In this document: one piece after another, positions 1 to 29,314 of the stretch
How the letters are laid out: each line of letters opens with the position of its first letter
Position numbering within the stretch: the first letter of the stretch is position 1
Source of the DNA: a virus
Reading direction: 5' to 3' (one strand)
IMG/VR virus record: IMGVR_UViG_3300010334_000198
Span: 1 to 29,314 of that record
Length of the DNA stretch: 29,314 nt
The notes under the pieces: model-generated
Database searches by the model: none
What the model was told of the DNA's origin: nothing
What the model saw: only the letters and a program-made list of their open reading frames with translations
Translations under genes and position numbers: made by a program

Positions 1-1
1 T

Positions 2-1723
2 AAAGTGTCTTTAAACGGTAAAGAAAGAAACGACACTAACAAAAGCATTCAAAATGTTATGGGTAATTACGAGGACTTTGTTCTTACTGCGTTATCCATG
101 CAAAACAACAATACAGGTTTTATAGATATGAATCAAAAGGACCGTAAAGACCTCCTTTCTCAGTTCTTGGACATCAATGTGTTCGAAGATCTCTACAATC
201 TCGCTAACAATGAGATGAAGGAGGTCTCTGTTCTTTTGAAAGAGTATCAAAAAGAAGACTACTATCAGTTATTGAAGAAGGCAGAGTTCGATGTAGACAC
301 ATTTGAGATTGCATTGGAAGAAGCGAAAGAGGAAAAGTTAGCCATAGAAGCCAAAAGAACTTCAACTAATCGACTTATACTAAATAAAACCACTGAACTA
401 ATTCCAATTGACAACGATATTGTAGACATAGAAGAGTTAGAAGGTCAAAAGTCTACCATAGAAGTCGGTATTAATAAGCTGACCTCTTCTATGAACCTTA
501 ATGCAGATCTTATAAATTCAGTGGATAAAGAAATAGCCGAACTTAATACACAAACTGTACACGATAAGGTAATCAAAGACATAAATTTAGAAGACTATAG
601 TGAAAAGCTAAGAAGTCATAGATTGGATACAGAAGCTTTACACGAAAAGCGTATTGAATTGAGTCAAGCCAATACTAATCTACGTAATAGTAGGAAGAAA
701 ATGGAAAAATTGGCCGAATTAAAGTACGATCCTAACTGTAAATTCTGTATGGACAACGTTTTTGTTAAGGACGCAATAGAAACCAAGAATTCAATACAAG
801 AGGAAGAGAAAGCGGTCGCAAAATTAGAAGACGCAGTTAACACTTTAGAAAAGAAAATAAAAGACAGCTCTTCCGCAATAGAAATTAAAGACGCAAAAGA
901 TCAATACGACAAAGATTTACAAACTTTAGAAGCGCAAAAGAATAGACTGAATGCGAACGAAAATAATTTTAGAAAGCGACTTAATGATGCTGAGATTTTA
1001 TTAACAAATATAAACACAAAAATAGATTCTCACAATCAACAAGAGCAAGCGATTCAAAAAAATAAGAAGACAAACGCTGAAATAGAAGAGCTAAATAAGA
1101 CCTTAACAGCAATAGACAAAGAGTTGGACATCATTAACGATACTATATCAGATATTACTGCCAATAAGAAACTTGCAGAGAGCAACAAAACAAAATACGA
1201 GAAAGGAATAGCCAAATTAAAAGGCCTTGAGACCAAATTCAAAGATTATCAGTACTATTTACAAGCAGTACACAGAGACGGTCTTCCTCACAAGCTAATT
1301 GCCAACATTATTCCTCAAGTAGAAGAAGAGATCAACAACATTTTAGCGCAATTGGTGGATTTCCAAGTAGTTTTACACGCTGACGATAAAAATATAAATG
1401 CATACATCGCTTATGACGAAAATAATTTTTGGCCTCTTGAACTTACTTCAGGCATGGAGAAGTTTGTGGCAAGTTTGGCTATCAGAACCTCTCTTATCAA
1501 CGTATCCACTCTTCCTAGGCCTAATTTCATGGCAATAGACGAAGGCTTTGGAGCGCTTGATAAGACTAATTTGAGCTCAATGGTCATGCTTTTTGACTAC
1601 CTTAAGACGCAATTTAAGTTTATTATGATCATATCCCATATTGACTCTATGCGAGACGTGGTAGATCATCATATAGAAATAAACAAGGTCGATGGTAGAT
1701 CAAAAATAGAACAAGCCGCGTAG
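2..1723 (+). CDS. 46: gp46/Rad50/SbcC-like recombination nuclease ATPase subunit, 5' partial
   Basis: ATPase subunit of the phage SbcCD/Mre11-Rad50-type nuclease that processes DNA ends for recombination-dependent replication. The frame is open to the window edge (AAA codon before a GTG at 5), so the N-terminal Walker A lobe is missing. Numbering from the GTG: long Lys/Glu-rich coiled coil (about 70-410) split by a zinc-hook CxxC (C245-KF-C248); ABC signature LTSGMEKF near 480; Walker B FMAIDEGFGALD with D512/E513; H-switch IISHIDS near 545. This order is diagnostic of the Rad50/SbcC family. T4 gp46 is 560 residues; 573 are visible here without the N-lobe, so the coil is longer. The gp47 nuclease partner is presumably upstream, outside the window. 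It ends at TAG (1721-1723), which abuts a promoter-like element. Confidence 0.93.
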   Translation, partial: KVSLNGKERNDTNKSIQNVMGNYEDFVLTALSMQNNNTGFIDMNQKDRKDLLSQFLDINVFEDLYNLANNEMKEVSVLLKEYQKEDYYQLLKKAEFDVDTFEIALEEAKEEKLAIEAKRTSTNRLILNKTTELIPIDNDIVDIEELEGQKSTIEVGINKLTSSMNLNADLINSVDKEIAELNTQTVHDKVIKDINLEDYSEKLRSHRLDTEALHEKRIELSQANTNLRNSRKKMEKLAELKYDPNCKFCMDNVFVKDAIETKNSIQEEEKAVAKLEDAVNTLEKKIKDSSSAIEIKDAKDQYDKDLQTLEAQKNRLNANENNFRKRLNDAEILLTNINTKIDSHNQQEQAIQKNKKTNAEIEELNKTLTAIDKELDIINDTISDITANKKLAESNKTKYEKGIAKLKGLETKFKDYQYYLQAVHRDGLPHKLIANIIPQVEEEINNILAQLVDFQVVLHADDKNINAYIAYDENNFWPLELTSGMEKFVASLAIRTSLINVSTLPRPNFMAIDEGFGALDKTNLSSMVMLFDYLKTQFKFIMIISHIDSMRDVVDHHIEINKVDGRSKIEQAA

Positions 1724-1733
1724 ATATTTATTA
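1724..1733 (+). promoter_or_regulatory. Putative promoter element ATATTTATTA (copy 1)
   Basis: ATATTTATTA preceded by G, directly after the gp46-like stop and 15 bases before the GTG start at 1749. It is one of nine related elements in the window that sit before genes or gene groups. Its role as a -10-like late promoter is inferred from position and recurrence only. Confidence 0.5.
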
Positions 1734-1748
1734 CCAAACTGTTCTTAA

Positions 1749-3446
1749 GTGATCAAAAACATAATTGCTATATATCCAGGACGCTTCCAGCCATTCGGAA
1801 GGCACCACGCAGAGTCTTTTAATTGGCTTGCTTCTAAGTTTGGTAAAGACAAATCTTATATAGCTACCTCAGACGTAGTTAACCTTCCAAAAAGTCCACT
1901 TAATTTTAAAGAAAAGCAAGAGATTATAAGCAAATACGGACTTGGCAAAAATTTAGTTCAAGTAAAAAATCCGTATAAGGCTGAAGAAATCACTCAAAAG
2001 TACGATCCAAAGACCACTGCGATAGTTTTCATGGTTGGAGAGAAAGATATGAAGGAAGATCCTCGCTTTAAGATAGGAAAAAAGAAAGACGGTGGAGATT
2101 CTTACTTTCAAGAGTACAAACCCGGAATGAAAATGCAAGGCTACATGGAACATGGCTATTTAATAGTTGCTCCGCACACTTCTTACGACATTACAGGATT
2201 CGGTGAGATGAGCGGAACTACTATTAGACAAGCTTTATCTTCTAAATCCACACCAGAACAATACAAAAAATTATTTACCGATATCTTTGGTTGGTACGAT
2301 CCAAAAATAGCCGACATGTTGAAAAAAAAATTCTCTCAATCTAATAGTTTAAAAGAATCTATTAGCTTTGAGAAATCTCTTATACTAGAGTACTTAGTTT
2401 ACAACTTATTAAACGAAGGAGGAGCAGCTGGACACATGGCACACCCTTTCGATATTCCTTCAGTAAAAACAGGTAAAGATTTGTTAAGTGTATTCCAAAA
2501 AACTGGAGATTTTTTAACAAAGAATTCAGTTCCAGTAAAAATAGACGGAGTAAACGCTTCTATTAGATTGGCTAAAGTAGACGGAAAGACTCAGTTCGTA
2601 ATGGATAGAGGTTCTAATAAGCCTTTAGACGTTAAAGGCGTTACTTCTAAAGATCTTACTGATAGATTCGGAGAAGGACACGGCATGATTAGAATAGGCG
2701 GTAAAGTATTAGAGATATTCAACAAGACTTTACCCTCTATCAAAGGAGAATTGGAATCTTTGGGCATGCTAAACGATCCTAACAAGATGTTTAATATAGA
2801 ATATGTAGAAGGAAAATCAAACGTTCAAGAGTACGAGAGTAATTTCTTAGCAATACACAATATACTAGAACTTGAAAGAGTGAGTCCTACAAAAAGAGTT
2901 ACCAAAGAAGTCTCTTATAATAAAAAAGCATTGGCAGAACTTATTAAGAAGGTAAACCCAGTCGCTAAAAAGTATGAATTTGAAGTGATGGGAGAAATTC
3001 CAGCCAAATTAAAAACGAAACCTAACTTCGCCTCAGCTCTTTCTAAAAATTACACAGTAGTTTTAACAAAAGGAAAGAAAGAAACCAAATCATTGAACGA
3101 TTGGTTGAATGGAGCTAAAAATACCAAAGGTTTAAAGCTAAAGTTAAAAGACGGCAAAACTGTTGATGCACTAAGCAAGCAAGTATTCATATGGATAATG
3201 GATGGAAAACCAGTTGATCAATTGGTATCAGATATGAAAGACGCTAAAATAGCAATAGATTCATTTGTAATATACAATGCTACAATGTATTTAGGCGACG
3301 TAATACTAGACTCTTTAACTTCTCCATTGGGCGATGTTAAAGATCAAGAGGGAATTGTGGTTAGAGACAAGGCTGTATACGATAAGCCTTACAAAATAAC
3401 TGGATCTTTTATATTAAGAGGTCTTCAAACCGCTTTTGGAAAATAA
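1749..3446 (+). CDS. Bifunctional protein: nucleotidyltransferase domain fused to a DNA/RNA-ligase-like domain
   Basis: 565 residues, GTG start directly after an in-frame TAA; the first beta strand begins at residue 3, which supports this start. Residues 1-200 look like a NadM/NMN-adenylyltransferase-type domain: YPGRFQPFGRHH (9-20) and a C-terminal SGTTIR motif near 155-160. The canonical HxGH is changed to G17-R-H-H20, so the first His is lost. Residues about 224-565 look like a covalent nucleotidyltransferase (ligase) fold: K264-I-D-G motif I, NIEYVEG as a possible motif III, E534-GIVVR motif IV, and KPYK (546-549) as a motif V candidate. Between the two lies LVYNLLNE (ending at E223) followed by GGAAGHM, resembling a gp21-cleaved capsid-targeting peptide. 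Role inferred: NAD or nucleic-acid repair chemistry. Substrate unknown; activity of the first domain is doubtful. Confidence 0.72.
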   Translation: MIKNIIAIYPGRFQPFGRHHAESFNWLASKFGKDKSYIATSDVVNLPKSPLNFKEKQEIISKYGLGKNLVQVKNPYKAEEITQKYDPKTTAIVFMVGEKDMKEDPRFKIGKKKDGGDSYFQEYKPGMKMQGYMEHGYLIVAPHTSYDITGFGEMSGTTIRQALSSKSTPEQYKKLFTDIFGWYDPKIADMLKKKFSQSNSLKESISFEKSLILEYLVYNLLNEGGAAGHMAHPFDIPSVKTGKDLLSVFQKTGDFLTKNSVPVKIDGVNASIRLAKVDGKTQFVMDRGSNKPLDVKGVTSKDLTDRFGEGHGMIRIGGKVLEIFNKTLPSIKGELESLGMLNDPNKMFNIEYVEGKSNVQEYESNFLAIHNILELERVSPTKRVTKEVSYNKKALAELIKKVNPVAKKYEFEVMGEIPAKLKTKPNFASALSKNYTVVLTKGKKETKSLNDWLNGAKNTKGLKLKLKDGKTVDALSKQVFIWIMDGKPVDQLVSDMKDAKIAIDSFVIYNATMYLGDVILDSLTSPLGDVKDQEGIVVRDKAVYDKPYKITGSFILRGLQTAFGK

Positions 3447-3447
3447 T

Positions 3448-3858
3448 ATGACTGCAAAAGAAAAAATAGCATTACTACAAGATTTCGTGGAATACTGCGA
3501 AAACGCTTTAGATATAAAGAATCTACCAAAGATAAAATTTGTTTTTGATAGACAATGGGCTACTAACATGCACAGCTTTGGTAGATATAGAAATGGAGAA
3601 AGAGACGTGACTGTTTACATGAGAAACAGAAACATGGCAGATGTACTTAGAACTCTTGCACACGAACTAGTACATCACAAACAAAATGAATTAGGTAAAT
3701 TAAAACCTGATAGCGGTTCTACAGGATCAGATATAGAGAATGAGGCTAACGTAAAAGCCGGAATCCTAATGAGAGACTTCGGAAAAGAGCGAGAAGAGAT
3801 ATACGAATCCCAAACTATAAAGTTGGGAAATCTACTAAAAGAAATAAAAAGAAAGTAA
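3448..3858 (+). CDS. Zincin-type metallopeptidase (HExxH) with a C-terminal capsid-targeting-like tail
   Basis: 136 residues from the ATG in the TAATATG junction with the previous gene; a TTG 12 bases upstream would overlap that gene and is less likely. The core carries LAHELVHHKQ with H72-E73-x-x-H76, the zinc-binding and catalytic motif of zincins, and ENEA (E97/E99) about 20 residues later as a probable third ligand. The short size and absence of a signal peptide suggest a cytoplasmic or packaged SprT/minimal-zincin-like enzyme; the family is not certain. The last 15 residues (TIKLGNLLKEIKRK) nearly repeat the N-terminus of the gene at 5460 (MIKLGNLLNEI). That peptide type normally sits at N-termini, so its position at the C-terminus is odd. 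It shares a transcription unit with its neighbours. Confidence 0.75.
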   Translation: MTAKEKIALLQDFVEYCENALDIKNLPKIKFVFDRQWATNMHSFGRYRNGERDVTVYMRNRNMADVLRTLAHELVHHKQNELGKLKPDSGSTGSDIENEANVKAGILMRDFGKEREEIYESQTIKLGNLLKEIKRK

Positions 3859-3859
3859 T

Positions 3860-4432
3860 ATGGAACAATCAGTTTTGAAAAAAGAGTTTAGCAAGAAAGA
3901 TGTTCAGAGAATGAGGAACATTATTGGTGGTAAAACAGGAGATGCTACGCAGACTCTTGCAGGTTGGGAAAAGAAATCTATAGATCATACAGAAGGAGAC
4001 GTTTGGGAAGAAGATGGACGCACTTGGACTATAAAGAGTGGAATTAAGCAGAACGTTACCAAACTAGACGGCATAAAAAAGATGGTGGTATTACCAATAG
4101 CTTGTCCCAATTGTGGTAAGCACATGAAAATCACAGAAGCCAATAAAAAAATGTACTCAATTCACAGCATGTGCTTAGATTGCGTGGTTAAAATGGAAGG
4201 CAAGATAAAAGCAACAGGTGGATGGGAGGAATATGAAAGAGGAATGGTTAAAGCCAACGCCGCGGCAAGTTTGATAGATTTTGAAAACGCAGTAGACGCA
4301 TGGTATAAAGAAAAAGATTCGTTTGTATCGGAATCAGGAGAGATAGAAAGTTGGGGAGGCGGAGATAAAAAGAAGATATACGAAGAAATTAAAGCAAAAT
4401 TAGAAGAGATCAAAAGTTCCGATATTTATTAA
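3860..4432 (+). CDS. Zinc-ribbon protein of unknown function
   Basis: 190 residues, ATG in a TAATATGG junction one base after the previous stop. Two CxxC pairs, C82-PN-C85 and C105-LD-C108, form a probable zinc ribbon in mid-protein. The N-terminal third is basic (KKEFSKKDVQRMRN) and contains DVWEEDGRTWTIKSGIKQN, a motif I recall from T4-like marine phage hypotheticals but cannot name. The C-terminal third is helical and charged (KKKIYEEIKAKLEEIKSS). A nucleic-acid-binding or protein-binding role is possible, but the sequence does not decide. The stop overlaps a promoter-like element that precedes the next gene. Confidence 0.7.
   Translation: MEQSVLKKEFSKKDVQRMRNIIGGKTGDATQTLAGWEKKSIDHTEGDVWEEDGRTWTIKSGIKQNVTKLDGIKKMVVLPIACPNCGKHMKITEANKKMYSIHSMCLDCVVKMEGKIKATGGWEEYERGMVKANAAASLIDFENAVDAWYKEKDSFVSESGEIESWGGGDKKKIYEEIKAKLEEIKSSDIY
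4422..4431 (+). promoter_or_regulatory. Putative promoter element ATATTTATTA (copy 2)
   Basis: ATATTTATTA preceded by G, identical over 11 bases to copy 1, overlapping the last codons of the zinc-ribbon gene and 16 bases before the ATG at 4448. It would serve the run of genes 4448-10004. Confidence 0.5.
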
Positions 4433-4447
4433 TAAAATTTTTTATAA

Positions 4448-5092
4448 ATGCCAGCGGTATCTAAAAAGCAACAAAAATTCATGGGAATTGTTCATGGATT
4501 GCAAAAAGGAACAGTAAAACCTTCAGAGGTATCTAAAAAAGCACAAAACGTAGCAAAACAAATGAAACCATCATCAGCAACTGACTTCGCGGCCACAAAA
4601 CATAAAGGCCTTCCTACAAAAGCCAAAAAAATTAAAAAAGAAAGCATAGACGGAGCTATCGATACTTTATACATGGTTAAAAAGCCTTACGCTGGCTGTG
4701 AATTGACTTCGTTAGTTCATCCAATCGATCCTTTATTGGGCATCGGAGCAGGTCATCAAGTAGTTCCAGATCAAGTTCACGCTGTATTTGCCGACCAAGA
4801 TCATGCGCAACAAGTAGCTCAAGACCTTTTTGAAGAACACTCTCAAAAAATGGAAGCTTTAGAAGAAAAGAAAGGCGCAGTAACAGGCAAAATCTCTTCA
4901 GCTATCGACTCTTTAGAGAAGAAAAGAAAGGAACACGTTGATTTGGCTAAAGCAGATCCTAAAAACGCATCACAACACAAAGAACACATCGCTAAATTAG
5001 CTACGAAGATAGACGATTTAATGAGTAAGCTTGAAAGAGTTGAAAAATCAAAGAAAGCTAAGCAAGACGATTCTAAAAAAAATAAAAAATAA
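4448..5092 (+). CDS. DUF3008-like protein with a C-terminal coiled coil
   Basis: 214 residues. Residues 1-60 (starting MPAVSKKQQKFMGIVHGLQ and ending DFAATKHKGLP) match my memory of the small DUF3008 family found in bacteria and phages, whose function is unknown. Residues about 75-130 form a globular part with several His (HPIDPLLGIGAGHQ, HAVFADQDHAQQ). Residues 135-214 are Lys/Glu-rich and predicted to be a coiled coil ending in a strongly basic tail. The basic character fits an internal head or DNA-binding protein, which is inference. No Shine-Dalgarno; the start is preceded by TTTTTTATAA. A promoter-like element lies 16 bases upstream. Confidence 0.72.
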   Translation: MPAVSKKQQKFMGIVHGLQKGTVKPSEVSKKAQNVAKQMKPSSATDFAATKHKGLPTKAKKIKKESIDGAIDTLYMVKKPYAGCELTSLVHPIDPLLGIGAGHQVVPDQVHAVFADQDHAQQVAQDLFEEHSQKMEALEEKKGAVTGKISSAIDSLEKKRKEHVDLAKADPKNASQHKEHIAKLATKIDDLMSKLERVEKSKKAKQDDSKKNKK

Positions 5093-5097
5093 CAAAA

Positions 5098-5460
5098 ATG
5101 GATCAATTCTCAACACTAATCGGAACTTTGATGCAAAGCCGCAATCAGGCTCACATCTATCACTTACAAACTGAATCTTTTGCAGCGCATGCAGCATTGA
5201 ATACATACTATGATGAGATTGTTGAGCTATTTGATGGCTTAGTTGAGTCTTATCAAGGTCGCTATGGTATTTTAAGAAACTATAAAATGGCGGGAGCTAT
5301 CAAAGAAGACGACAATCCTATTGTTTACTTCGAAGCGCTTACAAAATTCGTAGAAACAATAAGAATGAAATGTCCTCAAGACTCTTATATTCAAAATCAG
5401 ATCGATACTGTAGTTGAATTATTAGAATCTACCAAATATAAATTAATATATTTGCACTAA
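5098..5460 (+). CDS. Dps/ferritin-like small helical protein
   Basis: 120 residues, all helical by appearance. Residues 19-43 have H19, H22, H31, D39, E40 and E43 in a pattern (AHIYHLQTESFAAHAALN then YYDEIVELFDG) resembling the ferroxidase-site helices of Dps/ferritin-like proteins. A phage family of this kind (DUF5856, from memory) shares this look. Possible role: iron or peroxide protection of DNA, or a structural four-helix bundle; this is inference. The protein is shorter than typical Dps (about 160), so the later helices may be reduced. The stop TAA overlaps the next ATG (TAATG), suggesting translational coupling to the gene at 5460. Confidence 0.62.
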   Translation: MDQFSTLIGTLMQSRNQAHIYHLQTESFAAHAALNTYYDEIVELFDGLVESYQGRYGILRNYKMAGAIKEDDNPIVYFEALTKFVETIRMKCPQDSYIQNQIDTVVELLESTKYKLIYLH

Positions 5461-5846
5461 TGATAAAATTAGGTAACCTATTAAACGAAATATTACAAGA
5501 AAAGTCTTGTTGGAGAGGATATGTCGCTAAAGGTACCAAGAAAAAAGGAGATAGAACAGTTCCTAACTGCGTTCCTTTAGAAGAGGAAGAGCAATTAGAA
5601 GAAGCCGAATATCACGGTAGAAAAGTTACTCTTAATAAACCGTTTCTAACTCCTGATGGACCTAAAAAGCGATCAGTATACGTTAAGAACGATAAAGGAA
5701 ACGTAGTTAAAGTAAATTTCGGTCAAAAAGGAGTCGCAATTAAGAAACACTTACCTAAACATAGAAAATCTTATAGAGCAAGACACGGATGTAGTAATCC
5801 TGGACCAAAATGGAAAGCAAATTATTGGAGTTGTAAAGCCTGGTAA
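5460..5846 (+). CDS. Small Cys-containing mosaic protein with a capsid-targeting-like N-terminus
   Basis: 128 residues, start overlapping the previous stop by one base. The N-terminus MIKLGNLLNE|IL resembles T4 internal-protein targeting peptides cleaved by gp21 after Glu. Then follow two small modules: CWRGYVAKGTKKKGDRTVPNC (17-37) and a C-terminal block from about EYHGRKVTLNKPF to the end that includes ARHGC, NPGPKWKANYW and SCKAW. Four Cys and several His could bind a metal. I recall the second module as a recurring domain of unknown function in marine T4-like phages, often attached to other proteins. The protein is strongly basic. A packaged DNA-associated role is inference. Confidence 0.7.
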   Translation: MIKLGNLLNEILQEKSCWRGYVAKGTKKKGDRTVPNCVPLEEEEQLEEAEYHGRKVTLNKPFLTPDGPKKRSVYVKNDKGNVVKVNFGQKGVAIKKHLPKHRKSYRARHGCSNPGPKWKANYWSCKAW

Positions 5847-5849
5847 ATT

Positions 5850-6530
5850 ATGATAAAATTATTAGACATACTATTAGAAATGGGAGCGGCTACAATAAAG
5901 CCAATCATGCATTTGTACGATGAAGATCCAAAAGCGGTTTCATCTATTATATTTCCAAACAATCCAAATGCTTCTAGAGAAGAGGTAGAACACGAATTGA
6001 TGGCTGCTTCTTACGAAGATTTCACTCAATACAGAGATGAATTGGGAATAGAAATAGAGGAAGCAGAAAGAACTAAAGCTGGAAGAAAGGTAAACAAAGC
6101 CTATCTTACCAAGAATAAGTCAGCAATGAAAGGAGAGATAGACAGAGTAGCTAAATTAAGCAACGATGATCCCTCAGCTTACACAAAATGGGACGCAGAT
6201 TACGCAGACAAAGACAAAAAGAAACCTTACAAGACCAAAAAATCAGTAGCAACCTCAGCTTACGAAAAAAGATTCGGAGAAAGTATTAACGAAGGAGACG
6301 CAGATACAGCACTATCAAATAAAGCAAAAGCAACCGGCATATCAAAAACAGTTTTAAGAGGCGTATACGATAAAGGCTTAGCTGCTTGGAAAACTGGGCA
6401 CAGACCTGGAGTTGGACAACATCAGTGGGCAATGGCAAGAGTTAATTCTTTTGTAACTGGAAAGGGCGGTGCTAGAAAAGCAGACAAAGGTTTATGGAAA
6501 AAAGCAAGCAAATCGAAAAATAAAAAATAA
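5850..6530 (+). CDS. Basic mosaic protein (possible DUF5824 module) with a capsid-targeting-like N-terminus
   Basis: 226 residues. The N-terminus MIKLLDILLE|MGAAT is of the L-x-x-E targeting type. Residues about 15-70 are acidic. A second module begins KAGRKVNKAYLTKNKSAMKG and runs to AYEKRFGES. The C-terminal 75 residues (from ALSNKAKATGISKTVLRG through WKTGHRPGVGQHQWAMARVN to WKKASKSKNKK) match a phage domain of unknown function that I believe is DUF5824, but I cannot verify the number. The basic tail suggests nucleic-acid contact. Its stop overlaps the next ATG (TAATG). Same transcription unit as its neighbours. Confidence 0.7.
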   Translation: MIKLLDILLEMGAATIKPIMHLYDEDPKAVSSIIFPNNPNASREEVEHELMAASYEDFTQYRDELGIEIEEAERTKAGRKVNKAYLTKNKSAMKGEIDRVAKLSNDDPSAYTKWDADYADKDKKKPYKTKKSVATSAYEKRFGESINEGDADTALSNKAKATGISKTVLRGVYDKGLAAWKTGHRPGVGQHQWAMARVNSFVTGKGGARKADKGLWKKASKSKNKK

Positions 6531-7372
6531 TGAAACTTACAGACTTACTTAAAGAGGCAATTTCTTACAAAAAATCAGGATTAAAGAATCCAGGCAAGGC
6601 CGATTTAAATCACGATAACGAAATCTCTTCTTACGAAAAGAAAAGAGGCGGAGCCATAGAAAAAAACATGAAAACGGAATTTAAAACACAAATACCGAAC
6701 GCTCCAACAATTAAATTTGGTAACGAAGAGAGACCCGTAGAAACAATGCCTTCTTTGAGCAGCTCAGAAATGACCACAATGGCAAATCAGTGCGAAGAGT
6801 GCGGAGCTCCAATGATGTACGAAGATAAAATGTGTATGGAGTGCGGATACATGCAAGAAGATGGCGACGCTACTTCTTTGCCATCTTCTCTTATTCCAGG
6901 ACCAGTTAAAGACGATGAGGATCAATTTTCTGAAGGAATGGATCACGAAGTTTCAATGGCAAAATCAAGCCTAAAAAATATAATAAGCAACGCAAGTCAA
7001 TTGTTAAATAAATTGGGAGACGAAGAAATTGATATTCCAGCCTGGGTTCAAGATCACATTACAAACTCAGACAATTATATTAGTCAAGCAAACGACGGAT
7101 ACTACGAATACGAATCAGAAGACGAACCTGAATACAATGACGGCGCAAGTTTACAAGATTTGATGGAGAGAAAGAAAAAGCCTTCTGCTGGTTTATCTAA
7201 AACTCAAAAATCTGCCATCGTAAAGAAAGCAAAAGCTGGTGGAGACATTGGTAAAAAAGGAAGTGGTTTTGCAGCAGTTGAAAAATCAGCAAAAGCTAGC
7301 GGAGCCGATAATCCTAAAGCAGTAGCCGCAGCAGCAATGTGGAAAGGCGCAGCAAAACGTGCACATAAATAA
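6530..7372 (+). CDS. Mosaic protein with EF-hand-like loop, zinc ribbon and capsid-targeting-like N-terminus
   Basis: 280 residues assembled from small modules. 1-9: MKLTDLLKE|A, an L-x-x-E targeting-like peptide. 25-36: D-x-N-x-D-x-E-I-x-x-x-E, a good calcium-binding EF-hand/dockerin-type loop. 88-105: CxxC-x10-CxxC zinc ribbon (CEEC and CMEC). About 140-195: MAKSSLKNIISNASQLLNKL followed by IPAWVQDHIT and NYISQANDGYYEY, a helical module I recall from many phage hypotheticals. About 215-280: AGLSKTQKSAIVKKAKAGG followed by a Lys/Ala-rich tail ending MWKGAAKRAHK. The whole combination is unusual. Function unknown; a packaged internal protein is the preferred inference. It starts in the TAATG overlap with the preceding gene. 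Confidence 0.72.
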   Translation: MKLTDLLKEAISYKKSGLKNPGKADLNHDNEISSYEKKRGGAIEKNMKTEFKTQIPNAPTIKFGNEERPVETMPSLSSSEMTTMANQCEECGAPMMYEDKMCMECGYMQEDGDATSLPSSLIPGPVKDDEDQFSEGMDHEVSMAKSSLKNIISNASQLLNKLGDEEIDIPAWVQDHITNSDNYISQANDGYYEYESEDEPEYNDGASLQDLMERKKKPSAGLSKTQKSAIVKKAKAGGDIGKKGSGFAAVEKSAKASGADNPKAVAAAAMWKGAAKRAHK

Positions 7373-7380
7373 TTATAAAC

Positions 7381-7980
7381 ATGAAACTAGACAAATTAAA
7401 AGGACACATTCCAGATTCAGTTATAGCTCAGATTCCAGGAGTGATGGAAAAATTTGATATTAATACTCCATTAAGATTGGCTCATTTCTTAGCTCAATGC
7501 GGTCATGAATCTGGCGGATTTAGATTGACAAAAGAAAACTTAAACTATTCAGCTAAAGGTTTGAATGGTATTTTTAAGAAGTACTTTCCAACATTAGAAT
7601 CGGCTTTACCATACGAAAGAAAACCCGAGAAAATTGCGAATAAGGTCTATGGCGGTAGAATGGGTAATGGTCCAGAATCAACTGGAGACGGCGCTAAATA
7701 TTGCGGTCGTGGTTACATTCAATTAACAGGAAAAGACAACTACACTGCGTTTGGAAAATCAATAAATGAAGACATCGTAGCAAATCCAACATGGGTTGCA
7801 GAAAAATACGCATTATTATCTGCAGCTTGGTTCTTCAACAAAAATAAATTACACATAATGGCTGATGGCGGTGCTACAGATGCTGTAGTTACTTCTATCA
7901 CAAAGAGAGTAAACGGCGGAACTATAGGATTACCTGATAGAATCAAACATTTCAAAGAATATCACACACTGTTATCATAA
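7381..7980 (+). CDS. GH19-family endolysin (chitinase-like muramidase)
   Basis: 199 residues, a single catalytic domain of the glycoside hydrolase 19 type, which in phages cuts peptidoglycan glycan strands. Visible motifs: HFLAQCGHESGGF with catalytic Glu candidate E43; KENLNYSAKGL with E52 as possible second acid; GDGAKYCGRGYIQLTGKDNY, the GH19 substrate-cleft signature; and SAAWFFNKNKL near the end. No signal peptide or cell-wall-binding domain, so it would need a holin or equivalent to reach the periplasm. It is embedded among putative packaged proteins, so a virion-associated role cannot be excluded, but it lacks the targeting-like N-terminus. TAATG overlap with the next gene. Confidence 0.88.
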   Translation: MKLDKLKGHIPDSVIAQIPGVMEKFDINTPLRLAHFLAQCGHESGGFRLTKENLNYSAKGLNGIFKKYFPTLESALPYERKPEKIANKVYGGRMGNGPESTGDGAKYCGRGYIQLTGKDNYTAFGKSINEDIVANPTWVAEKYALLSAAWFFNKNKLHIMADGGATDAVVTSITKRVNGGTIGLPDRIKHFKEYHTLLS

Positions 7981-10004
7981 TGAACAAAGACTTAGACATA
8001 TTAAAGGCAATTCTTTTAGAAGCTGACGAAGAAGACAACGTTAAAGACAAAGAAAAAGAAGTCGAGAAAAACGACGCGGAAGAAAAAGCCGACAGTAGAG
8101 CTAACGAAAAAGAAGACAAACCGGATTCTCCTTTCGATAAAGATCCAATGGGTTTTATTCTTAAGAAGTATCATACATTGAACGAGTTGTTAGCAGAATT
8201 AATGACTCCAGATTTCAAAGAATATATTATTGCCATATTCATTCAAGCACCAAAGCCAACTAGTTTTAAAATTGTTTTACACAACGGTCAATTTTTCTAT
8301 TTGACCTATATGATGGACGACACTTATCAAGCAATAATATCAGGTAAAAGACATTACTTATCTAGTATCGGTGAGAAAGAAAGAGCGATGAAGGGCATTA
8401 GTCGATTGCTACAACAAGGAAGTCCTTTAAAAACAAAAGGACCTGAAGGAGCAGAACAAGCCACAAGACCAGAAGGAGAAGACGACGGCAGTTTAAGCGG
8501 TGGAAATAATAATGGAGGAGGAGATCAAACTGGCGCAGAAGAAAACTCCGACAACGAACCGCTAACAGAATCAATCATACTAAAGGCTTTAATTAAAGAA
8601 GCTAAAACTCCTGACTTAAGATTAGTTTTTAACAAAGAAATGCAAGATAGTGGTCTAGAAGGAAAACCACAATCAGGACCTGCTCACATAAGATACAAAT
8701 TAGGCACAGCTCCAACAAAATCTATTACTAAAGTCGCAGATAAAGTAATTGGTAAGGGCAATTATGCAATTACAGATGAGCCTATGAAATCAAAATATTC
8801 TGCGTCCAGTAGTTACCCAACTATAAAAGTAACTGTAACAAAAGCAACCCAAAATTTCAAAAAAGGAGATTTTGTTCTTATAGTTAACCAGACCGGGGAA
8901 GATAACAAAAGTATTACCGCTAAAGCTTTAACCCCTACAAATTTGGGTATTGCTGGAGATTATAGCGATCTAAATAGTCTTGTTAAAGCTACAATAAAGG
9001 CAGTTTCAAAATATGAAAATTTAGGACCAATACTTATTGGGTTAACAAAAGATACAGATAAAAATACACCTGTATCAAAAGTTGGTCTATCTAAATTAAA
9101 AGACGGTAAAATAAATGTGCCTTTATCAAAACAAACTATACAACTATTAAGCGGCTTGTCTAAACAAGATAAGAATACTATAGGTAAAGATTTTGGAGAA
9201 GTATTAGGATCTATTTTTTTAGGTAAGCATGTTGGAATTAAGAAATACTTATCTTTTCCAAAAGGAAATGCAGATTTAGTTGATTTTTTACTTGATGGAT
9301 ATAAAATATCTTCTAAATATGAAAAAGGAGCTAGCGCATCTTTAACAGATTTATTAACAGCAATTAAACCGGATCAAATTAAAGACGATAAAGATCAAAT
9401 GGCATTATATAAAGCATTACAACCTATGCTTAAGAGTTCAAAAGAAATAAGTCCTAACGCATTCTTAAAAGTAGCTGCGTCATTTCAAAAAGATATGCCA
9501 GGTATTCAAATATTATCTAGAATTATAGGAATTGATCCAAATAATTTAAGGGCCCAAGACATTAACGATTATATTAAGCGTCTTTTTGCAAAAACAAACG
9601 CAAAATCAGCCAAACAAAAAGACGCTGTATTCTTCAAAAAATTTAATCCATTCTTCAATGAAATAAAAAGAAACCCAGGAAGCAAAGGCGGCCAAACAGT
9701 TGAATGGGAAGAGATTAAGAAAAAGAACGGTGATAGTGGTTACTACGGAGCTGTAACTTCTCCTTTCTCTTATTATGTGGCAGATCAATTAAATAAAAAA
9801 CCTCAATTTGTAAAGGCACTAAAAGAAATAGTTTCAAAAACTGAGGTTAAACAAATGTACTTGACTTTTGGTTTGGGAGAAGGTAATATGACTTTCAACA
9901 TTAGATCATTCAACGACCCTAATGCTGAGTTTAAATTCGAAATTCCAAGTTTGAGCGTTAAAAATCCAACAAGTAGCAAATTAGGTTTCTCTTTAGCTAA
10001 ATAA
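7980..10004 (+). CDS. Large putative internal protein with two targeting-like peptides and a possible PD-(D/E)XK nuclease core
   Basis: 674 residues. The N-terminus is LDILKAILLE|ADEED, then a highly acidic segment to about residue 55. A compact domain follows (55-145, MGFILKKYHTLNELLAELM and later RAMKGISRLLQQ), then a Gly/Asp/Glu-rich linker. A second peptide of the same type, SIILKALIKE|AKTPD, lies near residue 200. The C-terminal part holds GEVLGSIFLGK, then VDFLLDGYKISSKYEKGAS (D about 435, K about 445), spaced as in PD-(D/E)XK nucleases (acid, strand, xSxK). That assignment is tentative. The repeated targeting peptide suggests fusion of two packaged proteins. Codon use becomes more A/T-rich after about 8870. 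Confidence 0.65.
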   Translation: MNKDLDILKAILLEADEEDNVKDKEKEVEKNDAEEKADSRANEKEDKPDSPFDKDPMGFILKKYHTLNELLAELMTPDFKEYIIAIFIQAPKPTSFKIVLHNGQFFYLTYMMDDTYQAIISGKRHYLSSIGEKERAMKGISRLLQQGSPLKTKGPEGAEQATRPEGEDDGSLSGGNNNGGGDQTGAEENSDNEPLTESIILKALIKEAKTPDLRLVFNKEMQDSGLEGKPQSGPAHIRYKLGTAPTKSITKVADKVIGKGNYAITDEPMKSKYSASSSYPTIKVTVTKATQNFKKGDFVLIVNQTGEDNKSITAKALTPTNLGIAGDYSDLNSLVKATIKAVSKYENLGPILIGLTKDTDKNTPVSKVGLSKLKDGKINVPLSKQTIQLLSGLSKQDKNTIGKDFGEVLGSIFLGKHVGIKKYLSFPKGNADLVDFLLDGYKISSKYEKGASASLTDLLTAIKPDQIKDDKDQMALYKALQPMLKSSKEISPNAFLKVAASFQKDMPGIQILSRIIGIDPNNLRAQDINDYIKRLFAKTNAKSAKQKDAVFFKKFNPFFNEIKRNPGSKGGQTVEWEEIKKKNGDSGYYGAVTSPFSYYVADQLNKKPQFVKALKEIVSKTEVKQMYLTFGLGEGNMTFNIRSFNDPNAEFKFEIPSLSVKNPTSSKLGFSLAK

Positions 10005-10040
10005 TTGAGTACCATAAACTTTAGTTAAAAAGTATCAAGG

Positions 10041-10050
10041 ATTTTTATTA
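10041..10050 (+). promoter_or_regulatory. Putative promoter element, variant ATTTTTATTA
   Basis: ATTTTTATTA, one mismatch to the window consensus and also preceded by G, 10 bases before the ATG at 10061 and inside a 56-base gap. Weaker than the other copies. Confidence 0.35.
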
Positions 10051-10060
10051 AATTGGTTAT

Positions 10061-10285
10061 ATGAAAAAGACTACATACGGTGTCATGAAATCCATCGATG
10101 GCACAACAATTCACTACATCCAAGATCCAGGTCAGAATAGAAAACCTCACAATTTGAACGGGCCAGCAATGATTTACGCTGACGGCAAAGAGGAGTACTA
10201 TATAAACGGTCTCAAAATTACGCAATCCCAATTTACATTGTCAAATAAGAAGCGTTCCCTTAAGCAAGAGGAAGAAGAAGCTTAG
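10061..10285 (+). CDS. Small MORN-like repeat protein
   Basis: 74 residues. Contains NGPAMIYADGKEEYYINGL (about 32-50), which looks like a MORN/MORN_2-type repeat (G-P-A-x-x-Y-x-D-G-x-x-x-Y-Y-x-N-G); an earlier half-repeat DGTTIHYIQDPG precedes it. The C-terminus is charged (KKRSLKQEEEEA). Such short proteins are common in phages, usually without known function. It has its own possible promoter element and stops with TAG shortly before the next element, so it may be an independent one-gene unit. Confidence 0.68.
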   Translation: MKKTTYGVMKSIDGTTIHYIQDPGQNRKPHNLNGPAMIYADGKEEYYINGLKITQSQFTLSNKKRSLKQEEEEA

Positions 10286-10289
10286 TGAC

Positions 10290-10299
10290 ATATTTATTA
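10290..10299 (+). promoter_or_regulatory. Putative promoter element ATATTTATTA (copy 3)
   Basis: Exact ATATTTATTA in the 28-base gap before the gene at 10314, 14 bases before its ATG. It would head the unit 10314-14539 (membrane protein, terminase, portal). Confidence 0.5.
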
Positions 10300-10313
10300 G
10301 AAAATTAAAAACT

Positions 10314-11006
10314 ATGAAAATAGCAATTAAAGGCCTTATCGCCTTATTTTTAGTCGCATGTGTTTATTTAATCTTTAAAGAATTTGACGGCGTTAGATTT
10401 AAAACCGAGTCTTACGAGAGAGAAATAGAGTCTTTAGCAGTTCAAATTGATTCTTTACACGTTCAGAACGATAGTTTAGAGACCACTATTCAAGTGGTAG
10501 AAAAAGAGAACCTAGTTTTAGAACAAAAAACTAAAACATTAACTGGAAAAGTAAAAGATTTGAAAGAAGATAAGTCAGAATTAATTGCGGCAGCAAAAAT
10601 GAGACCTCACGAAATTGACAGCTTCTTTCTTGTAAGATATAAAGAACAATACAAAGTCGTTACAAAAGACACAACTATTTTACCAGTACCAGTTTCAAAA
10701 GCTGTTGTAGTTGATTTAGTAGATTTCGATAGAACTAAGAATATTGTTTTAAATCAAGACAGTTTAATCACAAATTTAGAAACAACTGTAAACGGTAAGG
10801 ATAAAGTAATTGTGACTCTAAGAACTAAAGAGAGCAACTACGAGTCTATTATTCAAAAGCAAGTTCAACAGCAAGACAATTACAAAATAATCGTTGAAGG
10901 TTTGAAGGGCGATATTAGAAAATTGGATAGAAAAAACAAGTTAAATAAACTTACTAAATTTGGTATGGGAGCTCTAATTATAGGTCTCGCCGTAACGCAT
11001 AAATAA
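10314..11006 (+). CDS. Membrane-anchored coiled-coil protein, possible spanin
   Basis: 230 residues. One N-terminal transmembrane segment (about 5-22, IKGLIALFLVACVYLIF) with a short basic N-tail, then a long coiled coil (30-110, heptad-like IDSLHVQNDSLETTI). A beta-prone middle (TKDTTILPVPVSKAVVVDLV) and a second coil (about 150-205) follow, and a hydrophobic C-terminal patch (FGMGALIIGLAV). The topology, one membrane anchor plus periplasmic coils, is that of inner-membrane spanins (Rz type). The GH19 endolysin is 2.3 kb upstream. No outer-membrane partner is recognisable, so this is inference; a small terminase is unlikely because of the membrane anchor. One-base overlap with the terminase start (TAATG). 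Confidence 0.6.
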   Translation: MKIAIKGLIALFLVACVYLIFKEFDGVRFKTESYEREIESLAVQIDSLHVQNDSLETTIQVVEKENLVLEQKTKTLTGKVKDLKEDKSELIAAAKMRPHEIDSFFLVRYKEQYKVVTKDTTILPVPVSKAVVVDLVDFDRTKNIVLNQDSLITNLETTVNGKDKVIVTLRTKESNYESIIQKQVQQQDNYKIIVEGLKGDIRKLDRKNKLNKLTKFGMGALIIGLAVTHK

Positions 11007-12607
11007 TGGCAGAAAGTCAGATAGATATAAAAGAAAGGATCAAGCACGAATTTATAACTTGCGCCAAAGATCCGGTGTATTTCATGAAAAAGTACTACAT
11101 GATTCAACACCCACAAAGAGGTCGAATGCTGTTCGACCTTTATCCGTTTCAAGAAAAAGTACTAACGCTATTCCAAAAATACCCCGAATCCATAATCAAT
11201 AAGTCAAGACAGTTGGGTATCTCTACTCTAGTGTCCGCTTACTCTTTATGGCTAATGGTATTTTCAAAAGATAAAAACGTTCTTGTAATTGCGACTAAGC
11301 AGGACACTGCAAAGAACATGGTTACAAAAGTTAGATTTGCTTACGATAACCTTCCTAATTGGATGAAGATCGGAGCTGCTGCAACTTCCAACAACGCATT
11401 AAGTTTAAGGCTAACAAACGGATCTCAAATCAAAGCGGTATCTGCAGCAGGTGACGCAGGTCGTTCTGAAGCCGTATCGCTATTGGTAATTGATGAGGCC
11501 GCGTTTATCGATAATATTGAAACGATCTACACAGCTGCTAAGATGACCTTGGCTACTGGTGGAGGTTGCATAGCGTTATCTACTCCTAACGGTGTTGGTA
11601 ACTGGTTTCACAAATCTTACACAGAAGCTCAATTACAAAAGAATAGTTTTTTACCTATTTCGTTACCTTGGAGTGTTCACCCTGAAAGAGCGCAAGATTG
11701 GAGAGACAAACAGGACATGGATCTGGGAATTAGAATGGCCGCTCAAGAGTGTGATTGTGATTTCGCAACCTCAGGTAATACAGTAATTCCTCCAGACATT
11801 TTAACTTGGTACGAGGCCAACATGATCTCGGAACCAATCAATAGAGAAGGTCAAGAAAAAGCTTTATGGATTTGGAAATATCCAGAACCCACCAAGTTTT
11901 ATATGGTAGTTGCCGACGTAGCGAGAGGAGACAGTTTAGACTACTCTGCATATCATGTTATAGATATAGATAGTTTAGAACAAGTAGCTGAATTTAAAGC
12001 CCAGACTGACACCAGGATATTTACAAACGAGCTTATAGCAATATCAACAAGATACAATCAAGCCTTATTGGTAATTGAAAACGCCAATATTGGTTGGGAC
12101 GTAGTTCAAGGCGTGGTTGAAAGTGGATACTCAAACATACACTTTAGTCACAGATCGGATAGTAACGCAGACTTAAATAGCTACTTACAAGTGCATTACG
12201 GAAACTCTACTTTAATTCCTGGATTCACAATGAGTCCTAAAGTTCGACCTTCTGTATTAGAAAAAATGAGAGATTTCATAGAAAATAAAACGGTAATCAT
12301 AAGATCCGTTAGACTATTAGAGGAGCTTCGCGTATTTATATGGAAGAATGGTAAGCAACAAGCCATGTCAGGGTACAACGATGACCTTGTAATGGCGTTT
12401 TCAATAGGAATGTACTTGAGAGAGACTTCTTTAAGGTTCAAAAGAACGGCCCACAGTTTGACAGAAGCCACTTTGAACGCCTATACGAAAGTTGGAGACG
12501 ATAGTCCAATGTACAATTCTTACGGAAATTACGGTGAAAATCCATGGAAACAAGAGATTGTAACTCCTATGGGAAATCAACAACAAGATTTAACTTGGCT
12601 TTTATAA
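11006..12607 (+). CDS. 17: Terminase large subunit (gp17-like ATPase/nuclease)
   Basis: Motor and headful nuclease that packages DNA through the portal. 533 residues. Adenine/Q-motif region YPFQEKVL (near 47-54); Walker A variant K66-SRQLGIS-T74; Walker B LLVIDEAAF with D163/E164; coupling motif ALSTPNG (about 191-197). C-terminal RNase-H-like nuclease: D304 in VVADVARGDSLDYS, acidic/Asn motif NANIGWDVV, and D459/D460 in YNDDLVMAF. All expected catalytic elements are present. T4 gp17 is 610 residues, so this is compact. The portal gene follows after 9 bases. No small-terminase gene is recognisable directly upstream. Confidence 0.96.
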   Translation: MAESQIDIKERIKHEFITCAKDPVYFMKKYYMIQHPQRGRMLFDLYPFQEKVLTLFQKYPESIINKSRQLGISTLVSAYSLWLMVFSKDKNVLVIATKQDTAKNMVTKVRFAYDNLPNWMKIGAAATSNNALSLRLTNGSQIKAVSAAGDAGRSEAVSLLVIDEAAFIDNIETIYTAAKMTLATGGGCIALSTPNGVGNWFHKSYTEAQLQKNSFLPISLPWSVHPERAQDWRDKQDMDLGIRMAAQECDCDFATSGNTVIPPDILTWYEANMISEPINREGQEKALWIWKYPEPTKFYMVVADVARGDSLDYSAYHVIDIDSLEQVAEFKAQTDTRIFTNELIAISTRYNQALLVIENANIGWDVVQGVVESGYSNIHFSHRSDSNADLNSYLQVHYGNSTLIPGFTMSPKVRPSVLEKMRDFIENKTVIIRSVRLLEELRVFIWKNGKQQAMSGYNDDLVMAFSIGMYLRETSLRFKRTAHSLTEATLNAYTKVGDDSPMYNSYGNYGENPWKQEIVTPMGNQQQDLTWLL

Positions 12608-12616
12608 TATAAAAAT

Positions 12617-14539
12617 ATGGCAGAAAATAAACAAGACAATCTATTTTCGGCGTTAAGGAGACTATTCTCTACCGACGTCATTATTAGAGATTCGGGAGGA
12701 AAAAACTTAAACGTAATAGATACTGAGCACATTCAGACTTCTGGTGTGATTCAAACCAATTCGTTGATAGATAGATTCCACAAAGTATACACCACGTCTA
12801 CGGCGTACGGAGTCAACCTCAACCTTGCTCAGAACTACCAATCAGCTCGTGTACAAATCTATGCTGATTACGATGCAATGGACACAGATGCTATCATTGC
12901 TTCTGCGTTAGATATTATTGCTGACGAGTGTACTTTAAAGAACGATCAAGGTCAAGTACTAAACATCACATCAGCTGACGAAAACATTCAAAACCTATTA
13001 GAAAACCTATTCTATTCAGTTTTAAACATAGAATTTAATTTATGGGCATGGATTAGAAACATGTGTAAGTACGGTGATTTCTATTTAAAATTAGAAATTG
13101 CAGAAAAGTACGGAGTTTACAATGTAATTCCATTCTCTGCTTACAATATCGTTAGACAAGAGGGATTCAATCCTAAAAATCCAAACGAGGTAAGATTCAA
13201 ATTTGATCCTAACGCAGCTATTAGTTCAACCACAGGATACTCTTCAGCGTTTAATAATCAAGATCCAGGAATTTGGTTTGATTTGTACGAAATGGCTCAC
13301 TTTAGATTTCTTGGAGACGTAAACTATTTGCCTTACGGTAGATCTTATTTGGAACCAGCTAGAAAACTATTCAAACAATACACTTTGATCGAAGATGCGA
13401 TGCTGATTCATAGAATTACTCGTGCTCCAGAAAGAAGAACGTTCTACGTTAACGTGGGAGCCATCCCACCAAACGAGGTTGAGAACTACATCCAACGCAT
13501 GATCGGTAAGATGAAGAAAACTCCGCTTATCGATAGTCAGACCGGTCAATACAACATGAAGTTCAACCAACAGAACTTATTGGAAGACTTCTTTATTCCA
13601 GTTAGAGGCAACGATCAATCTACTAGAATTGATACTGCAAAAGGTCTTGAATACAATGCGATAGAAGACGTACAATACTTTAGAGAGAAATTGTTTGCTG
13701 CGTTAAAGGTGCCTAAAGCATTCATGGGATACGAAAAGGACTTAACAGGAAAAGCAACTTTGGCTGCTGAAGACATTCGTTTTGCTAGAACAGTAGAAAG
13801 AATTCAAAGAATTATTGTATCGGAATTAAAGAAAATTGCTTTAGTTCACTTGTACGCTCATGGATACACAAACGAGTCAATTACCAACTTCGATATTCGT
13901 CTGACCAATCCTTCTATCATATACGAGCAAGAGAGAATTGCTATGATGAAAGAGAAGATAGACCTTGCAAACCAAGCAATAGACAACTCTTCTTTACCAA
14001 GAGATTACATATGGAAGAACGTATTTAATATCTCTGAGGACGAATTTAATGAGCTAGACGACCTTATTGTTGAAGATCAAAAGCGTAAATTTAGATACAA
14101 ACAGATCGCAGAGGAAGGCAACGATCCAGCAGAAACTGGTCAAGCATTCGGTACTCCTCATCAAATAGCTAGTCTATACGGTGGTAAGGGCGATGGAGCT
14201 TTGGAAGTTCCTAGAGGCTACGACGAGACAAATCCAAACGAACCAAGAAAAGTACCAGGAAGACCTGAAAAGTACAAATCTATATACGGAACTGACGAAT
14301 CTCCATTTGGAAGAGGCGGAGTTTACGACATGGACAATCAGAATGCAGAAACCAAGGAAGATAAGACCGGGGTTAGTTTTAAAGGAGGAGCTTTGAATAT
14401 GGAGAGCACAAAAGCTATCTATTTCCAAAACAAAAACTCAATAGAGCAGATGTTTGCTAAGCAAACCGCTAGAAAGACTCAGCTTTTTGAACAATCTGGC
14501 TTATTAAGTGAAGACAACATTATTGACAATCTAGATTAG
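12617..14539 (+). CDS. 20: Portal protein (gp20-like)
   Basis: Forms the dodecameric portal vertex, the docking site for the terminase and later the neck. 640 residues, longer than T4 gp20 (524). Recognisable family segments: SALDIIADECTLKN (near 94-107), FRFLGDVNYLPYGRSYLEPA, MLIHRITRAPERRTFYVNVG (the T4-family portal core), then IDTAKGLEYNAIEDVQYFRE, LFAALKVPKAFMGYEKDL and GKATLAAEDIRFARTVERIQ. The C-terminal 120 residues are extended, Gly/Pro/charged and low complexity (GRPEKYKSIYGTDESPFGRG), an extra tail compared with T4. Its position after the terminase without sheath and tube genes between differs from T4. Confidence 0.95.
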   Translation: MAENKQDNLFSALRRLFSTDVIIRDSGGKNLNVIDTEHIQTSGVIQTNSLIDRFHKVYTTSTAYGVNLNLAQNYQSARVQIYADYDAMDTDAIIASALDIIADECTLKNDQGQVLNITSADENIQNLLENLFYSVLNIEFNLWAWIRNMCKYGDFYLKLEIAEKYGVYNVIPFSAYNIVRQEGFNPKNPNEVRFKFDPNAAISSTTGYSSAFNNQDPGIWFDLYEMAHFRFLGDVNYLPYGRSYLEPARKLFKQYTLIEDAMLIHRITRAPERRTFYVNVGAIPPNEVENYIQRMIGKMKKTPLIDSQTGQYNMKFNQQNLLEDFFIPVRGNDQSTRIDTAKGLEYNAIEDVQYFREKLFAALKVPKAFMGYEKDLTGKATLAAEDIRFARTVERIQRIIVSELKKIALVHLYAHGYTNESITNFDIRLTNPSIIYEQERIAMMKEKIDLANQAIDNSSLPRDYIWKNVFNISEDEFNELDDLIVEDQKRKFRYKQIAEEGNDPAETGQAFGTPHQIASLYGGKGDGALEVPRGYDETNPNEPRKVPGRPEKYKSIYGTDESPFGRGGVYDMDNQNAETKEDKTGVSFKGGALNMESTKAIYFQNKNSIEQMFAKQTARKTQLFEQSGLLSEDNIIDNLD

Positions 14540-14548
14540 AATGTTTAG

Positions 14549-14558
14549 ATATTTATTA
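14549..14558 (+). promoter_or_regulatory. Putative promoter element ATATTTATTA (copy 4)
   Basis: Exact ATATTTATTA preceded by G in the 39-base gap after the portal gene, 20 bases before the ATG at 14579. It would serve 14579-16845. Confidence 0.5.
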
Positions 14559-14578
14559 GCAAGCCTATCAAAATAGCT

Positions 14579-15433
14579 ATGGCAATTAAACACTCAAAAT
14601 ACCGCAACACAGGTATTTTATTTGAACTCTTAGTAAGACAAACGACAGCGGACCTGTTAAACAACCAGGACTCCAAAGCCGTTAAGATTCTTAAAAAGCA
14701 CTTTACCAATACCGAATTGGGAAAAGAGTACAGTATGTACAGCGCTTTTGTAACCAGCCCAAAACTATCAGAAGCAAAGGCAGAGATTCTAATTTCAACC
14801 ATTTTAGAACAATACAAAAGATTAAACCACGAAACGCTAAGCAAAGCGAAGTATAACCTAATCAAAGAAATTAAAAAAAACTACAACCTACAAGATTTTT
14901 TTAAAGCCAAGATAGAGAATTACAAGCCTTACGCTTCCGTTTATACTATATTCGAATCACAAAATAGTCCAGTCTCAGACACAAAACAGATCGTTTTAAA
15001 CAAGATCAATTTGTTAGAGCACTTAAGCGAAGAATCAATCAAGAACGTAGAAGCTTCTCAAGCAATGGTTCAAGAGTTGATGCAAGAGGACAAAGAGATT
15101 AGAATACTAACGTATAAATTACTAGTAGAAAAGTTCAATAAAAAATATCAAAACCTTTCCGAAAGACAAAAAAAAATATTGAAAGAATACGTTGCTAGCA
15201 TAAGCGACTCTACTAATTTAAGAACTTTTTTAAACTCAAAAATAAAAGAAATTAAATCTGAATTAACAGAAGAGATTTCTAAAGTATCTGATAAAGTTAC
15301 CAAAATTAAAGCTCAAGAAATTTTAAAATTCGTAAAGCCATTAAAAGAAGGTATCACAATTAAGGACGAAACTATCACAGGTATTTTACAATACTACGAT
15401 TTAATAGACGAGTTAAAAAACGCTTCCAAATAA
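14579..15433 (+). CDS. Helical protein of unknown function in the head gene cluster
   Basis: 284 residues, nearly all alpha-helical and Lys/Glu-rich with no Cys and no membrane segment. It begins MAIKHSKYRNTGILFELLVRQ, which I recall as a conserved opening of proteins encoded between gp20 and gp21 in marine T4-like phages; I know no assigned function. Middle helices include LSEAKAEILISTILEQYKR and MVQELMQEDKEIRILTYKLL; the C-terminus ends in ILQYYDLIDELKNASK. The location between portal and prohead protease suggests a head-assembly or prohead-core role, which is inference. The stop overlaps the start of the next gene (TAATG). Confidence 0.72.
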   Translation: MAIKHSKYRNTGILFELLVRQTTADLLNNQDSKAVKILKKHFTNTELGKEYSMYSAFVTSPKLSEAKAEILISTILEQYKRLNHETLSKAKYNLIKEIKKNYNLQDFFKAKIENYKPYASVYTIFESQNSPVSDTKQIVLNKINLLEHLSEESIKNVEASQAMVQELMQEDKEIRILTYKLLVEKFNKKYQNLSERQKKILKEYVASISDSTNLRTFLNSKIKEIKSELTEEISKVSDKVTKIKAQEILKFVKPLKEGITIKDETITGILQYYDLIDELKNASK

Positions 15434-16377
15434 TGAACAAACCTTTCAATAATCAATTTGCCACTCAGAGACTAAGAAGCGAAGACAGCGTAACTGGAGG
15501 AAATGCTCCTGCTGGTACCGCTTCTACATTCAAAGCTGGTGATGGCATGCAGTATGCAAGTACAAAAGCTTTCAAAAAGAAGACCGAAGTAAAAGACGTA
15601 GAACCAAAGATTGTTGCAGGTAAAGCAGAAATATATCCTAAGAAAAAATGGGGTTGGAAGCTTGCGCCTTCAATTCCAAACAGACCTTCCAAAGGCGGAT
15701 TCCAATACAAGCAAATGTTCGAAGACATGGAAGAAGGCACTCTAAGACCTGTCGATACTTCTAAAGACTCTTTGTCTCCAATGGAATATCAACAAGCGCA
15801 TCACTACGAGAACTTTAACGAAGACGATTGGACTTTTGACGATGTTTCTAAAAGGTACATTAAAAAGAACGCAGAATCAGATCAAGAAATGCAGACTGAG
15901 CAAGAAGAAGATAAAAAGTATTACGTTAAAGTGGCAGTTAGAGACGCAAAAAGAGCTTTAGACGTACTAAGAGACAATCCAAGTTATAGAGGTGTAGAGC
16001 TAAACGGATCAGATACTTATTACACATCAGACGAAGATTTAGCTTACGATATGATGATGGACTTTGGTACTCAAGATATTGAAGTAATAGGCGATAATTT
16101 TAGCGATAGTCACCTTTACGGTAACGAATCTTTAGATGAGGCTTTGACTTACAATAAATTCAAGAAACAATCTGCAACAAGACCTAACAAAGACGCTTTA
16201 CACGAAGCTCTAAAATTAATAAATAAAAAGTTACACGAAATAAACAGATTAATGGAGTACTCTACTAATATGAGAACTGAATTAGAAGAGGATTATAGTC
16301 CAAGAACTGGTAAGGTTGTGAATAAGCTAGAAAAACAACTAGCCGAAATTTACAAAAAGGTAAAAAATTTAAAGTAA
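15433..16377 (+). CDS. Head-cluster protein of unknown function
   Basis: 314 residues, translationally coupled (TAATG) to the gene before. The N-terminal 100 residues are low-complexity and Gly/Lys-rich (FNNQFATQRLRSEDSVTGGN, KKKWGWKLAPSIPNRPSKGG). The middle contains a small alpha/beta domain, about 158-220 (KYYVKVAVRDAKRALDVLRD through MMMDFGTQDIEVIG), that looks like a compact ferredoxin-like fold. The C-terminal 80 residues are helical, ending EDYSPRTGKVVNKLEKQLAE, reminiscent of a coiled-coil tail. No catalytic motif is visible. Its location suggests a prohead or core component. No family name can be given from sequence alone. Confidence 0.68.
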   Translation: MNKPFNNQFATQRLRSEDSVTGGNAPAGTASTFKAGDGMQYASTKAFKKKTEVKDVEPKIVAGKAEIYPKKKWGWKLAPSIPNRPSKGGFQYKQMFEDMEEGTLRPVDTSKDSLSPMEYQQAHHYENFNEDDWTFDDVSKRYIKKNAESDQEMQTEQEEDKKYYVKVAVRDAKRALDVLRDNPSYRGVELNGSDTYYTSDEDLAYDMMMDFGTQDIEVIGDNFSDSHLYGNESLDEALTYNKFKKQSATRPNKDALHEALKLINKKLHEINRLMEYSTNMRTELEEDYSPRTGKVVNKLEKQLAEIYKKVKNLK

Positions 16378-16383
16378 AAAATA

Positions 16384-16704
16384 ATGAAAACGCAACTTAA
16401 CGAAACAAAAAGAATGCAGCAGTTGGCTGGCATTATTAAAGAATCTGAAATAGACAAAAGTATCGAAGAAGCAGATGTAACTCCACAAGAAATTTCAGAT
16501 GAACAATTTAAAATATTTGGTGGTTTTAAACCTAGCGCGGAAAAAATAATGAGATTATTGATAACTCAAAAAATTGGAGCGCAAGAGGCAAACGATTTAA
16601 TGAAAAAATATGGTTTTACTAAATGGGACATGATTCAAGCTGGCATCAAGCTTGGACTTCAAGGAATGAAACTACCTGCTGATTTTAAAGGCTTTAAAGA
16701 TTAA
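16384..16704 (+). CDS. Small head-core-like protein with an RMQQLAGI motif
   Basis: 106 residues. The N-terminus MKTQLNETKRMQQLAGIIKE|SEIDK shares RMQxLAGI with the extreme C-terminus of the scaffold protein (RMQKLAGIK at the end of 18735-20030) and carries a possible gp21-type site after IIKE. The rest is two short helical segments (DEQFKIFGGFKPSAEKIMRL and AQEANDLMKKYGFTKWDM). Small proteins in this place in T4 (gp67, gp68) are prohead core components; equivalence is inferred from position and the shared motif, not from clear homology. Confidence 0.62.
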   Translation: MKTQLNETKRMQQLAGIIKESEIDKSIEEADVTPQEISDEQFKIFGGFKPSAEKIMRLLITQKIGAQEANDLMKKYGFTKWDMIQAGIKLGLQGMKLPADFKGFKD

Positions 16705-16710
16705 TATAAT

Positions 16711-16845
16711 ATGGCAAAATTAAAGTCAGCCGGAGGCAGTGAAAAATTAGTTTTCGGAAAAAGAAAATCAGATCAACCTGGTGGCAAAAAAAGTTTTAAC
16801 AAACACAGTCCAAGACCAAAAGCCTATCAAGGTCAAGGAAGATAA
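16711..16845 (+). CDS. Very small basic protein (44 residues)
   Basis: ATG in an ATAATATGG context like its neighbours, stop TAA at 16843-16845. It fills the gap between the genes at 16384 and 16857 in the same direction. The product is strongly basic and rich in Lys, Gly and Ser, starting MAKLKSAGGSEKLVFGKRK and ending SPRPKAYQGQGR. No family recognised with certainty. The spacing, A-rich start and lack of another explanation for the stretch support it as a real gene. A DNA-binding or core-peptide role is only a guess. Confidence 0.68.
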   Translation: MAKLKSAGGSEKLVFGKRKSDQPGGKKSFNKHSPRPKAYQGQGR

Positions 16846-16854
16846 TATTTATCA
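16845..16854 (+). promoter_or_regulatory. Putative promoter element, variant ATATTTATCA
   Basis: ATATTTATCA overlaps the stop of the 44-residue gene and ends only 2 bases before the ATG at 16857. If it were a -10 element, transcripts from it would be leaderless or would start inside the gene, so this copy may be fortuitous. Confidence 0.28.
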
Positions 16855-16856
16855 GT

Positions 16857-17948
16857 ATGACAACAGCAATTTTATTCAAGAAACACAGAGCTGGAGAAAT
16901 CAGCCGTGAAAAATTCTTATACGAAGTTAGAAGGGACGAATTGTTACCTTTTATTACTAACATGACTTCTTACGATGACTCTATTAAGATGCTTAAAAAT
17001 AAGGGTATCGTTAGAGAAGCTGCCGCAGCCGACAATATACATCCTTACGCTTTAAAAAAAGGTATAGAAGCCGAATTATTAAAGGGCGGAGAAATTACTA
17101 ATCTAGCTTACGCAAAAGCCACTGCAACAGCTACCAAGAAATTGGCAAAAGATCCTACAGCATACGACGAATTACAAGTTTCTAACTCAGCAAAGATAGA
17201 AAAAGCAGATGCTAAACTGGGAATGACTCCAGTTAAAGGCAACAACTTTGTAGACAAGAACAACGGAATGAAGAAGATTAGAGGCTTTCACGATGCTAAA
17301 TCAAACACAAAAGCGTCTAAGAAAGAGAATAAGAAGGGCAATCCAAAAGGCGTTAAGATGATGAAAGAGTCTCAAATAGATATCTTAAAGCAGCTTCTTA
17401 AAAAAAAAGTTGAGTTAACAGAGGACATGCATCCTACTTACGGAATGGGCCAAGAGGTTCCATTGCCTGATACAGACGTAAAACAATTTGGAGTTGACAA
17501 AGGAATTGTTAAAGATATTTTTGGTGGCACTTTAGAAATAGAAATACAAAGAGAAGGAGAAGAGCCTTTAATTATCAATAGACAAAGCAACGTAATCGAC
17601 AAAGCAAAAGAGTTAGCGAACACAAGATCTCAAGAAGACGATAAAGAAGCAAGAGACAGTATGTGGTCAGATTGGGACAAAAGAGGAGAAAAAACATTCG
17701 CAGGAGTCGTAGATTTTCCTTCTAAGATAGACGCCGATCGTCAAAAGAAAACAATGGGAATAGTTGAAAAGTTAAGAAAGTTTTTAAAGAAAGGAAAGAA
17801 GAAAGAAGTGGACGAAACTTTAACTGCAAAAACTGGAGAAGATTCTCACGACAATGCAATAAAGAGTAAAATAAGCAAAATAGGTAATGCAGCAGCAAAA
17901 GTGTCTTTAACAAAAGCATTTAACTTAGGTAAAGATATAGATATATAA
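16857..17948 (+). CDS. Head-cluster protein of unknown function, Lys-rich, next to the prohead protease
   Basis: 363 residues. The N-terminal domain (1-60) reads HRAGEISREKFLYEVRRDEL then PFITNMTSYDDSIKMLKNKG, which I recall as a conserved module in T4-like phages of marine hosts. Residues 60-165 are Ala/Lys-rich and probably disordered. Near 168-190, ESQIDILKQLLKKKVELTE precedes DMHPTYGMGQEV and resembles the L-x-x-E targeting/cleavage pattern seen elsewhere in the window. Residues about 190-245 form a beta-rich part that looks KOW/SH3-like (KGIVKDIFGGTLEIEIQREG). The C-terminus is Lys-rich. Function unknown; core or cargo role inferred. The protease ATG follows one base after the stop. Confidence 0.66.
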   Translation: MTTAILFKKHRAGEISREKFLYEVRRDELLPFITNMTSYDDSIKMLKNKGIVREAAAADNIHPYALKKGIEAELLKGGEITNLAYAKATATATKKLAKDPTAYDELQVSNSAKIEKADAKLGMTPVKGNNFVDKNNGMKKIRGFHDAKSNTKASKKENKKGNPKGVKMMKESQIDILKQLLKKKVELTEDMHPTYGMGQEVPLPDTDVKQFGVDKGIVKDIFGGTLEIEIQREGEEPLIINRQSNVIDKAKELANTRSQEDDKEARDSMWSDWDKRGEKTFAGVVDFPSKIDADRQKKTMGIVEKLRKFLKKGKKKEVDETLTAKTGEDSHDNAIKSKISKIGNAAAKVSLTKAFNLGKDIDI

Positions 17949-17949
17949 T

Positions 17950-18597
17950 ATGGCAAAACAATTACTGATAGAGACGGCTTACTTTACTCCGATGGTTTCA
18001 TTGAACGAGAGTAAAAGACACACCAATGGCAACCTAATGGTTAGCGGTCAAGTACAAGCCTGCGACAAGCCAAACGCAAACAAAAGAATCTACCCTTACG
18101 AAATACTTTATACGCAAGTAGAAAAATACATCAACGGACCTATCAGAGAAAATAGAGCTTTGGGAGAATTGGACCATCCTGAGTCCACTATTATCAATTT
18201 AAAGAACGTTAGCCACAACATCGTTAAACTTTGGTGGCAGGGCAAAGATCTTTACGGTCAAATAGAAATACTACCTACACCATCAGGAAATATTCTTACT
18301 CAACTTTTTGCAAATAACATCACAGTCGGCATCTCATCAAGAGCTTTAGGATCGGTTATTCCTATTGGTGAAGGTTTGGTTCAAGTAGAAGACGACCTAG
18401 ATCTTATTTGTTGGGACTTTGTTTCCACTCCATCAACTTACGGAGCCTACATGAAGCCTGCTGCCAACCCCAGCGCACCAGGTCTTCGAGAGTCATTCGA
18501 TTTAGAATTGGCTAATGCAAATAAGTATTCAAGAGCAAGTCGTCTTATTTCAGACATTATATGTTCTCAGAGCGGAATCTGCTGTTTAAGCAAATAA
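17950..18597 (+). CDS. 21: Prohead maturation protease (gp21-like, peptidase family U9/S80-type)
   Basis: Serine protease assembled inside the prohead; it cleaves scaffold, capsid protein and internal proteins after Glu and destroys the core. 215 residues, close to T4 gp21 (212). Signature features: VSGQVQACDKPNANKRIYPY near the N-terminus; GELDHPE with H76; GISSRALGS with Ser candidates S129/S130; and LDLICWDFVSTPS. The His-Ser arrangement fits the herpes-protease-like fold of this family. The last 30 residues contain two Cys and may be removed by self-cleavage. Its presence gives the L-x-x-E peptides seen in other proteins here a plausible enzyme. Confidence 0.95.
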   Translation: MAKQLLIETAYFTPMVSLNESKRHTNGNLMVSGQVQACDKPNANKRIYPYEILYTQVEKYINGPIRENRALGELDHPESTIINLKNVSHNIVKLWWQGKDLYGQIEILPTPSGNILTQLFANNITVGISSRALGSVIPIGEGLVQVEDDLDLICWDFVSTPSTYGAYMKPAANPSAPGLRESFDLELANANKYSRASRLISDIICSQSGICCLSK

Positions 18598-18623
18598 AAA
18601 TTTACGTTTTAGTGAAAATGTCC

Positions 18624-18633
18624 GTATTTATTG
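18624..18633 (+). promoter_or_regulatory. Putative promoter element, variant GTATTTATTG
   Basis: GTATTTATTG in the 137-base gap between protease and scaffold genes. Unlike the other copies it is 101 bases before the start codon, so it would give a leader RNA containing two hairpins. It would head the scaffold plus capsid-protein unit. Confidence 0.42.
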
Positions 18634-18641
18634 GTACATGC

Positions 18642-18660
18642 ACCGCTTTTCTAGTGCGGT
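18642..18660 (+). promoter_or_regulatory. Leader hairpin 1 upstream of the scaffold gene
   Basis: Stem ACCGC (18642-18646) pairs with GCGGT (18656-18660) around a 9-base loop. There is no U-run after it, so it is unlikely to be a terminator. It lies about 9 bases after the promoter-like element, so it could be a stabilising stem-loop at the 5' end of the mRNA. Confidence 0.45.
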
Positions 18661-18683
18661 AGCTACTCGAATTTTATCTATAT

Positions 18684-18709
18684 ATTGCTTCCAACATTTA
18701 ATAAGCAAT
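18684..18709 (+). promoter_or_regulatory. Leader hairpin 2 upstream of the scaffold gene
   Basis: Perfect 7-base stem ATTGCTT (18684-18690) with AAGCAAT (18703-18709) around a 12-base loop, ending 25 bases before the ATG at 18735. Not followed by a U-run. Confidence 0.4.
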
Positions 18710-18734
18710 CAGAACACACATTATTCAATTACAA

Positions 18735-20030
18735 ATGGAAAACTTGTACAAAGAGGCAATTGCTGACGCAAAAGCACTAAGAGCTAGCGCAATGGCTAAC
18801 GCTAAAGCTGCATTAGAAGAAGCATTCGAACCTCAATTAAGGGAAATGTTCCGCAAGACTGTCGAAGAAGCTGAAGAGATCGAAGAAGACGAAGATCTTA
18901 CAACTGACGCTGAAGACGCAGCAGAAAATCTTGAAGAAATCGACGAAATGGACGAAGCTGAAGAAATGGACGAAGCTAAGGCTGAGGAAATGGACGAAGC
19001 TGAAGAAATGGACGAAACTGAAGAGATGGATGAAACCTCTCTTGAAGAAATCTTGGGTGAACTTGAAGAATTAGCCAACGAAGGTGAAGACCACGAAGGC
19101 AAAATGGAAGAAGAGTACACAGAAGATGGAATCGAAGAAGGCGAAGACTACATGAATTACGAAGCTAAATCTGAAGAAGAAGGCGAAGACGAAGTTGAAA
19201 TGGATGACGAAGAAGAAATGGACGACGAAGAAGTTGACGGTGAAGAAGAAGAAAAAGTAATCACTATCACTTTGGGTCAATTAAAAGACATTTTAGCTCC
19301 GTATCAAGGTGAAGAAGAAGATGCAGAAGACGTTGACGACGAAGAAGCAATCGACGACATCAACTTAGACGAAATCTTTGCAGAATTAGAAGAGGCTGCT
19401 CAAGTAAAGAAAAAAGACAGCGTTATATCTACTACTGATGGCTACAAGAAAGGCGGTAAAATTCAAAAAGTATCAAAAGGAGTTTTATCGACTACTGATG
19501 GCTACGAAAAAATCGGTAAAGTTAAATCGGCATCAAACGGCGTTACAAGTACTACAGATGGCTATAAAAAAATTGCCAAAAGTAAAAAAGAAATGGAAGA
19601 GAACAAAAATTTCATTTCTCAAATAGGAAAAGCTCTTCCAGGCAGCGATGCTATGAACAGTATTGATCCAGGTCCTAGCGCTTTAACAAAATTGAAAGAA
19701 GCTAACCAAACAATTGGTTACTTACAAACTCAATTAAAAGAAGTCAATTTATTGAACGCTAAGTACTTATTCATGAACAAATTGTTTAAAGGCAAATCGT
19801 TAACTGAATCTCAAAAATTAAAAGCTATCAACGCTTTCGATAGAGCTACTACGGTTAAAGAAGTTAAGAACACGTTTGCGACATTAAGCGAATCTTTTTC
19901 TACAATTCACAAAAAATCAATCAACGAAGGTTTCGCATCACAAGCAGCTGGTATTGCGCCTAAGAGAACAGAAACGATCGAATCTGATCCTTTCATCTCT
20001 AGAATGCAAAAATTGGCTGGTATCAAATAA
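18735..20030 (+). CDS. 22: Prohead core scaffold protein (gp22-like)
   Basis: Main scaffold around which the capsid shell assembles; degraded by gp21. 431 residues, much longer than T4 gp22 (269). The N-terminal 30 residues are helical (MENLYKEAIADAKALRASAM). Residues about 40-220 are extremely acidic, with tandem E-E-M-D-E-A units. Residues about 232-290 hold three exact-period 20-residue repeats beginning STTDGY. The C-terminal 130 residues are helical (IGYLQTQLKEVNLLNAKYLF, SESQKLKAINAFD-like helix) and end in DPFISRMQKLAGIK, typical of T4-type core proteins as I recall. Position between protease and capsid protein matches T4. The extra acidic and repeat regions are the unusual part. Confidence 0.88.
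   Translation: MENLYKEAIADAKALRASAMANAKAALEEAFEPQLREMFRKTVEEAEEIEEDEDLTTDAEDAAENLEEIDEMDEAEEMDEAKAEEMDEAEEMDETEEMDETSLEEILGELEELANEGEDHEGKMEEEYTEDGIEEGEDYMNYEAKSEEEGEDEVEMDDEEEMDDEEVDGEEEEKVITITLGQLKDILAPYQGEEEDAEDVDDEEAIDDINLDEIFAELEEAAQVKKKDSVISTTDGYKKGGKIQKVSKGVLSTTDGYEKIGKVKSASNGVTSTTDGYKKIAKSKKEMEENKNFISQIGKALPGSDAMNSIDPGPSALTKLKEANQTIGYLQTQLKEVNLLNAKYLFMNKLFKGKSLTESQKLKAINAFDRATTVKEVKNTFATLSESFSTIHKKSINEGFASQAAGIAPKRTETIESDPFISRMQKLAGIK
18942..19037 (+). repeat. Acidic E-E-M-D-E-A tandem repeat coding region
   Basis: Short imperfect repeats of the GAAATGGACGAAGCTGAA type, encoding five M-D-E units with alternating Ala/Thr. They account for the antisense open frames on the other strand. 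Confidence 0.8.
19428..19607 (+). repeat. Three 60-base tandem repeats (STTDGY units) inside the scaffold gene
   Basis: Units begin at 19428, 19488 and 19548, an exact 60-base period. Each opens with Ser-Thr-Thr-Asp-Gly-Tyr and continues with a Lys/Gly-rich stretch. The third unit diverges in its second half. Confidence 0.9.
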
Positions 20031-20055
20031 ATTAAAAAAATAAACTCCATAACAA

Positions 20056-21753
20056 ATGGCAAACTTAGTACAATCATTATTAAATGAGTCTGCTCAGAAC
20101 GCTCAACAAGCTCAGTTTACTGTAGCTCAGAAGCTTTCTAAGAAGTGGGCAAAATCTGGCCTTTTAGAAGGTCTAGAAGGAAACGATCAAGCAAATATGG
20201 CTATGATCTTAGAAAGTCAAGCTAAGCAATTAGTAGTTGAATCATCTACCTCTGGTGGTGGTACAACAACTGGTGCGTCTTTCACAGCTGGTAACGGTGA
20301 ACAATGGGCTGGTGTAGCTTTACCTTTAGTTCGTAAGATCTTTGGTCAAATCGCATCTAAAGAGTTCGTTTCTGTTCAACCAATGAACTTACCTGCTGGA
20401 TTAGTATTCTATTTAGATTTCCAATACGGAAACACTAAAGATCCTTTCACTGCTGGTGATTCTTTATACGGTACTCGTACAGCTAACTTCGGTAACGCTG
20501 CTGCTGGTGCTTTATACGGTGCTGGTAAATTCGGATATTCTTTAAACCAATTCTCTGTATCTGCTTCCCTAGTTAGTATCGTTTCGGCTTCTTTTTCTGA
20601 CGTTGATTACGATGCAAACTATTCTGGTTCTATATTTTTCACAACTAACGATCCTACCGCTTCAAACGTTTTAAGAAAAGTAACTTTTGCTACTTCTTCT
20701 TTAACTAACTATGATATCAACGCGGTTCGTTCTTTCATTGTGACAACTGGTTCTAGCGCTATCGCTACAGCTTTCTTATCTCCAGACAAGACTTTACAAC
20801 AATTCACTCAAGTGGTTGGTGGTAACATCGTTTTCATCGTATCTGGTTCTCAATTACAAACAACTGGTTCAGTTGGTTCTACATTCAACATTGAATACGG
20901 TAAAGCAACAGACTTTAACGTAAGAGGTGACTTTGAAGATAGAACTGCTACTCAAGGTTTCTCTGTTCCTAACGCTGCAAGTACAAGTTCAATCGTTATC
21001 CCTGAGATCAACGTTCAAATGAAGTCTCAAACAATCAGTGCTAAAACAAGAAAATTGAAAGCACAATGGACTCCAGAATTTGCTCAAGATTTAAACGCTT
21101 ATCATTCTTTAGATGCTGAAGCTGAATTAACAGGTTTATTATCTGAGTACATCTCTTTAGAGATCGACTTAGAAGTATTAGATATGTTAATCCAAAACGC
21201 TCCAACAGTTGAATATTGGTCAGCTAGAGTTGGTAATACTTTAACTGCTGGTGCTGCTGCTCCTGTTAACAACACAGCTGGTTTGTATTACAATCAAATG
21301 ACTTGGTTCCAAACAATTGGTATCAAATTACAAAAAGTTTCTAACATCATCCACCAAAGAACAATGCGCGGTGGAGCTAATTTCATGGTAGTTTCTCCAG
21401 CAGTAGCTACAATCTTGGAATCAATCCCAGGATTTGCAGCTGATACTGACGGTGCAGCAGACACAATGAAATATGCTTTCGGCGTTCAAAAAGTAGGTGC
21501 TTTAAACAGCCGCTATAAAGTGTACAAGAATCCTTACATGACTGAAAACGTTATCTTGTTAGGTTTCCGTGGTACTCAGTTCTTAGAAGCCGGAGCTGTA
21601 TACTCTCCATATGTTCCATTGATCATGACTCCATTAGTGTACGATCCAAATACCTTCACTCCAAGAAAAGGTATCATGACTCGTTACGCAATGACTATGA
21701 TAAGACCCGAGTTTTATGGTTTAGTAGTAGTAGCAGATTTATCAGTAGTTTAA
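20056..21753 (+). CDS. 23: Major capsid protein (gp23-like)
   Basis: HK97-fold shell protein. 565 residues (T4 gp23: 521). The N-terminal propeptide starts MANLVQSLLNE, and the probable gp21 cleavage site is QLVVE62|SSTSGG, very close to the T4 site after Glu65. Core segments: GEQWAGVALPLVRKIFGQIA, VSVQPMNLPAGLVFYLDFQY, TRKLKAQWTPEFAQDLNAYH, LDAEAELTGLLSEYISLEID (backbone helix), NFMVVSPAVATILESIPGF, and the C-terminal YVPLIMTPLVYDPNTFTP and RYAMTMIRPEFYG. Residues about 165-300 are Ser/Thr/Val-rich and probably form an insertion domain. Codon use is more biased (GGT, GCT, CGT, TTA) than its neighbours, fitting very high expression. A strong terminator follows 30 bases after the stop. Confidence 0.97.
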   Translation: MANLVQSLLNESAQNAQQAQFTVAQKLSKKWAKSGLLEGLEGNDQANMAMILESQAKQLVVESSTSGGGTTTGASFTAGNGEQWAGVALPLVRKIFGQIASKEFVSVQPMNLPAGLVFYLDFQYGNTKDPFTAGDSLYGTRTANFGNAAAGALYGAGKFGYSLNQFSVSASLVSIVSASFSDVDYDANYSGSIFFTTNDPTASNVLRKVTFATSSLTNYDINAVRSFIVTTGSSAIATAFLSPDKTLQQFTQVVGGNIVFIVSGSQLQTTGSVGSTFNIEYGKATDFNVRGDFEDRTATQGFSVPNAASTSSIVIPEINVQMKSQTISAKTRKLKAQWTPEFAQDLNAYHSLDAEAELTGLLSEYISLEIDLEVLDMLIQNAPTVEYWSARVGNTLTAGAAAPVNNTAGLYYNQMTWFQTIGIKLQKVSNIIHQRTMRGGANFMVVSPAVATILESIPGFAADTDGAADTMKYAFGVQKVGALNSRYKVYKNPYMTENVILLGFRGTQFLEAGAVYSPYVPLIMTPLVYDPNTFTPRKGIMTRYAMTMIRPEFYGLVVVADLSVV

Positions 21754-21783
21754 TCTACAGTAAGATCTATATTATAATAAAAG

Positions 21784-21809
21784 GACCCAGCTATGCTGGG
21801 TCTTTTTTT
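21784..21809 (+). terminator. Intrinsic terminator after the major capsid gene
   Basis: Perfect 8-base stem GACCCAGC (21784-21791), TAT loop, GCTGGGTC (21795-21802), followed by seven T (21803-21809). Classic rho-independent form and the strongest terminator in the window. Confidence 0.95.
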
Positions 21810-21813
21810 ATGC

Positions 21814-21823
21814 ATATTTATCT
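21814..21823 (+). promoter_or_regulatory. Putative promoter element, variant ATATTTATCT
   Basis: Lies 4 bases after the T-run of the terminator and 14 bases before the ATG at 21838. A gene after a strong terminator needs its own promoter, and this is the only candidate in the gap, which supports the promoter reading of the motif. Confidence 0.55.
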
Positions 21824-21837
21824 AGAAAGGTATTTGA

Positions 21838-22509
21838 ATGACTGATACGAATTCGATCTCAAAAAAGTCTCCTAAAAATCCAATTAAGTTTTTAATTCCA
21901 TTAAACGAGGAGCAGAAGCAAGCCAAGTCAATAATTCTAGATAACAAAATAACTGTTCTAAAGGGACAAGCCGGATCTGGTAAGTCCATGTTAGCGGCTC
22001 AAATCGCTTTAGATCTTTTGTTTAGAAAAGATATCGAAAGAATTATTTTAACCAGACCCGCAGTTACTTCAGGAGAGGACATAGGTTTTTTACCTGGTAC
22101 AAAAGAGGACAAATTGGCTCCTTATACTGCAGCGATATACGACAACATGTATCGTCTTTACAACAAAGAAAAGATCGACAAAGAATTAATGGACGGTAAA
22201 ATAGAAGTAATTCCTTTGGCTTTTATGAGAGGGCGAAACTTGAGCAACTGTTTTGTTGTAGTAGACGAAGCTCAAAATATAACCAACAGACAAATGGAGC
22301 TTTTGTTGGGTAGACTATGCGTTGGAACCAAAATGATTATTTGTGGAGACGGAGCTCAAATCGATCTTAAAGACAGAAAAATGAGCGGCTTCAATTTTAT
22401 ATGTACAAACTTTAAAGAGGTGCCAGGATTCGAAGTGGTAACCTTAAAGACCAATCATAGGGATCCAATAGTAGAAAATATCCTAGAAATATACAAGGCC
22501 CACGAATAG
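21838..22509 (+). CDS. phoH: PhoH-like P-loop ATPase
   Basis: 223 residues. Walker A G43-QAGSG-K49-S50 in VLKGQAGSGKSMLAAQIALD; Walker B VVVDEAQN with D143/E144; RPAVTSGEDIGFLPG and NHRDPIVENILEIY are typical PhoH segments. Domain architecture is the PhoH core alone without an N-terminal PIN domain. PhoH is widespread in marine phages; it was named for phosphate-starvation induction in E. coli, but its phage role is unsettled (RNA/nucleotide ATPase or helicase suspected). It sits alone between a strong terminator and another promoter-like element, an independent cassette between head and neck genes. Stop is TAG. Confidence 0.93.
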   Translation: MTDTNSISKKSPKNPIKFLIPLNEEQKQAKSIILDNKITVLKGQAGSGKSMLAAQIALDLLFRKDIERIILTRPAVTSGEDIGFLPGTKEDKLAPYTAAIYDNMYRLYNKEKIDKELMDGKIEVIPLAFMRGRNLSNCFVVVDEAQNITNRQMELLLGRLCVGTKMIICGDGAQIDLKDRKMSGFNFICTNFKEVPGFEVVTLKTNHRDPIVENILEIYKAHE

Positions 22510-22515
22510 TTTTTG

Positions 22516-22539
22516 CTTAATCGGGTTTTAACCATTAAG
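22516..22539 (+). terminator. Possible weak terminator or hairpin after phoH
   Basis: CTTAAT (22516-22521) pairs with ATTAAG (22534-22539), with an inner GGT/ACC pairing and a 2-base bulge. No T-run follows on the + strand, so function as a terminator is uncertain. Confidence 0.3.
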
Positions 22540-22542
22540 TAA

Positions 22543-22552
22543 ATATTTATTT
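22543..22552 (+). promoter_or_regulatory. Putative promoter element, variant ATATTTATTT
   Basis: In the 54-base gap after phoH, 11 bases before the ATG at 22564. It would head the neck, tail-completion and fibre genes. Confidence 0.48.
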
Positions 22553-22563
22553 GAAAGCATTTA

Positions 22564-23730
22564 ATGGCAAATCCAAGCATATACGACGGAACACCGATCC
22601 CAATCTCAGGTTCCACCCCCTTTGGTTACTACGATTTAGACGCTCAATTTCAGACAGACGGACCAAAAGTAGCCAATTACTGCGCTACAAAATTGGGCTA
22701 CCCTATCATGGATGTGGAATTGCAGGACGTAAACATATACACATGTTTTGAGGAAGCTGTGTCAGTGTACTCAGAAGAGCTTTACCAATCAAAAATTAAA
22801 GACAATTATTTGGGATTAGAAGGCGCTCCAACTCAATCTCAATTTAACAATACTGTAGTAGTCCCTTCTTTGAATTCGATAGTTACTATTGCTGATAACT
22901 ACGGAGCTCAAATTGGAATAGGCGGTACTGTAGAATATTATAGCGGATCATTAAACTTAACAGCAAGCGTTCAGGTTTATGACATGCAAAAATGGGCTGT
23001 AGATAAAGGATACATTAGTGGAAGCGATAGAATTGTTATTCAAGAGGTTTCTTATAAGGGAAATCCAGCTGTAAATCAATATTACGATCCTTATATTGGA
23101 GGATCTATCAACTATCAAGGCGCTACAGAAAATTTCGGTTGGGCAAGCTATTCCCCAGGTTTAAACTTTACTTTATTCCCGGTTTATTGGGATATTCAAA
23201 GAATACAAGAGATAGAAATGTCGAATCAAGTGAGAAGGTCGTTTTTCTCTTTCGAAGTGACTAATAACAAACTTACCATATTACCAAGACCGGAAACAAA
23301 CGATATGATTATGTGGATCAAGTATTCTAAGAAGTCTGATTTCTCTGATCCTACAAAAAACAGTCCTTACGGAACTAATACTGGATTGGTTAGTAATCCT
23401 TCGAATGTTCCTTACGGCACAATTACTTATCGTCAAATAAATCAGCCTGGTAAACAATGGATTTTCGAATACACTCTAGCTTTGGCCTCAGAGTTGTTGG
23501 GATTAATTAGAGGTAAGTATACACAAATTCCTGCTCCAGGCGCGGAAGTTACATTGAATGGTGCTGATCTAATTTCAAAAGGTCAAGCACAACAACAGTC
23601 TCTAAGAGAAAGACTTCGTCAAGATTTTGAAGACATGAGTCGTAGATCACAATTAGAAAGAAAACAATCAGAAAACCAATCCATCTCAAGTACTTTAACT
23701 GAAGTACCAATGATGATATATATAGGATAA
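22564..23730 (+). CDS. 13: Neck protein (gp13-like)
   Basis: Neck component that, with gp14, closes the filled head and makes the tail-docking site. 388 residues (T4 gp13: 309). The N-terminal segment has CATKLGYPIMDVELQDVNIY and CFEEAVSVYSEELYQ. The middle has WDIQRIQEIEMSNQVRRSFF and LTILPRPETNDMIMWIKYSK. The clearest family segment is at about 300-340: WIFEYTLALASELLGLIRGK then PAPGAEVTLNGADLISKG, the helix and loop typical of gp13 homologues. Extra length lies in Tyr/Gly/Ser-rich middle loops. The gp14-like gene follows after 3 bases, the usual pairing. Confidence 0.85.
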   Translation: MANPSIYDGTPIPISGSTPFGYYDLDAQFQTDGPKVANYCATKLGYPIMDVELQDVNIYTCFEEAVSVYSEELYQSKIKDNYLGLEGAPTQSQFNNTVVVPSLNSIVTIADNYGAQIGIGGTVEYYSGSLNLTASVQVYDMQKWAVDKGYISGSDRIVIQEVSYKGNPAVNQYYDPYIGGSINYQGATENFGWASYSPGLNFTLFPVYWDIQRIQEIEMSNQVRRSFFSFEVTNNKLTILPRPETNDMIMWIKYSKKSDFSDPTKNSPYGTNTGLVSNPSNVPYGTITYRQINQPGKQWIFEYTLALASELLGLIRGKYTQIPAPGAEVTLNGADLISKGQAQQQSLRERLRQDFEDMSRRSQLERKQSENQSISSTLTEVPMMIYIG

Positions 23731-23733
23731 ACT

Positions 23734-24225
23734 ATGGCACTATTTGGATCGAGCAGAGATATAAGCACCTTTAAAGGCATGTCAAGAGAACTGTTAGAGA
23801 ACGTGATATCTCAACAAATTGGCTATTACAAATATATGCTAGAAGAGAGCACTATAAATGTGTACGGAGAGGGAGTGAATAGAAATTACATCGGACCAGT
23901 GCTAATAAATTGCTTGATAGAGAGAGGAGATTTCGCTACCGTTTCCGAAGCTCAAACTATAGACGTACGAAGAGACGTTACGTTTAGGTTTTTAAAAGAT
24001 CATTTAATTGATGCAAATATAGTTTCAGAAATTGGAGACATAATAATGTACAACGAAATGTATTACGAAGTAGATAACGTTAACGAAAACCAATTCATAC
24101 TTGGAAAGGACAATTCTTACGCTTATTCTGCAGGATTGGAAAATTTTGGAACTTCTTATTCAGTATCATTAAACACGCATTATACGAGCGACGATAAGCT
24201 TGGTATTGCTAAACAACGTTTATAA
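23734..24225 (+). CDS. 14: Neck protein (gp14-like)
   Basis: 163 residues, shorter than T4 gp14 (256). The N-terminus MALFGSSRDISTFKGMSREL is followed by a helix and GEGVNRNYIGPVLINCLIER. The beta-rich second half (VRRDVTFRFLKDHLIDANIV, GDIIMYNEMYYEVDNVNENQ and FILGKD) parallels the T4 gp14 stretch [20 protein letters not shown] followed by FYQLGQ. That parallel and the position directly after gp13 support the assignment; overall similarity to T4 must be low. The stop overlaps the next ATG (TAATG). Confidence 0.75.
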   Translation: MALFGSSRDISTFKGMSRELLENVISQQIGYYKYMLEESTINVYGEGVNRNYIGPVLINCLIERGDFATVSEAQTIDVRRDVTFRFLKDHLIDANIVSEIGDIIMYNEMYYEVDNVNENQFILGKDNSYAYSAGLENFGTSYSVSLNTHYTSDDKLGIAKQRL

Positions 24226-25481
24226 TGAATCAAACAGTACGACCACAGAATAGAAGAGAGTTCATGAATAAGCTGATTGTTCCTTACGATAAAAGTGAAG
24301 GTAACAAGAACAACGTATTTTCTGAACCCACAAAATTAGGACAGCCAGAAAAGAATCGTGCCAAACAAATTAGTGTAAAGACAAGTACTGATAAGGATTT
24401 TTATATTGGAATGAAAGATTTGGTTGAGGCCGTTATGTACTATTTCGATAATGTTCTTCAACTTAGCGTTGTTCAAAATAATAATAGAGTCGCAGTTCCA
24501 ATACTTTACGGAAGTCCAGAAAATTGGAAGACGGTGCAAAAAGATGGATATTACAGAGATAAAGAGGGAAAGTTATTCGCTCCATTGATTATGTTTAAGA
24601 GAACTAGCACAACTCCTAACAGAAATCTGGGAAATAAATTGGACGGTAACCTAGTACATAACTTACAACTTTTTGAAAAGGCCTATAGCAAAAGAAATTT
24701 TTATAGTAACTTTAACGTATTAAATAGTAGATCTCCTGAAAAAGAATACATCGCTTCGATAACTCCTGATTATGTAACTGTAGAATACGAATGCATGATA
24801 TGGACTTACACAGTTGAACAAATGGATAAACTAATAGAAGCACTTAACTTTGCTTCTAGATCCTATTGGGGAGATCCAAATAGGTTTCAATTTTATAGTC
24901 AAATAGAAGCGTTTACAGATAGTTTAACTTACGAAGTTGGAGACGATAGAGCTGTAAAAAGCAGTTTTAATTTAACTTTGAACGGCTATTTAATTCCTGA
25001 TTCTATAAATAAAAATTTAGCAAACTCTAATATCTATTATGGAGTAAGCAATGTTATATTTACATTAGAAACCGCTACTTCTACTGAGCAAATAACTGTG
25101 GCTACTTCCAATCCAAGCACAGTTACACTTGCAGGTATAATAGCATCAGACGGTCAAAACGTGATAAACAACACCTATAATTATGGAGGCACAGATCCAG
25201 CAATTATAACTTATTTGGCCAATCAAAAAGAAGTATTGGGAACTTACGTTTCTTCTACTACTGTTAGCTTCAATAAAGGTTGGGCTACTGCGCCTACGGC
25301 AGTTCCAGCTAATAACGCATCGAACTTTACGTTCTTTGTAAATGGACAATACGTAGAGCCTGCAGCAATAGTAAGCTTCACTGATAACGTATCTTCATCT
25401 ACTTTGATAATAGATGCATCACAATTAGGTTATAGTTTAGACACAACAGACACTGTAGTAGGAGTCGGTAAATTTAATTAA
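24225..25481 (+). CDS. 15: Tail completion / sheath stabiliser (gp15-like) with C-terminal extension
   Basis: 418 residues (T4 gp15: 272). Residues about 60-270 align by eye with gp15: VAVPILYGSPENW (T4 VPITYAS), LFAPLIMFKRTST (T4 LPRINL region), VTVEYECMIWTYTVEQMDKL then IEALNF (T4 IYELSIFTRYEDDMFQ), and SFNLTLNGYLIPDS (T4 LTFEVNGWMYPP). gp15 caps the tail tube and binds sheath and neck. Residues about 280-418 are an added Ser/Thr/Val-rich beta domain (LETATSTEQITVATSNPSTV, YVSSTTVSFNKGW, FTFFVNGQYVEPAAIVSF), probably Ig-like, absent from T4. It could decorate the neck or contact fibres, which is inference. Confidence 0.78.
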   Translation: MNQTVRPQNRREFMNKLIVPYDKSEGNKNNVFSEPTKLGQPEKNRAKQISVKTSTDKDFYIGMKDLVEAVMYYFDNVLQLSVVQNNNRVAVPILYGSPENWKTVQKDGYYRDKEGKLFAPLIMFKRTSTTPNRNLGNKLDGNLVHNLQLFEKAYSKRNFYSNFNVLNSRSPEKEYIASITPDYVTVEYECMIWTYTVEQMDKLIEALNFASRSYWGDPNRFQFYSQIEAFTDSLTYEVGDDRAVKSSFNLTLNGYLIPDSINKNLANSNIYYGVSNVIFTLETATSTEQITVATSNPSTVTLAGIIASDGQNVINNTYNYGGTDPAIITYLANQKEVLGTYVSSTTVSFNKGWATAPTAVPANNASNFTFFVNGQYVEPAAIVSFTDNVSSSTLIIDASQLGYSLDTTDTVVGVGKFN

Positions 25482-25483
25482 GA

Positions 25484-28400
25484 ATGGCGCAATTTTATAA
25501 TAAACAACTACACTTTCCCTTATCAGGTTCGTTTACCGGATCCTTTACTGGATCTTTGCAAGGAACCTCGAGCCAATCCATTTCTTCTTCTTACGCACTC
25601 ACGGCCTCTTATTTATTAGGCTACGCATCATCATTCCCTTATACAGGTTCAGCTCAAATCACTGGTAGTTTAGGAGTGACTGGATCTTTATCAGTTTCTG
25701 CAGGCATTACTGGTTCACTGTTTGGTACAGCATCACAAGCAACTTCAGCTAGTTATGCGTTTACTGCAAGCTCAGCAATCAGTTCGTCTTACGCACTCAC
25801 GGCAAGCTCAGCTACTAACGCATTTAGTTCTAGCTTTGCATTAACAGCTTCTTTTGTAAATCCATTAAGACAAAACGTAATCATATCTGGATCTTTAACC
25901 GTTTCAGCATCAGCTACGGCGTTATCGATTCAAGGAAGCGGCTCTAATGTATTTAGCGTAGACGGAACTTCAGGAAGACTATTCGAAGTAGACGATTCGT
26001 TATCCGGATCTCTATTCTCAGTAAACACAGCTGCGGGTCTTCCAGTAATAGAAGCCTTCTCAGACAATACTGTAAGAATTGGTCAATTTGGACAAAGAGC
26101 TTTATTTGTATCTCAATCTAGAGTCGGTGTTGGAACTGAAACTCCTACTACCAACTTAGATGTATCAGGTTCGGGTAGATATACAAACGGATTATCTTTA
26201 ACCGGATCAGTAAACTCATTGAACGGTTACACTGGGTCTTTATTCGGCACAGCTTCTTGGGCTAGAAATGCTATAACAGCGTCTTACGCATTAGGCGGAG
26301 ATGCAAGTGCAATACTATACCAAACCGCTTCAGCTGCGTTTACTTGGTCGTTCAATCACTTCTTACAAACTCAGTATCCTGTCTTTACGATCTACGACAA
26401 TACAAATAGTGTTATTGTTCCTCAAAGAATTCAAGCGGTTGATACCTCTTCTGCGTTAATCTACTTCTCTAGTCCGACTACAGGTATCGCTGTTGCATCT
26501 AAAGGAGGTTACTCTTCTTCTGTTGTAACGAGCGCTGTTATTGCAAACACAGCTATAACTGCTTCATTCGCATTATCAGGTACCGGTACTTTCTCAGGAT
26601 CTTTTAGCGGCTCTTATCAAGGTAACTTTAGCGGATCTTTAGTAGGAACTGCGAGTCAAGCCGTATCCGCTAGTTATGCATTTACCGCTAGCTCTGCTTC
26701 AAACGCATTCTCTGCTTCTTTCGCGCAAACCTCAAGCTTCGCAAACAACTTTACTGTTGCTAATACGTTAACTGCTCAGACCCTGGTAGTGAGCACGATT
26801 AGCTCTTCTGTAGTATACTCATCAGGCAGTAATATCTTTGGTAACAACATATCAAACACTCAAACATTTACCGGTTCTGTTAGTATGACTGGTTCGTTAA
26901 CGGTAAACAATAATTTATTAGTTACCGGATCTGTAACTGCTACTTCTGCACTAGCACGAAGTACTTATATTAATCCTACTTTAGTAGCTGCAGCAAATAG
27001 TGATGTATTAGTAGGATTAGATGTTGCTCCTACTTTTAATGCGGACGCTTTTACGGGAGTACAAAATGTTGCTTTAAGAATAAATAATGCAATTCAATTT
27101 GTTGGAACTCCAACTTCATTAAGTGATGTTAACGGATTTTATGGTAATAGTACAAGTACTACATTTTTTGCAGCAGCAGGGCCACTACCACAAAGTTCAA
27201 CAGCTAATGGTGCATTTTTAGTAATGAGGGGAAATACATACTCAGCAATAGGGGGGCAAAGAGGTTGGACTATTTTAGCAGCAGGAAATGTTTCATCTCC
27301 AACTGGTAGAGAAGGTTCTATTTCCTTATACACAGGAAATGATGTTGAAAAATTTAGATTACTACCAAATGGTAACCTTATCATTCAAAACGGAGGTACA
27401 TTCACAGACAACGGATATAGGCTACAAATAAATGGATCAGGCTTACTCTCAGGCTCATTACTAGTATCAGGTAGTTCTGTTTTCCAAAACGCAACCACAT
27501 CTTCAGATGGAGGTGTTTTAGGGTCAGAATTAACTACAGCATCAGGTTGGGTATCGGGTTCGGATTGGACAGGCGTTTACAATTCATTTACTCACATATC
27601 AGGTTCAGGTAACACGCCCTTGACTTCATCTTTAGCTGCAGTAAATGGAAATAACTACGCAATAAACTATACTATAGCAACTAGAAACTCAGGTTCTATA
27701 ACTCTAAGTTATGGAGGATTAGTATCTTCAGGAGCAACTACTTCAGGAACGGCCTATGGTAAAGCTACATCAACTGCTTTGTTGTATGTTACTCCAACAG
27801 CTGATTTTGATGGAACTGTATCATTATCGGTTAAACAAGTAACGGCAGGAAGTGCTAATACTACTTTTCAAAATAGTTCAGGCACTGCAAATATAGAGGT
27901 AAGAGCAAGTGGAGCTTCTCCAACTAACACATTTATAGGTTTAAATAGCGGTAGATTCTCAATAGGTGGTACTCAAAATACATCATTAGGATATAATGCA
28001 TTATCTTCCATACTAAGTGCAAATAACACTACTGCAATAGGGTATAATGCAGGAACTTTAATTACAACAGGTGGTAGTAATACCTTAATAGGCTCAAACG
28101 CAGGTCAATCTATTACAACAGGTGGTGCTAATACATTAATAGGTTCAGGTGCAGGTCAACTTATTACAACAGGTGGTAGTAATACTATAATAGGTACAAG
28201 TTCAGGAATTTCTACAGGAGGTTCTAATGTAATAATAGGAAATGCAGCCGGTACTGGAAACGCATCATTTGCAGTAATTATAGGTGTGCAAGCAGGTTTT
28301 GGTTTAACAAGTGGCGGTTCAAATATTTTAATTGGATATAATTCTGGATTTTTTATATCAACAGGTGCTAACAATATTGCAATAGGTTATCAAGCAGGTC

Positions 28401-29314
28401 GTTATATAAGTTCAGGTTCTACTTCAAACCAAACATCTCAAAACTCTATTTACTTAGGGTATGATGTTCGTGCTTCTGCAAATGGAGACACAAACGAAAT
28501 TGTAATAGCAGGATATAACGGAACTGCAGGTCAGGTAGGATTAGGTTCTAACACCACAGTAATAGGTAACTCATCTACAACAGTAGCGGGAATATATGGT
28601 AACTTAGTATTAGTAGGAAGTGGTAGTGCTAACTTAATGACAGGTTCAGCTACCGGTTCAGGCTACACTTTAAACATAGCAGGACCAAGCACATCAGGTT
28701 CTTTATATGTAAATGGATTTACAGTATATAATGGTACAATCTCAGGTTCTCAACCTGCTAATAACGTATCTTCTTCTTTAATATTGATTAGTGGTAGTAT
28801 TAATCCAACAGGATCTGCAGGAACAGGTAGTGCAGTATTATTGAATACGGTAATGTCTGCTTCTGCTAATAACCAAACGTTGGTAGGACTAGATATTAAC
28901 CCTACTTTCGCTACAACAGGATTTACAGGAACAACAAGTGCTGCTTTGAGAGTTGGGGGTGATATTATACCGAATGCAAATACTACGTATAATATTGGTA
29001 CAAACAGTTTGAATTTTACCCGCATTTATGTACAAAACGTCAATTCTGCAGGAGGTCTAAATACAAACTCAGGTGGTTCTACCCAAATAACTGCAGGAAG
29101 TGCACTTGGATTAAAAGCTTCTAATAATACTTTATTTACAAATAATAATATTCAAAATGCTCAAGTATTCTCAACAGGCAACTGGCTTTTACAAAACGGA
29201 GGTACATTTACAGACAACGGATATCGTCTCCAAGTACAAGGATCAGGATCGGCATCAGGTTCACTATATGTAAATGGATTTACAGTACACGATGGTGCTA
29301 TTTCAGGTTCACAA
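25484..29314 (+). CDS. Giant repetitive tail-fibre protein, 3' partial
   Basis: One open frame of 1277 codons from the ATG 3 bases after the previous stop to the window edge, without a stop. It is rich in Ser, Thr, Gly, Ala and Asn. 1-130: units of the GSFTGSLQGTSSQSISSSYA and ALTASSA type. 130-490: beta-structured blocks (FSVDGTSGRLFEVDDSLSGS, RVGVGTETPTTNLDVSGSG). 365-410 repeats the GTASQA-SASYA units. 490-640: TLVAAANSDVLVGLDVAPTF module and LQINGSG. 820-970: N-T-x-I-G-x-x-A-G repeats like YadA-head beta-rolls. The end repeats earlier modules. The modular, trimer-prone sequence fits a distal fibre or adhesin. No C-terminal chaperone is visible because the gene is cut. T/A-rich third positions increase after about 26940. 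Confidence 0.85.
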   Translation, partial: MAQFYNKQLHFPLSGSFTGSFTGSLQGTSSQSISSSYALTASYLLGYASSFPYTGSAQITGSLGVTGSLSVSAGITGSLFGTASQATSASYAFTASSAISSSYALTASSATNAFSSSFALTASFVNPLRQNVIISGSLTVSASATALSIQGSGSNVFSVDGTSGRLFEVDDSLSGSLFSVNTAAGLPVIEAFSDNTVRIGQFGQRALFVSQSRVGVGTETPTTNLDVSGSGRYTNGLSLTGSVNSLNGYTGSLFGTASWARNAITASYALGGDASAILYQTASAAFTWSFNHFLQTQYPVFTIYDNTNSVIVPQRIQAVDTSSALIYFSSPTTGIAVASKGGYSSSVVTSAVIANTAITASFALSGTGTFSGSFSGSYQGNFSGSLVGTASQAVSASYAFTASSASNAFSASFAQTSSFANNFTVANTLTAQTLVVSTISSSVVYSSGSNIFGNNISNTQTFTGSVSMTGSLTVNNNLLVTGSVTATSALARSTYINPTLVAAANSDVLVGLDVAPTFNADAFTGVQNVALRINNAIQFVGTPTSLSDVNGFYGNSTSTTFFAAAGPLPQSSTANGAFLVMRGNTYSAIGGQRGWTILAAGNVSSPTGREGSISLYTGNDVEKFRLLPNGNLIIQNGGTFTDNGYRLQINGSGLLSGSLLVSGSSVFQNATTSSDGGVLGSELTTASGWVSGSDWTGVYNSFTHISGSGNTPLTSSLAAVNGNNYAINYTIATRNSGSITLSYGGLVSSGATTSGTAYGKATSTALLYVTPTADFDGTVSLSVKQVTAGSANTTFQNSSGTANIEVRASGASPTNTFIGLNSGRFSIGGTQNTSLGYNALSSILSANNTTAIGYNAGTLITTGGSNTLIGSNAGQSITTGGANTLIGSGAGQLITTGGSNTIIGTSSGISTGGSNVIIGNAAGTGNASFAVIIGVQAGFGLTSGGSNILIGYNSGFFISTGANNIAIGYQAGRYISSGSTSNQTSQNSIYLGYDVRASANGDTNEIVIAGYNGTAGQVGLGSNTTVIGNSSTTVAGIYGNLVLVGSGSANLMTGSATGSGYTLNIAGPSTSGSLYVNGFTVYNGTISGSQPANNVSSSLILISGSINPTGSAGTGSAVLLNTVMSASANNQTLVGLDINPTFATTGFTGTTSAALRVGGDIIPNANTTYNIGTNSLNFTRIYVQNVNSAGGLNTNSGGSTQITAGSALGLKASNNTLFTNNNIQNAQVFSTGNWLLQNGGTFTDNGYRLQVQGSGSASGSLYVNGFTVHDGAISGSQ
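25718..25800 (+). repeat. GTASQA-SASYA-FTASSA repeat unit, copy A
   Basis: Encodes TGSLFGTASQATSASYAFTA followed by SSA. The same pattern recurs at 26630-26700 and in shorter form near 25560-25605 and 26235-26290. The DNA differs by many synonymous changes, so these are old duplications. Confidence 0.75.
26630..26700 (+). repeat. GTASQA-SASYA-FTASSA repeat unit, copy B
   Basis: Encodes SGSLVGTASQAVSASYAFTA followed by SSA, second copy of the unit at 25718. Confidence 0.75.
27386..27418 (+). repeat. 33-base repeat, first copy (QNGGTFTDNGY)
   Basis: Identical to 29192-29224 apart from one base (C/T in TTCACA against TTTACA). Encodes QNGGTFTDNGY, followed in both copies by RLQ-x-x-GSG. Copies are about 1.8 kb apart in the same frame. 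Confidence 0.9.
28061..28213 (+). repeat. 51-base tandem repeats (ITTGGxNTxIGxxAGQ)
   Basis: Three units starting at 28061, 28112 and 28163, exact 51-base (17-residue) period, each opening ATTACAACAGGTGGT. Degenerate N-T-x-I-G units lie on both sides (about 27940-28480). The pattern suggests a left-handed beta-roll. Confidence 0.9.
28694..28753 (+). repeat. 60-base repeat, first copy (SGSLYVNGFTV)
   Basis: Closely matches 29255-29314 (window end): both encode SGSLYVNGFTV-xx-G-x-ISGSQ. With the 33-base repeat it marks recurrent module boundaries in the fibre. Confidence 0.88.
29192..29224 (+). repeat. 33-base repeat, second copy
   Basis: Second copy of 27386-27418 with one mismatch, in the same reading frame of the fibre gene. 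Confidence 0.9.
29255..29314 (+). repeat. 60-base repeat, second copy, at the window edge
   Basis: Second copy of 28694-28753; it reaches the last base of the window, so the repeat module may continue beyond it. Confidence 0.85.

Follow-up and report, generated by a model that had tools for sequence, protein, structure and literature searches.

A probable modular head cargo with two putative docking labels in an uncultured T4-like phage

In phage T4, the internal proteins IPI-IPIII and Alt carry a capsid-targeting peptide (CTS) and are processed by the protease gp21 (PMC9026906; PMC12373910; PMC9391042). Within the IPIII peptide, residues 4 and 7 are needed for targeting and residues 8 and 10 for processing (PMC9026906); in the accessible parts of this literature, docking of the T4 CTS is apparently known just from peptide mutation. 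A T4 protein whose Glu is replaced by Asp at this site is reported to be packaged yet to stay uncut. Enzymes also occur in the virions of the cyanomyoviruses S-CREM2, S-SCSM1 and S-CBWM1. Specifically, two reports describe an NMNAT-like cytidylyltransferase, a kinase, a SAM hydrolase and a Cas9-like nuclease (PMC10665884, PMC9602691), and the first of these includes a mass spectrometry virion proteome of S-CREM2.

The window analysed here is a whole stretch of 29,314 nt (positions 1-29,314 of IMG/VR record IMGVR_UViG_3300010334_000198), and the block that was followed up spans positions 1749-10004. Comparison with the systems above indicates that this block probably encodes a modular cargo for the head of a phage resembling T4, marked by two docking labels, cut by a gp21-type protease and probably ejected. 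The relevant features are given below, with a slash marking each putative cut.

2397..2417, +: internal site VYNLLNE/GG of ORF 1749-3446, separating nucleotidyltransferase-like and ligase-like domains
3823..3843, +: tag-like C-terminus LGNLLKE, then IKRK, of the zincin-like ORF 3436-3858 (HELVHH motif)
5460..5489, +: N-terminal tag MIKLGNLLNE of ORF 5460-5846, in the T4 IPIII register; predicted cleavage after Glu10
5595..5843, +: HVA1-like C-terminal module of ORF 5460, ending in KWKANYWSCKAW
5850..5879, +: N-terminal tag MIKLLDILLE of ORF 5850-6530
6276..6296, +: internal junction FGESINE/GD of ORF 5850, before the DUF5824 module; predicted second cleavage site
6297..6527, +: DUF5824 C-terminal module of ORF 5850
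6530..6556, +: N-terminal tag MKLTDLLKE of ORF 6530-7372, a zinc-ribbon-like protein
7980..8021, +: N-terminal tag MNKDLDILKAILLE of ORF 7980-10004
8580..8600, +: internal tag LKALIKE/A of ORF 7980; relatives swap C-terminal domains exactly behind LKALIKE
8601..10001, +: exchangeable C-terminal domain of ORF 7980 with a D..DGYKISSK motif, possibly a nuclease
16384..16443, +: second-class N-terminal tag MKTQLNETKRMQQLAGIIKE/S of ORF 16384-16704
17950..18597, +: prohead core protease of the T4 gp21 type (Peptidase_S77; Pfam and PHROG profiles)
19998..20027, +: C-terminal tail SRMQKLAGIK of the scaffold-like ORF 18735-20030, copied by the second-class tag
20056..20088, +: tag-like N-terminus MANLVQSLLNE of the major capsid protein

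A preliminary description of this DNA had reported four N-terminal peptides (at 5460, 5850, 6530 and 7980), internal copies in ORFs 1749 and 7980, a capsid protein of similar start (20056) and a gp21 homologue at 17950. All of the peptides are in place, the internal copies ending at Glu223 of ORF 1749 and Glu207 of ORF 7980 (LKALIKE/AK), and the protease is real (Peptidase_S77, E=1.7e-24 in Pfam; head maturation protease, E=4.6e-46 in PHROG). The motif proposed for them, L-x-x-E, is better replaced by h-x-x-h-h-x-E, where h is hydrophobic. Two of the peptides, MIKLGNLLNE and MIKLLDILLE, match the exact capsid-targeting register of T4 IPIII (hydrophobic residues at 4, 7 and 8; Glu10), while MKLTDLLKE is one residue short of it and MNKDLDILKAILLE four residues longer. 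Three further cases can be added: IKLGNLLKEIKRK at the zincin C-terminus, MKTQLNETKRMQQLAGIIKE on ORF 16384 and SRMQKLAGIK ending the scaffold (18735). Within the block, ORFs 3860, 4448, 5098 and 7381 (an endolysin) are without a tag, as is ORF 10061 just downstream. The major capsid protein has a second candidate site, KQLVVE/SS, ending at residue 62; T4 gp23 is cleaved after Glu65. Signal peptides were considered as an identity for the tags and rejected by eye, since charged residues occur throughout and a long hydrophobic run is absent.

Could such short peptides arise by chance? The resemblance might reflect the composition of AT-rich phage genes, with their Met-Lys-Ile/Leu-rich starts, combined with common descent. 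Indeed, K, I and L are common at the starts, and the motif is short and degenerate, matching about 4-7% of ordinary genes. However, far fewer matches arise in composition-preserving and family-coherent shuffles. Six of 21 head-block ORFs open with h-x-x-h-h-x-E, whereas 2000 shuffles average 0.76 and never exceed 4; the gene caller is simple, and its choice of start codon may mask or create single N-terminal tags (for example, in L133). At the level of families, shuffling that keeps each family coherent yields 0.73 tagged families (maximum 4 of 300), against 9 of 55 in the real data. Flavobacterium phage immuto, a cultured relative with Flavobacterium sp. LMO8 as host, has 13 tagged proteins among 36 in its head block versus 1.8 when shuffled, and the remaining genome is near chance. 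Tagged proteins of immuto include QQO91863 (MKKVMGNLADLLLE/ES), QQO91867 (MKKQILSEQFRRMQKLAGIITE/SQ) and QQO91870 (MKKSQLRQIIKE/AL). Supplementary tables aside, a literature search found no virion proteome of immuto. Some T4-like homologues, as in HTVC008M, are without a clear tag.

A movement of the tag between unrelated domains, proposed earlier as a check, is seen in related contigs, where the tag stays constant and the protein behind it differs. The DUF5824 module stands behind four or more different upstream architectures, almost all of which open with a tag, and these tags differ in sequence yet keep the pattern, which again argues against an artefact of composition. In relatives of ORF 7980, the first tag, the N-domain and the second tag are constant and are followed by at least three types of domain, among which a profile comparison, made from shallow alignments, found no relationship. 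Homologues of ORF 1749 retain LLxE/GG at the internal site, which in phage Mel-JY01 reads IIAE/GG. The coincidence of module breakpoints with tag sites in all three cases (ORF 7980, DUF5824 and ORF 1749) likewise speaks against composition, an already disfavoured account that we regard as highly improbable. Nor do the replication genes of immuto show an equally strong enrichment.

As in the T4-type CTS group, one label is found on unrelated mature proteins in a phage that encodes an S77 (gp21) protease and whose capsid is of the gp23 type. Scans against Pfam, PHROG and NCBIfam revealed no homology of the mature parts to IPI, IPII, IPIII or Alt; Ip1-3 themselves share no homology past the leader (PMC12373910), so such homology does not define the group. 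The proposal of a new injected-effector set is partly supported; a mobile tag on different proteins is not new in principle, since T-even internal proteins already show one.

Phages of other kinds provide a natural control. In the T4-like C48C1 the HVA1 module carries a tag, but it has a bare start in Kolga, CRP-902 and CRP-235, in which neither S77 nor Gp23 was found. One 163-kb contig (L157), which may be a fragment, has a tag-like N-terminus without detected S77 or Gp23. What comparison shows is the presence and placement of the peptides, their exchange among proteins and their co-occurrence with the S77 protease and this head type.

A second tag class, RMQxLAGI, was missed by the preliminary description. 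It ends the scaffold protein as a C-terminal tail and opens dozens of unrelated small proteins as an N-terminal tag, and the window holds both forms (scaffold 18735 and ORF 16384). One DNA-pattern scan yielded 64 C-terminal, 15 N-terminal and 1 other occurrence, and a second yielded 34 C-terminal, 49 N-terminal (38 unrelated groups) and 1 internal; this confinement to protein termini is a further point against a compositional origin. The C-terminal form lies directly upstream of a capsid gene in 88 of 91 testable cases, and the first Glu falls two residues past LAGI in 37 of the 49 N-terminal tags. No paper on MQKLAGI/MQQLAGI came up in a literature search. These data also bear on whether the peptides instead bring proteins to some other phage structure, such as a replication or lysis site, or act as general protease-processing signals. 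Two tagged families and a few tagged immuto genes do lie outside the head block, but one label matches the scaffold C-terminal tail and the other resembles the capsid N-terminus, and the tagged S-CREM2 proteins occur in virions. We consider this explanation very unlikely.

In the S-CREM2 data (PMC10665884), the Glu10 tag is found on 5 of 28 detected non-structural proteins versus 1 of 166 undetected proteins (p=2.4e-4), in a test set to the T4 register after the broader motif had already been run (p=0.026 when restricted to non-structural proteins and p=0.19 over the full set). The five are enzymes or small proteins, and S-CREM2 tag peptides include MKNFSSFLTE, MKDFDSFLEE, MKDLHSFLTE and VKRFDAFLTE; the authors of that report note that co-purification is possible.

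Tagged proteins might instead be prohead core or assembly proteins that are docked and cleaved while serving head assembly or DNA condensation, rather than injected effectors. The T4 core includes gp22, gp67 and gp68, several of these are processed by gp21, and IPIII influences head morphogenesis (PMC9026906). Moreover, several tagged window proteins are small and Lys-rich, and ORF 16384 sits among head genes. We nevertheless judge this rather unlikely: enzyme-like domains occur among the partners that are tagged or fused (a nucleotidyltransferase, and a zincin with conserved HEL[VT]HH), the published S-CREM2 virion enzymes carry the tag, and domain exchange behind the tag better matches host-directed functions.

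The domains themselves were assigned earlier with varying success. The zincin motif of ORF 3436 is conserved, the nucleotidyltransferase of ORF 1749 gives weak profile matches, and its ligase-like domain is a motif-only assignment from a conserved K-x-D-G-x-N. Structure predictions for the exchangeable C-terminal domains are weak (mean pLDDT 69.8 and 49.5), a PDB fold search with them returned nothing at E<=0.001, and PDB sequence searches, with A1, A2, A4 and the nucleotidyltransferase region as queries, turned up no convincing relative. Therefore, the PD-(D/E)XK nuclease remains a guess from a motif.

Head loading followed by gp21-type cleavage, as claimed for this cargo, is a well-supported prediction in light of position, register, family-level statistics, exchange of tags and domains, the natural control and the published S-CREM2 virion proteome. 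Short amphipathic peptides, mostly N-terminal, would dock unrelated proteins onto the prohead core. One label would resemble the T4 CTS and capsid N-terminus (MIKLxxLLxE), and the other would copy the scaffold tail (KRMQxLAGI[IL]xE). The protease would then cut behind the Glu of h-x-x-h-h-x-E to free mature proteins within the head, and cuts at internal copies would divide multidomain precursors into individual pieces. The next step is one that we infer from the T4 internal proteins (PMC9026906, PMC12373910): the cargo would most probably be ejected with the DNA and act early in the new host, where it may serve as effectors. We also lean slightly toward a broader reading, in which cargo loading in many uncultured T4-like phages mimics the coat-scaffold interface, such that either label before a gp21 site makes a cargo and internal sites create effector cassettes that can be swapped, as at the C-terminus of ORF 7980.

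This arrangement offers a simple rule, based on sequence, by which to find head-packaged proteins, mostly annotated as hypothetical, in uncultured marine and freshwater T4-like phages, and the rule may explain enzymes already known in cyanophage virions. The tag copied from the scaffold tail hints at the way in which cargo docks in the prohead, and the two natural labels could be used to program phage heads with chosen proteins. Together, the tags suggest a protein cargo that is exchangeable and that might enter the host along with the DNA.

Among known systems, T4 IPI-IPIII/Alt shares with the window a ten-residue N-terminal peptide with hydrophobic residues 4/7/8 and Glu10, an S77 protease, a single label on mature proteins that are otherwise unrelated and, as we infer for the window, packaging and injection. 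The window cargo differs in being larger, more varied and adjacent to terminase and head genes, in having repeated internal sites that seem to split multidomain precursors and mark domain exchange, and in its second label copied from the scaffold tail; the hosts are probably not enterobacteria. The cyanomyoviruses likewise have nucleotidyltransferase-type proteins within virions, a tag recognised in the present analysis in S-CREM2 and a virion protein, gp160, with a CWxGY..GTKK module, whereas their sequences are just distantly related to the window and the accessible portions of PMC10665884 and PMC9602691 describe neither tag nor packaging mechanism. Finally, SPN3US and phiKZ (PMC5694885, PMC7411985), members of another phage group likened here by description rather than by sequence comparison, also eject many head proteins, some of which are cut by a prohead protease.

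The window, from an uncultured virus whose record consists of this 29,314-base fragment alone, is the head region of a T4-like myovirus, with genes in the following order.

Before the cargo block: SbcC-like protein
1749-10285: cargo block
11006: terminase
12617: portal-like protein
Between the portal-like protein and the protease: several small head genes
17950: gp21-type protease
18735: scaffold-like protein
20056: gp23-type capsid protein

Its nearest annotated relatives, Flavobacterium phage immuto and Microcystis phage Mel-JY01 (capsid identities ~65% and 47%, respectively), share with it the order nucleotidyltransferase, small genes, terminase, protease, scaffold and capsid. Immuto also carries an annotated 7-deazaguanine DNA modification pathway (QueC, QueD, QueE, FolE, QueF and DpdA; L084 18607-37015).

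All of the peptides listed in the preliminary description as putative head-targeting tags, N-terminal and internal, are found in the window sequence. Of the 21 head-block proteins, 6 open with the motif h-x-x-h-h-x-E (h, hydrophobic), compared with a mean of 0.76, and never more than four, in 2000 trials in which the first 22 residues were shuffled. The internal protein IPIII of T4 begins MKTYQEFIAE, and MIKLGNLLNE and MIKLLDILLE fit its register exactly. In IPIII, residues 4 and 7 are needed for targeting and residues 8 and 10 for processing, and Asp at position 10 blocks cutting while targeting is kept (PMC9026906). When the first 22 residues of annotated genes were searched in the complete immuto genome, the motif was present in 13 of 36 genes of the head block (100.8-128.6 kb) versus 1.8 after shuffling (at most 6 in 500 trials), and in 12 of 166 genes of the first 100 kb versus 7.0. 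Within the clade of the window, 9 of 55 families are tagged, as judged by a tag on at least 60% of distinct N-termini, versus 0.73 under coherent per-family shuffling (maximum 4 of 300). Two further peptides, MENxFDLKKFLVENKLTxNSxLL and MKKSQLRxIIKEAL, recur at the N-termini of unrelated immuto proteins (L082, L084), and most copies include a protease-type motif.

The proposal that one tag is attached to unrelated domains is borne out by two protein families. The conserved DUF5824 C-terminal module resides behind a full two-part upstream region (opening MIKLKDILLE), behind the second part only (MIKLANILKE or MVKLSTILKE), directly after MINKLDILKQILILE, MIKLLDILLE or MISLLQILNE, or after an unrelated domain opened by MKLINILVE. 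Fused parts meet at ESINE/GD or GINE/GN (slash after the Glu), and one contig encodes the halves as separate genes, each with its own tag. Similarly, ORF 7980 keeps its first tag, a domain of ~190 residues and an internal tag (LKALIKE/A, LKGLLTE/A or LKGIIME/A), followed by at least three C-terminal domain types among which profile comparison detected no similarity, and to which sequence, predicted structure and fold searches assigned no function. Homologues of the nucleotidyltransferase-ligase-like fusion of ORF 1749 carry LLxE/GG at the domain boundary (IIAE/GG in Mel-JY01). In these three proteins, therefore, the junctions between modules fall at the protease site.

Earlier guesses at cargo function fared unevenly: the zincin motif HEL[VT]HH is conserved, the nucleotidyltransferase has weak Pfam/PHROG support, and the ligase-like part retains an invariant K-x-D-G-x-N without a match in profile searches. 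Much of the region 1749-10004 had been proposed to be cargo, and several of its ORFs are tagged; the endolysin (7381) and genes 3860, 4448 and 5098 have no tag, and these may not belong to the cargo. A tag-like peptide, IKLGNLLKEIKRK, forms the C-terminus of the zincin-like protein (window 3823-3855), and because T4 Alt is also processed C-terminally (PMC9026906), C-terminal tags may exist as well.

Non-structural proteins found in particles of cyanophage S-CREM2 are tabulated in Table 3 of its proteome study (PMC10665884). Reading the genome, we find T4-type tags with Glu10 on the detected SAM hydrolase (MKDFDSFLEE), APH-like kinase (VKRFDAFLTE) and cytidylyltransferase (MKNFSSFLTE), as well as on gp13 (MKDLHSFLTE) and gp136 (MQTFSMFFSE). 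This tag is present on 5 of 28 detected non-structural proteins versus 1 of 166 undetected proteins (Fisher p=2.4e-4), in a test that uses the T4 register but was selected after the broader motif had been run on S-CREM2 (6 of 28 versus 11 of 166; p=0.026 when only non-structural genes are compared). The authors themselves caution that proteins might co-purify with virions (PMC10665884). The N-terminus of gp160 (L292; OR473000.1 128342-129235), GATGFTGAAAPEGPVAGYDPLMG, also from a protein detected by mass spectrometry, is a near copy of the segment GADGFTGAAAPGGPNAGFDPVMIG of the same phage's capsid protein, possibly another case of coat mimicry.

The widespread HVA1-like module of ORF 5460 offers a natural control. 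It is opened by MKKFKQYIDE in T4-like phage C48C1, and has no prefix (MAKYQG.., MATYKG.., MAIDKA..) in Kolga, CRP-902 and CRP-235, complete genomes in which neither the S77 prohead protease nor the Gp23 capsid protein was found. Other prefixes or none occur in 10 contigs of at least 90 kb without detected S77 and Gp23; one, L157, opens with a tag-like sequence and is possibly a fragment. S77-positive records vary: tags are clear in C48C1, G001 and L161, L186 has a variant ending in Asp, and the HVA1 protein of HTVC008M shows no clear tag. In records without detected S77 and Gp23 (L162, L172, L180, L207, L212 and others), the module often follows MPIPxxxxxEDxxxFVSRCMGxxxM, which may be another head-related label. 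HVA1 proteins of L161, L148 and L168 start MK[IL]IITESQYxxLF, with the motif ending at Glu7, and adjoin a VVG[DN]LLTE/A junction.

A second label is shared with the scaffold. ORF 16384 begins MKTQLNETKRMQQLAGIIKE, and SRMQKLAGIK forms the C-terminus of the scaffold-like protein 18735. In a set of 2660 distinct proteins, this RMQxLAGI pattern is N-terminal in 15 mutually unrelated proteins, C-terminal in 18 (17 scaffold-like) and internal in none, whereas shuffling predicts ~0.3 matches. When 2.9 million viral contigs were scanned twice using DNA patterns alone, the two scans, which share some matches, yielded among the matches listed at least 64 C-terminal, 15 N-terminal and 1 differently placed copy, and at least 34 C-terminal, 49 N-terminal (from 38 unrelated groups) and 1 internal copy, respectively. 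Of the testable C-terminal cases among those listed, 60 of 60 and 28 of 31, respectively, are followed downstream by a capsid homologue no more than 2.5 kb away. In 37 of the 49 listed N-terminal tags the first Glu stands two residues past LAGI, recreating the h-x-x-h-h-x-E site, whereas the scaffold tail ends ahead of this Glu. S77 is present in 8 of 12 tested contigs with the peptide, among them each of the eight that exceed 100 kb. Among the matches listed, L417, L427 and L454 encode a protein of 77-82 residues ending in the LAGI tail (EEIKKMQRLAGIIK), with no detected capsid gene adjoining.

In the simplest reading, cargo precursors would join the prohead core by means of peptides that mimic contacts already present between coat and scaffold, the protease would then cut them free, and the released cargo would remain inside the head with the DNA. 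T4 delivers anti-restriction proteins and Alt by the same design (PMC12373910, PMC9026906), and by analogy we infer that the window cargo would be injected into the host and act there. A mobile capsid-targeting leader is already known from T-even phages, and thus the window system is a variation on a known theme. As far as the open-access literature searched shows, the novelty lies in the scaffold-tail tag, in internal sites marking where domains are exchanged, and in recognising tags on published virion enzymes.

Follow-up and report, generated by a model that had tools for sequence, protein, structure and literature searches.

The window, the whole 29,314-nucleotide stretch of viral DNA analysed here (IMG/VR record IMGVR_UViG_3300010334_000198), is a T4-like late region encoding terminase, portal, an S77 prohead protease, a scaffold-like protein and the major capsid protein. 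Just upstream of the terminase, portal, protease and capsid genes, within the late block, lies an open reading frame of 565 codons whose GTG start sits directly 3' of a stop codon; its product begins with MIKNIIAIYPG and comprises two enzyme-like domains separated by a linker (Table 1). Clear Shine-Dalgarno sequences are lacking at the gene starts of the window, whose leaders are A-rich, a pattern shared with Bacteroidota and their phages. Positions 25484–29314 hold an open frame of 1277 residues that runs off the end and carries GSxxGSLxGTASxAxSASYA repeats, resembling a repetitive tail-fibre protein.

Table 1. Coordinates of the fusion gene, its domains and motifs, and other relevant genes of the window (↓, predicted cleavage)
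Feature	Position	Strand	Basis or remark
Fusion gene: NMNAT-like domain, capsid-targeting/cleavage linker, ligase-like domain	1749..3446	+	565 aa, GTG start
HIGH-superfamily (NadM-like) nucleotidyltransferase domain, residues 1–198	1749..2342	+	fold and profile match to NadM
GRFQPFGRHH, residues 11–20, altered HxGH (GxHH)	1779..1808	+	alignment
SGTTIR, residues 155–160, R160 invariant	2211..2228	+	alignment
Linker, residues 199–223, ending in capsid-targeting-like LVYNLLNE; cut predicted after E223	2343..2417	+	pLDDT, motif
Ligase-like nucleotidyltransferase domain, residues 224–565, predicted mature N-terminus GGAAGHMAHPFD	2418..3443	+	model and fold match
Motif I KIDG, residues 264–267; K264 predicted adenylylated lysine	2538..2549	+	invariant
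Motif III NIEYV, E351	2793..2807	+	N and E invariant; hhalign aligns with Rnl1 NFEFV
Motif IV EGIVVR, residues 534–539; E534	3348..3365	+	invariant
Motif V-like KITG, K549; T551 in place of second KxK lysine	3393..3404	+	alignment
Small metalloprotease-like protein (HELVHHK), C-terminal targeting-like TIKLGNLLKE↓IKRK	3436..3858	+	sequence
Small gene, N-terminal MIKLGNLLNE↓, CW-x-GY...VPNCVP module	5460..5846	+	module internal in fused polyproteins of relatives
DUF5824 gene, N-terminal MIKLLDILLE↓	5850..6530	+	sequence
Gene with N-terminal MKLTDLLKE↓	6530..7372	+	sequence
674-aa protein, N-terminal MNKDLDILKAILLE↓, internal IILKALIKE↓A at residue 207	7980..10004	+	no database match
Prohead protease, peptidase family S77 (T4 gp21 family)	17950..18597	+	PF03420 E 1.7e-24; phrog_207
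Major capsid protein, N-terminus MANLVQSLLNE↓, more LxE sites at 53 and 62	20056..21753	+	profile match, sequence

Full-length relatives of the 565-residue protein, confirmed by tblastn, occur in dozens of viral contigs at 100% to ~36% identity, and this full-length conservation shows that the frame is real and no product of chance. The ligase-like part alone, used as query, identified at least 478 places in viral contigs that encode it, against matches in only six contigs among 84,980 bacterial and archaeal species genomes (two of the six are ~400 kb and possibly phage); the ligase-like family is thus essentially viral. The open-licence papers searched contained no description of this fusion. 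AlphaFold2 modelled both domains with high confidence, and both folds matched the assignment of the sequence-only reading, which had proposed an NMN-adenylyltransferase-like domain followed by a ligase-like one. The motifs it listed sit where it placed them, and the invariance of their key residues among relatives takes the assignment beyond chance. KPYK, which it had counted as a ligase motif, does not hold up: only K549 is kept, within K-[IV]-T-G, and the first lysine is D, S or E elsewhere.

For residues 1–198, modelled at high confidence with AlphaFold2, the top solved fold was NadM (2r5w; Z 11.8, rmsd 3.2, 158 aligned), followed by the Methanothermobacter NMN adenylyltransferase (NMNAT; Z 11.7) and by phosphopantetheine adenylyltransferases (PPAT; Z 11.4), which tie with NadM. 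The best PDB chains by sequence profile were the F. tularensis NMN adenylyltransferase NadM (E 4e-6) and the M. jannaschii NMN adenylyltransferase (7e-5), and stand-alone relatives of the domain scored best against NadM-type NCBIfam models, far under the cut-offs. By modelled fold and sequence profile the domain is NMNAT-like, a term that designates a putative substrate class only. It shares with NadM-type enzymes the fold, GRFQPF, the P-x-x-F-x-x-K region and SGTxxR, but it has no Nudix domain and carries a conserved KDMxEDPRF...YFxxY insert. GRFQPFGRHH is present as claimed, yet without the canonical HxGH: GxHH (rarely AxHH or SxHH) replaces it in 34 of 42 aligned sequences, and only seven keep HxGH. 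The last His of this motif (H20) is invariant, as are K56, K99, D100 and R106, and the SxTxxR motif is present as SGTTIR, with R160 in 42/42. The change from HxGH to GxHH makes NMNAT activity uncertain. NadM-bearing phages always have NadV (PMC9503650). A search for this partner, as a test of the NAD salvage route usual in phages (NadV plus NadM), yielded none across 14 related records, four of them 174–193 kb, for which completeness is not stated. The altered HxGH and the absence of NadV weaken the idea of NAD restoration, though the fold fits it.

The ligase-like domain, modelled alone with 32 relatives, reached a pLDDT of 92.8 and a pTM of 0.87. In VIA-align, the best 44 rows were all RNA or DNA ligases, headed by T4 RNA ligase 1 (gp63, Rnl1; Z 9.1, rmsd 3.9, 176 aligned) and a Naegleria RNA ligase (8.0). 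The first four Foldseek matches were two entries of T4 Rnl1, a putative DNA ligase and an archaeal RNA ligase; nothing fell below E 0.001, the ligase fold reaching only 0.017. K264, D266, G267, E351, E534, G535, K549, T551 and G552 show no variation across 32 diverse relatives, and a divergent subfamily (type B; L079, L082, L083, L138–L141), homologous to the domain at 99% by profile comparison, retains K-x-D-G, EG-[ILV]-V and K-[LF]-T-G. No credible sequence match to the domain came from Pfam, PHROGs or PDB chains; at a threshold of E 1, neither the window protein nor nine divergent relatives matched a Pfam ligase model, Rnl1 (PF09511) included. Comparison with Rnl1 by hhalign returned a short match at motif III only (probability 7%, E 0.005), and comparison with Rnl2 returned nothing. 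Because sequence and profile comparison with ligases is weak, ligase identity rests on the fold and the invariant motifs. By the model, residues 224–565 are a ligase-superfamily nucleotidyltransferase outside the named ligase families, and the family is undescribed by any library checked (Pfam, PHROG, PDB).

Compared with T4 Rnl1, the nearest solved fold, the domain shares K-x-D-G, N-x-E-[YF]-V, E-G-x-V and the motif V lysine. It differs in having KxT for KxK (K-x-T in 32/32 relatives versus K-x-K in 22/22 Rnl1 sequences), in lacking the Rnl1 C-terminal domain—16 residues follow K549 to the protein end, against 132 after K242 in T4 Rnl1—in an insert of >100 residues between motifs IIIa and IV, and in a conserved N-terminal GHMxHPFD element upstream of motif I. 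With the second motif V lysine and the C-terminal domain missing, nucleic-acid sealing is uncertain, though the Rnl1-like core fits RNA sealing. A replicative DNA ligase is unlikely, since the relatives G002 and G003 encode a separate ATP-dependent DNA ligase; separate RNA ligases are present in G003 and in Microcystis phage Mel-JY01, whose own fusion contains another subtype of the ligase (junction IIAE↓GGLGGHM).

The join between the domains, LLNE↓GGAAGHM, is found at residues 220–230 as the earlier reading had it, with the predicted mature boundary corrected to E223↓G224. The linker is not a buried structural helix: residues 199–225 have pLDDT <50 in the full-length AlphaFold2 model, whose pTM of 0.58, versus 0.87 for the ligase-like domain alone, is as expected of two independent domains. 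The T4 prohead protease gp21 cleaves after L/I-X-E, and for head targeting an N-terminal peptide of 10 residues is enough (PMC9026906). LNE↓G at residues 221–223 conforms to this motif. When relatives are grouped into 45 clusters (<85% identity), the position preceding the ligase-like domain (P1) is Glu in 43, P3 is Leu or Ile in 43, and P4 is mostly Leu; the two clusters without P1 Glu are L139 and one with an endonuclease-like insert (represented by L053, with L051 and L052). The suggestion that the prohead protease may split the two halves agrees with the presence of its motif at the junction and of an S77 protease in the window, which is the presumed processing enzyme of the fusion; S77 proteases also occur in 10 of 14 related records.

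Stand-alone ligase-like homologues that start with a targeting peptide were found at L068 and L070–L075. L070 begins with MTTFKEFYQLISE↓GGAAGHM, its peptide ending at the same point as the window junction, while L068 begins with VNFSEYIELINE↓GGAAGHM, L074 with MITFKQFLLE↓GGVAGHM and L075 with MLSFLQFLAE↓GGVGGHM. Some fusions keep a start-like Met and targeting peptide internally (MKLKSLINE in L037, MRFKDLIIE in L047, MKLKDLIVE↓GG in L049), and the nucleotidyltransferase domains of other relatives bear N-terminal peptides of their own (MNLGNWLVEQIITE↓ and MKSFKLFFE↓). As judged from these sequences, peptides at stand-alone starts together with internal remnants are the trace expected from fusing separately packaged proteins. 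Five window genes besides the fusion start with targeting-like peptides (those at 5460, 5850, 6530 and 7980, and the capsid gene). In a sample of 284 genes from 25 related loci, 43 have the motif in the first 18 residues, against 4.2 expected from its internal frequency, a ten-fold enrichment that is uncorrected for relatedness among the loci. The 674-residue protein, with both an N-terminal and an internal site, is a candidate for a second two-part packaged precursor. The DUF5824 gene is matched at its C-terminal end by phrog_3041 ('cytidyltransferase'), which suggests that the DUF5824 module is probably fused to a nucleotidyltransferase in other phages.

Our main reading, to which we assign a probability of roughly 0.6, is that the fusion would be a precursor taken into the phage head, where cleavage would turn it into two enzymes. 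Packaging plus cleavage of the precursor, considered apart from any function, appears probable from the sequence pattern. The internal targeting peptide would dock the precursor on the prohead core, and the S77 protease would cut after E223, releasing an NMNAT-like domain that retains the peptide at its C-terminus and giving the ligase-like domain the N-terminus GGAAGHMAHPFD; both products would then be ejected along with the phage DNA. More speculatively, in the host the ligase-like domain may be adenylylated on K264 and seal or cap nucleic acid, most likely RNA, and the NMNAT-like domain may make an adenylylated dinucleotide such as NAD, so that the pair would repair defence-caused RNA breaks and nucleotide depletion before phage gene expression. 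We regard this particular repair role as doubtful. The anatomy proposed from sequence is good and the proposal as a whole partly supported, with its chemistry left less certain: a repair or counter-defence role, coupled chemistry and the substrates are unsupported or only possible, given the altered HxGH, the absent motif V lysine and Rnl1 C-terminal domain, and the lack of NadV in the 14 related records. The broadest version strikes us as improbable, namely that a large uncultured T4-like group loads its virions with a cut-on-assembly precursor whose ligase-like family, nearly always paired with an adenylyltransferase, replenishes NAD, or some other adenylylated cofactor, and mends broken RNA during the first minutes following entry and ahead of phage gene expression, as an injected repair kit against NAD-depleting and tRNA-cutting defences.

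The two domains recur together in several arrangements. Nucleotidyltransferase type 1 is the fusion partner of the ligase-like domain at 104 loci, and type 2 (GGFKPPH) at 10; the domain order is reversed in L076–L078 and probably L137, and the nucleotidyltransferase is an adjoining separate gene in L070–L075 and, weakly, in L068. The first locus set came from a fusion query, which inflates its share of fusions; a set obtained from the ligase part alone showed the same pairing pattern. That two distinct clades of adenylyl- or cytidylyltransferases repeatedly partner the ligase-like domain speaks for a common function, and the occurrence of two nucleotidyltransferase kinds, in both orders or as adjacent genes, indicates that the pairing is selected. 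The CW-x-GY...VPNCVP module is a separate gene with its own peptide at 5460 and an internal module in L061, L063, L106, L116 and L131; the precursors are thus mosaics. L133, L136, L111 and L113 encode precursors of 920–1269 residues with the nucleotidyltransferase first, the ligase-like domain last and extra modules between them (DUF192 in L136).

These pairings bear on a structural or assembly role, in which the ligase-like domain would belong to the packaged parts of the head or neck, retaining a nucleotide-binding fold without being a repair enzyme. Such a role would suit a late gene beside the head genes, the missing second lysine of motif V and the separate canonical ligases of some related phages, and T4 RnlA (RNA ligase 1) is itself also annotated as 'tail fiber attachment catalyst'. 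We nevertheless find it unlikely: the invariance of K264, E351, E534 and K549 over the family argues for catalysis, as far as sequence can indicate, even the divergent type B relatives keep K-x-D-G, EG-[ILV]-V and K-x-T-G, and repeated pairing with adenylyltransferases better suits a pair of enzymes.

The fusion could also be an ordinary cytosolic two-domain enzyme that acts in the cell where it is made, its junction LxE being structural and never cut. The window protein has no targeting peptide at its precursor N-terminus, where L070–L075 have one, and packaging would fail if the internal peptide were inactive inside the chain; in addition, the residues just past the junction are highly conserved. 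Positions −30 to −7 before the junction, however, mostly carry <1 bit and are nearly random, so that ahead of the cut only P4, P3 and P1 are conserved, which are exactly the needs of the protease. In L077, L078 and L137 a Met start stands right at the mature end without LxE, which shows that the junction Glu is no structural necessity. Considering also the low linker pLDDT and the stand-alone relatives, in which LxE belongs to a T4-like N-terminal targeting peptide, we think that a purely cytosolic enzyme has little probability. An NAD-dependent ligase with cofactor recycling, in which NMN released by the ligase-like domain would be remade into NAD by the NMNAT-like domain with ATP, would account for the constant NMNAT-like pairing, the extra GHMxHPFD element and the lone motif V lysine, which is typical of NAD-dependent DNA ligases, but it is very hard to credit against nearest folds that are ATP-dependent RNA ligases, the lack of a PF01653 match in 8 related records and the loss of any tether between the two domains if the junction is cut.

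Read as a packaged and cleaved precursor, the fusion resembles the capsid cargo of T4 that gp21 cuts, the internal proteins IPI, IPII and IPIII and Alt, in its short hydrophobic targeting peptide ending in L/I-x-E, its late gene block and an S77 protease encoded nearby; Alt is likewise cut at a C-terminal site. Unlike these proteins, it has the peptide between two enzyme domains, so that one precursor would yield two cargos, both of them nucleotidyltransferases. In this reading it is a variant form of T4-type head cargo, bearing a ligase-like family undescribed in the libraries checked. The polyvalent proteins of phages and conjugative elements described in the portion of the survey by Iyer et al. 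(2017; PMC5512222) considered here also have several conflict-type domains per polypeptide, with proteolytic release and delivery alongside DNA predicted for them. In contrast to them, the fusion appears to have no peptidase domain in its chain (a Pfam scan, weak for divergent domains, gave no peptidase match in the 565 residues), and its release sites suit a separate prohead protease; the NMNAT-like and ligase-like pair was not found in that portion of the survey.

Encoded at no fewer than 478 places in viral contigs, the family combines wide distribution with a clear catalytic prediction and a proposed route into the cell. With it, the concept of T4 internal proteins would reach beyond single small cargos and take in modular precursors whose targeting peptide also serves to join the enzymes. 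If this holds, targeting peptides could reveal the injected enzymes of uncultured phages by sequence alone.

Two irregular forms of the gene were also seen. In L051 (5962–8460), as in L052 and L053, an endonuclease-like segment of ~250 residues lies in frame exactly at the cleavage junction, with CxxC and an HNH-like HLDHK...NL...N...KG signature and the short direct repeat GGGGCTGCCG on either side; a group I intron was rejected for the L051 insert, which had no match in Rfam. In L055, a stop codon at 7161–7165 splits the ligase-like domain of an otherwise intact fusion, reflecting either a sequencing error or a recent loss.
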